From positions 1-55,172 of the forward strand of contig JAUNXT010000005.1 of assembly GCA_030539655.1 (NCBI GenBank): DNA of 55,172 nucleotides, in the 5' to 3' direction. Below, piece after piece: positions 1 through 55,172 of this stretch. Made by a program: the position numbers and the translations under genes. Under the pieces are notes generated by a model, which worked only from the letters and a program-made list of their open reading frames with translations, was not told the origin of the DNA and ran no database searches. The stretch is from Methanocorpusculum sp. (GTDB lineage: Archaea > Halobacteriota > Methanomicrobia > Methanomicrobiales > Methanocorpusculaceae). Numbering within the stretch: position 1 is the first letter of the stretch; each line of letters begins with the position of its first letter.

Positions 1-39
1 GGAAAGAATGAGCACAATTATTGATGAACCCTGAATACC

Positions 40-1632
40 CTACTCCCCCTTTCTTCCGCCCGTTTTTTTCACACCATTTCCCACCACGCGTTTACTTCTG
101 AGAAGCCTGTTGTACGTAATCGCAAACCGGTGCGCCTCGTCTCTGATTTCCTGCAGATACCTGTTCGCCTTCGTCTTTTTATCGAAGGGGAGCGGGAAGG
201 GGATGCCCGGGGCAAACACCTCCTCTTCGGACTCGGCAAGGGCCACGACCGGAATGTCTGCTCCTACCGCGTCAAGGGCCTGTTTTGCAAAGGAAAGCTG
301 TCCTTTTCCCCCGTCTATGAGGATTAAATCAGGCAGGTCTTCATCCTCGTCCAGGAGCCGCCGGTAGCGTCTTCCTACAACCTCCCGCATTGATGCAAAA
401 TCATCAACTCCTTCAACCGTTTTAACCTTGTACCTGCGGTAGTTTCTTTTATCGGGTCTGCCGCTTCTGAACTGCACCATTGAAGCCACCGTATCCGTTC
501 CTGAAAGGTGTGAGATATCGAAACACTCGATAACTTCCGGAGCTGTTTTCAGGTGAAGTGCTTTCTGAAGTTCCAAAACCTTCATCCGGCATCCGAAGTG
601 CACCGTTTCAATGTTTGTTCCGGCAAGCTCCAGCAGCTTCTTTTTTGCCCCTGCTTTGGGACAGGTCAGAGTGACCTTATGCCCTGAGAGGTTTTCCAGA
701 TACAGGGCCAATGATTCGTCCGGTTCGTGCTCTGTGATGATCTCATTCGGAACAGTGTTTTCCGCATAGTATCTGGGGAGGAACTCCTCAAAAAACCCGT
801 CGCTGTACTCGAAGATGAACTCGTCTCGTCCGGAAAGCGTTCCCTTGTACACGTGAAAGACCATCAGATAGACAGTGCCGTCTACTACCCGGTATGCAGC
901 AACATCCTCATTATGTTCGGACTTTCTCGTGACATACTGCCGCTCCGAAAGGGATTTTACAGCCCCTATGACATCCCTGAGCCTGAGCGCCTCCTCAAAT
1001 TGCAGGTTTGCGGAGTAGGCTTCCATCTCCTGCTGCAGCTCGGCTATGAGTTCCCCGGTATTTCCTTTCAGAACATCTGCCGCATACCGGCACTGTTTCT
1101 GATATTCCTCCTCTGTGACCTGTCCGATACAGGGGGCGGTACAGTATCCTATGTGGTATCTGAGGCATGCACGTTTCGGCATCGTGACACAGGAACGCAG
1201 ACGGAATGTTTTTTTGACAACGGATAAGACATAGTCACGTTCACGGGCGGAGACGAAAGGGCCGAAGAATTTCCCGTTCCCTTTTTTCGAACGTGCGATG
1301 CCAATTCTGGGGAACGGTTCACGGGTAAGTTCGATGTAGGCATAGGTCTTTGCATCCCGCAAATCGATGTTGAACTTCGGCTGATACTTTTTGATTAAGG
1401 TATTTTCGAGAAGATATGCCTCCTCGTCTGTTCCTGTTACGATATATTCGACCGAGACCAGCGTTTCCACAAGCCGCCTCGTTTTCGGGTCATGGTCTCT
1501 TTTCTGGAAGTAGGAGGAGACGCGGCGCTTTAAGTCCTTGGCCTTTCCGACATAAATGATAGTCCCCTCACTGTCTCTGTAAAGATAGCAGCCGGAGCTG
1601 TGAGGAAGGTCGGAAAGGTTTGGGGGAATCAT
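40..1632 (-). CDS. uvrC: UvrABC system protein C (excinuclease subunit), short form
   Basis: This is the nuclease subunit of UvrABC nucleotide excision repair, which cuts on both sides of a lesion marked by UvrA and UvrB. The N-terminal GIY-YIG nuclease domain is clear (residues about 10-90, with GCYLYRD and IIYVGKAKDLKRRV). A UVR motif lies near residues 200-235 (FEEALRLRD). The C-terminal RNase H-like nuclease half follows, with ECFDISHLSGT and LILIDGGKGQL. The protein ends shortly after RDEAHRFAIT, so the tandem helix-hairpin-helix domain of the roughly 600-residue bacterial proteins is missing. The 530-residue length agrees with that loss. It stands alone on the minus strand; uvrA and uvrB are not in the window. 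The assignment is secure. Confidence 0.96.
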   Translation of the reverse strand: MIPPNLSDLPHSSGCYLYRDSEGTIIYVGKAKDLKRRVSSYFQKRDHDPKTRRLVETLVSVEYIVTGTDEEAYLLENTLIKKYQPKFNIDLRDAKTYAYIELTREPFPRIGIARSKKGNGKFFGPFVSARERDYVLSVVKKTFRLRSCVTMPKRACLRYHIGYCTAPCIGQVTEEEYQKQCRYAADVLKGNTGELIAELQQEMEAYSANLQFEEALRLRDVIGAVKSLSERQYVTRKSEHNEDVAAYRVVDGTVYLMVFHVYKGTLSGRDEFIFEYSDGFFEEFLPRYYAENTVPNEIITEHEPDESLALYLENLSGHKVTLTCPKAGAKKKLLELAGTNIETVHFGCRMKVLELQKALHLKTAPEVIECFDISHLSGTDTVASMVQFRSGRPDKRNYRRYKVKTVEGVDDFASMREVVGRRYRRLLDEDEDLPDLILIDGGKGQLSFAKQALDAVGADIPVVALAESEEEVFAPGIPFPLPFDKKTKANRYLQEIRDEAHRFAITYNRLLRSKRVVGNGVKKTGGRKGE

Positions 1633-1727
1633 GTATCTTTATGATTGGTTGTTTCAGGGTAATAAGGAATCGGATACTGATGAAAATATCCATTATTGTT
1701 CCCCGCGGGAATGGAGGAAAATATGAT

Positions 1728-1791
1728 TAATTATATAGCACTAAATTAATAACATATAATAACAATTACAAATTAGCAGAGGAGTGATACT
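1728..1791 (+). promoter_or_regulatory. Promoter and RBS of the lipoprotein gene
   Basis: An archaeal TATA-like stretch (TTAATTATATAG) lies at about 1728-1738. A clear ribosome binding site, AGAGGAGTGA, lies at 1778-1787, a few bases before the ATG at 1792. A second A/T-rich TATA-like site at 1753-1760 is too close to the RBS to leave room for it in the transcript. Confidence 0.5.
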
Positions 1792-2535
1792 ATGAAAAAA
1801 GCACTAATTACCGGAATCATTCTGGCTGTTGTTCTGCTGGCTGTTATCTCGACCGCAGGGTGTGTGCAGCAGAAAGAAGTGACAGAAGAGACGATTGATT
1901 TCTCTAAAATTAATGTTACCGTTGAATATTATGTGATGAAAAATGGAACTACCTATAATATCGGAGATACGATGCTTGTTGTCTTCCCGTCACAGCAGTA
2001 TTTCTCGAATTGGGATGTAAAATCATGTGATGACGGGCTTTCTATCAGTGATGATGGTTTTCTCCCGGCTTTAATGAGTACATTAGGGTACAAAACATTT
2101 ATCATTACGGCACTAAAGGAGGGTAATTATTCCTTCACTCTGGCAGACACGAAAAAAGGAGGGGAATACACAGATACAGTGCATGTGGTAAAGACTGATG
2201 ATAACCCCTTAACGCCGCGCGGGGTCTTTATGAAGCAGAAACTGCTTCAGCGTGATCCGGCTGTGGGAGATGCCTGCGAAATCTCCATCTATAAGGAACC
2301 ATCCACAGAGTATCAGTGGTGCGCCCAGAAAACAGAAGGTTTAATCATATCAGACCCGGTATATACCCCGATGGCTGAAGACGGAAGTGACAAACAGGGC
2401 GGGTTCCTGAGCTGGAAAGTTACCGCAGCAACTCCGGGAGAGTATGAATTTACGGCATTAAACCTGCGTCAGGATGACAGTGAATCTGCAGGCCGCGTTA
2501 TTGTTCCGCTGAAATTCAGGGAACGCGGAAACTAA
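1792..2535 (+). CDS. Secreted lipoprotein with two chagasin-like (I42-type) segments
   Basis: The protein is 247 residues. It has a signal peptide and a lipobox (STAGC) that would place a lipidated Cys24 on the outer face of the membrane. Residues about 158-243 resemble the chagasin/I42 family of cysteine-protease inhibitors: EPSTEYQW (169-176) matches the NPTTGYxW-like loop, and GGFLSW (203-208) followed by a TPGEYEFTAL strand matches the later loop. Residues about 57-133 seem to repeat the same plan in a more diverged form (IGDTMLVVF, QYFSNW, ALKEGNYSFTLAD). The inhibitor fold is inferred from pattern only. The third (arginine-containing) inhibitory loop is not convincing, so a structural or adhesive role is possible. 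The gene is monocistronic, with its own promoter and a T-rich end. Confidence 0.7.
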   Translation: MKKALITGIILAVVLLAVISTAGCVQQKEVTEETIDFSKINVTVEYYVMKNGTTYNIGDTMLVVFPSQQYFSNWDVKSCDDGLSISDDGFLPALMSTLGYKTFIITALKEGNYSFTLADTKKGGEYTDTVHVVKTDDNPLTPRGVFMKQKLLQRDPAVGDACEISIYKEPSTEYQWCAQKTEGLIISDPVYTPMAEDGSDKQGGFLSWKVTAATPGEYEFTALNLRQDDSESAGRVIVPLKFRERGN

Positions 2536-2547
2536 CACCCGGACAAC

Positions 2548-2567
2548 TTTTCTTTTTTTCTTTTTCT
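2548..2567 (+). terminator. T-rich terminator after the lipoprotein gene
   Basis: A long pyrimidine tract, almost all T, begins 13 bases after the stop codon. Archaeal transcription commonly ends in such tracts without a hairpin. Confidence 0.5.
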
Positions 2568-2631
2568 TCATGGGCCATTTCCGATACAAAATAGATAACT
2601 TAATGTCCTTATCAGGATAAGAAATAGGTAT

Positions 2632-2853
2632 ATGGTTGTTCCCTGTTTAACATGCCACAATCGTGACGGATACAAATATGAGTACGATCCTGAGCGCAGA
2701 ATGTTTGACTATTATCTGACCTGCAAGTGCGGCGTTGAAATCCCCCAGCCTGTCCCGAAAGAGGGCTTTACCTGTGAGAAGTACGATAGTATGCGTAACT
2801 ACGCAGCCCCTGCCAAGAGAAGCGAGTGTGCTATTGAGGTAAAAAAAGAGTAA
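2632..2853 (+). CDS. Small cysteine-rich (zinc ribbon-like) protein
   Basis: The product has 73 residues. Cysteines sit at positions 5 and 8 (CLTC) and 31 and 33 (CKCG), separated by a tyrosine- and charge-rich segment. This spacing suggests a single zinc-binding knuckle pair. C48 and C66 lie outside the motif. There is no signal peptide or membrane segment, so it should be cytoplasmic. I do not recognise the family. It lies between the lipoprotein gene and the convergent Sel1 gene, with its own A/T-rich upstream region but only a weak RBS (AGGTA), so it may be translated from a nearly leaderless transcript. Coding is supported by the ordered metal-binding motif and a tidy fit between T-rich boundaries. 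Confidence 0.6.
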   Translation: MVVPCLTCHNRDGYKYEYDPERRMFDYYLTCKCGVEIPQPVPKEGFTCEKYDSMRNYAAPAKRSECAIEVKKE

Positions 2854-2900
2854 GCTGATTTTATTTATTTTAATATATTTTTTTATTTTTTATTTTTCCC
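2854..2900. terminator. Shared A/T-rich terminator between convergent genes
   Basis: The small zinc protein gene (plus) and the Sel1 gene (minus) converge here. The intervening bases, and the start of the Sel1 3' end, are almost purely A and T, with T-runs readable on both strands. Confidence 0.45.
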
Positions 2901-3380
2901 TTCAGCCTCTTCCAGAAGCCGCGGAAGCACCGCTTTTGCATGCGCCTCACCGGCATCTGCCGCGGTCTTTATCCAGAACAGTGCCTGTACCTTGTCCTTT
3001 TCGCAGCCGAGGCCGTCGTGGAAGCAGACGCCCAGACTGTACATTGAGTGTGCATTTCCTTTGTCTGCCGCTTTTGTAAACCATTCGATGGCTTTCTTGT
3101 AGTTTTTCGGCACGCCGATTCCGCTCATGTATCCGATGCCTACAGTATCCATCGCTTCGGCATCCCCGGTTTCCGCGACGCGGGTTATCCAGCGCATGGC
3201 TTCTTTGTAGTTTGTTGAGGTGCCGATTCCCATCATGTAAAAGCCGCCTAATTTATTCATGGCGGAAACATCTCCCACTTCTGCACCGCGCTTTGCCTCT
3301 TCAAATGCCTTTACTGCTTCTGCGGTGGGTTTTCCACCGTTTAAGACGGCATTGAGCATATCTTCTTTGTTCTGCGTCAT
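2883..3380 (-). CDS. Sel1-repeat (SLR) protein
   Basis: The protein has 165 residues and three Sel1-like repeats in a row (about 30-66, 67-103 and 104-140). Each has the pattern of an A-x-x-G-D/N-A/S-x-A-M start, an LGxxYxxGxG turn and a helix ending in W. Sel1 repeats form alpha-alpha superhelices like TPRs and serve as protein-binding scaffolds. There is no signal peptide, so it is probably cytoplasmic. The partner and process are unknown. It is downstream of the TIM-barrel gene on the same strand, 62 bases apart, so co-transcription is possible. Confidence 0.8.
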   Translation of the reverse strand: MTQNKEDMLNAVLNGGKPTAEAVKAFEEAKRGAEVGDVSAMNKLGGFYMMGIGTSTNYKEAMRWITRVAETGDAEAMDTVGIGYMSGIGVPKNYKKAIEWFTKAADKGNAHSMYSLGVCFHDGLGCEKDKVQALFWIKTAADAGEAHAKAVLPRLLEEAEGKNKK

Positions 3381-3442
3381 GGTTATTTTTCCTGTTATTT
3401 CCTCGTTAAAAGGTGGGGGGTGAGAGGTTATAGAAGTATCGT

Positions 3443-4162
3443 TTATTTCATCCCGAAGTACTGAAGCGAACGGATAGTATCACCCCATGTCATACATTCA
3501 ATGACCGCTGATTTTGCACCGCAGTTCCGCACGGCATCAAAGTCGATTGTACCGGAACCGCACGCCCCGTGGAGATCCTGTATGCCGTCATTGTCATGGA
3601 GGTGAAGGTGGTCGGGGCGTCCCCTGCAGAATGCATCAAGGACACCGTTTAATGAGGCGTGACCGGTGTCTAGGCAAAAACCGAGACCTGCCTCACGGAC
3701 GACACGGAGAAACTCAGGGGTCCTGAAGTGCAGGCAGGGGAGGCTTCCCATGTTTTCCACAGCAAAATGGACGGTGTACTCCTCCTGCAGTTTTCCGATC
3801 TCTTCGACAGAGCGCAGAAGGGCCTGTTTTGAGGCGGCAAACAGAGCCGGCTCAAGGCAGTATCCCGGATGGATGATGAGGACTTCTGCGTTGATTTTAT
3901 CCGCGGCCTCTGCGGTTTCAGCGAGCACCTCCACCGAGGAGCACCGTATTTTTTCATTCGGTTCCGCGATGTTTCCGTCGGATACCGGACAGTGAACCGA
4001 GTAGCGGAGGGGATATGAGGCGGCGGCCTCGCCGTAGTCGAAGAGGGAGTGGTTTCCTGAGGAGAGTATCTCGACGAATGCTGTATGCTGTGAGAGCCTT
4101 TCCAGTGCGTCAGCGAGGGGTAAATCCAGGCAGCAGTTCGAGGAAATTCCGATTTCCAGCAT
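3443..4162 (-). CDS. Sugar phosphate isomerase/epimerase-like TIM-barrel protein
   Basis: The product has 239 residues and belongs to the xylose isomerase-like/AP endonuclease 2 superfamily. The metal-site strands are visible: HPGYC (about residue 99), an E at FAVENMGSLP, CLDTGHASLNG with Asp and His ligands, HLHDNDG, and a final VIECMTW with a Glu. These residues normally hold one to three divalent metals in a TIM barrel. The family includes sugar isomerases, epimerases and endonuclease IV; the substrate cannot be told from sequence. Its length is short for endonuclease IV (about 280), which favours the isomerase/epimerase group. It lies downstream of nreA on the same strand after 117 bases. 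Confidence 0.8.
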   Translation of the reverse strand: MLEIGISSNCCLDLPLADALERLSQHTAFVEILSSGNHSLFDYGEAAASYPLRYSVHCPVSDGNIAEPNEKIRCSSVEVLAETAEAADKINAEVLIIHPGYCLEPALFAASKQALLRSVEEIGKLQEEYTVHFAVENMGSLPCLHFRTPEFLRVVREAGLGFCLDTGHASLNGVLDAFCRGRPDHLHLHDNDGIQDLHGACGSGTIDFDAVRNCGAKSAVIECMTWGDTIRSLQYFGMK

Positions 4163-4279
4163 GTGTGTATAGTATTCGGCGGAGGAAGTATTTGGGTGTA
4201 TGGGAAATATCCGGATGAGTCAGTTTACCCGGAAAACAAAATCAAAACCTCATCCAAAACCCCAGAAAGAGGTGCTTCC

Positions 4280-5458
4280 TCACCCGAAATCAAAAATACT
4301 CTTCTGCACCCTCATATCGCGGATCATCTCAATCTGCGGCACCCAGAACCGGCTTCCAATCTTAATCGCCGCGGCATTCACCGCATCAGACAAGGTTGAC
4401 ACCTTCACCGGCGTTCCCGAAAGTGACTTATGTGCAGCCTCCCGCACCACCCACACGCCAAGAGGAGCCCAGTACTCACCCGAAATATCACGGATACAGA
4501 TAACCCTCGCACATCTCCCGGCTTTTTTCAGATGCTCAAGCGCCGCAAGCCGCGCCGCATAATAGCCGCCTGCAATCGGTGAGTACTCCCGCTTGGTCAT
4601 CCCCGCCTCCCGGTCAACAATAATGGAATCCTCCTCCTCTGCCCAGAGCGAATGCTTCTGCCACCGCTCAAGCATCTCAAACCGCCAGTCGTTTGCAGGA
4701 ATCAAGATAAAGCACAGCCGGTTTCCGTGAAGCTCCGAACAGTACACCTCAAACTCGGATAGAGCAGGACACCGTACAATCTCTTTTTTGTACGCGGAAC
4801 AGATCATATCATCGGTTGCCGTAATTGCCCAGCGTGTCGGAACCGCCCGCCGGTTCCTCCCAAGCCCTAAAAGCCCCGCCGAAAGCAGATTCGTTATCTT
4901 ATACACATCGGTCCCGTTCTCAAAAAGAATCCGCGCCGCCTCGGTTGACTTAAGGTCCGTATCCGAGGTACAGGCATCAACCACCCGTGAGACCGAAGCG
5001 TTATCGATGACATCGAGCTTTTTCATCTCGCCGGAAAGCCCCACTGGTGTTACATCACCGTCGAAAGACAGGTCAAACTGAATCGGTTTGGTAAAGGCAA
5101 CCTCAACATCGAGCGGCTTTGAGGATAACGCAATCTCCTGAACCTTGTCAATTACCGGGGCTTTGATATCCATCTCTTTTCCGCCGCGGATTGTCCGGGA
5201 ACGGATTGATACAATGTCGTCGATGGAAAGCCCGCGCTGAATCCAGTCGAGCGGATTGTCCGAATCATTTATCATAAGGGGCCCTCCAACAACCTTCGGA
5301 TAGCCATAGCTTCCGACAAAAACAGAAGGGGAAGCCCCCATATAGTCTGAGACAGGCTTTGTGTCGTGCAGGGCGTGGAACCGGGATGAAATCGGGCACC
5401 TTGGAAGCCCGCACATCCCGCGCCCTTTGCAGACCGAACAGCGCGAAGGCATTAACAT
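4280..5458 (-). CDS. nreA: DNA repair protein NreA
   Basis: The protein has 392 residues and matches the archaeal Nre family. The N-terminus carries a zinc-type cluster, CSVCKGRGMCGLPRC, with Cys at 7, 10, 16 and 21. This is followed by the family's conserved segments (SPSVFVGSYGYP, GGPLMIND, IVSIRSRTIRGG). The last residues, QKSIFDFG (385-392), form a PCNA-interacting (PIP) motif at the extreme C-terminus, as described for this family. NreA has been linked to DNA damage repair in haloarchaea, acting with the PCNA clamp; its biochemical reaction is not settled. A TATA-like sequence on the minus strand at about 5480-5493 serves the gene, which is divergent from the binding-protein gene. Confidence 0.93.
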   Translation of the reverse strand: MLMPSRCSVCKGRGMCGLPRCPISSRFHALHDTKPVSDYMGASPSVFVGSYGYPKVVGGPLMINDSDNPLDWIQRGLSIDDIVSIRSRTIRGGKEMDIKAPVIDKVQEIALSSKPLDVEVAFTKPIQFDLSFDGDVTPVGLSGEMKKLDVIDNASVSRVVDACTSDTDLKSTEAARILFENGTDVYKITNLLSAGLLGLGRNRRAVPTRWAITATDDMICSAYKKEIVRCPALSEFEVYCSELHGNRLCFILIPANDWRFEMLERWQKHSLWAEEEDSIIVDREAGMTKREYSPIAGGYYAARLAALEHLKKAGRCARVICIRDISGEYWAPLGVWVVREAAHKSLSGTPVKVSTLSDAVNAAAIKIGSRFWVPQIEMIRDMRVQKSIFDFG

Positions 5459-5551
5459 AATATTGTTGGTTTGCCGAAGATATAAAAAAAGCGGGTGACA
5501 GATGAATCCGGCACAAACGGCGGTTGTCCGGCGGATAATGGATAAAACAAT

Positions 5552-5586
5552 TATTATAGATATAACGCAAATAATATTATGATATT
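5552..5586 (+). promoter_or_regulatory. TATA promoter of the binding-protein gene (leaderless)
   Basis: The stretch ATTATAGATATAAC at about 5552-5565 lies roughly 25-30 bases before the ATG at 5587, and no RBS is visible. This predicts a leaderless or nearly leaderless transcript. Confidence 0.45.
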
Positions 5587-6621
5587 ATGACAAGGGCAGT
5601 AATCCCAGCACTCATCGTCATTCTCACAGCAGGCCTTCTCATCGGAGGAGCAGCCGCTGCAGAATGGACTCCGGTTACCGTAACCGACACTGACGGAAAT
5701 CAGATAACCATCAGCGAACAGCCGGACAAAATCATCTCGCTTGCCCCCGCGTGCACGGAGATAATCTATGCGGTTGGCGCAGGAGACCGTGTTATCGGAG
5801 ATACCGACTACTGCAACTATCCGGAGGCGGCAAAACATGTGGAAAAAATCGGCGGTTTTTCAACCATCAGTAATGAGCGCATCATAACATTGTGCGACGA
5901 AAACACCGTTATATTTGCAAATCCGAAAAATAACGGGAAAGAAACAATCGACTACCTGAAAGAGCACGGATGCACGGTAATTGCTGCAGACATCCGGTCA
6001 GTGGATGACATCTACACAGCAATTGACCTTATCGGAACCACTGTCGGATGCAAAGAAAATGCGGACAAACTCAACAGAGAGATAAAAGCATCCATTGACA
6101 GGATTTCTGCAAAAGTCGCAGATGCAAAAGCATCGGGAAATGTCCCGACCGTTATGCACATTATACAGACAAATCCCTACTATGTCTCCGGTAAAAATAC
6201 CTTCCAGGATGAATTGATCACCATCGCAGGCGGCAGGAATGCATTCTCCGATGTTGACGGATGGGGGACGGTAACACTCGAAAGACTTCTGGTAACAGAC
6301 CCTGATATTATCATAACAGATGCAGTGAACGATTCCGGCTCATTCAATAATATCTCACTTGCAGACGCAATTAAAAATGAACCGCGCCTTGCAGCGCTTT
6401 CCGCGGTGAAAAACAACAAGGTCTATTCAATAAATCAGGATATTTTTAACCGCGGCGGACCAAGAATTGTAGAAGCCCTTGATATGCTTGCAAAGATACT
6501 GCATCCGGAAATTTTCGGAGCGGCCCCGACCCAGACCCCTGCAAAAACCCCGGGATTTGGAGCGGTCTCAGTGCTTTGCGGCGTGCTTGGAGCAGCACTC
6601 CTCTTACGTAGAAAAGAGTGA
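5587..6621 (+). CDS. Iron/cobalamin-type ABC substrate-binding protein with PGF-CTERM anchor
   Basis: The protein has 344 residues. Residues 1-25 form a signal peptide. Residues about 35-305 are the helical-backbone periplasmic-binding fold used for B12, haem and ferric siderophores (BtuF/FepB/FhuD type), with IISLAPACTEIIYAVGAGDRV, VIGDTDYCNYP, GGFSTISNERI, an ISGKNTFQDELI-like strand and PDIIITDAV. The C-terminus has a threonine/proline spacer, the PGF triplet, a hydrophobic stretch and RRK, which is the PGF-CTERM signal processed by archaeosortase A. It should therefore be displayed on the outer cell surface near the S-layer. No permease or ATPase gene is adjacent, so it is an orphan receptor here. 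The ligand is not certain. Confidence 0.9.
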   Translation: MTRAVIPALIVILTAGLLIGGAAAAEWTPVTVTDTDGNQITISEQPDKIISLAPACTEIIYAVGAGDRVIGDTDYCNYPEAAKHVEKIGGFSTISNERIITLCDENTVIFANPKNNGKETIDYLKEHGCTVIAADIRSVDDIYTAIDLIGTTVGCKENADKLNREIKASIDRISAKVADAKASGNVPTVMHIIQTNPYYVSGKNTFQDELITIAGGRNAFSDVDGWGTVTLERLLVTDPDIIITDAVNDSGSFNNISLADAIKNEPRLAALSAVKNNKVYSINQDIFNRGGPRIVEALDMLAKILHPEIFGAAPTQTPAKTPGFGAVSVLCGVLGAALLLRRKE

Positions 6622-6657
6622 ACAAATCCTGATTGGCTGGTATGACTGAAAACAGTT

Positions 6658-6698
6658 GCAGAGGAAAGTACGCCAATCCTCTGCGGATTCTTTTTTTC
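6658..6698 (+). terminator. Hairpin plus T-run terminator
   Basis: GCAGAGGA at 6658-6665 and TCCTCTGC at 6677-6684 form a perfect 8-bp stem with an 11-base loop. It is followed by GGATTC and a run of T up to 6697. It ends transcription of the binding-protein gene just before the convergent carB stop. Confidence 0.75.
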
Positions 6699-6700
6699 TA

Positions 6701-9700
6701 TCACCCGATATAATGCGACAGCGGCTCGATTGTTATCGTCTCGCTCTTCATCGCTTCAATCGCCTTCACCGCAGCCTCTGCGCCAAAGACCGTTGAAACG
6801 TACGGAATAGAGTAGTCAATCGCCGCACTCATGATACGGATATGGTCTGCACGCCCTGCCTTATCCTTTGGTGTGTTGATGATTAGATCAATCTCCGCGG
6901 TACGAATCATATCAATAATGTTCGGAGACCCATCGGACACTTTGCGCACCAGCATCATCGGAATGCCGTGTTCATCAAGGTACTTTACCGTGCCGTCAGT
7001 CCCAAAGAGGGTAAAACCCAGTGCATGGAGTTTTTCCGCTACCGGAAGAATTGCCTCCTTCTGCTCATCGGTTACCGAGATAAACACATTTCCGGTGAGC
7101 GGGAACCGGTTGTCCGCAGCCTCGCTTGCCTTGTAAAAGGCACGGCCGAAGTCATAGTCAATTCCGATGACCTCGCCCGTTGATTTCATCTCAGGGCCTA
7201 AGACAGGGGACACCCCCGGGAGCCTGGAGAACGGAAGCAGCACCTCTTTGACTGCAACATGGGAAAGCTCTTTTTCCTTCCAGTCCATATCCTTCAGCTT
7301 CCGTCCGGCAATAAGTTTTGCGGCAATCTTTGCAATCGGAAGACCCGTCGCCTTTGATACAAACGGAACGGTACGGCTTGCCCGCGGATTTGCCTCAATG
7401 ACATAGACAACACCGTCATGCACCGCATACTGGATGTTGATAAGACCCACGACATGAAGTGAGAGTGCAAGCTTTGTCGTGTAGTCACGAATGGTATCGA
7501 TAATCTCTTTGGAAAGCGTCTGTGTCGGAATTACACAGGCAGAATCACCGGAGTGAACACCCGCCTGCTCGATATGCTCCATGATGCCGCCGATAAGGAC
7601 ACTTTCCCCGTCGGACACCGCATCGACATCAAGCTCTTTTGCATTGTCGAGATACCGGTCGATTAACACAGGGTGTGTATTTGAAACGCGTACCGCCTCT
7701 TTGATGTAGGTTCGAAGCTCCGACTCATCATGGATAATCTCCATCCCGCGGCCTCCTAAGACATAGCTAGGGCGCACCAGCACCGGATATTCGATATCGG
7801 ATGCAATCTTATATGCCTCCTCCTCGGAGTAGGCAGAACCGTTTGCAGGTGAGGGAATATGGTCTTTTTCGAGAAGGGCGCTGAAAAGTTTTCTGTCTTC
7901 TGCCGCATCCATGTCCGCAGGAGACGTTCCCATGACCTTTGTCTTAAGCCCGAGAGACGTCATTTCCTTTTCCAGCGGGATTGCGAGATTTACCGCATTC
8001 TGTCCTCCGAACTGAACGATAACACCATCATAGCTGTCCTTTTGGAGAATATGTATGATATCCTCTTTCTGCATCGGCTCGAAGTAGAGCCGGTCGGAGG
8101 TGTCAAAGTCAGTTGAGACCGTTTCCGGATTGTTGTTTACGATATGGACCTCGATTCCTTCCTCACGCAGGGACTTGACCGCATGCACCGTACAGTAGTC
8201 AAACTCAATACCCTGCCCGATACGGATAGCGCCTGAACCTAAAATCAGCATCTTCTTTTTATCGGACGGGACAATCTCACACTCGTCATCCCAAGTCGAG
8301 TAGAAGTAGGGTGTTTTTGCCGGGAACTGTCCCGCACAGGTATCGACCATTTTATAGACGGGAAGACCTGCCGCTGCTGTGACGAGAGAGACCGGCTTTC
8401 CGGAAAGCTCTGCAATCTCCTCGGTGGAAAACCCATAGCGTTTTGCAGCACGGATGGTCTCTTCGGAGGGAGAGTCACGGAGCATCTGCTCCATTCCCAC
8501 AATGTTTCTTACCTTCTCGATGAAGAACGGCTCAATCTCTGTCAGCTCATGAATCTCCTCTGCGGTCATTCCAATCCGGAACGCATCGAATAGTGTCGGG
8601 AACCGTTCATCGGTCGGGCGGGATAAAATCATCCTGATCTCATTGATGTCGGTATGGGGAGTGATGTCCGTGTCAAGTGAGCGCAGAGCCTTCTTAAATC
8701 CCTCTTCGATAGAGCGGCCGATAGCCATCACCTCTCCCGTGGACTTCATCGAGGTGGTAAGTGTCCGGTCCGCGGTCTTGAACTTGTCAAACGGCCAGCG
8801 GGCAACCTTTACCACAACATAATCCACTGCAGGCTCAAAGCATGCGGGAGTACAGCCGGTCACCGCGTTGTCAATCTCATCGAGACGGAAACCGACAGCA
8901 ATCTTTGCTGCAACACGGGCAATCGGGTATCCGGTTGCCTTTGAAGCGAGGGCAGACGAACGGGAGACGCGCGGGTTTACCTCGATTACACGATAGTCAC
9001 CATTCCTGAACGCGAACTGAATATTGCACCCTCCCTGAACATCCAAAGCCCGGATAATTTTAACAGCGGCCCGACGCATAATCCCAAACTCCTCCTCGGA
9101 CAAAGTCTGAATCGGGGCAACAACAACGGACTCTCCCGTGTGAACTCCCATCGGGTCCACATTTTCCATGCCGCAGATGATAATGCAGGTATCTGCCGCA
9201 TCCCGCATCACCTCAAACTCAATCTCATTCCATCCTTTAACGGACTCCTCGATTAATACCTGATGCACACGGGATTTAGCAAGCCCGTGTTCTACGATGC
9301 GGATAAGTTCATCCTTTGTTTCCGCAACGCCTCCTCCGGCGCCTCCTAAGGTGTACGCGGGGCGGATGATAGCAGGAAGTCCCACCTCTTTGTACGCATC
9401 CTCAATCTGGTTCATGTCGGTTAGGATGAAACTTCGCGGAACCGGCTCGCCGATTTTGAGCATCAGCTTTTTGAACAGGTCGCGGTCCTCTCCGTTGTAG
9501 ATGGCATCAAGAGGTGTTCCAAGAATCTGAACGCCCGCAAGAGCACCCATTTCATAGAGGGCTGCTGTGAGGTTGAGACCGGTCTGACCGCCCATTCCGG
9601 ATAAGATGCCGTCAGGCTTTTCCTTTTTGATAATCTCAGCGATGACATCCGCCTTCAGCGGCTCGACATATACTTTGTCCGCGGTCTCAACATCAGTCTG

Positions 9701-9862
9701 AATGGTCGCCGGGTTTGAGTTTACGAGGACTACTTCAATTCCTTCCTCGCGGACCGCTTTGCAGGCCTGCGTTCCGGCATAATCGAACTCGGCTGCCTGA
9801 CCAATCTGAATCGGCCCTGAGCCGATGAGAAGTACTTTTTTAAGGGTAGGATTTTTCGGCAT
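6701..9862 (-). CDS. carB: Carbamoyl-phosphate synthase large subunit
   Basis: The protein has 1053 residues, the normal length. It makes carbamoyl phosphate from bicarbonate, ammonia and two ATP. The two homologous halves each hold an ATP-grasp domain (for example GSGPIQIGQAAEFDYAGTQA in the first half and GSGAIRIGQGIEFDYC in the second, with RPSYVLGGRGME in the carbamate-kinase half). The C-terminal methylglyoxal-synthase-like allosteric domain begins near residue 925. It is the last gene of the arginine operon, nine bases after argF, far from its partner gene carA at the head. Since CarA here lacks glutaminase residues, CarB probably uses free ammonia directly. Confidence 0.97.
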   Translation of the reverse strand: MPKNPTLKKVLLIGSGPIQIGQAAEFDYAGTQACKAVREEGIEVVLVNSNPATIQTDVETADKVYVEPLKADVIAEIIKKEKPDGILSGMGGQTGLNLTAALYEMGALAGVQILGTPLDAIYNGEDRDLFKKLMLKIGEPVPRSFILTDMNQIEDAYKEVGLPAIIRPAYTLGGAGGGVAETKDELIRIVEHGLAKSRVHQVLIEESVKGWNEIEFEVMRDAADTCIIICGMENVDPMGVHTGESVVVAPIQTLSEEEFGIMRRAAVKIIRALDVQGGCNIQFAFRNGDYRVIEVNPRVSRSSALASKATGYPIARVAAKIAVGFRLDEIDNAVTGCTPACFEPAVDYVVVKVARWPFDKFKTADRTLTTSMKSTGEVMAIGRSIEEGFKKALRSLDTDITPHTDINEIRMILSRPTDERFPTLFDAFRIGMTAEEIHELTEIEPFFIEKVRNIVGMEQMLRDSPSEETIRAAKRYGFSTEEIAELSGKPVSLVTAAAGLPVYKMVDTCAGQFPAKTPYFYSTWDDECEIVPSDKKKMLILGSGAIRIGQGIEFDYCTVHAVKSLREEGIEVHIVNNNPETVSTDFDTSDRLYFEPMQKEDIIHILQKDSYDGVIVQFGGQNAVNLAIPLEKEMTSLGLKTKVMGTSPADMDAAEDRKLFSALLEKDHIPSPANGSAYSEEEAYKIASDIEYPVLVRPSYVLGGRGMEIIHDESELRTYIKEAVRVSNTHPVLIDRYLDNAKELDVDAVSDGESVLIGGIMEHIEQAGVHSGDSACVIPTQTLSKEIIDTIRDYTTKLALSLHVVGLINIQYAVHDGVVYVIEANPRASRTVPFVSKATGLPIAKIAAKLIAGRKLKDMDWKEKELSHVAVKEVLLPFSRLPGVSPVLGPEMKSTGEVIGIDYDFGRAFYKASEAADNRFPLTGNVFISVTDEQKEAILPVAEKLHALGFTLFGTDGTVKYLDEHGIPMMLVRKVSDGSPNIIDMIRTAEIDLIINTPKDKAGRADHIRIMSAAIDYSIPYVSTVFGAEAAVKAIEAMKSETITIEPLSHYIG

Positions 9863-9871
9863 AATCTTCTC

Positions 9872-10861
9872 TTACAGCGTTGCCGCCATCACAGCTTTTA
9901 TCGTGTGCAGCCTGTTTTCCGCCTCATCAAAGACGAGAGACTGACTGCTTTCAAACACCTCTTCAGTGACCTCAAGCGCCTCAAGGCAGAATTTTGCATA
10001 GATGTCTTTTCCGACACCGGTTTCGGTATTGTGGTATGCGGGAAGACAGTGCATAAATCTGCACTGCGGCCCCGCCAGCTTCATGACATCAGCATTTACC
10101 TGATAGGGCAGAAGGTCGCGGATTCTCTCTTCCCAGACAGCCTCAGGCTCTCCCATCGAAACCCAGACATCGGTGTAGATTACATCAGCCCCGCGGACTG
10201 CAGTAAGGTCACTCGAAAACTCAAGGACAGCCCCTGTTTTTTCCGCAATTTTCCGGCACTGAGCGATAAGCGCTTTGTCCGGGAAATACTTTTCAGGGGC
10301 GCAGGCAGTAAACTTCATCCCCATTAAGGCACATCCTGCCATAAGCGAGTTTGCCATATTAAATCTGGCATCTCCCATATAACACAGATGAATACCTTTC
10401 AGCCGTCCGAAATACTCGCGGATGGTAAGAAAATCCGCTAATATCTGTGTGGGGTGCGATTCATCAGTAAGGCCGTTCCAGACAGGAACACCTGCATACG
10501 CTGAAAGCTCCTCGACGGTTTTCTGTGCAAATCCCCGGTATTCAATCCCGTCAAACATGCGGCCGAGAACTCGCGCCGTATCTGCGATGCTCTCTTTTTT
10601 CCCGATCTGCGACCCCGACGGGTCAAGATAGACCGCATGCATTCCAAGGTCTGCTGCCGCAACCTCAAAACTGCAGCGGGTTCTGGTACTGGTCTTTTCA
10701 AAGATTAAGGCAACATTTTTGCCGGCACAGCGTTTCTGCTGCACCTCATACTTTCCTGCTTTCTTCTCGGCTTTGAGTTCTGCTGAAAAATCGAGGAGAT
10801 ATGTGAGCTCCTCCGGCGTGAAGTCCAGAATCCGCAGAAAACTGCGCCCTTTCAGATTCAT
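9872..10861 (-). CDS. argF: Ornithine carbamoyltransferase
   Basis: The protein has 329 residues. It joins carbamoyl phosphate and ornithine to give citrulline. The carbamoyl-phosphate site STRTR is at residues 58-62, HPTQ is at 136-139 and HCLPA lies near residue 270. The ornithine-side motif DVWVSMGE is also present; this type of motif separates the enzyme from aspartate carbamoyltransferase. Its start overlaps the stop of argD by four bases (ATGA), so the two are translationally coupled. Confidence 0.97.
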
Positions 10862-12033
10862 GGAAGGCCCCGCCCGAGAACCTCTTTGAGGATGACGACT
10901 GCTTTTTTAAGCGTGTCAAAGGGAATGTTTAAGGCAGGTAAAAGCCGCACCTTGTCCTTTGCGGTAAGACAGATGAGTCCGGCTGCAAAGCAGTCATTTA
11001 TCACATCGTTTAAGGGACGCACCGGCTTTACACCAAGAATCAGGCCTTTTCCTGTCACTTCGGCAACTCCTTTTGCGCCGCTGAGTTCTCCTACAATGTA
11101 CTCTCCCTTCTCTTTTACTTCGGAAAGCAGGGCATCATCGATACGGGATATGATGTTGAGAGCCCCTGCTGCTGCCGCCGGATTTCCACCGAAGGTTGAA
11201 CCGTGGTCCCCTGCGCGGAGAACAGACTCGGTTTTTTCACCGAACATACAGGCTCCAATCGGGAGTCCGCCGCCAAGACCTTTGGCGGTTGTTACGATAT
11301 CGGGAGATACCCCGTAGGTCATATAGGCATAAAGCTCCCCGCATCGGCCGTTTCCGGTCTGCACTTCATCCACAATAAAGATGATATCCTCGGCGCGGCA
11401 GATTTCTGCGATGCCTTTTACAAAGGACTCGTCCATAACATGAACACCTCCTTCTCCCTGCACGCATTCAATCATAATACCTGCTACTTTATTTTCGGAC
11501 ACCAGCTTTCTGACACCTTCAAGGTCATTTGCATCCGCATAGACGAACCCTTCGGTAAGCGGGGTAAAGCTCTGGTGGAACACGTCCTGCCCCGTAGCCG
11601 CAAGGGTTGTGATGGTCCGCCCGTGGAAGCTGTTTCTCAGGGTGATTATGGTGTAATACGACGGGTCCTTGTGCTCTGCGGCATATTTCCGTGCGGTCTT
11701 GATGGCACACTCATTAGCTTCCGCTCCGGAGTTTCCGAAGAAGACTTTCTTCATTCCGGTGCGTTTGCAGAGGACTTCTGCCAGAAGAACACAGGGTTCT
11801 GTATAATACAGATTTGATGCATGCTGGACTTTCTGAAGCTGGGAGGTCACAGCAGCAATCCACTCTTCATCAGCGATGCCGAATGAATTTACCGCAATTC
11901 CCGAGCCTAAATCGATGTACTCTTTTCCGTACCGGTCAGAGATAATCGAACCTTTTCCATATGCAACCTCGATTGGCGCTCTGCCGTAGGTGTTTGCAAC
12001 ATACTGTGCATCCTTTTCTGTTAATTCGCTCAT
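10858..12033 (-). CDS. argD: Acetylornithine aminotransferase
   Basis: The protein has 391 residues and is a PLP enzyme of fold type I, class III. It converts N-acetylglutamate semialdehyde to N-acetylornithine with glutamate as amino donor. Visible signatures are [16 protein letters not shown] for cofactor binding, the [16 protein letters not shown] strand with its conserved Asp, and the Schiff-base lysine in [14 protein letters not shown]. It lies 17 bases after argB in the arginine operon and overlaps argF. In some archaea the same enzyme also serves lysine synthesis; nothing here shows that role. Confidence 0.95.
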
Positions 12034-12050
12034 TTCTTTTCCTCCGTTTT

Positions 12051-12950
12051 TTATGCATTACCTGCGGTTTTCTTCTTTTCTCCCACCACAAGCGTACCCG
12101 AACCTTCGTCGGTTAAAAGTTCCAGAAGAATTGCATGCGGCACACGCCCGTCAAGGATTACCACCTTCCGTACACCCCAGGAAATGGCATCGATGCAGCA
12201 CTCAACCTTTGGCACCATGCCTCCTGCGATTGTACCGTCCGCAAAGAGGGTTTTTGCCTCCTCAACGGATAACTCGGAGATAAGGGTTGACGGGTCATTT
12301 TTATCCCGAAGGATTCCTTCGATATCGGTAAGCATAATCAGACGCTTTGCCTGGAGAGCTCCTGCGATATGGGCTGCCGCTGTGTCGCCGTTGATATTGT
12401 AGATATTTCCTTCCTTGTCGCATCCCACTGTCGAGATTACCGGGATATATCCTTTTTCCAGAAGATCATTTACGGGGTCAATATTGATTCTGGTAATCTC
12501 CCCCACGTAACCGAGTTCTGCATTTTTCATCTTTGCTTCAATGAGTCTGCCGTCGATTCCGGAGATACCCATTGCCTTTCCGCCGAGACGCTCAAGGAAG
12601 TTTACGAGGGACTTGTTAATCTTTCCTGCAAGGACCATCTGGGCGATATCAACCGTCTCTTTATCGGTTACGCGAAGACCGTTGACGAACTCAGGCTTTT
12701 TGCCGAGTTTTTCCATCAGCTCGGAAAGCTCCGGCCCTCCGCCGTGGACGAGCACCACCTTAACACCGATAAGCTGGAGGAGGACAGCATCAATCATGAC
12801 GAGCTCCTTTAACTTCTCGCTCACCATGGCGTTCCCGCCGTATTTGATGACCACTACTTTTCCATTGTAGTGTTTGATGTAGGGAAGCGCCTGTGCCAGA
12901 ATCTCTGCCCGCTGCATGTTTGAAGCATCAGGCATACCATCAGTTGTCAT
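12051..12950 (-). CDS. argB: Acetylglutamate kinase
   Basis: The protein has 299 residues of the amino-acid kinase family. It phosphorylates N-acetylglutamate, the second step of arginine synthesis. Signatures are VVIKYGGNAM near the N-terminus with the catalytic lysine, VLVHGGGPEL for phosphate binding, and GGMVPKVECC near the C-terminus with a second conserved lysine. A short N-terminal helix comes before the kinase core. This helix is typical of the arginine-inhibited hexameric form, but feedback inhibition is only inferred. It overlaps argJ by four bases. Confidence 0.96.
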   Translation of the reverse strand: MTTDGMPDASNMQRAEILAQALPYIKHYNGKVVVIKYGGNAMVSEKLKELVMIDAVLLQLIGVKVVLVHGGGPELSELMEKLGKKPEFVNGLRVTDKETVDIAQMVLAGKINKSLVNFLERLGGKAMGISGIDGRLIEAKMKNAELGYVGEITRINIDPVNDLLEKGYIPVISTVGCDKEGNIYNINGDTAAAHIAGALQAKRLIMLTDIEGILRDKNDPSTLISELSVEEAKTLFADGTIAGGMVPKVECCIDAISWGVRKVVILDGRVPHAILLELLTDEGSGTLVVGEKKKTAGNA

Positions 12951-14161
12951 GAGCGGTAGTCTCCGTTGATTTTTACGTAATCATAGGTGAGGTCGCATCC
13001 CCATGCGACGGCTTTTGCGGCCCCGGCGTTTAACTGAATATCAATTCCAATCTCCTTTTCAAGAAGGACTTCCTTGGCCTTCTCTTCGGAAAACTCAATG
13101 CCGCTTCCGTTTTTGCAGACCGCAACAGTGCCTTTGGCCGAACTGAATGCCACATCAATCTTTTCGATGTCCACATCCGCTCCGGAGTAGCCGATTGCAC
13201 AAAGGACACGGCCCCAGTTCGCATCTGCCCCGAACATTGCAGCCTTTAAAAGACTTGAGCAGATGACCGATTTGGCAACAATCTTTGCAGTCTGAACATC
13301 CTTTGCACCTGAAACAGTACACTCAAGAAGCTTCGATGCCCCCTCTCCGTCTGCGGCAATCATGCGGCAGAGAGCTGAGGTTACCGTGTTCAGTGCCTCC
13401 TTAAATGCAGAAAAGTCCGCTCCTTCTGCTGTTATTTCCGCATTTCCCGCAAGCCCGTTGGCGATTACCGTCACCATATCGTTTGTCGAGGTATCCCCGT
13501 CCACGCTTACCATGTTGAAGGTATCTTCCACATCCTCTGAAAGTGCCCGCTTCAGCATCGCAGGAGAGACTGCACAGTCCGTTGTAATAAAGACCAGCAT
13601 AGTCGCCATGTTCGGGTGAATCATCCCGCTTCCTTTTGCAATTCCGCCGATGCGGCAGGTTTTGCCGCCTGCAGTAAACTCGACTGCAGTCTCTTTTCTT
13701 TTCAGGTCCGTGGTCATAATAGCTTCCGCTGCAAAAGAATTCCCATTGGCGGACAGTCCTGCGGCAAGAGCCGGGATGCCTGATTTTATCGGAGTAATAT
13801 CAAGCGGCTGCCCGATGACACCGGTGGATGCCACAATCACATCGGATGATTTTATCTTCAGTTCATCTGCGAGTGCCTCGCACATGGCATTTGCAATCTC
13901 AATTCCGTTCGCGTTGCAGGTGTTGGCATTTCCGCTGTTGCAGATTACAGCCTGCGCAGTCCCGTCTGCGATGTTCTGCTCGGTTACGATGAGCGGAGCA
14001 CCTTTTACCAGATTTTTGGTATAGACCGCAGCGGCAGATCCCGGGACACTGCTGCAGATAAGGGCTAAATCCCGCTTGGTCCGGTTCTTCCGGATTCCGC
14101 AGTGCACCCCGTTTGCCGTAAACCCTTTTGCAGCGCAGACGCCTCCTTCAATTTGTTTCAT
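12947..14161 (-). CDS. argJ: Glutamate N-acetyltransferase / ornithine acetyltransferase
   Basis: The protein has 404 residues. It transfers the acetyl group from N-acetylornithine back to glutamate, giving a cyclic pathway. The precursor self-cleaves before the nucleophilic threonine of the HPNMATML motif (Ala186-Thr187) into alpha and beta chains. The oxyanion-hole region STGVIG (near 112-117) and KGSGMI (176-181) are both present. No argA or argE is seen here, which fits the recycling route. Whether it also accepts acetyl-CoA (bifunctional form) cannot be told from the sequence. It overlaps argC and argB by four bases each. Confidence 0.96.
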   Translation of the reverse strand: MKQIEGGVCAAKGFTANGVHCGIRKNRTKRDLALICSSVPGSAAAVYTKNLVKGAPLIVTEQNIADGTAQAVICNSGNANTCNANGIEIANAMCEALADELKIKSSDVIVASTGVIGQPLDITPIKSGIPALAAGLSANGNSFAAEAIMTTDLKRKETAVEFTAGGKTCRIGGIAKGSGMIHPNMATMLVFITTDCAVSPAMLKRALSEDVEDTFNMVSVDGDTSTNDMVTVIANGLAGNAEITAEGADFSAFKEALNTVTSALCRMIAADGEGASKLLECTVSGAKDVQTAKIVAKSVICSSLLKAAMFGADANWGRVLCAIGYSGADVDIEKIDVAFSSAKGTVAVCKNGSGIEFSEEKAKEVLLEKEIGIDIQLNAGAAKAVAWGCDLTYDYVKINGDYRS

Positions 14162-15084
14162 AATATCTCCTTTAACGTTAATCCTTTGGTTTCAGTATCT
14201 CCCAGAAGGATATTCATATTCTGTATGGCTGCCCCGCTTGCACCTTTTCCGAGGTTGTCAAAGCGGGATACTAAGAGCAGCCGTTCCTCGTTTCCATAGA
14301 CGGATATTCCCATATTGTCAAACCCGCTGTATGCTCCGGCCGAAAGGAAGCCCTGTTCATCCGCATCATTGAATGAAACAAGGCGCCCGGTATAGAAGCT
14401 CCGGTAGACATCAGCAATCTCTTTGACGGTCCCTTTCACATCATCTGCAAACAAAGGAATTGAGACCTCCATTCCACAGGGGAAGTCCGCGACAACCGGA
14501 CAGAAACAGGGGGCACGTAAAAGACCGCATACCTTCTGCATTTCGGGGATATGCTTGTGCGTCTGCCCTAAGGCATACTGACGCGGAGCATCGAAAAGAG
14601 ACGAGGGCTTGTTATCGTACTCTGCAATCATCTTTTTGCCGCCGCCAGTGTACCCCGTAAGAGAGAACGCCGAGAGCTTTACATCGGTCTTTAGAAGACC
14701 TTCCCTGATTAAGGGAACTACGAGGGCGATAAAGCCGCTTGCATGGCACCCCGGGTTTGCGATACGCTTCGATGCCCTGATTTTATCTGCACCGGTGATT
14801 TCAGGGAACCCGTAGGTCCAGAGGTCATTTGTCCGGTGTGCGGTCGAAGTATCTATCACTGCCGTATCCGGGTTTTCAATCATGGAAACCGCTTCACGTG
14901 CTGCATCGTCAGGAAGACATAAGAAGACGATGTCAGCTTCGTTCAATGCGGATTTACGCGCACCGGTATCTTTTCTCAGGGAGTCAGGAAGAGTGATTAA
15001 CTCAATATCGTCACGTCCTGCCAGCCGCTCGCGCAGCCGAAGGCCGGTTGTCCCCGAACTTCCGTCTATGAATATTTTAGTCAT
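14158..15084 (-). CDS. argC: N-acetyl-gamma-glutamyl-phosphate reductase (short type 2)
   Basis: The protein has 308 residues. It reduces N-acetylglutamyl phosphate to the semialdehyde with NADPH. The Rossmann motif GSSGTTGLRLRERL starts at residue 8, VIDTSTAHR lies at 76-84 and the catalytic cysteine is C113 in NPGCHAS. The length and the GSSGTTG-type loop match the short type 2 reductases rather than the roughly 345-residue type 1 proteins. It sits five bases downstream of argG and overlaps argJ by four. Confidence 0.95.
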   Translation of the reverse strand: MTKIFIDGSSGTTGLRLRERLAGRDDIELITLPDSLRKDTGARKSALNEADIVFLCLPDDAAREAVSMIENPDTAVIDTSTAHRTNDLWTYGFPEITGADKIRASKRIANPGCHASGFIALVVPLIREGLLKTDVKLSAFSLTGYTGGGKKMIAEYDNKPSSLFDAPRQYALGQTHKHIPEMQKVCGLLRAPCFCPVVADFPCGMEVSIPLFADDVKGTVKEIADVYRSFYTGRLVSFNDADEQGFLSAGAYSGFDNMGISVYGNEERLLLVSRFDNLGKGASGAAIQNMNILLGDTETKGLTLKEIL

Positions 15085-15089
15085 GAATT

Positions 15090-16322
15090 TTACTTAAGTT
15101 TCTTGGCATCGACCAGTGCCTGAACTTTAAGGGGGAGACCATAGAGGTTAATGAATCCTTCCGCATCCTTCTGGTCGTAGTCGCTTTCTCCGAATGTTGC
15201 TATCTCTTCGCTGTAGAGCGAGTTGGGGCTCCAGACACCCGCATTGATGATGTTACCCTTGTACAGCCTGAGACGCACGCGTCCAGAGACCTTTTCCTGT
15301 GTTTTATCAACGAACGCGGATAAGGCTTCGCGAAGCGGGGTGAACCACTGACCATTGTAGACCAGTTCGCCGAAGGTGATTGCAAGCTTCTCTTTTTCGT
15401 GGGCGGTCATCTTGTCGAGCGTAATCGTCTCTAAGACCTCGTGTGCGCGGTAGAGAATTGCTCCCCCGGGTGTCTCATAAACGCCGCGGCTTTTCATGCC
15501 GACCAGTCTGTTCTCAACAAGGTCAAGCAGTCCGATACCGTTTACACCGCCGATTTTGTTCAGCTCGAGGATGATGTTTTTCGCACTCATCTTTTTGCCG
15601 TTTAAGGAGACTGGGCATCCCTTCTCAAACTCAAGTTCCACGTATGTCGGAGTGTCCGGAGCTGCTGCAGGGGATACTCCCATCTCAAGGAATCCTTTCT
15701 TCTCGTAGAGCGGCTCGCATCCGGGGTCTTCGAGCTCCAGTCCCTCGTGAGATAAGTGCCAGAGGTTTTTGTCTTTGCTGTAGTTTGTCTCACGGCTGAT
15801 GCGTAAGGGGATATTGTGTGCTTCCGCGTAGTCAATCTCCTCGTCACGGGATTTGATTGTCCACTCACGCCACGGGGCAATGATGTGCATGTTCGGTGCG
15901 AAGTGTTTTATGGCAAGCTCGAAACGGACCTGGTCGTTTCCTTTGCCGGTACATCCGTGGCAGATGGCATCCGCCTTTTCCTTTAATGCAATCTCGACAA
16001 GGCCTTTTGCGATGCACGGTCTTGCATGGCTTGTTCCAAGGAGGTATCCTTCGTAGCGGGCCCCTGCCTGCATGGTGGGGATGATGTAGTTATCCACATA
16101 GTCGTCTGTTAAGTCCAGAACATAGAGTTTGGATGCTCCGGTCTTCTTTGCTTTTTCCTCGAGTCCCTCGAGTTCATCTGCCTGTCCCACGTCGCCTGAG
16201 ACTGCGATTACTTCGCAGTTGTTGTAGTTTTCCTTAAGCCACGGGATGATAATGGAGGTGTCAAGTCCTCCTGAGTACGCGAGTACTACCTTTTTGATGT
16301 CTTCTTTTTTCATGGTTTTCAC
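15090..16322 (-). CDS. argG: Argininosuccinate synthase
   Basis: The protein has 410 residues. It condenses citrulline and aspartate with ATP. The PP-loop [10 protein letters not shown] is at residues 15-24. [15 protein letters not shown] and the IIAPWREW segment are also typical. It is the second gene of the arginine operon, 24 bases after carA. argH, the next step in the pathway, is not in the window and must lie elsewhere. Confidence 0.97.
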
Positions 16323-16346
16323 CTGAATAATATTCGTATGATTTAC

Positions 16347-17414
16347 TTAACTGCGTTTTTCGTCAATTTTCCGGAGCATGATGTCATAGACAGGCTTTTC
16401 TGCCCCGTCAAAGACACCGTCATGCTCCGGCTGGAACTGAACGGCATAAACGCCTAAGCTGCTGTTCTCAAAACCCTCGGGGGTTCCGTCATTTGCGCTG
16501 CGGGAGGTGATGATGCAACCCTCGGGCAGGGTGTTTTCTGAAATAGCATATCCATGGTTCTGGTAGGTTACTGCGACCGTTCCGTCCGCAAAACGCACGG
16601 GCTCTGCGGGGCTCCTGTGTCCGGGCTTTAACTTTTCGAGGCCTGCACCAAGCGCAGCGGCGATTACATCGCATCCTGCAGCGACACCAAACACCGGAAT
16701 GGTACCGAGAAGCCCTGCCACCGCCGCAACAGCTTTTTCTGCTGCGGGAGGATAGCCCGGGCATCCGGTGACAAAAAGAGCCGCAGGGTCTGCTGCAAGC
16801 ATCTCTTTTGCGGATGTGCCGTAGGGGTAGACATAGAGGTCACCCCTGCGGTTTGACAGGCTTTTTACCACCGGAGCTGTGCATCCAAGGTCAAGAACGG
16901 CAATTTTTCTGCCGGTCCCTGGCACCCGGTACGGCGCTTTGCAGGTCACACCTGGTACGAGGTCACGGGTTTCGGCGACCAGGGCTTTTCTTGCGAGCGA
17001 GACTGCTTCCTCCCCGTCATCGGACCCCGTGATGACTGCCGCCCGCATGCATCCGTTTTCGCGAAGAATGCGGGTAAGCATGCGGGTGTCGGCCCCGGAG
17101 ATTCCGGGGATTCCCTGCTCCTTGAAGAGGTCACCTAACGCAGGCATCCGCTTCGGGGCTGTGCAGAGTTCGCGGACTACTGCTGCCTCTGCATGGAGTG
17201 AGGCGCTTTCGAGCTCTTTTGCGTCTGCACCATAGTTTCCGATCAGCGGAGATGAAAATGTTACAATCTGCCCGGAGACTCCGGGGTCGCTTAACGTACG
17301 TACATAGCCGTTTGAGGCAAAGTTTACGATAAGTTCACCTGCTGCGGTGCCTTCGGCACCAAAGCCGTTGCCGTGAATGACTGTTCCGTTTTCAAGTCCG
17401 AGGACTGCTTTCAT
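16347..17414 (-). CDS. carA: Carbamoyl-phosphate synthase small subunit with inactivated glutaminase site
   Basis: The protein has 355 residues from the chosen start. An upstream in-frame ATG at 17531 would add 39 residues with no family match that would be read through the TATA box, so it is rejected. The N-terminal CarA domain is normal (GNGFGAEGTAAGE, SGQIVTFSSPLIGNYG). The class I glutamine amidotransferase domain follows from about residue 165. Its nucleophile elbow, GICLGHQ in active enzymes, reads GVAAGCD here: the cysteine is Ala245, and the following His-Gln is Cys248-Asp249. The catalytic His of HPE is Gln328 (QFQPEH), while Glu330 remains. QNHG is kept. The fold is intact but glutamine hydrolysis should be lost. 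It is the first gene of the arginine operon. Confidence 0.95.
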   Translation of the reverse strand: MKAVLGLENGTVIHGNGFGAEGTAAGELIVNFASNGYVRTLSDPGVSGQIVTFSSPLIGNYGADAKELESASLHAEAAVVRELCTAPKRMPALGDLFKEQGIPGISGADTRMLTRILRENGCMRAAVITGSDDGEEAVSLARKALVAETRDLVPGVTCKAPYRVPGTGRKIAVLDLGCTAPVVKSLSNRRGDLYVYPYGTSAKEMLAADPAALFVTGCPGYPPAAEKAVAAVAGLLGTIPVFGVAAGCDVIAAALGAGLEKLKPGHRSPAEPVRFADGTVAVTYQNHGYAISENTLPEGCIITSRSANDGTPEGFENSSLGVYAVQFQPEHDGVFDGAEKPVYDIMLRKIDEKRS

Positions 17415-17435
17415 AGTTGCGGTATTTATATTTAC

Positions 17436-17452
17436 GTTATAATAATATAAAG
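17436..17452 (-). promoter_or_regulatory. TATA promoter of the arginine operon
   Basis: On the minus strand CTTTATATTATTATAACG lies about 25-35 bases upstream of the carA ATG at 17414. The predicted start site is only a few bases before the ATG, so the operon mRNA is probably leaderless. The 195 bases between carA and porC hold both promoters and, by eye, no strong palindrome. Confidence 0.55.
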
Positions 17453-17570
17453 TTAGATGATAGGTTGGAGGAAGTCTGACCTCTTCGGCCTGCAAATCTG
17501 TACCCGATACGCCTTCCGACGGACAAAGCAATCCGGAAATGCCGTGCTGCTGCGACTCAGTTATAATTCG

Positions 17571-17609
17571 TTATATTCATATTGATTAATCATGATAAAT
17601 ATAGGTGCT
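17571..17609 (+). promoter_or_regulatory. Promoter and RBS of the porCDAB operon
   Basis: TTATATTC at 17571-17578 is a TATA candidate. GGTG at 17604-17607 is a weak RBS just before the ATG at 17610. This layout is why the start at 17610 is preferred to the ATG at 17592. Confidence 0.4.
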
Positions 17610-18155
17610 ATGAGAGAACTTCGAATCCACGGAAGAGGAGGCCAGGGGTCTGTCACGGCTGCCGAGTTAATCGCAACCGCCGCATTCACTGCAGGCGTCT
17701 ATTCCCAGGCATTTCCTGCGTTTGGTGTGGAACGCAGAGGTGCACCTGTTCAGGCATTCGTCAGATTCAGCGACCAGAAAATACGCTTAAGAAGCCAGGT
17801 CTATGAACCCGACTATGTCATTGTACAGGACAGTACCTTAATCCGCGATGTCAACGTCTTCGCCGGAATGAAAGCAGGAGGCATTGCCTTAATCAATACC
17901 GAAAAGAAAGCAGACTATGCAGTCCCTGATGGGGTAAAAATCATCACATTCGATGCAACAAAGGTTGCCATCGAAGAAATCGGACTTCCGATTACAAACA
18001 CCACCTTAATGGGAGCATTCGCAGCAGCATCCGGCGAAATCACCCTTGATGCCTTAAAAGGAGCGATTGAAGACAGATTCCCCGGAAAACTCGCTGCAAC
18101 CAACTTTGCCGCGGCAAAACGCGCCTATGAAATGATAAAAGGAGGAAACTTCTGA
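17610..18155 (+). CDS. porC: Pyruvate:ferredoxin oxidoreductase, gamma subunit
   Basis: The protein has 181 residues from the preferred ATG; an in-frame ATG at 17592 would add six residues. The product begins MRELRIHGRGGQGSVTAAEL, the usual N-terminus of PorC, and AFPAFGVERRGAPVQAFVR is also diagnostic of the pyruvate-type gamma chain. The complex interconverts pyruvate and acetyl-CoA plus CO2 using ferredoxin. In autotrophic methanogens it runs as pyruvate synthase. The gene leads the porCDAB set, and its stop overlaps the porD start (TGATG). Confidence 0.94.
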   Translation: MRELRIHGRGGQGSVTAAELIATAAFTAGVYSQAFPAFGVERRGAPVQAFVRFSDQKIRLRSQVYEPDYVIVQDSTLIRDVNVFAGMKAGGIALINTEKKADYAVPDGVKIITFDATKVAIEEIGLPITNTTLMGAFAAASGEITLDALKGAIEDRFPGKLAATNFAAAKRAYEMIKGGNF

Positions 18156-18418
18156 TGCCGCTTGGAATAGGATGTACGGCAAAACCAGGGAAAAGCCGGA
18201 ACAACAAAACCGGTTCCTGGCGTGTCTATTACCCGGTAATGGACAATGCAAAGTGTACCGGATGCGGAACCTGTCAGTTAATCTGCCCCGAAGGGTGTAT
18301 TACAGGAAGCGGAAAGACACTTCAGATCGACCTTGACTTCTGTAAAGGATGCGGTCTCTGCGCCGAAGAATGCCCGGACAAAGCAAAGGCGATATCAATG
18401 CATCTGGAGGAAAAATAA
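18155..18418 (+). CDS. porD: Pyruvate:ferredoxin oxidoreductase, delta (ferredoxin) subunit
   Basis: The protein has 87 residues with two [4Fe-4S] motifs, CTGCGTCQLICPEGC and CKGCGLCAEECPD, in the C-terminal two thirds. The N-terminal part, with GSWRVYYPVMD, is the usual PorD lead-in. It carries electrons between the catalytic PorA/PorB core and external ferredoxin. It overlaps porC by one base and is directly followed by porA. Confidence 0.95.
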   Translation: MPLGIGCTAKPGKSRNNKTGSWRVYYPVMDNAKCTGCGTCQLICPEGCITGSGKTLQIDLDFCKGCGLCAEECPDKAKAISMHLEEK

Positions 18419-19576
18419 ATGACAATGCAAATTATGGAAGGATCCATGGCCATTGCGGAAACGGTAAAGTTATGCCGCCCGCAGGTCATCTCCGCATACC
18501 CGATTACCCCGCAGACACATATTGTGGAAGATCTCGCATCCATCATCGCTGACGGAAAGCTCGATGCGGAATATATCTGCGTGGAGTCCGAGTTCTCCGC
18601 ACTTTCCGCCTGTGTCGGAGCATCAGCTGCAGGAAGTCGTGTCTACTCGGCAACCACCTCCCAGGGACTTGCCCTTATGGGAGAGGTTGTCTTCAACGCT
18701 GCAGGCATGCGTCTCCCGATTGTCATGGGAATTGCAAACCGTGCGATTTCCGCCCCGCTTTCCATCTGGAACGACCAGCAGGACTCCATTATGATGAGAG
18801 ACGCGGGCTGGATTCAGGTCTACGCGGAAGACAATCAGGAAGCTCTTGACCTTCATATCTTATCCTACAAGGTCTGTGAAGACCATGACATTCTGCTCCC
18901 GGCCTTTGTCTGTTTCGACGGATTCATCTTATCCCATGTCTATGAGCCGGTTGACATCCCCGACCAGAAGGATGTTGACAGATTCTTAGGTCCGTTTACC
19001 CCGTACCAGAGACTTGACTGCAAAGACCCGGTCTCCTTTGGTATGTATGCAACACCCGAGTACTACCTTGAGTTCCGCTACGAACACGATGAGGCAGTCA
19101 AGCGTGCAGGAGAGGCATTTAAGAAACATGCAAAGGAGTTTGCAAAGATTTTCGGACGCGACTACTCAGAACTGGTAACACAGTACAGAATGGAAGACGC
19201 AGAGACAGTTATTGTCGCGATGGGTTCCATCTGCGGAACCATCAAAGACGCCATCGACGAGATGCGGGCAGCAGGACAGAAGGTAGGCCTTTTAGGCATC
19301 AGAATGTTCCGTCCGTTCCCGTCTGCAGACATCCGCGCAGCACTCTCTAAGGCAAAGCGCGTTGCCGTCCTTGATAAAAACATCAGTCTCGGTGCAAAAG
19401 GAGCAGCAGCCCTCGAGATTAAGGATGCCTGCTACGGCATGAACATCCCGATCTTAGACTACATCATCGGTCTTGGCGGCCGCGATGTAAAGATTTCAGA
19501 CATCAAAGAGGTTGTAAAACTCTGTGAGGCCGGAAAAGGCGACATGTTCTACGGACTGCGGCAGGAGGTGCTGTAA
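18419..19576 (+). CDS. porA: Pyruvate:ferredoxin oxidoreductase, alpha subunit
   Basis: The protein has 385 residues. It holds the pyrimidine-binding domain for thiamine pyrophosphate (ISAYPITPQTHIVEDLA, VESEFSALSACVGASAAG, ATTSQGLALMGE) and, near residues 255-350, the transketolase C-terminal-like domain (VIVAMGSICGT, LGIRMFRPFP). The start directly after the porD stop is supported by a GGAGG at 18406-18410, eight bases upstream. Confidence 0.95.
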   Translation: MTMQIMEGSMAIAETVKLCRPQVISAYPITPQTHIVEDLASIIADGKLDAEYICVESEFSALSACVGASAAGSRVYSATTSQGLALMGEVVFNAAGMRLPIVMGIANRAISAPLSIWNDQQDSIMMRDAGWIQVYAEDNQEALDLHILSYKVCEDHDILLPAFVCFDGFILSHVYEPVDIPDQKDVDRFLGPFTPYQRLDCKDPVSFGMYATPEYYLEFRYEHDEAVKRAGEAFKKHAKEFAKIFGRDYSELVTQYRMEDAETVIVAMGSICGTIKDAIDEMRAAGQKVGLLGIRMFRPFPSADIRAALSKAKRVAVLDKNISLGAKGAAALEIKDACYGMNIPILDYIIGLGGRDVKISDIKEVVKLCEAGKGDMFYGLRQEVL

Positions 19577-19577
19577 A

Positions 19578-20465
19578 ATGGTTGACAAATCCCTTGAACT
19601 GTTCGACTGCGGACACCGTGCATGCGGCGGCTGCGGAGCGTCCGCTGCTGTCAGAATGATCTTAAAAGGCGCCGGAAAGAACACGATTGTGGTATCTCCT
19701 ACCGGATGTCTTGAGGTATTCTCCACACCGTATCCGGAAACCTCATGGAGGACGCCGTGGATTCACTCTCTCTTTGAAAACGCATCGGCAGTCGCATCAG
19801 GAATTGAGGCAGCCCTGAAAAAACAGGGAAGACTCGGGGATGAAAAGGTTCTTGTCATCGGAGGCGACGGCGCAACCCTTGATATTGGAACACTTTGTAT
19901 CTCTGGTGCGTTCGAGCGCGGACACGACTTTACCTATGTGTGCTATGATAACGAAGCATACATGAATACCGGTATCCAGCGTTCGGGGGCCACCCCCTAT
20001 GATGCAGATACGACAACCACACCGTCTGGTGTCTGCTCAACGGGTAACAACCGCCCGAAAAAGGACCTTCCGCAGATTCTTGTAGCCCACGGCTCACCTT
20101 ATGTCGCAACTGCCACCATGGCATATCCGATGGATTTGATGAAGAAGGTCGAGCGGGCAATGAATACCAAAGGTCCATGCTACCTGCAGGTCCACGCCCC
20201 CTGCTGTACCGGATGGGGCTTTGACAGCGCAAAGACGATGGAGATTGGGCGTATGGCTGTAGCCTGCGGTCTCTGGGTCAACTATGAGATGGTAGACGGT
20301 AAACTTGAGTCTGTGAAAAAGGTCAAGCGTGTCCCGGTCGACTCCTATCTCCAGGCACAGAAGCGTTTCCGCCACCTGTTTAAGCCGACGAGAAACGAGG
20401 AGGAGATTGCAAAGATTCAGGCAATCGCCGATGCCAATGCCGAGAAGTACGGCATTGATTTATAA
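19578..20465 (+). CDS. porB: Pyruvate:ferredoxin oxidoreductase, beta subunit
   Basis: The protein has 295 residues from ATG 19578, one base after the porA stop. An in-frame ATG at 19524 inside porA would add 18 unrelated residues. Cysteines 11, 16 and 19 (CGHRACGGC), with a later CC in HAPCCTGWG, ligate the internal [4Fe-4S] cluster. The TPP-magnesium motif is GGDGATLDIG with YDNEAYMNTG about 30 residues on. Together with porA it forms the catalytic core. Confidence 0.95.
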   Translation: MVDKSLELFDCGHRACGGCGASAAVRMILKGAGKNTIVVSPTGCLEVFSTPYPETSWRTPWIHSLFENASAVASGIEAALKKQGRLGDEKVLVIGGDGATLDIGTLCISGAFERGHDFTYVCYDNEAYMNTGIQRSGATPYDADTTTTPSGVCSTGNNRPKKDLPQILVAHGSPYVATATMAYPMDLMKKVERAMNTKGPCYLQVHAPCCTGWGFDSAKTMEIGRMAVACGLWVNYEMVDGKLESVKKVKRVPVDSYLQAQKRFRHLFKPTRNEEEIAKIQAIADANAEKYGIDL

Positions 20466-20472
20466 TTTTTTT
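20466..20472 (+). terminator. T-run terminator of porCDAB
   Basis: A run of seven T begins right after the porB stop. It is followed by an A/T-rich region carrying the promoter of the next gene. Confidence 0.4.
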
Positions 20473-20530
20473 GCTGTTCAACTACCCTTCCATAAGAGTG
20501 GCGGGATGATATAATCCTGATAAAAACAGT

Positions 20531-20575
20531 TAAATATATATAATATTAGAAGAACATATTATAAATTGATTAACT
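20531..20575 (+). promoter_or_regulatory. TATA promoter of the TonB-plug-like gene
   Basis: TAAATATATATAATATT at 20531-20547 is a strong archaeal TATA element about 30-40 bases before the ATG at 20576. No RBS is evident. Confidence 0.5.
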
Positions 20576-21520
20576 ATGGTTTTCACTAACATATTGAAAG
20601 CAGCAGCGGTAGTGTGTCTGCTTCTTCTCATTGCAGGAGTCTTTTGCGGTGCCGCGGCAGCAACTGAACGAGATGGAGCCTATACTGGTTCTGATGCAGG
20701 CGTTAGTGGCGGGAAATTAATGGAAAATCCATCTTCTCAGATTACACAGGCGCTTCAGAACAGGGTTGCAGGTGTCGACATGCAGCAGACAAATACACAG
20801 CCGGGTGCGGAGATGAAAATCCGGATTCGCGGTGAGCGTTCCCTGTCTGCCTCAAATGATCCATTAATTGTTCTTGACGGCATCCCATTCCAAGGAAATC
20901 TCAGTGATATCAGCCCATCAGATATCAAATCACTGGACATCCTGAAAGATGCTTCAGCAACTGCCATCTACGGAAGCAGAGGGGCAAACGGTGTTATCAC
21001 TGTTCCTACTGCAACAGCAACCGCCAGCGAGTTCAGGAATAGTATAGAAAATCTTACATCCAGAGTCACAAACCTGTTTACGAATATCTCCACATATCGC
21101 ATTGCTAAGAGTAATGGAACAACCATTCAGGTTAAAGGGGACGACATAGCAAAACTGAACACAACCAACGCATTAGAGGCAATGCAGAGTTCGACCCCGG
21201 GAGTACAGATTACCCAGAAAAGTGCACAACCCGGTAAAGGATTCAAAGTAAATATCCGTGGTATCGGCACTATTGGTAACACATCTCCCCTCTACGTAAT
21301 TGACGGGGTTACCTCCAGTACTTCAGTTGGTCTCAACCCAAATAATATTGAATCCATAGATGTTCTGAAAGATGGGGCATCTGCCGCAATTTATGGTGCA
21401 AGGGCAGCAAACAGTACAGAACCAGTAAAATATTATTCAGATATATCACTCTTTGATGGGGTACAAAAGACAATCTCTAAATTCCTGACGGATCTTTTCA
21501 GTACTTTCCTGTCTTTCTAA
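20576..21520 (+). CDS. Exported protein of two tandem TonB plug domains, no barrel
   Basis: The protein has 314 residues. A signal peptide covers residues 1-29. Residues about 51-145 are a TonB receptor plug of the SusC type of Bacteroidetes: ITQALQNRVAGVDM, IRIRGERSLSASNDPLIVLD, DILKDASATAIYGSRGANGV. After a linker, residues about 188-280 repeat it (ALEAMQSSTPGVQITQ, VNIRGIGTIGNTSPLYVIDG, DVLKDGASAAIYGARAAN). The second copy lacks the closing GVI strand. There is no TonB box and no beta-barrel; the protein ends with an amphipathic tail rich in Phe and Leu (289-314). There is no PGF-CTERM. Archaea of this kind have no outer membrane, so a receptor role is unlikely. The family match is strong; the function is unknown. 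Gene transfer from gut-type Bacteroidetes is inferred. Confidence 0.85.
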   Translation: MVFTNILKAAAVVCLLLLIAGVFCGAAAATERDGAYTGSDAGVSGGKLMENPSSQITQALQNRVAGVDMQQTNTQPGAEMKIRIRGERSLSASNDPLIVLDGIPFQGNLSDISPSDIKSLDILKDASATAIYGSRGANGVITVPTATATASEFRNSIENLTSRVTNLFTNISTYRIAKSNGTTIQVKGDDIAKLNTTNALEAMQSSTPGVQITQKSAQPGKGFKVNIRGIGTIGNTSPLYVIDGVTSSTSVGLNPNNIESIDVLKDGASAAIYGARAANSTEPVKYYSDISLFDGVQKTISKFLTDLFSTFLSF

Positions 21521-21528
21521 ATCCCTAC

Positions 21529-21560
21529 AAACCGGTTAAACACCGGTTTTATCTTTTCAG
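21529..21560 (+). terminator. Hairpin terminator after the plug-like gene
   Basis: AAACCGG at 21529-21535 pairs with CCGGTTT at 21543-21549 across a seven-base loop. T-rich sequence follows. Confidence 0.6.
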
Positions 21561-21597
21561 TTTTTGAGAGGTATCGTTTCAACATATTCCTCCTACT

Positions 21598-21688
21598 GGC
21601 GTTGCCCATAACGTTAATTTCTTGAATGACTTCTATTAGGCAAATGTGATATATGCATATGTACGAAGAATACTTTATGGGTAACGCC
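21598..21688. repeat. 14-bp imperfect inverted repeat enclosing 63 bases
   Basis: GGCGTTGCCCATAA (21598-21611) is matched on the other strand by TTATGGGTAACGCC (21675-21688), with one wobble position. The enclosed 63 bases have no open frame of note. The ends look like terminal inverted repeats of a small non-autonomous element (MITE-like) or relic, but no flanking target duplication is obvious and no transposase is present. Confidence 0.45.
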
Positions 21689-22045
21689 ATCGATCTTTAA
21701 CATTCTCAACCTTTTTCCCTTTTTGCAGGGTAAAGGTTTAACTAGATACCGCTATATATTTAAAAAGACTGCCCCGCGAACTGTTTCTAACCACCACTCG
21801 ACAACCTGGCTGTACAAGGAGATGAGAATGAAGCAGCTCCGGCTCTGAATATCTCTGCTGATTTTTCCCGCGCCTACGTCTTTTTGCAGTTGTCATGTTA
21901 ACTTCGGAGAAAGGAGCAGGCACATTTCTCTTATTTTTTCCAGCAAAACTGATAAAGGTACTCACCCTTATCAGAACCTTCGCTAACGAGATTGGGAGTT
22001 CTTTAGACAGACTCAATATATACATTTCTACATTTTCCACCGAAT
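21689..22045. other. Non-coding or degenerate stretch before the his operon
   Basis: This is the only long gap without a secure gene. It holds a strong TATA-like element on the plus strand (TATATATTTAAAA, 21753-21765). Farther on come an AAGGAG and a six-codon frame (ATG at 21828, MKQLRL, stop at 21846-21848), and then a small hairpin and T-run near 21831-21866. On the minus strand a 100-codon frame (21738-22040) has no recognisable domain and an odd composition; I do not call it a gene. The region could be the relic of an insertion or could encode a short RNA. Confidence 0.35.
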
Positions 22046-22098
22046 ACTTTATTATAGTAAAGTGCTAATATAATACCACAATAACACACCGCAGGTGA
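22046..22098 (+). promoter_or_regulatory. Promoter, candidate operator and RBS of the his operon
   Basis: ACTTTA-TTATAG-TAAAGT at 22046-22063 is a perfect inverted repeat with a six-base spacer. A TATA-like CTAATATAATA follows immediately at about 22066-22076, and an RBS, AGGTGAT, is at 22092-22098 before the ATG at 22106. The repeat is well placed for a repressor or activator. That it regulates histidine synthesis is inference. Confidence 0.45.
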
Positions 22099-22105
22099 TT
22101 TATCT

Positions 22106-23176
22106 ATGGATGAGGCACTGTTAAGCGAAGAAAAAACCATTCTGAAACTCCGCACCCTCTACCGGAAATACGGCTACCAGCCGTACAAAATGAACCGGTT
22201 TGAAGAGTACGACCTCTATGTAAGAAACAAAGACTTTCTGGTATCGGACAACATCATCACCTTTACCGACACCGATGGAAAACTGATGGCCTTAAAGCCG
22301 GACGTCACGTTATCCATCGTAAAAAACAGCAAAGATATCAAAGGCACCGTCCAGAAACTCTGCTACAATGAATATGTCTGCAGAACATCCGCTCCCGGAA
22401 AACCCTTCAGAGAGATAATGCAGGCAGGACTTGAATGCATCGGTGACATCGACGACTACTGCCGCTATGAAGTCCTGCTGCTGGCATCCGAAAGTCTGAA
22501 ACAGATTGCCGACACTGCTGTCCTTGCAGTCTCCCATCTTGGAATTATTACCGGCATCTTAGACTCGCTTCATGTATCCTCGGCGGCATACGGACGCCTC
22601 ATACAGTGTATCGGGGCAAAAAACATGCATGAAGCATCCTCCGTCTGCAAAGAAGAAGGAGTAAGCGATGAAAACTTTGCTCTCCTCTCCTCCCTCATGT
22701 CCGCATCTGGAACACCCGATGAGGTCTTCCCTGTCCTGAAAACACTATTCCCAAAAAACAGCGATATAGAGACACTTGAGCGTATTATCTCCCATCTCCC
22801 TGAAGGAGCGGTCAAAATCGACTTCTCCCTCCTAAACGACATGCACTACTACAACGGCATCGTCTTCCAGGGATTTGTAAACGGCGTCCCGGATGCGGTC
22901 TTATCAGGCGGAGAATACGACCTTTTGATGCAGAAGATGGGGAAAAAGTCAAAGGCACTCGGATTTGCGGTCTACCTGGATAAGCTTGAGTTCCTCCTGC
23001 GGGAAAGAAATGACTATGATGTAGACACCCTGCTTCTCTACAGTGATGCCGCAGCACCTGCAGATGTTGCAAAAAAGATTCGTGAACTGACGGCGGCCGG
23101 AAAATCGGTATCCGCACAGAAAAGTGTTCCGGGAAATCTGCGTTTCCGCGAAACAATAACTCTTGGAGGGAACTAA
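22106..23176 (+). CDS. hisZ: ATP phosphoribosyltransferase regulatory subunit (HisRS paralogue)
   Basis: The protein has 356 residues. It resembles the catalytic core of histidyl-tRNA synthetase: LKPDVTLSIVKN in the class II motif-2 region, YNEYVCRTS, and an HMHYYNGIVF-like segment (MHYYNGIVFQGF) with LSGGEYDLL. It lacks the anticodon-binding domain and is shorter than the synthetase. HisZ is the partner that short HisG proteins need for activity and histidine feedback, and the next gene is exactly such a short hisG. An alternative call of a diverged histidyl-tRNA synthetase is unlikely given the neighbours. HisZ is mainly bacterial, so its presence here is notable. It is the first gene of the his operon. 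Confidence 0.88.
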   Translation: MDEALLSEEKTILKLRTLYRKYGYQPYKMNRFEEYDLYVRNKDFLVSDNIITFTDTDGKLMALKPDVTLSIVKNSKDIKGTVQKLCYNEYVCRTSAPGKPFREIMQAGLECIGDIDDYCRYEVLLLASESLKQIADTAVLAVSHLGIITGILDSLHVSSAAYGRLIQCIGAKNMHEASSVCKEEGVSDENFALLSSLMSASGTPDEVFPVLKTLFPKNSDIETLERIISHLPEGAVKIDFSLLNDMHYYNGIVFQGFVNGVPDAVLSGGEYDLLMQKMGKKSKALGFAVYLDKLEFLLRERNDYDVDTLLLYSDAAAPADVAKKIRELTAAGKSVSAQKSVPGNLRFRETITLGGN

Positions 23177-23177
23177 T

Positions 23178-23798
23178 ATGCTTAACGTTGCGTTACCGAA
23201 AGGACGGCTCGGCGAGTCTGTCTATGATATGTTTGAAAAGGCCGGATTCGGATGCCCTGAAATCAGGGAGGAGAGCAGAAAACTCATCTTCGAAAGTGTG
23301 GAAAACGGTGTCCGCTACTTCTGGGTAAAGCCTTCTGATGTCAGTGTCTATGTGGAACGCGGTGCGGCAGACATCGGAGTCGCCGGAAAAGATATCCTCT
23401 TAGAGTATGAGCCCGACATCTACGAGCTGGCAGACCTCCGCTGCGGAATCTGCCGGATGGTCTCTGCTGCACCGAAAGGATATCGTGATGATACCACACG
23501 GACCCTGCGCGTTGCAACGAAGTTTTCGCACATCGCACAGACATACTACACTTCGAGAGGGCGCGATATTGACATTATCCACCTAAACGGCTCGATTGAA
23601 ATCGCGCCGCTTTTAGGGCTTTCCGACCTGATTGTCGACATTGTTGAGACCGGAACCACCTTAAAAGAGAACAACCTTGAGGTGATAGATACCATTGTTC
23701 CAATCAGTGCCCGCCTCATAGCAAACAAAGCATCGTACGCATTTAAAAAAGCAGAGATTGATGCTGTAGTACGTGGAATAAAGAAGGAGACAACATAA
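23178..23798 (+). CDS. hisG: ATP phosphoribosyltransferase, short catalytic form
   Basis: The protein has 206 residues from ATG 23178, preceded by GGAGGG at 23165-23170. An in-frame ATG at 23163 lies inside hisZ and would add five residues. It joins ATP and PRPP in the first step of histidine synthesis. LNVALPKGRLGESV, RGAADIGVAGKDIL and LIVDIVETGTTLKENNL (the PRPP loop) are typical. The C-terminal regulatory domain of the roughly 290-residue long form is absent, so it should need HisZ. It is one base after the hisZ stop. Confidence 0.95.
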   Translation: MLNVALPKGRLGESVYDMFEKAGFGCPEIREESRKLIFESVENGVRYFWVKPSDVSVYVERGAADIGVAGKDILLEYEPDIYELADLRCGICRMVSAAPKGYRDDTTRTLRVATKFSHIAQTYYTSRGRDIDIIHLNGSIEIAPLLGLSDLIVDIVETGTTLKENNLEVIDTIVPISARLIANKASYAFKKAEIDAVVRGIKKETT

Positions 23799-25079
23799 AT
23801 GATTAAGATACTTACCTACGGAGAAACCAAAAACAGCGAAATATTCAAACGGAATATGCCAATGGCAGACGTTGCTGACATTGTCTCCGGCATCATCAGC
23901 CAGGTCAGAACAAAGGGCGACGCTGCACTCTTTGAGCTGACGGAAAAGTTCGACAAAGTCCGCTTATCCTCCCTTGAGGTAACACCTGAGGAAATCGACG
24001 AAGCAGTACAGCTGGCAGGGCCGGAGTTTGTCGGAATTCTGGAGCGTGCTGCGGCAAACATCAGAAAGTTCCATGAACGCCAGGTCAGAAACAGCTTTAT
24101 TATCAATGACGAAGACGGCATTGTAATCGGACAGAAGGTAATTCCGGTGGACCGTGCAGGACTCTATGTTCCGGGAGGAACTGCTGCATACCCGTCCACA
24201 GTACTTATGGATGCCATCCCTGCAAAAATAGCAGGTGTTCCCGAGGTTGTTATGATGACACCTCCTGCAAAGGACGGAAAAGTCAATCCCGCGATTCTTG
24301 CCGCGGCAAAAGTAGCAGGAGTTGATAAAATCTATAAGGCAGGGGGGGCACAGGCAATCGCAGCCCTCGCTTACGGAACAGAGACCGTCCCAAAAGTGGA
24401 TAAAATCGTAGGTCCCGGAAACGCCTTTGTCGCCGAAGCGAAAAAACAGGTTTTCGGACTCGTATCGATTGATATGATAGCAGGCCCCAGTGAGATTTTA
24501 ATTGTAGCTGACGGGAAAACAAATCCTGCCTATGCAGCAGCAGACCTTCTCTCGCAGGCAGAACATGATAAAAACGCTTCTGCGGTGCTGGTAACCGATT
24601 CCGCGGAGTTTGCAAAAGCGGTGCAGAAAGAGATTGAAGTGCAGCTCCCGAAACTTGAGCGTGAGGAAATTGCAAGAGCCTCAGTTGAGAACAACGGCAA
24701 AATTATTGTAGCGGAAAATCTTCTGCAGGCAATCGATATCGCAAACGAGATTGCCCCTGAACACCTCGAACTGTGCGTGGACAATCCCTTCGACTACCTG
24801 GATAAGATTCGCCACGCAGGCTCGGTCTTCCTCGGACGAAACTGCCCGGAGGCCTTAGGGGACTACTTTGCAGGACCAAACCACACCTTACCTACAAGCG
24901 GGACTGCAAAGTTCTCAAGCCCCTTATCGGTTGACGAGTTTGTGAAAAAAACACAGTACACCTACTACACAAAAGAGGCATTAGCCCGTGTTGCAGATGA
25001 CATAGCAGCCTTTGCTACAAAAGAAGGGCTTACCGGTCACGCAAAGAGTGCGAAGATTCGCACGGAGAAGACGCCATGA
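23799..25079 (+). CDS. hisD: Histidinol dehydrogenase
   Basis: The protein has 426 residues, the normal length. It is a zinc enzyme that oxidises L-histidinol to histidine in two NAD-dependent steps. VPGGTAAYPSTVLM, AGPSEILIVAD, LLSQAEHD and the C-terminal zinc/catalytic region GPNHTLPTSGTAKF are all present. Its ATG directly follows the hisG stop, and its 3' end overlaps hisC by four bases. Confidence 0.97.
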   Translation: MIKILTYGETKNSEIFKRNMPMADVADIVSGIISQVRTKGDAALFELTEKFDKVRLSSLEVTPEEIDEAVQLAGPEFVGILERAAANIRKFHERQVRNSFIINDEDGIVIGQKVIPVDRAGLYVPGGTAAYPSTVLMDAIPAKIAGVPEVVMMTPPAKDGKVNPAILAAAKVAGVDKIYKAGGAQAIAALAYGTETVPKVDKIVGPGNAFVAEAKKQVFGLVSIDMIAGPSEILIVADGKTNPAYAAADLLSQAEHDKNASAVLVTDSAEFAKAVQKEIEVQLPKLEREEIARASVENNGKIIVAENLLQAIDIANEIAPEHLELCVDNPFDYLDKIRHAGSVFLGRNCPEALGDYFAGPNHTLPTSGTAKFSSPLSVDEFVKKTQYTYYTKEALARVADDIAAFATKEGLTGHAKSAKIRTEKTP

Positions 25080-26134
25080 GCCGTTTTTTTACGACAAAAC
25101 TCAGTGCATTAAAGCCCTACACCCCTGGTGAACAGCCGCAGGATATGCAGTATGTAAAACTCAACACTAACGAGTCTCCGTACCCCCCGTCCCCGAAGGC
25201 CCTCGCATACGCACGTGATGCGGCGTCTTCACTTATGCTCTACCCGGACCCGGAGTACAAGGTACTCTGCGCAAAAATAGCCGAGGTCCTTGGTGTTCGG
25301 GCAAATCAGGTGATTGTCGGAAACGGCTCGGATGAGATTCTGGACTTCGCCTTTGCCGCATTCTGCGAAAAAGGCGCCGTCTACCCTGACACATCCTATG
25401 GATTCTATCCGGTCTTTGCCTGTATGAACGGTGTTTCCGGAACAGAAATCCCTGTAGGAGACGACTTATCAATAAACCCTGCAGACTATGCAGGTGCCGG
25501 GAAAACAGTCTTTATCGCAAACCCGAATGCACCATCCGGTGTTGCGCTCTCCCTTGCTGAAATTGAAACAATTGTCCAAAGCAACCAGGACTCGGTTGTT
25601 GTCATCGACGAAGCATATGTTGACTTCGGCGCAGCGTCCGCGGTTCCACTGACGAAAAAATATGACAACCTTCTTGTCGTCCAGACATTTTCAAAGTCCC
25701 GCTCGCTTGCAGGGGCGCGGTTTGGCTTTGGCATCGGAAATTCTGAGCTGATTTCCGACTTAAACCGCATCCGCTTCTCCAAAAACCCCTACAATGTGAG
25801 CAGAACGACCGCGGCAGCCGCCCTTGGCGCACTCGAAGAGGAGGATATAACGAGAGAAAACTGCAGAAAAATCATGGAGACACGCCGCCATACCGCCGAG
25901 AGGCTGAAGGCTATGGGCTTTACAGGACCGGAGTCCTCAACGAACTTCCTGTTCATAAAGCACCCGGAAATCGGCGGGAAAGAACTGTACCTGAAACTCA
26001 AAGAACGCGGCGTTTTGGTCCGCCACTTTGATAAAGAACGCATCGCCGCATACAACCGGGTCACCATCGGAACCGATGAGCAGATGGAGACTTTCATTAA
26101 AACTGTATCAGCAATTCTGGAGGAGATAAAATGA
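25076..26134 (+). CDS. hisC: Histidinol-phosphate aminotransferase
   Basis: The protein has 352 residues and is a fold type I PLP aminotransferase. It makes histidinol phosphate from imidazole acetol phosphate and glutamate. Visible features are the N-terminal LNTNESPYPPSP, VGNGSDEILD for cofactor phosphate, VVIDEAYVDF with the cofactor Asp, and the Schiff-base lysine in QTFSKSRSLAGARFGF. It overlaps hisD and hisB by four bases each. Confidence 0.95.
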   Translation: MSRFFTTKLSALKPYTPGEQPQDMQYVKLNTNESPYPPSPKALAYARDAASSLMLYPDPEYKVLCAKIAEVLGVRANQVIVGNGSDEILDFAFAAFCEKGAVYPDTSYGFYPVFACMNGVSGTEIPVGDDLSINPADYAGAGKTVFIANPNAPSGVALSLAEIETIVQSNQDSVVVIDEAYVDFGAASAVPLTKKYDNLLVVQTFSKSRSLAGARFGFGIGNSELISDLNRIRFSKNPYNVSRTTAAAALGALEEEDITRENCRKIMETRRHTAERLKAMGFTGPESSTNFLFIKHPEIGGKELYLKLKERGVLVRHFDKERIAAYNRVTIGTDEQMETFIKTVSAILEEIK

Positions 26135-26718
26135 GAACAGCAGACATTACACGAACCACGAAAGAAACTGACATCAGACTGTCGCTTACCCTCGATGGTA
26201 CTGGAAAGGCAAAGATAGACACCGGCTGCGGTTTTATGGACCACATGCTGACCCTGTTTGCCTCGCACGGACGCATTGACCTGAACATCTCCTGCAGCGG
26301 AGATACGAAGGTTGACTACCACCACACAACAGAAGACCTCGGAATCGCCTTAGGTACCGCATTTAAGGAGGCGCTCGGCGATAAAAAAGGCATTGCCCGC
26401 TACGGATTTACGGCCCTTCCGATGGATGAGGCTCTCATCCTGACCGCGATTGACTTCTCCGGACGCGCCTCGTTAAACTACGGCTTATCCATCCCTGCAG
26501 AAAAGATCGGAGACTTCGACTCGGAGCTTGCCGAGGAGTTCTGGCATGCGTTTGTACGGACAGCAGAGTGCTCGCTGCATTTCATAGAACTTGCCGGCTG
26601 CAACTCGCACCACATCATCGAAGGCTCATTTAAGTCGGCAGCCCGCAGTATCCGCACGGCGGTATCATTTGATGCCGCGTACTCGGGAGAGGTTCCCTCA
26701 ACCAAGGGGTCGCTCTGA
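26131..26718 (+). CDS. hisB: Imidazoleglycerol-phosphate dehydratase
   Basis: The protein has 195 residues of the monofunctional dehydratase form, without the N-terminal phosphatase of the enterobacterial fusion. Its manganese-binding histidine motifs are clear: DHMLTLFASHGR, DYHHTTEDLGIALG, and HHIIEGSFKSAARS near the C-terminus. The matching phosphatase activity is supplied by the PHP protein at the end of the operon. Confidence 0.96.
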   Translation: MRTADITRTTKETDIRLSLTLDGTGKAKIDTGCGFMDHMLTLFASHGRIDLNISCSGDTKVDYHHTTEDLGIALGTAFKEALGDKKGIARYGFTALPMDEALILTAIDFSGRASLNYGLSIPAEKIGDFDSELAEEFWHAFVRTAECSLHFIELAGCNSHHIIEGSFKSAARSIRTAVSFDAAYSGEVPSTKGSL

Positions 26719-26719
26719 A

Positions 26720-27349
26720 ATGCTTGCAATCGTAGACTACGGTGTCGGCAATTTATTCTCACTGAAGTCTTCGCTTCGTGCGGTTCATGCGGATGCAGTG
26801 GTTACCGGCGACGCGGATGTGCTCGAAAAAGCAGACAGAATCATTCTCCCGGGTGTCGGAGCATTCGGAGATGCCGCCGAGAAACTCAGAAACACCGGCC
26901 TCTCCAAAGTCGTGACGGCAGAAGCTTTAAACGGCAAACCGCTTCTTGGCATCTGCCTTGGAATGCAACTCCTGTTCGAAAAAAGCCTTGAGTTCGGAGA
27001 GCATGAAGGACTCGGTCTGTTAAAGGGCTGCGTAAAGCCGCTTGCAGGATATATCCCTCCGGAATACAAGATTCCGCAGATTGGATGGAATGCACTCTCG
27101 TTTAAAAACGGAGGGGAAAAATCCCCGATATTTTCCACCATCAGAAACGGAACGTACGTGTACTTCGTACACTCGTTCTACGCGGCAGACTGTGAGGACT
27201 CTGTTCTCGCGACAACCGACTACGGGGCTGAAGTGACGGCTGCCGCAGGACTTGGAAACGTCTTCGGCTGCCAGTTCCACCCGGAAAAAAGCGGAGACGC
27301 AGGACTTCGCATCTTAAAGGCATTTTCAGAGACGGAGAGAGCACCATGA
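26720..27349 (+). CDS. hisH: Imidazole glycerol phosphate synthase, glutaminase subunit
   Basis: The protein has 209 residues from ATG 26720, two bases after the hisB stop. An upstream in-frame ATG at 26591 inside hisB is rejected. The class I amidotransferase triad is intact: Cys79 in GICLGMQ, His187 and Glu189 in FHPEKS. It supplies ammonia through a tunnel to HisF. Its intact triad is a useful contrast with the CarA of this window, which lacks the equivalent Cys and His. Confidence 0.96.
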   Translation: MLAIVDYGVGNLFSLKSSLRAVHADAVVTGDADVLEKADRIILPGVGAFGDAAEKLRNTGLSKVVTAEALNGKPLLGICLGMQLLFEKSLEFGEHEGLGLLKGCVKPLAGYIPPEYKIPQIGWNALSFKNGGEKSPIFSTIRNGTYVYFVHSFYAADCEDSVLATTDYGAEVTAAAGLGNVFGCQFHPEKSGDAGLRILKAFSETERAP

Positions 27350-28065
27350 TTATATTTCCCGCAATAGATTTGTATGAAGGCCGCGCCGTTCGGCTTTTTA
27401 AAGGCGACTATCAGCAGATGACCATCTATAACGAAAATCCGGCAGCGGTCGCCCTGGACTTTAAAGCAGCCGGTGCGAAAGCCATCCACCTGGTAGACCT
27501 TGAAGGGGCAAAGAACGGGACTACACCGAACTTTGATGTCATCTGCCGCATAAAGCAGGAAAGCGGGCTTTTCTGCGAGGTAGGGGGCGGCATCCGCTCC
27601 ATGGAGACCGTGGAGAAATATTTATCTGCGGGCCTTGACCGCGTCATTCTCGGAACGGCCGCGATAACCTCTCCTGAGTTTCTGCAGGAAGCAGTTCTCC
27701 GATACGGTGAAAAAATCGCTGTCGGCGCAGATGTCCGCGACGGAAAAATCGCCGTTTCCGGCTGGACTGAAACAACCGCAGTTACCCTTGACGAGTTCTT
27801 TTCGCGGATGCAGAAGACCGGCGTTTCCACAGTTATCTGCACCGACATCTCCAAAGACGGGGCGATGAAAGGAACAAACCGTGAACTCTACCGGAAACTC
27901 GCTGAAAAGTACTCGCTGCAGATTACCGCATCAGGGGGAGTCACAACGATTGACGATGTGCGGCACTTAGCCTCCCTTAATCTCTACGGGGCAATCATCG
28001 GAAAAGCCTACTATACTGGAGAAATCAATCTGAAAGAGGCGATTGCCGCCGGAGGACACACATGA
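27346..28065 (+). CDS. hisA: ProFAR isomerase
   Basis: The protein has 239 residues, a (beta/alpha)8 barrel. It isomerises ProFAR to PRFAR. The catalytic Asp of FPAIDLYEGRAVRL near the N-terminus, the phosphate-binding VGGGIRS and the second Asp in CTDISKDGAMKG are present, as is TASGGVTTIDDV. It overlaps hisH and hisF by four bases each. Confidence 0.95.
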   Translation: MIIFPAIDLYEGRAVRLFKGDYQQMTIYNENPAAVALDFKAAGAKAIHLVDLEGAKNGTTPNFDVICRIKQESGLFCEVGGGIRSMETVEKYLSAGLDRVILGTAAITSPEFLQEAVLRYGEKIAVGADVRDGKIAVSGWTETTAVTLDEFFSRMQKTGVSTVICTDISKDGAMKGTNRELYRKLAEKYSLQITASGGVTTIDDVRHLASLNLYGAIIGKAYYTGEINLKEAIAAGGHT

Positions 28066-28835
28066 TTACCAAACGGATTATTCCCTGTCTGGATGTAAAG
28101 GACGGACGGGTCGTAAAAGGTGTGAATTTTGCAGGACTGCACGATGTATCATCCCCTGTGGAGCTTGCAAAATACTACAGTCAGAATGGTGCGGATGAAC
28201 TGGTATTCTATGATATTACAGCCTCCGCAGAAGGCCGCAGACTCTTCTCTGAGATATTAACCGAGACCGCGGAGTCGGTCTTTATTCCGCTGACGGTGGG
28301 AGGAGGCATTTCCTCGCTTGAGGACTTCGACCGTGTCTTAAAGTGCGGCGCGGACAAGGTGAGTGTAAACTCAGGCGCTATCAGAAACCCTTCGCTGATT
28401 GAAGAGGCGGCAGAGCGGTACGGAAGCCAGTGTGTTGTCTTATCCGCAGACATCAAACGCGTTGACGGGAAATTTACCGTGTTTTCGCGAGGGGGGCGCG
28501 ACAATACAGGAATTGAGGCCATCTCCTGGATTAAGCACTGTGTTGACTTAGGTGCCGGGGAAGTGGTGGTGAACTCAATCGATACCGACGGCGTCAAACA
28601 GGGTTTTGACATTGAACTGCTCGATGCGGTCTGTAAAGCAGTAAATGTCCCGGTCATCGCATCAGGCGGTGCCGGGTGCATCGGGGACTTTATCACCCTC
28701 TTTACCCGCATCCCGACGATTGATGCAGGCCTTGCGGCTTCAATCTTCCACTTCCATGAGGTAGAGATTGCGGATTTGAAGAAACGTATGGCTGAGGAGA
28801 AAATACCGGTACGTCTTACAGAGGAGTACCTCTGA
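28062..28835 (+). CDS. hisF: Imidazole glycerol phosphate synthase, cyclase subunit
   Basis: The protein has 257 residues, a (beta/alpha)8 barrel homologous to HisA. It uses ammonia from HisH to make imidazole glycerol phosphate and AICAR. IIPCLDVKDGRVVKGVNF holds the first catalytic Asp, VLSADIKRVDGKF the second. VGGGISSLEDF and ASGGAGCIGDF are phosphate-binding loops. It overlaps hisA by four bases. Confidence 0.96.
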   Translation: MITKRIIPCLDVKDGRVVKGVNFAGLHDVSSPVELAKYYSQNGADELVFYDITASAEGRRLFSEILTETAESVFIPLTVGGGISSLEDFDRVLKCGADKVSVNSGAIRNPSLIEEAAERYGSQCVVLSADIKRVDGKFTVFSRGGRDNTGIEAISWIKHCVDLGAGEVVVNSIDTDGVKQGFDIELLDAVCKAVNVPVIASGGAGCIGDFITLFTRIPTIDAGLAASIFHFHEVEIADLKKRMAEEKIPVRLTEEYL

Positions 28836-28862
28836 CCGGACCAAACTAATGAGGATAAAACT

Positions 28863-29519
28863 ATGACAGATATGATTAATACCGAGGAACTGAAGTTCGA
28901 TGAAAAGGGATTAATTCCCGCAATTGTGATTAACGCAGCAACGAAGAAAGTGCTGATGTTCGCCTATATGAACAAAGAGAGTTTAACGATTACGATGGAG
29001 AAAAATCTCGCCTGCTTCTGGAGCCGTTCAAGAAACGAACTCTGGCTCAAAGGAGATACCTCCGGAAACTATCAGCATGTGGTATCAATTACTACGGACT
29101 GCGACAGAGACACTCTGCTTATTGCGGTAACTCCCGACGGACCCGCGTGCCATCTCGGAACCGAAACCTGCTTTTCCTATCCGGTCTATGAAAATCCGGA
29201 GGCAGGGGAGTTTTCCTATGATATGCTGATGAGGCTTATCGAAGGCAGAAAGACCGAGAAGAAAGAGGGGTCATACACCACGTATCTCTTTGAAAAAGGC
29301 ATTGACAAAATCCTGAAAAAGGTTGGTGAAGAGTCCACAGAGGTCATCATCGCCGCAAAGGCAGGCGATAAAAAGGAGACCATCTATGAGATATCAGACC
29401 TGGTCTACCATGTGATGGTGTTAATGATTGAGGCAGGAATCTCCCTCGATGACATCACCAAAGAGCTCGCATCCCGGCATGTCATTGACCACAAGGTAAA
29501 GCAGGAGAAGATGACGTAA
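28863..29519 (+). CDS. hisI: Bifunctional phosphoribosyl-AMP cyclohydrolase / phosphoribosyl-ATP pyrophosphatase
   Basis: The protein has 218 residues. The HisI half (1-120) has [18 protein letters not shown], a metal site DCDRDTLL, and [12 protein letters not shown] with its catalytic cysteines. The HisE half (about 125-215) has an all-alpha MazG-like fold with [13 protein letters not shown] and [13 protein letters not shown]. The fusion does the second and third steps of the pathway. It is 27 bases after hisF with an RBS, GAGG, upstream, and begins [10 protein letters not shown]. The fused form is common in bacteria; archaea often keep the two proteins separate. Confidence 0.95.
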
Positions 29520-29545
29520 GTCGCGTCATCAGCCGACAGGAAGCC

Positions 29546-30334
29546 ATGCAGAACTTTGACCTTCACGTCCATACAACGTTCAGCGACGGGGCGGACACCC
29601 CGGAAACGGTGGTCCTCCGGGCGATTGAGCTCGGGCTTTCCCGAATAGGCATCTCGGACCATTCGTTTGTGAAGGGGGCCGAGGAATGGTGTATGAGAGA
29701 GGACTCCCTCACCGCATACAAAAAAGAAATCGCCCGCCTGAAGGAAAAGTACCGGGGGCAGATTGAGGTACTCTGCGGAATCGAGCAGGATATTCTGTCA
29801 AAATACCCGGCAGAAGGGTTTGACTATGTGATAGGTTCGGTTCATTTCATCAAAGAGAAGGACACGCTGATTCCGGTTGATGAAAGTGCGGACATCCTGC
29901 AGGATGCAGCATCACGGTATTTCGGGGATAACATCTATGCTCTCTGCAGCAGCTACTATGCGCTGGAGGCAGATGCTGCTGTCCGGACAAACGCAGATAT
30001 CATAGGGCATTTTAATCTGATATCAAAGTTCAATGAGAACAGCGCTTTGTTCGATGAGTCGGATGCACGGTATGTTTCCGCATGGCAGGGTGCCGCCCGG
30101 ACGCTTCTTCAAAGCGGAGTTCCCTTTGAGATTAACTTTGGTGCGGTAAGCCGTGGCTACCGGACTCTCCCCTATCCTTCAGCTGAGATGCGCAGGTTTA
30201 TTCTGGATAACGGCGGAAAATTTATTCTTTCAAGCGACAGCCATGCTGCAGGGACAATCGGGTACGGGTTTGAAAGATGGAAGGAGATAGAAGGGTGTAT
30301 CGGGTTTGAAAGAATCCTAAAACATTCTCATTAA
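29546..30334 (+). CDS. hisK: PHP-family histidinol-phosphatase
   Basis: The protein has 262 residues of the PHP metal-dependent phosphatase family. Metal-binding motifs are FDLHVHTTFSDG, ISDHSFV, GIEQDI, GSVHFIK and, near the end, SSDSHAAG. Members of this type remove phosphate from histidinol phosphate in Firmicutes. Its place as last gene of a his operon whose hisB lacks a phosphatase domain makes this activity likely. It begins 26 bases after hisI. A general PHP phosphoesterase is the alternative. Confidence 0.85.
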   Translation: MQNFDLHVHTTFSDGADTPETVVLRAIELGLSRIGISDHSFVKGAEEWCMREDSLTAYKKEIARLKEKYRGQIEVLCGIEQDILSKYPAEGFDYVIGSVHFIKEKDTLIPVDESADILQDAASRYFGDNIYALCSSYYALEADAAVRTNADIIGHFNLISKFNENSALFDESDARYVSAWQGAARTLLQSGVPFEINFGAVSRGYRTLPYPSAEMRRFILDNGGKFILSSDSHAAGTIGYGFERWKEIEGCIGFERILKHSH

Positions 30335-30338
30335 GCAC

Positions 30339-30345
30339 TTTTTTT
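30339..30345 (+). terminator. T-run terminator of the his operon
   Basis: A run of T starts shortly after the hisK stop. The rest of the gap to the convergent permease gene shows nothing else clear. Confidence 0.4.
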
Positions 30346-30441
30346 GGAATATTCAATCACCGGTTCTTTGTCGTTGTTGTAACTATAGTGTATCCTGACC
30401 ACCTGGAATGCGAATCCACGCGAATACCGCGCCGCAATCCC

Positions 30442-31995
30442 TTACAGCATAACCTTCGTCAGGCGGGCTTTTTCACCATCCGCACCGCAAATCTCCACCG
30501 TTACCTGTCCGCGGTTTTTGGAAAGCTCCACCTTCACCGATTCGGCATTCATGGAATACGCAGTTTTCTGCACCTCCTCTGAAAGAGACGCTGCCTGTGT
30601 CTTATCCATCGTCCAGAGTGCCGCACACTCTGATATGAGATCCCGCGCTTTTTTACCTCCGGCAAGTTTCAGCTCCTTATGATGCGGGATACCGATTTTT
30701 AAAAGCACACCTATCAGAACCGCGGCAAATGAACCGGCGGTAAGAGGTGACGCAAAGAAAAACTCCGCCCATTCAGGAAGACCGCTGTAAAGGTAGGGGC
30801 AGACTGCAGATGACACACCGATTAAAATCGGAAGAATGATGACAAATATTCGCCGCGTGTCAAGGACGCGGGAGGCGATTCCGGATATCCCGCTCATCAT
30901 AACAAACACAACGGCATAAATCAGGACCGCTCCCAGAATCGGACCCGGTATCAGATTAAAGACCCATCCAAAGAACGGAATAAATCCGCAGCTGATAAGA
31001 AGAATCCCAAGACCAATACCTACCTTCCGCGAGGCAACGCCTGTACCCACCACAAGCCCCGCGGCACTGGATGCGGTCCCAGTACCTACCCCTCCGAGAA
31101 CTCCGGAAAGTAAAAGTCCTGCACCTTCCATGAAAAGACCTTTTTGAAGGGACTTCGGATTTTTTGCTCCAGTATAGGCATTTAAGAGAGTGATATTTCC
31201 GGAGGTTTTCATGACGATACAAATGACAGCTATGATGAACGGAATAACAAGAGCCGGACTGAATGCAAAGTTTCCGGTAAGGAAGGCAAAATCCGGGACG
31301 GCAAATGGGGTTATATCGGCGATTCCGGACAAAACATCCGGATTGAAGACACCTAAAAGGACTGCGGCGATAAAACCGATGACAATCCCCATCAGAGTTG
31401 AATAAAATTTAAACACCCGCTTTTTAATGAGGCTTAGTATAATAATCGAAGCGAGGGTTATAATCCCCACTGCAGTTGCTGCCGGGTCGAGCGGAGAGGA
31501 GTTCGTACTTCCGAAGAAGAGGGGAAAAGCGAATGGAACAATTGCAATTCCAAGAAGGAAGAGAACGGTGCCGCAGACTTCAGCCGGGAAGACAAACCGG
31601 AAGAAAGCAGTCACGCGGCTTATAAGCATTTCAGCAGCCCCCCCGACTATGAGCATGCCAAAAAGCATCGGGAGTCCCCCTCCTGTTGCCGCAAGAAGGG
31701 AGGCGGGGAGGTACGAGGAGTTTGGAATAATCGGAAGAACCTGTCCGCTTCCGATTCTTCGTGCCGCCTGAAGCAGGGTTGCGATTCCGCAACCGATTAA
31801 TGTGGTGGAGATAAGAGTTGTGGTAACTGCTTCCCCGCCGCCGACCGCTCCGCTGATGATAACAGGATAGGTGAAGTAGACTGCAAGCGCAAAAAAGTGC
31901 TGCAGAATAGTGAGGATCAGGGTTGACGGCGGGATTTTATCTTCGGTGTTGTACACCGGTCCTGTACCGTCAGCAGCTGCTACGGGGTCGGGCAT
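30442..31995 (-). CDS. NCS2-family nucleobase (uracil/xanthine-type) permease with C-terminal tail
   Basis: The protein has 517 residues. Residues about 25-425 form some twelve to fourteen hydrophobic membrane segments of the nucleobase:cation symporter-2 family, beginning with ILTILQHFFALAVYFTYPV, where the QHF motif is typical. GGVGTGTASSAAGLVVGTGVASR marks the substrate region near the tenth helix. After the last helix a cytoplasmic tail of about 85 residues follows (from KARDLISECAALW). It faintly resembles the histidine-kinase-like ATPase tail found on some relatives but lacks clear ATP motifs. The base transported cannot be told. It is divergent from mcm. Confidence 0.87.
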   Translation of the reverse strand: MPDPVAAADGTGPVYNTEDKIPPSTLILTILQHFFALAVYFTYPVIISGAVGGGEAVTTTLISTTLIGCGIATLLQAARRIGSGQVLPIIPNSSYLPASLLAATGGGLPMLFGMLIVGGAAEMLISRVTAFFRFVFPAEVCGTVLFLLGIAIVPFAFPLFFGSTNSSPLDPAATAVGIITLASIIILSLIKKRVFKFYSTLMGIVIGFIAAVLLGVFNPDVLSGIADITPFAVPDFAFLTGNFAFSPALVIPFIIAVICIVMKTSGNITLLNAYTGAKNPKSLQKGLFMEGAGLLLSGVLGGVGTGTASSAAGLVVGTGVASRKVGIGLGILLISCGFIPFFGWVFNLIPGPILGAVLIYAVVFVMMSGISGIASRVLDTRRIFVIILPILIGVSSAVCPYLYSGLPEWAEFFFASPLTAGSFAAVLIGVLLKIGIPHHKELKLAGGKKARDLISECAALWTMDKTQAASLSEEVQKTAYSMNAESVKVELSKNRGQVTVEICGADGEKARLTKVML

Positions 31996-32051
31996 TGATG
32001 CTGAATAATATTGTGTGTATGTGATATTAGGGTTTGGGGTTCGGGAGTGCG

Positions 32052-32075
32052 GGAAAAAAGAGGACTGTTTTTTCC
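32052..32075. repeat. Perfect hairpin in the permease-mcm divergent region
   Basis: GGAAAAAA at 32052-32059 and TTTTTTCC at 32068-32075 pair perfectly around an eight-base loop. It lies 56 bases before the permease start on the minus strand and about 130 bases before the mcm start. A role as operator, attenuator or terminator is open. Confidence 0.45.
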
Positions 32076-32176
32076 GGGCCGAAAACCCTCTTCAAGGCAT
32101 AAGACAAAGCGAAAAGAGACTGCGGCTGATAATTACGCCGGAATTGATTCCGACATTCTCTTATTTCCATAAAACA

Positions 32177-32206
32177 CATAAATACATATTATCTATCGGA
32201 GGGTGA
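32177..32206 (+). promoter_or_regulatory. Promoter and RBS of mcm
   Basis: CATAAATACA at 32177-32186 is a TATA-like element. CGGAGGGTGA at 32197-32206 is a strong RBS ending right at the ATG. Confidence 0.45.
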
Positions 32207-34342
32207 ATGGCAGAAGAACTTGAAGTAATCGACCGGGCAGAGGAATGGAGCGGTTTCCTCAAAAAGAAGTACAAGTCGGCGCTCAACAAAATATCCCGTG
32301 AATATCCGAGCACACGCTCACTTGAAATAGAGTATGATGTTCTGGAAAAGTACGGTAAAACCGGAATTATCCTAGCAGACGATTTGTTAGAGCATCCCGG
32401 AAAAACCTTAGGCGACATAAAAGATGCCATCCGCTCGGCAAATCTGGTCTCAGGAAAGGATGTTGAGGGACGTGACATCACAGAGGACATCATCAAGGGA
32501 ATCAACATCAGATTCGTGCACCTCCCGCGAAAGACCAGCATCCGCGACATCAGATCAGAGCACATCAACAAATTCATCAGCGTCGACGGCATCGTCCGCC
32601 GGGTAACAGAAGTCCGCCCAAGACTTGTAATCGGAGCATTCCGCTGCGCAAACGGGCATATCACAAGGAAGGTTCAGGACTACGGAACGTACAGCGAACC
32701 TGATATGTGCGGAAACGCCGAGTGTACGCAGAAAAAGCTGGAACTGGTCCAGGCCCTTTCCACCTTCATTGATTCACAGAAACTCCGCATTCAGGAAACC
32801 CCCGAAGGTCTGCGCGGAGGTGAACAGCCGCAAACCATCGATATCGACTGTGTTGACGATATCTGCGGAGTGGTAGCTCCGGGGGACCGTATCATAATCA
32901 ACGGCATCCTCCGCAGTGTTCAGCGCATCCAGAACGGGCAGAAAAGCACCGTCTTTGACCTCTATATTGAGTGCAACTCGATTGAGATTTCCATCAAGGA
33001 GTTCGAGGAGGTGGACATCTCTGAAGAGGATGAAAAAGTCATCAAAGAACTCTCCACTGACCCGGCGATTTACGGAAAAATTGCCCGTTCGATTGCACCT
33101 ACCATCTACGGAAACGATGATGTCAAGGAGGCAATCGCTTTACAACTCTTTGGAGGAATCGCTAAAGAAATGCCCGACGGAAGCGGCCTCAGGGGCGATA
33201 TCCATGTTCTTCTGGTGGGAGACCCGGGTATTGCAAAGTCCCAGCTGTTGCGCTATGTGATAAAACTTGCCCCCCGCGGCGTTTACACCTCCGGAAAGTC
33301 CGCATCATCCGCAGGTCTTACAGCAGCAGCTGTCAAAGATGATATGGAAGGCGGGCGCTGGACACTGGAAGCCGGAGCTCTTGTTCTGGCGGATAAAGGA
33401 ATCGCCGCGGTCGATGAGATGGATAAGATGCAGAAGGAAGACCGTTCATCCCTTCACGAAGCAATGGAACAGCAGTCCATATCCGTTGCAAAGGCAGGAA
33501 TTAACGCGACACTTCGCACCCGCTGCTCACTTTTAGGGGCAGCAAACCCGAAGCTCGGACGGTTTGACGAGTATGTGAATATCTCAGAGCAGATTAACAT
33601 GCCACCGTCGCTTCTCTCCCGTTTTGACCTCATCTTTATTATGAAGGACCAGCCGGATGAAACCCGCGACTTAAACATCGCAAACCATATTCTGCGGGCA
33701 CATTCGGCAGGAGAAGAGATTATGCGGCACCGGAAATATCCGATTCCCGGAGCGGACGAGGAGTATTTCAAAGAAAAGCTTAAGCCGGTTTCCGCAGAAA
33801 TCGATGCTGTGATGCTCCGGAAGTATCTGGCGTATGCAAAACGAACCTGTTTCCCGATTATCACCAGGGAGGCAGAGAATGCCCTTATCTCATACTACAA
33901 AAAACTCCGGAGTGTTGCCTATGACAGTCAGGATAAACCGGTCCCGGTGACCGCAAGAAGTCTCGAAGCACTTGTCCGCCTCGGAGAGGCAAGCGCACGC
34001 GTACGTCTCGCTGATGAGATAACAATGGAGGATGCGGCACGTGTAATCAAAATTGTTGATACATGTCTGCGTCAGGTAGCATACGATCCAAAATCCGGCA
34101 ACCTTGATATCGACAAAATTGCATCAAGCACCACGAAGGCCGGAAGAACCTTACGCCGCGATCTGAAGAAGGCTGTCGAGGCCCTTGCAGACTCTGACGG
34201 ACGTGCAGGGCTTGATGTTTTGTATCAGCATCTGGAGAAACAGAACTACACAAAGGAGGAGATTGAACGGATGATTGAACAGATGCGTTTATCCGGAGAG
34301 ATTCTGCTCCCAAAGAACAACACCATAAAACTATTACAGTAA
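32207..34342 (+). CDS. mcm: Replicative helicase MCM
   Basis: The protein has 711 residues. It forms the ring-shaped 3' to 5' DNA helicase of the archaeal replication fork. The N-terminal domain has an OB fold and a zinc site (FRCANGH followed by MCGNAECTQK). The AAA+ core has Walker A GDPGIAKSQLL near residue 340, Walker B AAVDEMDKM, and the arginine-finger region PPSLLSRFDLIF. A winged-helix domain ends the protein. The length leaves no room for an intein. mptD follows after 12 bases and is probably co-transcribed. Confidence 0.97.
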   Translation: MAEELEVIDRAEEWSGFLKKKYKSALNKISREYPSTRSLEIEYDVLEKYGKTGIILADDLLEHPGKTLGDIKDAIRSANLVSGKDVEGRDITEDIIKGINIRFVHLPRKTSIRDIRSEHINKFISVDGIVRRVTEVRPRLVIGAFRCANGHITRKVQDYGTYSEPDMCGNAECTQKKLELVQALSTFIDSQKLRIQETPEGLRGGEQPQTIDIDCVDDICGVVAPGDRIIINGILRSVQRIQNGQKSTVFDLYIECNSIEISIKEFEEVDISEEDEKVIKELSTDPAIYGKIARSIAPTIYGNDDVKEAIALQLFGGIAKEMPDGSGLRGDIHVLLVGDPGIAKSQLLRYVIKLAPRGVYTSGKSASSAGLTAAAVKDDMEGGRWTLEAGALVLADKGIAAVDEMDKMQKEDRSSLHEAMEQQSISVAKAGINATLRTRCSLLGAANPKLGRFDEYVNISEQINMPPSLLSRFDLIFIMKDQPDETRDLNIANHILRAHSAGEEIMRHRKYPIPGADEEYFKEKLKPVSAEIDAVMLRKYLAYAKRTCFPIITREAENALISYYKKLRSVAYDSQDKPVPVTARSLEALVRLGEASARVRLADEITMEDAARVIKIVDTCLRQVAYDPKSGNLDIDKIASSTTKAGRTLRRDLKKAVEALADSDGRAGLDVLYQHLEKQNYTKEEIERMIEQMRLSGEILLPKNNTIKLLQ

Positions 34343-34354
34343 TTGGAGAATACC

Positions 34355-34678
34355 ATGGCAACAGACAGAGAAAACGCGGTTTTTGAGGCCGCAATCAAAC
34401 TCGGGGCGCTCTATCACCAGTTTGTGGGAACGCCTATCTCACGCTCGACTGCAGACAAAGTTGAGGCAGCGATTGAAAGCGCTGTATCGCTTCAGCCCTA
34501 TGTGACATCAATACATGTTCACCTTGACCGCTCGCTTATGAACGAAAACCCATTTGGGTACTCGGAACTTTGCGGGGCCATGTATGATGTGGTAATCGAA
34601 ACTGAGTATAACGGCACAAAGTGTAAAGCGGGATTAAAGTTTGAAAACGGATATCCCATGATGCGGATACTGGAATAA
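34355..34678 (+). CDS. mptD: Archaeal dihydroneopterin aldolase
   Basis: The protein has 107 residues from ATG 34355, preceded by TTGGAGAA at 34343-34350, a good RBS. The sequence matches the archaeal MptD family: AAIKLGALYHQFVGTPIS, VHLDRSLMNENPFGYSEL and an EYNGTKCKAGL strand. It cleaves dihydroneopterin to 6-hydroxymethyl-dihydropterin and glycolaldehyde on the way to tetrahydromethanopterin, the C1 carrier of methanogenesis. The dihydropteroate-synthase-like gene at 48856 may act later in the same pathway. Confidence 0.88.
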   Translation: MATDRENAVFEAAIKLGALYHQFVGTPISRSTADKVEAAIESAVSLQPYVTSIHVHLDRSLMNENPFGYSELCGAMYDVVIETEYNGTKCKAGLKFENGYPMMRILE

Positions 34679-34690
34679 AAGAAAGGTGAA

Positions 34691-34716
34691 GGGGCGTCCT
34701 TAAAGCCCTCTTTTTT
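34691..34716 (+). terminator. Hairpin and T-run terminator of mcm-mptD
   Basis: GGGC at 34692-34695 pairs with GCCC at 34705-34708 and a run of T follows to 34716. The A/T-rich bases beyond may also stop transcription from the convergent alcohol dehydrogenase gene. Confidence 0.6.
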
Positions 34717-34735
34717 AAAAATTTATTTTAAAAAA

Positions 34736-35896
34736 TTATTTAAACATCTCTTCGTACATCGCGCGTGCAGCATCTTCAGTTACCTGACGCGGAGTAAGCG
34801 GTGCGAAACACTCCACAACAACCTTTGGCGCCAGAGCAGCGGCGGATTCCTGGGTTACATTGAATGCGGAAAGCGGAGGCATCCCAACACTCTCGTCACG
34901 GAATTTCTTGTATGCAGCGCCTGTAAGCTGTGCAATCTGCTCGGGGTCTTCATTTCCGGTAAACTTTGCGCCGAGGATCTCTCCTATTTTACGGACTTTT
35001 GCAGGAACAACCGGAGCAATAAAGTGCAGTGCCGAGGGGCAGGTGTACGCGCATGCGGCCCCGTGCGGCACATGGAGGCACCCTCCAAGGACATGTGCGA
35101 GGGAGTGGCCGACATGTGCGCAGCAGTTGGAAAGGAGCCATCCTCCAAGAGATGAGGCAATCAGCATGTGCTCACGTGCTTCAATGTCGTGTCCGTCTTT
35201 CATCGCCCGCGGGAGATACTCTGCAATCTCCTGCATGACTTTTTCGCAGATAGGGGCTACAATCGGGCTTGTAAGAACTGTGGTGTAGGCTTCTGCCGCA
35301 TGACTGAATGCATCAAGACCGGTCATGGCAGTAAGGCCTTTTGGCATTCCTACGGTCAGTTCAGGGTCCAGAATAACATACTCGCTCATTGCATTATAGC
35401 CGACAATTGGTACTTTCTCCCCTGTTTTGGAGTTGGAAATAATAATTCCGTTTGAAAGTTCGGCTCCGGTTCCGGAAGTCGTCGGAATGGAAATAAGACC
35501 GGGGCTGTACTGCATCTGTACCTCCGGATTTGCGTAATCCAGGATGTGTCCGGGATTAAATCTGAGGACTGTTACTCCTTTTCCGGTATCAATGGTGGAG
35601 CCTCCGCCGACAGCTACAACACAGTCACAACCGGACGACTTGCATAAATCTGCGGCTTCTTCTACAATGTGCTCCGGCGGGTCAGACTGCACTTTGTCGA
35701 AAGTTACTGCATCAATACCTGCATTTTTCAGAACGGTAAGGATTTTTTCGGCGATACCGGTGTCGCGGATACCTGCATCATAAAGGACAAATGCTTTGTG
35801 GTATCCGGCAGCGGTGATGATTTCTCCCAAGGTTGACAGGGTTCCTGCCCCTGATACAACCTTGAATCTCTGGGTCAGTGCGAAATTTAACGGCAT
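34736..35896 (-). CDS. Iron-containing (group III) alcohol dehydrogenase
   Basis: The protein has 386 residues. The N-terminal NAD(P)-binding half has VVAVGGGSTIDTGKGV and IPTTSGTGAELS. The C-terminal helical half carries the metal ligands: Asp and His in GLDAFSHAAEA, His in HSLAHVLGG and His in HVPHGAAC. It interconverts alcohols and aldehydes or ketones; the substrate is unknown. It lies 36 bases after an aldehyde dehydrogenase gene with an RBS, GGAG, between them, so the pair likely works on one substrate series, such as an alcohol to an acid through the aldehyde. Confidence 0.92.
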   Translation of the reverse strand: MPLNFALTQRFKVVSGAGTLSTLGEIITAAGYHKAFVLYDAGIRDTGIAEKILTVLKNAGIDAVTFDKVQSDPPEHIVEEAADLCKSSGCDCVVAVGGGSTIDTGKGVTVLRFNPGHILDYANPEVQMQYSPGLISIPTTSGTGAELSNGIIISNSKTGEKVPIVGYNAMSEYVILDPELTVGMPKGLTAMTGLDAFSHAAEAYTTVLTSPIVAPICEKVMQEIAEYLPRAMKDGHDIEAREHMLIASSLGGWLLSNCCAHVGHSLAHVLGGCLHVPHGAACAYTCPSALHFIAPVVPAKVRKIGEILGAKFTGNEDPEQIAQLTGAAYKKFRDESVGMPPLSAFNVTQESAAALAPKVVVECFAPLTPRQVTEDAARAMYEEMFK

Positions 35897-35932
35897 ATTT
35901 TTTTCTCCAGATGTTATATGATGTATCTCTAT

Positions 35933-37408
35933 TTAATCCTGCGGGTAGAACCCGAGCGGGGATTCAAATGTACTGATTTCGATTGATTTTATCTGACGGT
36001 AATGGTCGAGAGCGCATTTGTTAATCTCACGACCGATTCCGGACTGTTTCATTCCTCCAAACGGAATACCTGCCGGAACATTTGAACATGAGTTAATCCA
36101 GACACGTCCGGACTCAACTGCCTGTGCCACGCGGAGCGCTTTGTTAATGTCCTGCGTCCAGACAGCACCTGCAAGACCGTATTTGCTGTCATTTGCCATG
36201 GCGATGACTTCCTCTTCGGTCCTGAACTTAATGACAACACCAACAGGCCCGAATATTTCCTCCTGTGCGATACGCATGTCATTGGTTCCTTCAAGAAGAG
36301 TCGGCTCAATGAAGAATCCTTTTCCAAACTCGCCGTCGGTCAGGCGGTGACCTCCAACTGCAACTTTTGCTCCTTCCTGTTTTCCGATTTCGATGTAGCC
36401 GAGGACTTTATTCATCTGCTGCTCATTAACGATGGCACCCATCTGGGTGGTGAATTCCGCGGGGTTTCCAACATTGATTTTCTTAAATGCCTTAACGAGG
36501 GCGGCTAAGAATTTGTCGTAGATTCCTTCCTGTACGAAGATACGGGAACCTGCCGCACAAACTTCTCCCTGGTTGAAGAGAATTCCAAGCTGTACGCCGT
36601 CGATGGCTTTTTCAAAGTTGCAGTCGTCAAAGAAGATGTTCGGGGATTTACCGCCAAGTTCAAGGGTTGCAGGGATTAAGCGCTTTCCTGCAGCTTCTGA
36701 TACTTTGTATCCGACTGCGGTTGACCCGGTAAATGAGAGCTTTTTAATTCCCGGGTGATCGAGGATGTACTGACCTGCCTTGTCTCCGGCACCGGTGATG
36801 ATATTTAAGACGCCTGCCGGCAGAATGTCTGCTAAAAGATCCGCCAGAACAAGAGCTGTTACCGATGTGGAGGAAGAGGGCTTGAATACAACACAATTTC
36901 CTGCGGCAAGCGCTGGGGCAAGTTTCCATGAACCAATCATTAACGGGAAGTTCCAGGGAACAATCTGACCGACAACACCGAGCGGCTCGGAGACCATAAT
37001 TGCCATAGTGTTTGCATCAACTTTGGTGACCGCCCCTTCTTCTCCGCGGATGAGTCCTGCGTAGTAGCGGAACTGGTCGGCGGTTGTCGGGATATCAATG
37101 ATGGTTGCCTCACGAATCGGTTTTCCGGAATCCTGGGATTCAAGAGATGCGAGAAGCGGCGCATTTGCATCAATAACGTCTGCTATTTTATTCAGGATGA
37201 CCGCGCGCTCCGCATTGGTTTTTGCTTTCCATTCGGGGAAAGCCTGCCATGCTGCAGTTACCGCGGCATCTACATCTGCTGCGGTTGCTTCCGCACAAAC
37301 GGTAATCAATGCCCCGTTTGCCGGATTCCGTGCTTCAAAGGTTTTTCCGTCGGAGGATTTCTGCCATTTGCCTCCGATAAAAAGACCGTACTCTGACTTT
37401 AATTCCAT
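35933..37408 (-). CDS. NAD(P)-dependent aldehyde dehydrogenase
   Basis: The protein has 491 residues from ATG 37408. An in-frame ATG ten codons upstream lies inside the TATA-like ATTTATATGG and is rejected. It has the full ALDH superfamily layout: PWNFPLMIGSWKLAPALAAG for cofactor, FTGSTAVGYKV, the general-base Glu in LELGGKSPN, the catalytic Cys in NQGEVCAAGSR, and EEIFGPVGVV. It oxidises an aldehyde to the acid. It is the first gene of a two-gene operon with the iron-type alcohol dehydrogenase. Betaine-aldehyde or general aldehyde dehydrogenases are the closest type by eye. Confidence 0.92.
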   Translation of the reverse strand: MELKSEYGLFIGGKWQKSSDGKTFEARNPANGALITVCAEATAADVDAAVTAAWQAFPEWKAKTNAERAVILNKIADVIDANAPLLASLESQDSGKPIREATIIDIPTTADQFRYYAGLIRGEEGAVTKVDANTMAIMVSEPLGVVGQIVPWNFPLMIGSWKLAPALAAGNCVVFKPSSSTSVTALVLADLLADILPAGVLNIITGAGDKAGQYILDHPGIKKLSFTGSTAVGYKVSEAAGKRLIPATLELGGKSPNIFFDDCNFEKAIDGVQLGILFNQGEVCAAGSRIFVQEGIYDKFLAALVKAFKKINVGNPAEFTTQMGAIVNEQQMNKVLGYIEIGKQEGAKVAVGGHRLTDGEFGKGFFIEPTLLEGTNDMRIAQEEIFGPVGVVIKFRTEEEVIAMANDSKYGLAGAVWTQDINKALRVAQAVESGRVWINSCSNVPAGIPFGGMKQSGIGREINKCALDHYRQIKSIEISTFESPLGFYPQD

Positions 37409-37492
37409 ATTATTCTTACTTATTTGTGCGCTAACCATATAAATGTCATCGGTTATGTCTGATGTGATGCGGGCACCTGGCGCCTGAAATGT

Positions 37493-37501
37493 AAAAAAAA
37501 A
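37493..37501 (-). terminator. T-run terminator of ilvE
   Basis: On the minus strand a run of nine T follows about 20 bases after the ilvE stop. A GC-rich partial dyad (CGCCAGGTGCCCG) lies just beyond it. Confidence 0.4.
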
Positions 37502-37522
37502 TGAGGGGAAGTGGTGGAAAAA

Positions 37523-38386
37523 TTAGTATTCTGTTCCGGTGGTCTGCGTCTCTTCCTGGAAACCTTTAAGGAGCTGTTTGTAGACCGGCCCGGGTTTTCC
37601 GCATCCGATGGTTCTTCCGTCGATCTTTACCACTGGGCAGAGTTCAGCCATTGTTCCGGAGCACATGACCTCGTCTGCGGTGTATAAATCATAGAGACCG
37701 ACATCAGTAATCTCCACCCTGATGCCTAACTTTGCCGCGACCTCGAGAATGACCATGCGGGAGATTCCCTTTAAGTTGTTGAGGGTGTGCGGAGTGTACA
37801 TAACGCCGTTTTTGATGAGATAGATGTTGTCTCCGGAGCCTTCCGCGACTTTTCCGGTGTGGTCGAGAAAGATTGCCTCGTCGCCTCCCTTATAGTTTGC
37901 CTCAATCTTTCCAAGAATGTTGTTCAGGTAGTTTAAGGATTTGATATTTGGCGGGAGAGAGTCTGGGGTGTTTCTCCTGACAGCAACCGTAACTGCAGCG
38001 ATTCCTGTCTCATAGAGGTCGCCGTACATCGCACCAACCGGAGCTGCGGAGCAGATAATAGTAGGCTTTGGACAGGATTTCGGGTCCATTCCCATTGCTC
38101 CTCTGCCGCGGGTGAAGATTGGTCTGATGTATGCGGCCTTCAGATTGTTTTTACGAAGGGTTTCCAGGATGATTTCGGTCATCTCCTCTTTGGTGACTCC
38201 GGGGTCCAGATCAATGGCCTTTGCCGAGTCGAAGAGTCTGTCAACATGTTCTTTCAGTCTGAAAACTCTTCCGTTGTATGCACGGATGCCTTCAAAGACA
38301 CCGTCACCGTACAGGAAACCGTGATCGAAGATGGATACGGTTGCTTCCTCTTCAGGTACATATTTACCGTTAATATAAACTAACAT
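37523..38386 (-). CDS. ilvE: Branched-chain amino acid aminotransferase
   Basis: The protein has 287 residues, a fold type IV PLP enzyme. It does the last step of leucine, isoleucine and valine synthesis. [25 protein letters not shown] at the N-terminus, the Schiff-base lysine in [20 protein letters not shown] and [11 protein letters not shown] are all present. The latter two and the GDGVFEGIR loop favour the branched-chain enzyme over D-amino-acid aminotransferase or aminodeoxychorismate lyase. It is transcribed alone from a leaderless-type promoter. Confidence 0.92.
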
Positions 38387-38404
38387 GCTAATATCATTCG
38401 ACTT

Positions 38405-38454
38405 TTAAAGATATAGATGTTGTTATGAAATGAACCAGGTATCAAATCATTTCA
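38405..38454 (-). promoter_or_regulatory. ilvE promoter with upstream palindrome
   Basis: On the minus strand CTATATCTTTAAAAG (about 38404-38418) is the TATA region, 25 bases before the ATG at 38386. Just upstream, TGAAATGA (38426-38433) and TCATTTCA (38447-38454) form a perfect 8-bp inverted repeat with a 13-base spacer. The position suits a transcription factor acting on ilvE; no factor is known from the window. Confidence 0.45.
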
Positions 38455-38589
38455 GCCCGAAACGAATTACTCTTGAATTACTGCAGAAAATTGGTACAAC
38501 CCCGTGACTATGATACTGAGAGGGGGTATTAATAGACTATAAACTTCTGCTGTGATGCAGCGTGATTATTCAGAAACCGTTAAAAAAGA

Positions 38590-39495
38590 TTATCCGCGGA
38601 GGATTTCTTTTGCCTCTTCGAGGCTTTTATCTTCCACGGTTATTGCATAGATTGCATTACAAAACTTTACGGCTTCTGCAAGGGACTTCTGGTGAATGTT
38701 CCGTCCGGTTGCATTTCCGGATGCGCCGCCGATGTGAATCTGGTTATAGAGTTCTTCGAGGAACTTCTCCTCGGACGTGGCAGACCCTCCCGCACAGACG
38801 AGTTTTGTTCTTCCTGCCGCTTTTACCGCCTCCTGAAGGAGTGCGGCATCCGATTTTCCGTCCTTTTTGGGAGCGTTCACTTTTACAAAATCAGAACCGA
38901 GACATGCCGCACATCCAGCAGCGCCTGCGATTAAATGCGGGTCCTTCTCATCTTTTACCGCCTTTCCACGAGGATAAATCCAGAGAACGGTGACCATTCC
39001 GTGGAAGTGTGCATCGTTGATGAGTTCTGCCGCTTCGGTGAGCATCTCTGCTTCGTTTTCGCTTCCAAGGTAGATAGTGTAACCGACTGCGGGGATTTTT
39101 ATGTGATATTCTTCAGCGATGTCTGCTATCTGTGCAACCGTCCAGAGCTGGCGGGAAGAGGGGTCTTTCTGAGAGACACCCACGAGATGCGTCTTTGAGT
39201 TCATCTTGACGAGATAGGGGATATCAGGATAGTCCATTGCGTAGCGTGCAAGAAGTCCCAGCTGGACGGCAAGTACTCCTACCTTTCCCTGCGAGGCAAT
39301 TCTGAACAGATGTTCGGGGTCTGCATCGTCTGCAGGGATTCCTGCTCCGCAGAAGTCGTCATTTAAGTGTTCCATCTTCTGGTCGCCTGCAAAAAGCATG
39401 AGGCGGCCTGAACCTTTCGTTATAAGGTTGTAATTTTCGATGTAGGTCTCGCGCATAGCGGACGGCACATCGAGCGGTACTTTCACATCAGCCAT
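38590..39495 (-). CDS. Class I fructose-bisphosphate aldolase-like protein (FbaB/DhnA type)
   Basis: The protein has 301 residues, a TIM barrel of the archaeal class I aldolase/DeoC superfamily. The likely Schiff-base lysine is in DFVKVNAP, and the phosphate-binding end is CAGGSATSEE followed by GGASGNATGRNI. LMLFAGDQKMEHL near the N-terminus also fits this group. Related proteins include fructose-1,6-bisphosphate aldolase and 2-amino-3,7-dideoxy-D-threo-hept-6-ulosonate synthase. The longer N-terminus and lack of the usual GIDHG motif make the exact substrate uncertain. It is divergent from queD. Confidence 0.75.
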   Translation of the reverse strand: MADVKVPLDVPSAMRETYIENYNLITKGSGRLMLFAGDQKMEHLNDDFCGAGIPADDADPEHLFRIASQGKVGVLAVQLGLLARYAMDYPDIPYLVKMNSKTHLVGVSQKDPSSRQLWTVAQIADIAEEYHIKIPAVGYTIYLGSENEAEMLTEAAELINDAHFHGMVTVLWIYPRGKAVKDEKDPHLIAGAAGCAACLGSDFVKVNAPKKDGKSDAALLQEAVKAAGRTKLVCAGGSATSEEKFLEELYNQIHIGGASGNATGRNIHQKSLAEAVKFCNAIYAITVEDKSLEEAKEILRG

Positions 39496-39598
39496 AGATA
39501 CTTAATCATTTGGTTTACACACCTAAATATCTTGTTAAAAAAGAATGCGGTTCCTATCACATACCTTATACTCTCTCACGAACAATACATAAGCAGAA

Positions 39599-40003
39599 AT
39601 GCCCACGACAATCTACAAGGAAACACACTTCGACGCAGCTCACCGGCTGATGCACTATGACGGGAAATGTTCGCGTCTTCACGGACACCGCTGGTCAGTC
39701 GAAGTCTGGATGACCGGTGGAATCAATGAAAAAACAAAAATTCTCATTGACTATAATATCATAAAAAATATCATAGACGTGTTCGACCACCAGATAATCC
39801 TGAACTGTGAAGACCCGCTGGTATCTGCAGTCTCCCCCTTCCAGACACCGGTTACAACCATCGGAGACCCCACAAGCGAACTGCTCGCAGAAGACATCAG
39901 AGAGAGACTCAACAGATACTGCAAAGAAAACGCTGCAGACGTCCGGGTCAGCAAAATCCGCGTCTGGGAGTCCGAAGGCTGCTTTGCAGAGGTCGGGGAA
40001 TGA
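39599..40003 (+). CDS. queD: 6-carboxy-tetrahydropterin synthase
   Basis: The protein has 134 residues of the PTPS fold. It turns dihydroneopterin triphosphate (or its precursor) into 6-carboxy-tetrahydropterin in preQ0 synthesis. Zinc ligands are His15, His28 and His30 (FDAAHRL and CSRLHGHRW), and the CxxxHGH spacing with Cys24 is that of QueD rather than mammalian PTPS. It is the first gene of queDEC and overlaps queE by four bases. In archaea preQ0 is the precursor of archaeosine in tRNA. Confidence 0.93.
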   Translation: MPTTIYKETHFDAAHRLMHYDGKCSRLHGHRWSVEVWMTGGINEKTKILIDYNIIKNIIDVFDHQIILNCEDPLVSAVSPFQTPVTTIGDPTSELLAEDIRERLNRYCKENAADVRVSKIRVWESEGCFAEVGE

Positions 40004-40611
40004 ACGTAACAGAAACATTTGTAAGTCTGCAGGGTGAAGGGAGACATCAGGGAAAGCCCTGCTTCTTCCTCCGTCTTTCCGGATGCAACCTCCGCTGTGC
40101 ATGGTGTGATACGGAGTATGCGTTTGAAAAAGGAGCAGAGCGCTCCATCGAAGACATTGTAAAGGAAATCTCGGAGTCCGGAGTCAGATATGTCTGCATA
40201 ACGGGAGGCGAACCGCTCCTGCAAAAAAAAGAACTGCTCCCGCTTCTTACCATCCTCAGCGCCGCAGAGATAACAGTAGATATCGAAACCAACGGAACAA
40301 TCGGATTTGCCGACATGCAGCCGTCAGCATCCGTATGTATGGATGTCAAGTGTCCTTCATCCGGAGAGATGAGCGACCTCTCACTCTTAAACGACTTAAC
40401 GGAAAACGACAGCGTCAAGTTTGTCATCGGAGATGAGGCAGACTACATCTATATGGTGCACGTGCTTGCCTCATACAAAAACCTCCGTGCGGAAATATTT
40501 GTAACACCGGTTTACGGAACGGACACAAAGTGGCTTGTTGAGACCATCATCAAAGAACATCTCCCGGTCAGATTCCAGATTCAGCTCCACAAACTGGAGG
40601 GGATTCAATGA
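40000..40611 (+). CDS. queE: 7-carboxy-7-deazaguanine synthase (radical SAM)
   Basis: The protein has 203 residues. It is a small radical-SAM enzyme that contracts the ring of carboxy-tetrahydropterin to 7-carboxy-7-deazaguanine. The cluster motif is CNLRCAWC (Cys29, 33, 36), TGGEPLLQ is the SAM-binding GGE motif, and [13 protein letters not shown] at the N-terminus binds substrate in the family. It overlaps both queD and queC by four bases. Confidence 0.94.
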
Positions 40612-41279
40612 AAGCAGTATGCCTCTTGTCCGGCGGGATGGACTCAACAACCCTCGCCTACACTGCAAAAGACATGGGCTATGACATCTTAGCCCTCCAC
40701 ATCAACTACGGACAGCGGACCGAAAAAAAGGAACTTGAATGCGCAAAAAAAATCGCCGACCATCTGGAAGCTCTGGAGTTCATCGAGATTAACCTGGACT
40801 ACTTCACCAGATTCGGTGCAAGCAGTCTAACCGACTTCAGCATCCCGGTGGAAAAAGGCGCCCTGGGCCGTGTGGAACAGCCAAACACTTACGTTCCCTT
40901 CAGAAACGGAAACCTCATCGCAATCGCAGCATCATTCTGCGAAGCAAAAGGAGGGGATGCGATATTTATCGGCGTACAGTCAGGAGACCACACCGGATAT
41001 CCTGACTGTACTCCGGAGTTCATCTCTGCCATGCAGAATGTCATAAACATCGGAACACAGACTGAAAAGAAGATTCAACTCCTGACACCGTTTGTCCGGA
41101 TGAACAAAACAGAGATTCTCAGGGAAGGACTGGGACTCCATGTCCCGTATGAGGATACCTGGTCATGTTACTCGGAAAATGAGGAATCCTGCGGCGTGTG
41201 CTCATCATGTCTTTCACGACTGAAAGCATTCGCGGATTTAGGCATACAGGACCCGATTGCGTACAAAAAGAAGGAATAA
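40608..41279 (+). CDS. queC: 7-cyano-7-deazaguanine (preQ0) synthase
   Basis: The protein has 223 residues. It converts 7-carboxy-7-deazaguanine to preQ0 with ATP and ammonia. The PP-loop [13 protein letters not shown] is at the N-terminus and the C-terminal zinc site is CxxxxxxxCxxCxxC ([16 protein letters not shown]). [16 protein letters not shown] is also typical. It ends the queDEC operon and is followed by a T-rich terminator. Confidence 0.95.
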
Positions 41280-41282
41280 AGA

Positions 41283-41298
41283 TTTTTTTTATTTTTTT
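41283..41298 (+). terminator. T-rich terminator of queDEC
   Basis: Two T-runs of seven or more bases, broken by a single A, come directly after the queC stop and before the convergent cofD gene. Confidence 0.5.
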
Positions 41299-41358
41299 AA
41301 TTTATAATCCCAGGCAACCAGGCAGAAAAAAGAAGGGATAAAACAGACACCACAAAAC

Positions 41359-42273
41359 TTACCGTCTGGGGAAGAGGGAAAGAATATCCCACGCAAGTGA
41401 TTCCGCCTTTTTCACATTCGTCATCATCGTATCTAGCCGCACGGCCCCGGGAACATCGATTTCCGTGTCGCGGACATCCTGAATAAACACATCGGCAACA
41501 TCCGAGTAGATCTGATATGTTCCAAGAGATGTCGGCTCATACCCCCAGGCAGTCATAAGCGCCGCAGCAGGTCCGCTTACAGGACGTCTTCCGATGAAAG
41601 GACTAACCGCCGCCGTGAACTGTTTTTGGAGCGCTTCGCGGATGCCGGAGCATTCAAGGATAGGACCTATGCTTGTTACCGGATTCGAGGGCCCTATTAT
41701 GACCCCGTCGCTTTCCTCAATCGCGGAAATCGCCTCCGGAGATGCGGTCGGTGCACCACCGTCTGCAGTCTTTCTGACAATTCCTTTAATCGGGACGTTT
41801 CCGCGTTTTCCGACCCAGTACTCCTGATAATGCATAAGCGTACCATCCTCTGTTACCACATACGTCGTAATCTCCTGATCAGACATCGGAATGATTCGGG
41901 CAGAAATCCCGTATGCATCGGTAATCTTTTTGACAGCATCAGTAAGACGCATCCCGGTATCCAGATACGCGGTCCTTGCGATATTCGTTGCCCGGTCCTG
42001 TTCACCGAGCGGCAGCTGTTCCTTATAACCGAGGCGCGCCATAGCATGATACGTGTGCATCGTATCCCCCTTAATCCCCCACCACGTATCCGTGTTCAGG
42101 AGCCCGGCAAACAGATAGGTCACAGTATCAATATCAGGACATACATAATGCCCGGACATACGCAAATCCTCACCTGTATTCACAATGACCGAGAGTTCAT
42201 TATCTCGGAGAATCTGCCGCAGACCGCGCAGAAGCTTCGGCGTTCCCGTTCCGCCGGATAATACAGTAATCAT
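41359..42273 (-). CDS. cofD: 2-phospho-L-lactate transferase
   Basis: The protein has 304 residues. It transfers the phospholactyl (or related) moiety from its guanosine diphosphate form to the deazaflavin F0, giving F420-0. Typical signatures are ITVLSGGTGTPKLLRGL, VIVNTGEDLRMSGHYVCPDID, and GVIIGPSNPVTSIGPIL. F420 is the main hydride carrier of methanogenesis from CO2, so this gene supports the methanogen assignment. It is monocistronic. Confidence 0.95.
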   Translation of the reverse strand: MITVLSGGTGTPKLLRGLRQILRDNELSVIVNTGEDLRMSGHYVCPDIDTVTYLFAGLLNTDTWWGIKGDTMHTYHAMARLGYKEQLPLGEQDRATNIARTAYLDTGMRLTDAVKKITDAYGISARIIPMSDQEITTYVVTEDGTLMHYQEYWVGKRGNVPIKGIVRKTADGGAPTASPEAISAIEESDGVIIGPSNPVTSIGPILECSGIREALQKQFTAAVSPFIGRRPVSGPAAALMTAWGYEPTSLGTYQIYSDVADVFIQDVRDTEIDVPGAVRLDTMMTNVKKAESLAWDILSLFPRR

Positions 42274-42340
42274 ATAATCTTGTTGTATCTCCCAGTAGTT
42301 AAAGTATGAGGTTTGATGGGGAATAAAGGAGACGAAGAAA

Positions 42341-42366
42341 TAAAAAAAAGTTGGTGTGAGTACACC
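42341..42366 (-). terminator. Hairpin and T-run terminator of the coiled-coil gene
   Basis: On the minus strand GGTGT-ACTC-ACACC (42353-42366) is followed by AAC and a run of eight T (42342-42349). This is a classic intrinsic terminator shape, just after the stop codon. Confidence 0.75.
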
Positions 42367-42369
42367 TGC

Positions 42370-43263
42370 TTAAATCAGCTTTGAACGCTGAAGTTTCAGC
42401 AGATCCTCAGTGGTGAGCTTTTCACCGCTCTTGAATGCATTGAAGATGCTCTCTGCTTCCTTGCGGGCAGATTTGTTCTCTTTGACTGTCTTTACCTTCT
42501 TCTGTTTGGTACGCATTCCGTTAATGACTTTCTCATAGTCACGGAGCTGTTTCTGGCATTCAATGAACTTCTTGTGCTCAACATCGGCAGCTTCCTGTGT
42601 CTCAACAAACTGCTTGTGTTTTACATCAGCACCCTCGCGTGACTTGTCGGCCTTTCTGTAGCACTCAACCATTAAGTCGTGGTGTTTCTGTGCGAGTTCA
42701 GCCTTTTCAGTCACTTCTGCGTGGATTGCGGAAGCCTGTTTTCTGTATTCACGTGCTTCAATTAAACGGGAGCGAACTTCCTTGTTCTGCTCGTGCTCAA
42801 CTTCCTGGTCCTTGAGATCGATTTTGAGCTGCTTAATCTTGTCAACAATCTCGTTCTCTTTCTCTTTGGACATCGGTTCGGTCTGCTGCTTCTCTTCGAG
42901 CTGGTCAATCTGACGCAGGATTTCCCGTGCGGAAGGTTTCTTCTCATGGGGTGCTGCAGATGACGGTGCAGGTACTGCACCTCCCTGGTTTCCTCTGAGT
43001 GCCTCAATCTCGATGTGAAGTGCATTTGCCTTGTCGTTTAACTCGTTTCTCTTTTCCTTCAGAGACTGGACATCACGGTTTGCCTGGTCACGGAGGTCTT
43101 TGTTCTTCTGTGCCTCTTCGACATACTGGCGTGTTGCCATGTTCAGTTCATTTCTTTCTTTGGCGAACTGGCTTGCCTGAGCGTTCAGTTCGTTACGTTT
43201 TGATTTGTGTTCTTCAGCCTCTGCAGAAAGTGTTTTTTTCTTTTCGACAAGTTCTTCGGTCAA
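42370..43263 (-). CDS. Archaeal coiled-coil protein (COG1340-like)
   Basis: The product is almost entirely charged heptad sequence rich in Glu, Lys, Gln and Arg: two long coiled coils separated by a Pro/Ala/Ser linker (SAAPHEKKPSAR) near the middle. It matches an uncharacterised archaeal coiled-coil family. The start is uncertain. I prefer TTG at 43263 (298 residues), because AGGAAAGG lies eight bases upstream and the heptads begin here. ATG at 43308 has no RBS, and the frame is open to an ATG at 43353. No signal peptide or enzyme motif is seen. Its role is not known. Confidence 0.8.
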   Translation of the reverse strand: MTEELVEKKKTLSAEAEEHKSKRNELNAQASQFAKERNELNMATRQYVEEAQKNKDLRDQANRDVQSLKEKRNELNDKANALHIEIEALRGNQGGAVPAPSSAAPHEKKPSAREILRQIDQLEEKQQTEPMSKEKENEIVDKIKQLKIDLKDQEVEHEQNKEVRSRLIEAREYRKQASAIHAEVTEKAELAQKHHDLMVECYRKADKSREGADVKHKQFVETQEAADVEHKKFIECQKQLRDYEKVINGMRTKQKKVKTVKENKSARKEAESIFNAFKSGEKLTTEDLLKLQRSKLI

Positions 43264-43601
43264 CGTTCTTACCTTTCCTGTTAGTCGTCTGACAGACAGA
43301 AGATGCATAGGGATGAACGATGCACAGATAATGAAATACGGCTGTAAAAACAAACTCAGTTTTCAAATTTCATGTTCATCGTTCGTACCGGATACATCTG
43401 TTTCTCGGCGTCCGCCTGTCAGATGTACGACTATCATTATTACATTGTTTTATTCTTACTTAAACATTGTTGTAAGAGCATCCGTAAAAAAGAAATAAAA
43501 TTGTCGGGCGCGAAAGCACAGCCGGCTTTGTGTTGGTATGGTTCAATGTTATATCGGGGTGAGATACAATGATGAAGAATCAACGGGGGTGTACGTTCCG
43601 G
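43264..43601. other. Long upstream region of the coiled-coil gene with inverted repeats
   Basis: No gene is evident if the TTG start is used. On either strand it holds TACATCTG and CAGATGTA (about 43393-43427, a perfect 8-bp inverted repeat with a 19-base loop), GAACGATG/CATCGTTC (43315-43322 and 43377-43384), and GTCTGACAGAC just before the RBS. A promoter for the minus-strand gene is probably in the A/T-rich part near 43440-43500, which would give a long, structured leader. Confidence 0.4.
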
Positions 43602-43617
43602 TTACATCTCCGGAACG
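43594..43617. repeat. 8-bp perfect hairpin spanning the wHTH stop codon
   Basis: CGTTCCGG at 43594-43601 pairs with CCGGAACG at 43610-43617, with the stop codon (43602-43604) in the loop. There is no following T-run on the minus strand, so it may be an mRNA 3'-end structure rather than a plain terminator. Confidence 0.4.
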
Positions 43618-43880
43618 GGTACTGCCTCGTTTGTTTTCTCTGTAACTCTCCACGTGGTGCTGTTTGAGTAGCTCCAGCGGGAAATTTCGAGTTCTTCGCA
43701 TATTTCAGAAAGGATTGCCAGATTTGTTCCGACCTCCTTGGAGGTCAGGCCTAAATCCTCAGCGATGTATTTCGCTTTGAAGAACCTTCCGCCTTTTGCA
43801 ATTCCGGCTTTTAAGTAGCTGAGGATCTTCAACTGGGTGTCGTTTGTTTTTTCAACTAAGGATTGTTTGAGTCCGGTCAT
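43602..43880 (-). CDS. Small winged-helix DNA-binding protein (DUF7123-like)
   Basis: The protein has 92 residues. A winged helix-turn-helix fills residues about 15-80: KILSYLKAGIAKGGRFFKAK, YIAEDLGLTSKEVGTNLAIL as helix-turn-helix, and RWSYSNSTTWRV as the wing. Short proteins of this pattern are widespread in methanogens and haloarchaea and are thought to be regulators. Its target is unknown. It has its own promoter (TATA-like GATATATATG about 30-40 bases upstream) and an RBS, GAGGT, just before the ATG. Confidence 0.82.
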   Translation of the reverse strand: MTGLKQSLVEKTNDTQLKILSYLKAGIAKGGRFFKAKYIAEDLGLTSKEVGTNLAILSEICEELEISRWSYSNSTTWRVTEKTNEAVPVPEM

Positions 43881-44009
43881 TTGACTTACCTCACGTAAAT
43901 ATTAGTCTTATTCACATATATATCTTTTCCTCATATCAGATTACAGACCCCTTGGGACATACTTTTCATACCTGAAGAAAAACACATAAAAATAGTGTTA
44001 AAAATGGAT

Positions 44010-45842
44010 TTATTGTACAGAAAATTCAGAAATTTTCTCAATCATCCGTGAAATTACCTCTGACCGCATACCTTCCACGAACTTAATACTGCCCACAACC
44101 AGGTGCCCTCCGCCTGAAATACCCGCTCCGGGCATCTCATCGCGCATAGATCTGACCATCTGCGGAATGTTCATCCGGACACCGCGTGACCGGATAACTG
44201 CAAAGTCAGGGCCAAGCCCGAGCGTTACAATCGGGTCATCCGCATACTTCTTACAGAGCAGATCATGGACCTCACCCGAGGACTTTCCCGGTGGCGGGAA
44301 GGTGAAACGGTGTGCAAACATCTCCACATCGGCAAGGAAGAGCTTTGCACCGGATGATAACTGCTGCTCTTTTACGTGCGGCATCATGGTTGTAATCTGG
44401 TCCTCGAGTGCTGCGTTTGCCTCACTTACCAAAAGGGTTACCAGACGCTCATGCCGCTCGGGAAGCCCGCTGATATTCAATATATCTTTAACAATCTCAC
44501 GCCCGTCCATGAACCTGAGCCAGTACTGTTCATAATCGAGAGCAAGAGCCATGTCACGGCAATCGTCAATAGTGTATTTCCCTTCAATCAGCGCCAGATA
44601 ATCCTGCAGCTCAGGGGCCTCACTGCGGTCGGCAACCCCTGCCACTGCAGGGAAGTGAAGAATCTTATCCTCAACATCCGGGAAGATAAGACGGGCGATT
44701 TCTGTACCGAGCATTCCTGCCGTTACTCCGAAGTCGCCTCCGACATGATATGGATTGACATGAGCCAGCAGATATTTATCAATCGTCTCATCCGGGTGAT
44801 GGTGGTCTGCTACCACAACATCAAGGCCATACACCTCGGTCATCTTATATGAAGGCATATCCTCTTCCGTGGAGCCGTTATCCATTAAAAGAATCAGTGG
44901 GAACTTCTGTCCGAAACGCGCATTATCCTTTAAGAGCATGTCAAGGTCGCGGGTAACATCCTCAATCTCATAGAACGGGGCTTTTGAGGGACTTCTGCGG
45001 AACAGGAAGTTATCCATATCCGGATCGCCGCCTGTTTCGCGGATGAACCGGAGAACAGCAGTCTCAACCGACACTGCAGCACAGATACCGTCTGCATCCG
45101 CGTGATGCCGGAGAATAATCGGCTGCTGGGTTAAGACCGCACGGCGGACGATTTTGGCAAGTTTTCGCATCTCCGGCCATAATGCACGAAGAATTCCGGA
45201 ATCAATCAGCGGCTCAATCTCAGGCGGCTCGGAACGGGCGTCAAGGGCAGCATTGATTCTGGCACGGACGATATCTGCCTCAGTTCCCTTCAGCACGGTC
45301 ATTCCGGACACTTCAATCTGTATCTGGTTGTTTCGTTTGTTGGATTCACCGTAAATACGTACAATATCGCCAAGGTTTACCTCAGGATATGAACGCACCC
45401 CGGCCTCGGTGAATGCAGCTGCATCCTCGGTCCCTGTGTCATCACAGACGGTAAAGATGGTAGGGCCCGATGTCTGCTTAATCTGCACAACCTCTGCCTC
45501 GACCGTGATATTTCGTCCGAGCTTTTCCGGGAGGTCCGAGAGTCTGCTTATGACAAGACGCTTTGCAACCAGCTCTGTTGTATAGCTTCCCTCCGGAAGA
45601 TTAATCTCCCGCAGGTCAAGATTTCCGTTCGGACGAATCTGGTTGATGAGAACCATGATATCATCATGTTCTTTCCGTTCGGTTCTGATGTTGCTTTTGT
45701 GCAGAAGACCTTTTGTTTTGTCATTTAACTGGACAAACATGCCAAAGGTTGCAAAACCCTGGACTTTTCCGAGATAGATGTTTCCCTCGGCAACATCATC
45801 TACCGTACATCCTGGCCCAAGCCTGTATACTTTTTCAGTCAT
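44010..45842 (-). CDS. DHH-family phosphoesterase with S1 and OB domains (archaeal RecJ-like)
   Basis: The protein has 610 residues. An S1 RNA-binding domain occupies about 15-75 (GKVQGFATFGMFVQL), an OB fold about 105-185 (TVEAEVVQIKQTSGPTIFTV), and a DHH nuclease core starts near 240: RHHADADGICAA, LLMDNGSTEED and VVADHHHPDE are metal motifs. The C-terminal DHHA1 domain has SGGGHLVVGSIKF. The order matches the archaeal RecJ-like group that acts on single-stranded DNA or RNA; the S1 domain favours nucleic-acid binding. The exact substrate is not known. It sits alone between the winged-helix gene and the PhoU/TrkA-C gene, all on the minus strand. Confidence 0.88.
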   Translation of the reverse strand: MTEKVYRLGPGCTVDDVAEGNIYLGKVQGFATFGMFVQLNDKTKGLLHKSNIRTERKEHDDIMVLINQIRPNGNLDLREINLPEGSYTTELVAKRLVISRLSDLPEKLGRNITVEAEVVQIKQTSGPTIFTVCDDTGTEDAAAFTEAGVRSYPEVNLGDIVRIYGESNKRNNQIQIEVSGMTVLKGTEADIVRARINAALDARSEPPEIEPLIDSGILRALWPEMRKLAKIVRRAVLTQQPIILRHHADADGICAAVSVETAVLRFIRETGGDPDMDNFLFRRSPSKAPFYEIEDVTRDLDMLLKDNARFGQKFPLILLMDNGSTEEDMPSYKMTEVYGLDVVVADHHHPDETIDKYLLAHVNPYHVGGDFGVTAGMLGTEIARLIFPDVEDKILHFPAVAGVADRSEAPELQDYLALIEGKYTIDDCRDMALALDYEQYWLRFMDGREIVKDILNISGLPERHERLVTLLVSEANAALEDQITTMMPHVKEQQLSSGAKLFLADVEMFAHRFTFPPPGKSSGEVHDLLCKKYADDPIVTLGLGPDFAVIRSRGVRMNIPQMVRSMRDEMPGAGISGGGHLVVGSIKFVEGMRSEVISRMIEKISEFSVQ

Positions 45843-45911
45843 TTCCTGTTCTCCTGAATATTCTGTGTGTAATCTATGGTGTTCGTGATTTTATACGGCA
45901 TCTTCCGCCGT

Positions 45912-47120
45912 TTACTCATCCTCAAAGTCTTCAAGTTCATCGGTATCCGCGCCGCAGAGACCGTAGAGTTTCTCCTCCCCGTCGCGTCTTCCGCGGGATA
46001 CAAGCAGATCATCCGCATGCAGACGATAGTTTCTTCCCGGGCGGTAAACCCAGCGATTTCCCTGCTTCACGGCAAAGATTACCATTCCTGTAACCGAACC
46101 GACACGGCTTTCGGCAAGGGTCTTTCCATCAAGCGCCGAACCCTTCTGAACAGCCACCCAGCTGATAACCTCATCTGACTCGCGCACGATGCGTTTAATG
46201 ATTGGCGGCACATCGATTTCACGGATTACCACATCCGCGATGGAACAGGCTGCATCCGAGATTGACTCCGCAAACGAGGACATGTAAAGCATTCCGCGAA
46301 GACTTGCCACATCGTCTGTGCGCTTTGCCGCCTCCAGTGTCCACAGGTCAAGCTTTAAGCGCATCTCATCGAGCTCCTCTTCGAGCGCCGCAACCTCGTT
46401 GGCGAGGTCGAGATTTTCGTGAAGGAGAGCTGTGTAGGCAAGCCCTACGGAAAGTTCGCTGATGTTTTTCATCTCAATCATCAACTGTGCCGCACGGTCA
46501 AGGTCTGCGATGCTGTTCTGTTGGGATACGCTGTCGTTCGGCTCCGGTTCGCCTGCGAGTTTGCAGAATTCGGGAAGGCCGTAGTCCGGCCCGCGTCCTA
46601 CGAGGATATCTCCTGCACGAAGCACTGTGTGCTTGTCAGGGTCGTAAATCCTCTGCTGCATTCTCCTGATCAGGATAATACGGATTCCGGTAATCGACTG
46701 GAGTTTGATGTCTCCTAAGCGGACACCGTCAAGAGCAGAGCCTGCAGCAACGGCAATTCTGTGGGTTGCCTCTTCTGCGTCAGGCAGAGCACGTCTGAGA
46801 TTTGCCGGGAATGAGACATGCCGCATAATATTTTTTGCGATATCTGCAGCATTGTTTGAGATGCGCTCCGATGCCTCTGCGAGCTGGAGAAGGCCGCTCA
46901 TCGCCTCGGCTTCATCGAGACGACGCACGCTCATCATACTGGTAATCCTCGCCTGATAGACGAGGTCATTCATACGTTCTTCAAGGTCGATTACTTCATC
47001 TGCGATTGCACTGCTTTCATAAAGCACTGCAGAGTAAGCCAGGTCCACCGCAAGTTCGGAGATGTCCTTCATTTCGATTAAAACATCCTTGAAGTTGACC
47101 GGCTGAAAATCACGTTCCAT
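45912..47120 (-). CDS. Duplicated PhoU-like / TrkA-C (RCK_C) protein
   Basis: The protein has 402 residues and is built of two similar halves. Each is a PhoU-like helical domain (about 8-105 and 210-310, both starting with MKDISELAVDLAYSAVL- and MKNISELSVGLAYTALL-like helices) followed by a TrkA-C domain (about 115-190 and 318-392, with GSALDGVRLGDIKL and GSALDGKTLAESRV, then LRAGDILVGRG and LHADDLLVSRG). TrkA-C domains bind small ligands and gate potassium channels and transporters. No membrane segment is present, so it is a soluble partner of an unseen transporter, or a sensor. A highly acidic tail ends the protein. Confidence 0.85.
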   Translation of the reverse strand: MERDFQPVNFKDVLIEMKDISELAVDLAYSAVLYESSAIADEVIDLEERMNDLVYQARITSMMSVRRLDEAEAMSGLLQLAEASERISNNAADIAKNIMRHVSFPANLRRALPDAEEATHRIAVAAGSALDGVRLGDIKLQSITGIRIILIRRMQQRIYDPDKHTVLRAGDILVGRGPDYGLPEFCKLAGEPEPNDSVSQQNSIADLDRAAQLMIEMKNISELSVGLAYTALLHENLDLANEVAALEEELDEMRLKLDLWTLEAAKRTDDVASLRGMLYMSSFAESISDAACSIADVVIREIDVPPIIKRIVRESDEVISWVAVQKGSALDGKTLAESRVGSVTGMVIFAVKQGNRWVYRPGRNYRLHADDLLVSRGRRDGEEKLYGLCGADTDELEDFEDE

Positions 47121-47216
47121 ATTTTGTATCTATTTATTGGTGTTCTGAATACTTAATTTGTAGGGTGTGATATGCCTGCGGCACATATACAATACAGGCA
47201 GAAAAGGGACTTTATG

Positions 47217-47250
47217 GCGGCAGGGCTGTCCAAACAGAGCCTGCAGCCGC
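47217..47250 (-). terminator. GC-rich hairpin after truA
   Basis: GCGGC-A-GGGCT at 47217-47227 folds with AGCCT-GCA-GCCGC at 47238-47250, just beyond the truA stop. No long T-run follows, so this is a weak terminator call. Confidence 0.4.
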
Positions 47251-47251
47251 G

Positions 47252-48121
47252 TCATTTCGAAAATCCGTTCTCTTTCCCCGCTTTCAGCAGCGAACCATAG
47301 TTTCTCATAACAGAATCTCTGAGCATGTCATTCATTTTCTCCCCTAATATGGCCTCAGCGCACAGTGCAGACTGCCTTGCTTTTTCTGCAGCCGAATATA
47401 GCTGACGCGCAGACTCACTTCTCTGCCGCACCGGTGAAAATGTTATGCTGCAGTCCAAATCCCAGAGCACCAGCCCCTCTGGAGGGGCAGGATGCACGCG
47501 CCAGATGTGGTCTTTTAACTGTTTTTCCGCATCATCAGGCTCTGCCGTCCCGAGCCCTGCTGCAAACAAAAACCCGGCAATTCCGCGGACCATATTCCAG
47601 AGAAAACTGTTTGCGGTGATTTCAAAAACAGGAAGACCCTGTTCCTCAAAAACCCGCGACACAGTGACTGTCCGCACAGGGTCTCTTCCCAGCTCCATCC
47701 GGGAAAAACCGGAAAAATCCTTTGTCCCGGCAAAGACAGCAGCAGTTTCATTCATCCGCGAAACATCAAGCGGATAGGGGAAGAAGTACCGGTAGGTACG
47801 CGACCGCACCGCATACCGCGGATAAAAATCATCAGGGACCTCTGCTGTCCCGAGACACCAGATATCAGGCGGAAGATGAAAGTTAATCGCCTCACAGAAA
47901 CGTTCCGGCTTCTCTGTGGTGACTGATATGACTTGGTGCCGCACCGAAACACCCTTGTCAGTTCTGCCTGCCGTCCGGAACGATGCAGATTTAGCATCTT
48001 CCCACGCCCCGCAGGAGATTCCCGCCTTAATGAACTCCCCTTCAACTGTCCTCGCATCCGGCTGGTACTGCGAACCTGAAAAATCACGGCCTGAGTATCC
48101 GCAAAGCAGAGCGAGCTTCAT
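47252..48121 (-). CDS. truA: tRNA pseudouridine(38-40) synthase
   Basis: The protein has 289 residues. It isomerises uridine to pseudouridine in the anticodon arm of tRNAs. The catalytic Asp is in AGRTDKGVSVRHQV. The N-terminal LALLCGYSGRDFSGSQYQP and the later SFLWNMVRGIAGFL are family motifs. It overlaps the upstream PHP gene by four bases (ATGA), so the two are coupled. Confidence 0.93.
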   Translation of the reverse strand: MKLALLCGYSGRDFSGSQYQPDARTVEGEFIKAGISCGAWEDAKSASFRTAGRTDKGVSVRHQVISVTTEKPERFCEAINFHLPPDIWCLGTAEVPDDFYPRYAVRSRTYRYFFPYPLDVSRMNETAAVFAGTKDFSGFSRMELGRDPVRTVTVSRVFEEQGLPVFEITANSFLWNMVRGIAGFLFAAGLGTAEPDDAEKQLKDHIWRVHPAPPEGLVLWDLDCSITFSPVRQRSESARQLYSAAEKARQSALCAEAILGEKMNDMLRDSVMRNYGSLLKAGKENGFSK

Positions 48122-48807
48122 TTCCTCATCCCGATATGAAGGAACTTTTTAATCTTCCGCATAACATTATGGTACGACTCTTTCGTATAGACCGAAGGCG
48201 GCGTCTGGACACACTCTGCACGGATTTTTCCGGCACGGACCGCCGCAAAAATTCCTTCAGCACTCACCTCGTCCGCATCAATGATGTTTATCCCGTCGCC
48301 TGCATACGCACATTCATGGGCATCCGAGCCCGCGGTTATCGGCTTTCCAAGGCGCCTGGCTGTTTTCGCCGCACGCTCATTTGAACGCTTTGTGTAATAA
48401 CGGCTGTTGTATGCTTCGATAGCATCTGCCAGAGGAAGTGCATCCGGGTTTGCAAGACCTACCGCGTGGCGAAACCGGTGATAAGGGTGGGGGATGATTA
48501 CAAAGCATCCGTCCTTTTTTGCCTCAGCTATTGTCTCTTCCGCCGGTTTTCCCCGCTCATACTCCTTTGTTGTCCCAAGAACGAGGATATGCCCGTCACG
48601 GGTTGATACCTCGATTCCCGGGATAACCAGTACCGGGGAATCCTGCATCAGAAGCGCTGCCTTTGCCGCGGCGGTTGTGTCATGGTCGGTCACGGCGACG
48701 GCAGAAAGCCCGCGCTTTGCAGCGGCTGAAAGGACGGCTTCTACCGGACAGTGTCCGTCAGGTGAAGCGGAGGTGTGTATATGAAAGTCGCATCTGATTT
48801 CCGGCAT
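48118..48807 (-). CDS. PHP-domain phosphoesterase
   Basis: The protein has 230 residues from ATG 48807; the frame is open farther upstream, but that part runs antisense into the next gene and shows no similarity. Metal motifs are CDFHIHTSASPDG, VAVTDHDT, PGIEVSTRDGH, IIPHPYH and TAGSDAHE. This is the compact PHP type with a PHP-associated C-terminal part found in many archaea. Substrates of relatives include phosphoadenosine-type nucleotides and histidinol phosphate; none can be chosen here. It is coupled to truA and is divergent from the next gene with only 48 bases between the starts. Confidence 0.85.
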   Translation of the reverse strand: MPEIRCDFHIHTSASPDGHCPVEAVLSAAAKRGLSAVAVTDHDTTAAAKAALLMQDSPVLVIPGIEVSTRDGHILVLGTTKEYERGKPAEETIAEAKKDGCFVIIPHPYHRFRHAVGLANPDALPLADAIEAYNSRYYTKRSNERAAKTARRLGKPITAGSDAHECAYAGDGINIIDADEVSAEGIFAAVRAGKIRAECVQTPPSVYTKESYHNVMRKIKKFLHIGMRK

Positions 48808-48855
48808 ATCTTTTGATAATACTAATTTGTTTTGAAAACCTATAATAGTAATAGT

Positions 48856-50283
48856 ATGCATGTCCTCTTTCTGACCGGAACGCAAAGCGGAGAGACCATC
48901 AGGGAATCCCTGAAAAAAACAGAAGGATTCTCCGCCGATGTCGTGGAAACCGGAGAAATCGCTTCGTTTCTTACAAAAAACCAGCTGAAAAAAGCACTGC
49001 TCGAACACCCCGCAGACTGCGCGGTGGTATCTGGTATGTGCACTGCTGATTTCTCCCAGGAAGAGACGGAGACAGGAGTTCCAATCTTTCGCGGAACACG
49101 CCACGCGGCAGATATCAGGCTCTGTTTTCCACTGATTGTATCTGGTGGTCTTTCTAAAACAGAGGCGGCGGACCGTCTTCTCGACGCGGAAATAAAACGG
49201 CATGCAAAAGAGGTTCTGAAACAGCGGGAAGAGGCAGCAGACGCATATTGTACCCTGCGGCAGGTCAAGTTCGGCAAAGATTCAAGAATCAAGGTTCTCT
49301 GCGAAATTATGGATGCACACAGGCACCCGGCACTTCGCGAGGCTGCAGAGCGCGCACTCGAGGCAGGGGCGGACGGCATTGACCTGGGGTTCGGCTTTGA
49401 TGCAGCAGCAGACGATGTGAGACGGTGTTTTTCTGCTCTGGAAGACCTTAACTGTGTTCTCTCAGTTGATACACTCGACCCTGAGTTAATCAAAGCGTCG
49501 CTTTTCCGTGCAGATCTCGTTTTCTCGGTGACCTATGACACTCTCCCGCTCGTAAAAGATGACCTTGCCGCATCGGGAGCGGCCGCAGTACTGATTCCAA
49601 GAGGTGAGAACAGTCTGTCCGAAACCATTAAAGCGGCTCGTGATGCAGGCCTTACAAAAATCTTTGCGGACCCTCTGCTGCAGCCGCCCTTATCCGGGAT
49701 GACCGCCTCTTTGTCAGCGTTCCTCACTGATTCCGAAATTCCAAAGATTATGGGCTGTGTCAATGCAACAGAGTTAATCGATGCTGACAGCCCGGGACTT
49801 TGTGCTCTCCTTGCGGCCGCTGCCGCCGAGTGCGGGTGTGCTGCGGTGCTTGTCTCAGAACACTCCGATAAAACCGCAGGGGCAGTCTCCGAGATGCGCA
49901 GGGCAGTTGATTTAATGCAGGCATCGAGCGGAAAACCTTATCCGAAGGATACAGGATGCGATGTGTTTGTCATAAAGGAAAAGCGCAGACGAAATGAGCC
50001 GGCGCTTGTATACAACGACATCCGTGACGCAGAAAAATCCGGCGAAAACCTCTCGTTTGACCCGTGCGGAAGTTTCCGCATCGGTGTTGAAAACGGAAAA
50101 ATTGTTGCGGTCCGCCGCGGGCATGCTATCCGGGGAGACACTGCAGAGGAGGTATTTAAAGCGATTCAGGCAGAAGGAGGGGTGTCGTTTTTGGACCACG
50201 CCGCATACCTTGGAAAAGAGCTCTACAAGGCAGAACTTTCCATCCGGTTCGGACGAAGCTTCGAGCAGGACGGGGAGTTTTAA
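48856..50283 (+). CDS. Dihydropteroate synthase-like protein of methanogens
   Basis: The protein has 475 residues from ATG 48856; a TTG eight codons earlier lies before a TATA-like stretch and is rejected. The middle (about 135-360) resembles the TIM barrel of dihydropteroate synthase, with VLCEIMDAHRHP, AGADGIDLGFGF and SVDTLDPELIKASL. The N-terminal 120 residues and the C-terminal 100 (VYNDIRDAEKSG to the end) are extra domains shared with an archaeal family that occurs in species lacking a normal folP. A role in tetrahydromethanopterin synthesis has been suggested for it; the reaction is not established. MptD in this window is an earlier step of the same pathway. Confidence 0.85.
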   Translation: MHVLFLTGTQSGETIRESLKKTEGFSADVVETGEIASFLTKNQLKKALLEHPADCAVVSGMCTADFSQEETETGVPIFRGTRHAADIRLCFPLIVSGGLSKTEAADRLLDAEIKRHAKEVLKQREEAADAYCTLRQVKFGKDSRIKVLCEIMDAHRHPALREAAERALEAGADGIDLGFGFDAAADDVRRCFSALEDLNCVLSVDTLDPELIKASLFRADLVFSVTYDTLPLVKDDLAASGAAAVLIPRGENSLSETIKAARDAGLTKIFADPLLQPPLSGMTASLSAFLTDSEIPKIMGCVNATELIDADSPGLCALLAAAAAECGCAAVLVSEHSDKTAGAVSEMRRAVDLMQASSGKPYPKDTGCDVFVIKEKRRRNEPALVYNDIRDAEKSGENLSFDPCGSFRIGVENGKIVAVRRGHAIRGDTAEEVFKAIQAEGGVSFLDHAAYLGKELYKAELSIRFGRSFEQDGEF

Positions 50284-50332
50284 AAACGATTTTTACCAAT
50301 TTATTTTTTTACAAAAAAGTATGAGGATGAGT
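50284..50332. terminator. T-rich bidirectional terminator between convergent genes
   Basis: Runs of T (TTTTT and TTTTTTT) and of A (AAAAAA) give stop-like tracts on both strands between the dihydropteroate-synthase-like gene and purC. Confidence 0.45.
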
Positions 50333-51013
50333 TTACTCATCCAGGACCATACGGCATAAGTCGAGCGGCATAATGGATTTGCCGTCACGGAATGCACGCA
50401 TGTTTCCACCGGAAATCTCATCGATTAAGACTACCTTTCCGTCGATAATACCGAACTCGAATTTGATATCATAGAGTTCGATATTTTTCTTTGCAAGGTC
50501 CTCTTTGAGAATTTCCGCAATATTTTGTGTAAGCACCTTCAGCTCCTCGTACTTGTCACCAGTCATAACACCGAGCACTTCGAGGGCATCCTTTGTAACC
50601 GGCGGGTCCTCACGGGCATCGTCTTTGAAGGTGGTCTCCACGAATGCCGGAAGCGCCTGCCCCTCAGTACAGTAGTCGCCGTATCTGCGGAAGAAACTGC
50701 CGACTGCACGGAATCTGCAGATAACCTCAAGTCCCTTTCCAAACGGCTTTGCGGGTTTTACCGTCATCTCGGCCTTTTCCACATCGGCACTGATGAAGTG
50801 CGTCGGAATACCTTTTTCGTTGAGAATCTTAAAGAAGTACTCGGTAAGTCTGAGGCCTGCACGTCCGGCTCCTTCGAGGGTTAACCCAACTGTGTTCATT
50901 CCCGGGTCAAAGACACCGTCTGCACCTGTGCAGTCATCCTTGAATTTGAGCAGATACGTTCCGTCATCCTTGGCGTAAACATTTTTTGTTTTACCGGTAT
51001 ATACCAGATTCAT
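50333..51013 (-). CDS. purC: SAICAR synthetase (phosphoribosylaminoimidazole-succinocarboxamide synthase)
   Basis: The protein has 226 residues. It joins aspartate to CAIR with ATP in purine synthesis. The glycine-poor ATP-binding lead [38 protein letters not shown] and [13 protein letters not shown] (metal and ATP residues) are typical. It is monocistronic, with a TATA-like CTTATATCATATTT on the minus strand about 20-30 bases before the ATG and no RBS, so it is probably leaderless. Confidence 0.94.
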
Positions 51014-51103
51014 AATTACATGTTTGAAAGAAATATGATATAAGATTAATCCTGTGAGTCATCCAAAAACAGGGGAATGCTCCCGGAGAGATTCTATCCG
51101 GGG

Positions 51104-51580
51104 TTATTTATGGTACGGCTCGCCGGACAAAATACGAAACGCGCGGTAGATCTGCTCGAACAAAATCAGACGGCACATGGTGTGAGTGAATGTAAGAGCG
51201 GAAAATGAAATCTTTTCCCGAACCAGAGAGAGAAGCGATCTGGAAAACCCGAGAGGACCTCCAATCATAAAACAGAGGTTTCGTCCGGAAATCCGTGCGT
51301 CTCCGATGAGCGAAGACAGCTGTTCACTGGATACGGTTTTTCCCTTCGGATCAAGGGCTATTGTATAATACCCTTCTTTTACCGCAGAAAGCAGAAGCTC
51401 ACCTTCTTTTTCCCGCACCATGTTCTCTTCAGCAGCTGAGGCATTGTCAGGAATTCTTACCTCCGGTAAAACCGTCAGGGTCATGGAGCAGTAGGGTTTG
51501 AGCCGTGTCTCAAACACGGAAATTCCCTCAGAGATCCACGGGTCCTTTATTTTTCCGATGCAAAGGATCTGAATCTGCAT
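51104..51580 (-). CDS. rlmH: 23S rRNA (pseudouridine-N3)-methyltransferase RlmH
   Basis: The protein has 158 residues of the SPOUT methyltransferase family. It methylates a pseudouridine in helix 69 of large-subunit rRNA. The knotted SAM site is seen in LCFMIGGPLGFSRSL and the C-terminal FTHTMCRLILFEQIYRAFRI segment ending GEPYHK is diagnostic. RlmH is mainly bacterial and patchy in archaea. It lies between purC and the TPR gene, 45 bases after the latter. Confidence 0.92.
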   Translation of the reverse strand: MQIQILCIGKIKDPWISEGISVFETRLKPYCSMTLTVLPEVRIPDNASAAEENMVREKEGELLLSAVKEGYYTIALDPKGKTVSSEQLSSLIGDARISGRNLCFMIGGPLGFSRSLLSLVREKISFSALTFTHTMCRLILFEQIYRAFRILSGEPYHK

Positions 51581-51625
51581 AACTTATTAGCTGAATCTGT
51601 ATAGGGTGTTCGATTGTACCTGAAG

Positions 51626-54600
51626 TTAGTTTATGATAAAGCCGCGTGGTTTTTTGCCGCGTTCCGAGTCATCTCCAAATGACAGCCCATGGTCATATGA
51701 TTTTTTCCGGGCATAGACCGGTTTTTCCGCCGGGTTCTTTACCTCATCAGATGCTTCGGATTTTCCGACCCAGTCTCTTTCGTCAGTACCAGGAGCTGCT
51801 GACACCATCTCATCACTTCCATCTCCTTCTTTTGGACCATCCGCATCATCGGACACAGAACCGGCGAGGAATGGCAGCTCCTCCTCAGGAGTATTTTCCG
51901 CCGCCAGTGCCTGCTGATAACACTCAACCGCATCAGGAAGATTTCCAAGTCCTTCAAGCGCTTTTGCCTTCAGATGCCAGGAAAGGGCATTTGACGGGGA
52001 CATCTCAGCGGCTGCTGATGCCGCATCAAGCGCGAGGTCATAGCGGTTCAGGCCGAGATAAATCTGTGCCCGAATACAGCTGATATCCACTTCGCGGCAC
52101 CCGGCAGCTTCCGCCTTGTCAAAGAGGGACAGTGCATCCGATGGTCTTCCGGTAAGGTATGCCATATAGCCGAGACCGGATAAGAGCTGCGGATTTGTCC
52201 TGTCTATAGACACCGCATGCTTCATTGATTCAAGCATCGTGGTCAGGTCGCCAAGTTTGTGGGCGGAAGCCGCTTTTTCAAGACTAATGAATGTGTTTTC
52301 AGGAAGAGCACGTAAGATATATTCGTATGCAACAACAGCCTTCTTATACTCCCCGACACGCGACATCAGGTTTCCGTATCTTAAGAGTGCCTCGGTGTTT
52401 TCCCTGTCTGCTTTGAGAACGACAGTGTATTGTGCCACTGCCTCCTCATAACGTCCCGCTGCTGTAAGCACCTTTCCGTAGAGGAGCCTTATATCCGTAT
52501 CATCCATTGGTGCGGAAAGTAAGGCGTCACAGGCCTCTGCTGATTCATCCCAGCGACAGAGGGCGGCAAGTGTTTCTGCTTTATGCCGCAGGGACATTTT
52601 ATCGCCCGGGTTCAGCTCAAGAATCCTTTCGTATGCGCCAAGCGCATCTTCATACTCCCCGCGCATCGAATAGACAGAGGCAGCTTTTTTAATCATATCG
52701 ACATTGTCCGGCTGACGTTCTGCATAGAGGGAGCATACTTCAAGCAGCTCGTCATACTTCTGCAGATGCTCAAGGACATCTGCGAGCTGCAGCAGAGCTG
52801 CCGGGTTTTCTGATGTACTCGCTGTCAGGGTAAGAAGCGTTTCTTCTGCATCCGGATACTTTCCAAGGTGTATCTCGCATGCCGCTTTGGCTGAAAGAAG
52901 ATGGCAGTCCTCCGGGTTCTCCGCTAAAGCTTCTGAAAATGTCTTCAGAGCCTCCTCATAGTCTCCAAGCCGGAAGTAGGCCTGACCGAGAGATACAGTT
53001 ACTGCCTCGTCACCCGCTCTTAAACCAAGTGCTCCGATGTAGTAGGGCACAGCTTCTGCAAAGCGTGAAAGCTTCATACAGGCATCTCCGCCAAGCTTAT
53101 AGTGGAGGAAGTCCGCAGTGTTTTCCGCAACAGCCGCCGCAGCTGCTGCTTCTGCCTCTTCATATCTTCCAAGGGAGGTATAGATACTGACCAGTTCTCC
53201 CGAGATTCCGGTAAGGTCGGGTGAATTCTGCGCAATACTGGAGAAAAGAGCCGCTGCCTCTTCAGTGTGTCCGGCCCCGGCAGCGCACTTTGCGAGGTGA
53301 AGCACAATTCCTAAGTTTTCTTCTGCTTCCGCCGCTGCGGAGGAGAAAGCCTCCTTTGCTGCGGTATACTCTCCTGTCATCATACGTGCTTTCCCTAAAG
53401 AGACCGCGGCACTGATGTTTTCCGGCTGAAGCCGGAGAACATTTTCATACCCTTCGGCGGCTTTTCTGAAGTCCCCTGATACATACGAGCCGTCAGCTGC
53501 CGTCTGCAGGGCCTCTGCCGACTCAGGCATTATGCGGAGCAGTTCATCCGCCGCTTCTTTTGCACCGGCATCATTACCCGTATTTACGATACAGTTCATC
53601 AGGCGTGAGTAGAGCATCACATTGTCGGGGTACTCTTCAATAAGCGTACTGAAAATCTCTGCTGCTTTGGTGAAGTTACCAAGAAGCATTTCTGACTCCG
53701 CATGCATCAGAAGAATAGTGCTGTCATCCGGGGCAATGGCTTCTATGCGTTCGGAAAGTTCTGCAGTTTCCCGGTACCTGCCCATCGAGGCAAGAAGACG
53801 CAGGTGAAGAATTTCCATGTCAACCCGTGCGGGGTCGACGGAAAGAGCCAGCAGGGCAGCTTTATCCGCCTCCTCAACATATCCGAGAGCTGCAAGGCAG
53901 CATGCCTCGATTGCGGCAAGCTCAGGGTTGTCCTCTGCAAACGTGACTTTTCCTGACGGATGGTCAACATCTTCCAGAAGAGACATCTCATCTTCGCCCT
54001 CAAAAAGAGAGGGGGCCGGTGATTTTCTGGAAAAGAGTTTTTGTGCGCGGCGGAAACTTGCTCCTGCCGCTTTGTACTGTCCGGAGAAGAACTCAGCCGC
54101 GGCTTTCATATTCCAGATATCAGGTTTATCCTGTGCAAAACGGATACATGAGTCAAAACATTCCGCGGCACGTTTCATCGAGCCTGAAATAAAGGAGATG
54201 GTCCCAAGCATATACCAGAGATCGGCAGATTCGGTTTTTTCTGCGAGGAGTTTTTCAAGCTCAGCACCCGCCTCTTTCGCCTTTCCGCTCCAGAAAAGGG
54301 AGTTTATGCGGCGAAGACTTATCTGCAGCTCATCTCTTCCTTCATGGGTCTGTACTCTGCTGTAGGAGGAGGCAGCATCAGAGAACAGCCCGTTTATTTC
54401 TTCAAGACGTGCCCTGCGGTACCATCCCGTCGGGTCGTTTTCATCCAGGGTCCGGTAGAGTGAGAGGGCAGTCTCATCATCTCCACAGATTTCTGCACAG
54501 AACGCTGCGTCATTTGTGTATTTTCCGGCATGTTCCGGAAAGGAAGAGAGGAGGTCTGTGTAGGTCTCGAGTGCGGCATCATATCTTCCCGAACGCATCA

Positions 54601-55066
54601 GATAGTCAGCATACTGTGAATGGTACAGTTCATTTTCCGGATTCGCGTCTACAAGCTCTTTTACCGCGTCTGCTGCTTCACTGTACTTTTTTACGCGGGA
54701 AAGCCAGTCACACCTGCGTTCTTTAAGATATGTATCCTCTCCTGTTAAGGTGATACGGCCAAGAGATGCAAGTGCATTTTCAAACTGTCCTGCATTTCCT
54801 TCCAGAAGGGCACGCTCCATCCATGCGTCACGGTTATTTGCGTCCGCTTCAGTTATTTTGATATATGTCTCCAGTGCATCCGCATACTTTCCAGCATACC
54901 GCTGCAGATTTGCGAGACGGATAAGGACCTCAAGGTTCTGCGGTTCAAGCTCTGCCGCACGGACATAGTGGTTGCATGCATCCGCATACTGCTGTTTTTC
55001 AAATGCCTGTTCTCCGCGGGCAATCCACGGGTTTTGTTTATCTCCTCTGCTGAATAATCCTCCCAT
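51626..55066 (-). CDS. Large TPR-repeat protein (about 30 repeats)
   Basis: The protein has 1146 residues. After a short lead (MGGLFSRGDKQNPW) nearly the whole length up to about residue 1055 is made of tetratricopeptide repeats of 34 residues with the usual W/L-G-Y-A-F-A-P pattern, for example YADACNHYVRAAELEPQNLE and YEDALGAYERILELNPGD. The last 90 residues are acidic, low-complexity and end in KKPRGFIIN. No signal peptide or membrane segment is seen, so it is a cytoplasmic scaffold. Its partners are unknown. A long stretch of Ala/Glu-rich repeats suggests internal duplication. Confidence 0.9.
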   Translation of the reverse strand: MGGLFSRGDKQNPWIARGEQAFEKQQYADACNHYVRAAELEPQNLEVLIRLANLQRYAGKYADALETYIKITEADANNRDAWMERALLEGNAGQFENALASLGRITLTGEDTYLKERRCDWLSRVKKYSEAADAVKELVDANPENELYHSQYADYLMRSGRYDAALETYTDLLSSFPEHAGKYTNDAAFCAEICGDDETALSLYRTLDENDPTGWYRRARLEEINGLFSDAASSYSRVQTHEGRDELQISLRRINSLFWSGKAKEAGAELEKLLAEKTESADLWYMLGTISFISGSMKRAAECFDSCIRFAQDKPDIWNMKAAAEFFSGQYKAAGASFRRAQKLFSRKSPAPSLFEGEDEMSLLEDVDHPSGKVTFAEDNPELAAIEACCLAALGYVEEADKAALLALSVDPARVDMEILHLRLLASMGRYRETAELSERIEAIAPDDSTILLMHAESEMLLGNFTKAAEIFSTLIEEYPDNVMLYSRLMNCIVNTGNDAGAKEAADELLRIMPESAEALQTAADGSYVSGDFRKAAEGYENVLRLQPENISAAVSLGKARMMTGEYTAAKEAFSSAAAEAEENLGIVLHLAKCAAGAGHTEEAAALFSSIAQNSPDLTGISGELVSIYTSLGRYEEAEAAAAAAVAENTADFLHYKLGGDACMKLSRFAEAVPYYIGALGLRAGDEAVTVSLGQAYFRLGDYEEALKTFSEALAENPEDCHLLSAKAACEIHLGKYPDAEETLLTLTASTSENPAALLQLADVLEHLQKYDELLEVCSLYAERQPDNVDMIKKAASVYSMRGEYEDALGAYERILELNPGDKMSLRHKAETLAALCRWDESAEACDALLSAPMDDTDIRLLYGKVLTAAGRYEEAVAQYTVVLKADRENTEALLRYGNLMSRVGEYKKAVVAYEYILRALPENTFISLEKAASAHKLGDLTTMLESMKHAVSIDRTNPQLLSGLGYMAYLTGRPSDALSLFDKAEAAGCREVDISCIRAQIYLGLNRYDLALDAASAAAEMSPSNALSWHLKAKALEGLGNLPDAVECYQQALAAENTPEEELPFLAGSVSDDADGPKEGDGSDEMVSAAPGTDERDWVGKSEASDEVKNPAEKPVYARKKSYDHGLSFGDDSERGKKPRGFIIN

Positions 55067-55112
55067 AGCAATCCTCTCTTTTTGTGTATATTTTTTGTGT
55101 ATATAATATAAA
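55067..55112 (-). promoter_or_regulatory. Promoter and RBS of the TPR gene
   Basis: On the minus strand CTTTATATTATATAC (about 55098-55112) is a strong TATA region about 35 bases upstream. GAGAGGAT (55072-55079) is the RBS before the ATG at 55066. Confidence 0.5.
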
Positions 55113-55172
55113 GTCTCCGAAGTATAAAATCTATCCGGCAGGTATCCGCCGGTAAAATCTCCGGATTTTCCG

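Follow-up and report, generated by a model that had tools for sequence, protein, structure and literature searches.

To our knowledge, prokaryotic carbamoyl-phosphate synthetases (CPS) are usually regarded as glutamine-dependent and the ammonia-dependent form as a vertebrate one. The Escherichia coli CarA mutants C269S, C269G and H353N and the G359 tunnel mutants presumably retain ammonia-dependent synthesis. E. coli CarA cannot hydrolyse glutamine without Cys269 and His353 (PMC6245113), and the large subunit CarB by itself can form carbamoyl phosphate if the ammonia concentration is high (Rubino 1987 and Trotta 1971, as cited in PMC6245113). Human CPS1 carries Ser at the position of the nucleophilic Cys; frog CPS1 retains the triad but makes use of glutamine only once a lysine close to the nucleophile has been mutated (PMC4655335). 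In the CPS III of Alcolapia, an extremophile tilapia, one pocket residue has been lost and ammonia is the preferred substrate (PMC7657897).

The logic of CPS I is known; the locus described here is a variant of it in an archaeon, the gut methanogen Methanocorpusculum sp., with a stepwise series of stages. The analysed stretch of DNA, 55,172 nucleotides in length, is referred to as the window. As in vertebrate CPS I, a glutaminase-like domain is present and predicted from sequence to be dead, with ammonia as the putative donor. The Ser of human CPS1 recurs in the nearest relative of the window lineage (genome G006), and the frog enzyme, with its triad kept and no glutamine use, would be analogous to CarA of M. 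labreanum. Whereas CPS I is one fused, N-acetylglutamate-activated polypeptide of the urea cycle, the Methanocorpusculum enzyme is archaeal and biosynthetic and has separate subunits, and its lineage has also lost the catalytic His and finally the whole gene. The positions of the E. coli C269S, C269G, H353N and G359 mutations match natural changes in Methanocorpusculum, but the former were engineered singly, and the latter occur together and are passed on across species. The E. coli large subunit on its own likewise dispenses with CarA for ammonia-dependent synthesis; it needs very high ammonia, whereas the CarA-less CarB is natural and apparently the sole arrangement in the sister genome G023 and many gut Clostridia. 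We are fairly confident of a stepwise reading in which CarA turned into a pseudo-glutaminase, CarB came to be fed by free NH3, and CarA and the native carB (carB1) were lost in the sister. The system would be a prokaryotic counterpart of ammonia-dependent CPS, with intermediate stages preserved in relatives.

CarA of the window

The gene and its altered residues are as follows.

16347 to 17414, minus strand: carA, predicted catalytically dead CPS small subunit of 355 aa (PF00988, 121 bits; PF00117, 81 bits)
16680 to 16682, minus strand: codon GCT, Ala245, at catalytic Cys269 in E. coli numbering (translation and alignment)
16431 to 16433, minus strand: codon CAG, Gln328, at catalytic His353 in E. 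coli numbering (translation and alignment)
16668 to 16670, minus strand: Asp249, at glutamine-pocket Gln273 (Glu or Asp in 23 of 23 CarAs of the genus, Gln in all 84 others compared)
17280 to 17282, minus strand: Gly45, at Ser47 (alignment)

Residue positions were set by alignment to E. coli CarA (1c30/1m6v), and the motifs GVAAGCD and QFQPEH occupy residues 243-249 and 326-331. The frame runs uninterrupted through 355 codons and so is not that of a broken pseudogene. The scores for the N-terminal CPS small-chain domain (PF00988) and the class I glutaminase domain (PF00117) exceed their cut-offs of 27 and 22.8 bits, as does that for the NCBIfam model of the CPS small subunit (NF009475, 252 bits against 221). 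The model of glutamine-hydrolysing CarA, TIGR01368, gives 262.5 bits, below its curated cut-off of 307.35. The best PDB matches include 1c30/1c3o (C269S) and 1m6v (G359F).

A preliminary description of the window had named Ala245 and Gln328 as replacements of the catalytic Cys and His, and both codons are confirmed. It had limited the loss to these two active-site residues; S47G, K202T, G241C and Q273D are also present, and pocket and tunnel are altered throughout the genus. Asn311, His312, Gly313 and the catalytic Glu355 are kept. We take Gln273 to be a glutamine-pocket position, and Gly359 and Pro360 to line the ammonia tunnel. The pocket residues Ser47, Gln273 and Asn311 read Gly, Asp and Asn in the window CarA, which leaves the pocket incomplete. 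Judged by these residues, CarA of this lineage would be a pseudo-glutaminase unable to bind or split glutamine. A sequencing or assembly error, already doubted in the preliminary description, is ruled out, because independently assembled relatives have the same changes (Gln at 353 in 7 of 23 genus CarAs, Ser269 in the nearest one). Altered invariant columns of the window CarA are not significantly enriched in the active site (6 of 11, against 22 of 75 elsewhere; Fisher p = 0.096). Specific clustering of the substitutions there is rejected, and the change would therefore partly reflect general relaxation.

CarA in the genus, order and phylum

An alignment of CarA across Methanomicrobiales, as the preliminary description had proposed, was made from the 23 alignable sequences of the genus and 26 from the rest of the order, and 58 more were taken from the phylum (84 outside the genus). 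The triad is kept in all 26 outgroup CarAs of the order, and Gln273 along with its Cys and His. All 23 genus CarAs have Glu or Asp for Gln273, Val, Ile or Met for Gly359, Tyr, His or Phe for Pro360, Leu or Phe for Thr34, Ser or Ala for Asn294, and Phe or Tyr at 309; Asn311 is Gly or Ser in most. Positions 273, 359, 360, 34 and 294 are invariant in the 26 outgroup proteins, and the 58 phylum proteins have Gln273, Gly359, Pro360, Thr34 and Asn294 with at most three exceptions or gaps. Cys and His are both kept in 16 of the 23 genus CarAs, and Gln stands for His353 in the other seven (the window, G002, G006, G007, G010, G011 and G019). Position 269 is Ser (TCC) in G006, Ala (GCT) in the window and Cys (TGC or TGT) elsewhere in the genus; the Cys codon can reach the Ala codon of the window by single-base steps, TGC-TCC-GCC-GCT. 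With glutamine-pocket and tunnel residues already altered genus-wide, the loss, on the evidence of the alignment, goes further back than the two active-site changes and came about more gradually.

The preliminary description had also suggested looking for a second, intact carA. None was found in the window's genome (G000, 76.7% complete, so that an unlinked intact copy could be missed), nor was a second PF00988 protein, and none of the genus genomes has more than one full-length CarA. The phylum survey covered 60 further CarA sequences, two of them partial or broken. The only CarA of G111 (L207) has Gly for Cys and Tyr for His (GIGLGHQ/QYYPE), the only one of G127 (L234) has Gly for Cys (GMGIGYQ), and G122 (L238) has a Cys-to-Gly paralogue alongside a second CarA. 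In G149 (L249), a full-length CarA is accompanied by a second copy broken by several in-frame stops. G111 and G127 resemble the window's genome in that their sole CarA is without the nucleophile; the replacing residue is another one, Gln273 is kept and the families are distant, so these losses are independent of that in Methanocorpusculum. Nucleophile loss is thus recurrent in archaea and not unique. Methanocorpusculum is distinctive for its preserved series of stages, for the presence alongside it of a borrowed CarB that lacks CarA, and for the sister's deletion.

The arg operon and the native carB

The genes downstream of carA are listed below.

15090 to 16322, minus strand: argG, which follows carA
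14158 to 15084, minus strand: argC
12947 to 14161, minus strand: argJ
12051 to 12950, minus strand: argB
10858 to 12033, minus strand: argD
9872 to 10861, minus strand: argF, ornithine carbamoyltransferase (71-74% identity to clostridial ArgF, 41-43% to ArgF elsewhere in the genus)
6701 to 9862, minus strand: carB1, native-type CPS large subunit of 1053 aa (matches E. coli CarB full-length; gene deleted in G023)

The carA and carB1 genes bracket argG-C-J-B-D-F at a distance of about 6.5 kb and are separate, without the fusion seen in CPS I; in the rest of the genus, carA and carB overlap or abut. CarB1 is 86% identical to its counterpart in G006. The operon and carB had been described as intact, which is correct for the full-length carB1, but carA and carB are not adjacent and the genome has two carB genes. 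Carbamate kinase was considered as another source of carbamoyl phosphate and rejected, since none scores above the cut-off in any genus genome; the best weak match in the window is argB.

The second carB and its pyr operon

The second CarB of G000 (CarB2) is encoded on contig C42 and is 49% identical to the window CarB. Its gene belongs to an operon pyrC-carB-pyrK-pyrD-pyrF-pyrE-pyrB without carA (L059:2887-11418), which is also present in G006 and G023; no second carB was seen in the other genomes of the genus. The closest relatives of carB2 outside the genus are from gut Clostridia (77-82%) and have the same gene order. One short contig from horse faeces matches at 92% and possibly comes from a misbinned relative. 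No carA occurs near any of the 80 clostridial loci of the carB2 type (L088-L167; flanks of up to 8 kb per side, shorter at contig ends), and a PF00988 protein is absent altogether from 19 of 30 tested gut Clostridia genomes, whose completeness is not given. Where clostridial CarA is present, it retains Cys and His.

Bacterial contamination as the source of contig C42 is rejected, as the same operon is found in G006 and G023 and neighbouring reading frames look archaeal (a geranylgeranyl reductase, a RibD-like reductase and a methanogen marker, from translations read by eye). The pyr operon was probably transferred from Clostridia into the lineage. Together, the clostridial-type argF and pyr operon indicate that both pathways were rewired in the window lineage. 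The literature searched, mostly without subscription papers, held no description of a CarA-less CPS in Clostridia or of a dead archaeal CarA.

The sister genome G023

In G023, argG is 98% identical to that of the window and its frame is intact. Its carA is a remnant, the first codons being joined to the last 60 or so by a deletion of about 870 bp, with single-base indels and frameshifts in addition. The native carB has been deleted whole: homology to the window stops at 9853, ten bases inside carB1, and restarts at 6698, past its stop, and the neighbouring gene is kept. The arg operon is otherwise present. The second carB and its pyr operon are kept at 93-99% identity; carB2 is split across two contigs and has one apparent frameshift. 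Because argF and pyrB are both kept, CarB2 without CarA would be the sole CPS detected for arginine and pyrimidines in this genome, which is 70% complete (71% in G006), so that a relocated carA could be missed.

Selective constraint

CarA/CarB branch-length ratios were computed on the CarB topology, and dN/dS by NG86. The stem of the genus gives 3.2, as expected if the function of CarA changed there. The ratio is 0.8 on the stem of the clade with the His-to-Gln change (G002, G007, G010 and G019), 3.0 on the window branch, 2.9 in G006, and 0.7 and 0.9 in two outgroup tips. In the His-to-Gln clade, carA has a dN/dS of about 0.065, compared with 0.05-0.06 in relatives that keep Cys and His; carB values are 0.03-0.05. 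By this measure, the His-less CarA of the clade is under ordinary purifying selection. Its gene overlaps carB, and the genomes have no second carB. Such constraint on a seemingly dead CarA supports a non-catalytic role kept there. For window and G006 carA, dN is far below dS, but dS is saturated; constraint on the window gene is therefore poorly measured, and the intact frame and a dN well below dS are what can be claimed. The CarA and CarB trees differ weakly in placing the window lineage (71% and 92% support), which leaves some uncertainty, and the His-to-Gln change likely arose once.

The preliminary description had suggested that CarA is now a structural or allosteric subunit. This fits the His-to-Gln clade; for the window lineage it is half right, since the sister dropped carA with its carB and relies on a CarA-less clostridial CarB. 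The dead CarA may still be structural.

Other glutaminases

26591 to 27349, plus strand: hisH, control glutaminase with intact GICLGMQ and QFHPE motifs

HisH indeed keeps its triad, as noted earlier, and GuaA and PyrG in G006 and G023 retain theirs, from which it follows that glutamine as such is still used in the lineage.

Order of events and alternative readings

When CarA neither binds nor splits glutamine, the accompanying CarB would draw free NH3 from the cytoplasm, by the logic of CPS I. The first step, at the root of the genus, would have been a rebuilding of the pocket (Q273E/D, and N311G/S in most) and the tunnel (G359, P360, T34, N294 and A309), with Cys and His retained. In a subclade, His353 would have changed to Gln and Ser47 been lost, and in the window lineage Cys269 would have passed through Ser to Ala. 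That lineage also carries the clostridial-type pyr operon, whose CarB would work without CarA, and an arg operon that has a clostridial-type argF and took in the native carA and carB. In G023, carA would then have decayed and the native carB been deleted, with CarA-less CarB2 left as the only CPS detected. The resulting order of pocket and tunnel, His, Cys and gene reads like the route of CPS I taken by a two-subunit enzyme.

The earlier proposal of an ammonia-fed CPS like CPS I is well supported as to the putative loss of glutaminase activity and the use of ammonia; the dead domain without nucleophile agrees with it, and the comparison fails for the fused chain. NH3 would be the in vivo donor, with glutamine not used by the CPS of the window. 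Relatives that span intact, dead and deleted carA, together with the borrowed CarA-less enzyme, make it very probable that free ammonia, and not glutamine, feeds arginine and pyrimidine synthesis in the lineage. The CarA of the window appears to be an intact pseudoenzyme that became dispensable after the CarA-less bacterial CarB arrived. For a fuller scenario the chances seem even: the switch from glutamine to free ammonia would lie at the genus root, with CarA kept as a pseudoenzyme, and the pyr operon later acquired from Clostridia by a gut sublineage, whose CarB is fed by ammonia and does without CarA, would have removed the need first for CarA and then for the native CarB.

The broken carA and missing carB1 of G023, the long CarA branch of the window and the extra losses K202T and G241C would also suit an early pseudogene, with the window frame intact by chance, its protein idle and CarB2 doing all the work. 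We consider this unlikely, as the 355-codon frame is intact where the copy in G023 has already gathered several indels, carB1 is intact, with 86% identity to G006 and a full-length match to E. coli CarB, dN is far below the saturated dS, and a dead CarA stays under normal constraint in the His-to-Gln clade, whose genomes have no second carB. A change of substrate, in which Glu or Asp at 273 marks a new amidase or ligand-sensing site and not a loss, draws on the 16 genus CarAs in which Cys and His are kept and the pocket is altered in a consistent way and constrained (E273, G/S311, bulky 309, 359 and 360). It is rather improbable: the window protein, without Cys and His, would be no hydrolase, the altered tunnel residues point to uncoupling from CarB, and there is no candidate substrate.

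Feeding of CarB1 or CarB2 in trans by another glutaminase (HisH, GuaA, the PyrG domain or an unassembled CarA) is very improbable. The genomes of the lineage are incomplete and the triads of HisH, GuaA and PyrG are kept, but known class I glutaminases are each dedicated to their own synthase, and PF00988, a domain confined to CPS small subunits, is found only in CarA, with no second one in G000. On the stepwise reading, the intermediates and the natural deletion of carA and carB make it directly testable in what order the pocket, tunnel, histidine and cysteine were lost. The synthesis of arginine and pyrimidines is predicted to be linked to the ambient ammonium, both in the methanogen and in the many gut Clostridia whose pyr operons are without carA.

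Additional observations

GuaA-type glutaminase matches lie in frames of about 510 residues in the genus, compared with mostly about 200 in other families of the order, possibly reflecting a fused and not a split GMP synthetase. G023 encodes a predicted lipoprotein-like hydrolase of the class I glutaminase fold (L185:802-1827); it retains Cys and HPE, and its motif points to the gamma-glutamyl-GABA hydrolase type. At 20576-21520 on the plus strand of the window lies a frame for a predicted secreted protein of 314 aa, in which two repeats resemble by eye the plug domains of SusC/RagA TonB proteins (VLDGIPFQG...DIKSLDILKDASATAIYGSRGANGVI), an odd feature for an archaeon without an outer membrane.

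Follow-up and report, generated by a model that had tools for sequence, protein, structure and literature searches.

We analysed a stretch of 55,172 nucleotides (the window) that forms contig 68 of a draft Methanocorpusculum genome. The draft comprises 74 contigs and 1.2 Mb and is 76.66% complete, with a contamination estimate of 0.23%. The window carries 2-oxoacid oxidoreductase genes, which we take to be korA and korB, an MCM-like gene, histidine genes, and a binding protein with a PGF-CTERM sorting tail at 5587-6621, a gene set in keeping with a methanogen of the Methanocorpusculum type. Positions 1792-2535 encode a protein that looks exported and carries a chagasin-type peptidase inhibitor domain (PF09394). 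Positions 22106-23798 hold what is presumably a hisZ-like gene followed by a short hisG. A search for the hisZ-like protein (E ≤ 1e-20) gave only 3 carriers among 25 genomes of the genus, so this two-subunit form of the enzyme seems patchy there.

Between korB and hisZ lies an intact gene at 20576-21520 on the forward strand, which starts with ATG, has no internal stops and encodes 314 amino acids. An A/T-rich, TATA-like box of the archaeal type, for which a consensus is known, was recognized by inspection at 20530-20549 (+), 27 to 46 bases 5' of the start codon. Behind the gene, 21529-21549 (+) form a terminator-like hairpin (AAACCGGT...ACCGGTTT) with a T-rich stretch after it, identified by consensus match only. 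Four such hairpins occur in the region against 1.2 expected. A sigma-70 scan, which does not cover archaeal promoters, returned 6 sites against a shuffle mean of 4.5. The box and the hairpin are candidate signals, legible at the consensus level only.

Protein anatomy

The protein begins with a predicted signal peptide (residues 1-30, 20576-20665), assigned from DNA and weak protein matches to genus-mates. It continues with plug 1 (residues 35-145, 20678-21010), an amphipathic helix (residues 150-172, 21023-21091), plug 2 (residues 181-279, 21116-21412) and a second, C-terminal amphipathic helix (residues 290-313, 21443-21514), all on the forward strand. Two matches to the Pfam Plug family PF07715, at 20702-20995 and 21110-21412, are each above the curated cut-off, with E 1.4e-35 for the whole protein. 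Together with sequence identity and a tree (see below), they place plug 1 in one SusC subfamily (A) and plug 2 in another (B). The NCBIfam SusC/RagA models TIGR04056 and TIGR04057 each match in two stretches. The TIGR04056 score of 255 bits falls below the whole-protein cut-off of 368 because the barrel is missing. Solved SusC/RagA structures match each plug alone, with best E values of 6.3e-21 (copy 1) and 3.5e-21 (copy 2). The signal peptide, the two SusC-type plugs and the DASATAIYGSRGANGV motif, here at residues 125-140, had all been named in the original prediction and are borne out.

The same prediction had held that the barrel and the TonB box are absent, and both absences were confirmed. 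The frame ends at 314 residues, and the 588 bases 3' of it gave no match to the SusC loci collected up to then (blastx E ≤ 1, tblastx E ≤ 0.1). A TonB box of the VVVVGYG type stands just upstream of the captured stretch in all 8 relatives compared and is missing before both archaeal copies. No SusD partner adjoins the gene, whose neighbours are korB and hisZ. A truncated SusC remnant is not supported as an explanation, since no barrel traces were found in those 588 bases and the two plugs belong to different subfamilies. The Pfam scan found no PGF-CTERM tail on the protein, and no other sorting tail, lipobox or transmembrane helix was seen by eye.

The two helices are predicted in both AlphaFold models and have hydrophobic moments of 0.48 (helix 1; equalled by 0.5% of shuffles) and 0.44 (helix 2; 0.45% of shuffles). 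Local pLDDT is ~65 for helix 1 and about 42-57 for helix 2. Neither helix is found in the four SusC relatives compared, which differ at those places. We considered that the likeness between the helices marks a repeated native unit and rejected this, as 21% of shuffles scored as high. Structure prediction, which had been proposed as a check, thus gave both helices and no confident fold; mean pLDDT was 48.7 and 43.0 for the two models.

Origin of the two plug domains

Relatives of plug 1 and plug 2 were aligned separately (A2, A3). Plug 1 is 72-73% identical to SusC proteins of subfamily A (L130, L140, L141, L142). Plug 2 is 79-84% identical to SusC proteins of gut Bacteroidales and Prevotella (L004-L009), including 82% over 99 residues to one from a horse-faeces Bacteroidales (L004) and 84% to one from a roe-deer rumen Prevotella (L006). 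These values reverse the earlier suggestion that the second copy is the more diverged. Most relatives of either copy are SusC frames of ~1,020-1,290 amino acids, and the exceptions are cut by contig ends or broken, such as L150 and L158. SusD adjoins SusC in all four loci checked from the two source families. The last SusC-like residues are GVITVPT for plug 1 and YGARAAN for plug 2; the sequence beyond is unlike that of the relatives.

A tree of 53 rows and 111 columns separates the two plug sets with support of 100/99. An AU test in which the archaeal copies were forced together gave p 2.6e-6 and a log-likelihood 63 lower; it was done after a larger first tree (112 rows) had shown the same split. 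Duplication of a single plug, raised earlier as an old event, is rejected under the model and sampling used. The subfamily split and the AU result together indicate two plug captures from two genes.

The expectation of two different donors holds at the level of source genes and is looser at the level of organisms. Xylanibacter ruminicola (G544; L013 and L131) and Geofilum rhodophaeum (G547; L078 and L130) each hold both subfamilies, so both plugs may derive from one donor genome. Relatives of plug 1 at E ≤ 1e-40 occur in at least 16 of 295 genomes from the order of Xylanibacter ruminicola. When six exact 8-residue patterns were run against 84,980 species genomes, 80 of 85 relatives were kept. 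Of these 80, 79 bear Bacteroidota names, and the remaining one (L025) is listed only as 'uncultured bacterium'. A Bacteroidota source, as originally proposed, is therefore upheld by both identities and tree. A place among ordinary archaeal proteins, the outcome that had been set against this proposal, did not emerge, and no archaeal homologue was found that groups with the protein.

Both copies keep nearly all conserved columns. Copy 1 retains 20 of 20 invariant and 14 of 15 near-invariant positions (25 bacterial rows), and copy 2 retains 35 of 36 and 10 of 12 (26 bacterial rows). At the DNA level, identity to nine relatives is only 59.5-69%, and the gene is therefore no recent copy of any gene compared. 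pS is 0.72-0.87, near saturation, and pN is 0.14-0.25. The protein similarity would have been kept on the donor side, on the archaeal side or on both; the gene has a single archaeal carrier, and the low pN may date from the donor lineages. End branches are 0.29 (copy 1) and 0.10 (copy 2) against a median of 0.073 in the 53-row tree, and 0.30 and 0.18 against 0.016 in the larger first tree. Such longer branches would fit relaxed or changed constraint.

Assembly in the archaeal lineage

The stretch coding for the signal peptide contains 38 bases that are 89% identical to the corresponding stretch of an exported-protein gene of a genus-mate (G026). In 12 further genomes of the genus the first 40 residues find weak matches, at 19 places altogether, with E between 9e-5 and 0.05. 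By eye, 14 of the 19 places look like signal peptides, four have no candidate and one (L180) is unlike. Two further short matches to the start of the gene, of 37 and 19 bases in G019 and G029, were taken as chance.

The block between korB and hisZ that holds the gene spans 1,563 bases (20474-22036, +), as delimited by blastn of its flanks. The nearest relative, G010, has 146 unrelated bases at this site and lacks the plug gene. Its flanks match those of the window at 93.9% and 89.9% identity, with no match inside the block. The gene is likewise missing from the site in G026, which is the one further genome of the genus to have a corresponding hisZ.

Codon usage was scored as fit to the host minus the median fit to 69 Bacteroidota SusC genes. 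At 0.283 the plug gene lies inside the host-gene range (0.233-0.424), and Bacteroidota plugs have a mean of -0.162 (range -0.284 to 0.359). By part, plug 1 scores 0.216, just below the host range, and plug 2 scores 0.33. Among the codon tables tried, that of native exported genes gives the best fit to the whole gene. The L064 table comes out slightly ahead of the general host table, but not ahead of that of the native exported genes. At 0.395, GC3 is lower than in any of the 23 window genes or the 9 native exported genes with which it was compared.

A mobile element was considered as a carrier and set aside, because the repeat finder listed no direct or inverted repeats of at least 12 bases (seed 9, 20466-22110) and a search with the stretch 3' of the gene (E ≤ 0.01) matched none of the 24 remaining genomes of the genus. 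By eye we noted an imperfect inverted stretch 3' of the gene at 21598-21688, GGCGTTGCCCATAA ... TTATGGGTAACGCC, with 13 of 14 pairs and arms 63 bases apart; the repeat finder did not list it at seed 9. In a separate comparison of the site after korB across the genus (20466-22105 here, L093-L116 elsewhere; products judged by eye), the content varies. Membrane proteins, regulators, an exported repeat protein in G027 (L103, L169) and, in the window, the plug gene follow korB. The stretch 3' of korB may be a variable site.

Distribution

Among 33 genomes of the family and 232 of the order, only the source genome was found to carry the tandem-plug protein. Across 392 genomes drawn from the phylum, the source genome included, 6 contain the Plug family at all. 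In the other five (G335, G390, G398, G422, G457) it lies on contigs of 4-29 kb. The plug frames of G335 and G457 look by eye like ordinary receptors or pieces of them, and those of G390, G398 and G422 are 753-969 amino acids long. These frames may be binning contamination or real archaeal receptors. As a side observation, the Plug matches at L084 (G398), L085 (G422), L087 (G457) and L088 (G390) lie in frames of 683-969 amino acids, and L087 has the appearance of a full receptor.

Viral contigs gave no match to the plug protein. Among plasmid and phage records none covered at least 80% of the archaeal query at a single location, and the tandem arrangement was accordingly not seen in them. A literature search covering titles and abstract openings found, among the matches listed, no description of a plug protein in a methanogen. 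Genes of bacterial origin have been reported in marsupial lineages of host-associated Methanocorpusculum (PMC10035134); in that paper's main text, 'TonB' and 'Bacteroid-' do not occur.

Discussion

The reading we favour, as an evenly balanced call, is that the gene is a domain-capture chimera whose exported product serves as an extracellular binding module. Its parts are not equally secure. The sequence shows a genus-type signal peptide joined in frame to two plugs, which very probably come from two Bacteroidota SusC receptors, as the subfamily tree and the matches to genus-mates indicate. The joining looks to have taken place in the archaeal lineage. Export by the Sec route is also probable, if slightly less so, given the signal peptide. 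The final step, that the extracellular plugs act as binding modules, is the weakest and is offered tentatively. The earlier proposal of a module that is soluble or held at the surface is in line with it and plausible.

Under this favoured reading, each plug was trimmed near its domain limits out of a separate SusC-type receptor, and the genus-type signal peptide would direct Sec export. The protein could then be released, or held loosely at the surface through its amphipathic helices, since inspection, mostly by eye, revealed no lipobox, sorting tail or transmembrane helix. The helices may shield those surfaces of the plugs that in a receptor face the barrel wall. The plugs might bind the glycans, peptides or cofactors that the donor receptors recognize, or surface proteins of neighbouring Bacteroidota such as SusD-type lipoproteins. 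Such binding might help the archaeon to hold or recognize hydrogen- and formate-making Bacteroidota partners on which it feeds. None of the neighbouring genes points to a ligand. TonB-driven gating is impossible for a plug without a barrel and a TonB box, which supports the earlier view that the protein is not a gated transporter.

The main rival is a young, non-adaptive chimera, in which foreign DNA came to follow a native signal peptide; such a gene would have little or no expression and no function, and would decay. The single carrier in the order, the absence of the gene from the site in G010 and G026, the long end branches of both copies, the low GC3, the codon score of plug 1, which narrowly misses the host range, and the low-confidence fold all speak for it, and all but the empty sites count against the favoured reading. 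So do the one Bacteroidota plug that reaches a codon score of 0.359 and the fit of the L064 table. Plugs, moreover, are reported from work on FepA to fold poorly, perhaps, without a barrel. An idle chimera accounts less readily for two separate captures, each trimmed to a domain, in one open frame that keeps nearly all conserved columns. The promoter-like and terminator-like elements and a codon usage nearest that of native exported genes also speak against it. We consider it a serious possibility, if on balance an improbable one.

A different function for the same anatomy is conceivable. Shed plugs might act as decoys or competitors, binding ligands, SusD-type lids or bacteriocin-like toxins aimed at Bacteroidota receptors, with the effect of hindering or shielding the neighbours rather than attaching to them. 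Predicted secretion with no visible anchor and the constant presence of SusD beside SusC in the source-family loci checked are compatible with such a role. In receptors, however, the plug sits inside the barrel and is only partly exposed. The adjoining genes, korB and hisZ, are not toxin or immunity genes. We regard a decoy, in either version, as unlikely.

A binning or assembly artefact, in which Bacteroidota DNA was wrongly joined to an archaeal contig, deserves mention in a fragmented and incomplete draft, and contamination had been raised as a concern at the outset. Both flanks are nevertheless syntenic with G010, the frame begins inside a genus-type signal peptide, and codon usage is host-like. 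The DNA is far from all nine relatives, the contamination estimate is low, and plugs of two subfamilies with no barrel between them do not make a piece of an ordinary SusC operon. An artefact is very unlikely. Acquisition of one plug followed by its duplication in the archaeon would explain why the copies are alike in layout, and their membership of different SusC subfamilies, at the branch support and AU value given above, leaves it next to no credence.

Domain capture by gene transfer is a known kind of event, as is gene transfer from bacteria to gut archaea, and the present case is a singleton that rests on one draft genome. What sets it apart is that nothing but a receptor's gate was captured, twice over and from two subfamilies, and placed behind an archaeal export signal, in a host cell that cannot use a captured plug as a gate. 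A bolder proposal would be that this methanogen lineage builds exported proteins from single receptor domains of its Bacteroidota neighbours, so that a plug outside a barrel becomes a binding module linking the archaeon with a bacterium, which would put the TonB plug fold to a new use; we find this doubtful. Should folding and binding both prove true, whether a plug has binding activity of its own would become directly testable, alongside a barrel-less bacterial protein described below (L157), and the protein would point to molecular contact between methanogens and Prevotella-type bacteria.

Comparison with known systems

The closest known system is the SusC/RagA receptor family (TIGR04056, PF07715). 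Both have the SusC plug in common, and the YGxRxAN motif is kept in the archaeal copies. The archaeal protein differs in that it has no barrel, TonB box or SusD neighbour, and for these reasons it is not a SusC receptor. Its chain also joins two plugs from two subfamilies to a genus-type archaeal signal peptide, and its cell presumably has no outer membrane. Methanogens of this kind are not known to have one.

Exported and adhesin-like proteins of the genus (such as L162, L164, L166 and L173) offer a second comparison. Their signal peptides are of the same style as that of the plug protein, and native exported genes of the genus come closest to it in codon usage. Their mature parts, in contrast, are unlike it by eye, and the genomes from which these four come (G026, G010, G019, G016) contain no Plug match. 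The PGF-CTERM tail of the binding protein encoded earlier in the window is likewise absent from the plug protein.

A third comparison comes from the bacteria themselves. Three short plug frames in Bacteroidota were inspected. Two (L156, L158) are SusC genes with shifted frames, in which the barrel continues in another frame. The third, L157 (2103-2822, - strand, in G541, the genome that also holds L004), encodes an intact Bacteroidales protein of 239 amino acids with one plug at its end and no barrel. Like the archaeal protein, it has a signal-like N-terminus and a Plug match above the cut-off, and its frame ends right after the plug; no SusC similarity was found in the 2.1 kb 3' of the frame. 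It differs in having one plug, with ~100 residues and a GYG box (VDVGYG) ahead of it, and its host is a bacterial cell with an outer membrane. At 39% identity, L157 is too distant to be the source of the archaeal plugs. A plasmid search with it matched mainly records annotated as TonB-dependent receptors. L157 is a partial precedent, in that a plug can persist without a barrel in bacteria, and we counted it in favour of the domain-capture reading because a plug can evidently be kept as a separate protein. The absence of a barrel is therefore not unique to the archaeon. L157 makes that absence less novel and a function for the plug outside a barrel somewhat more believable.
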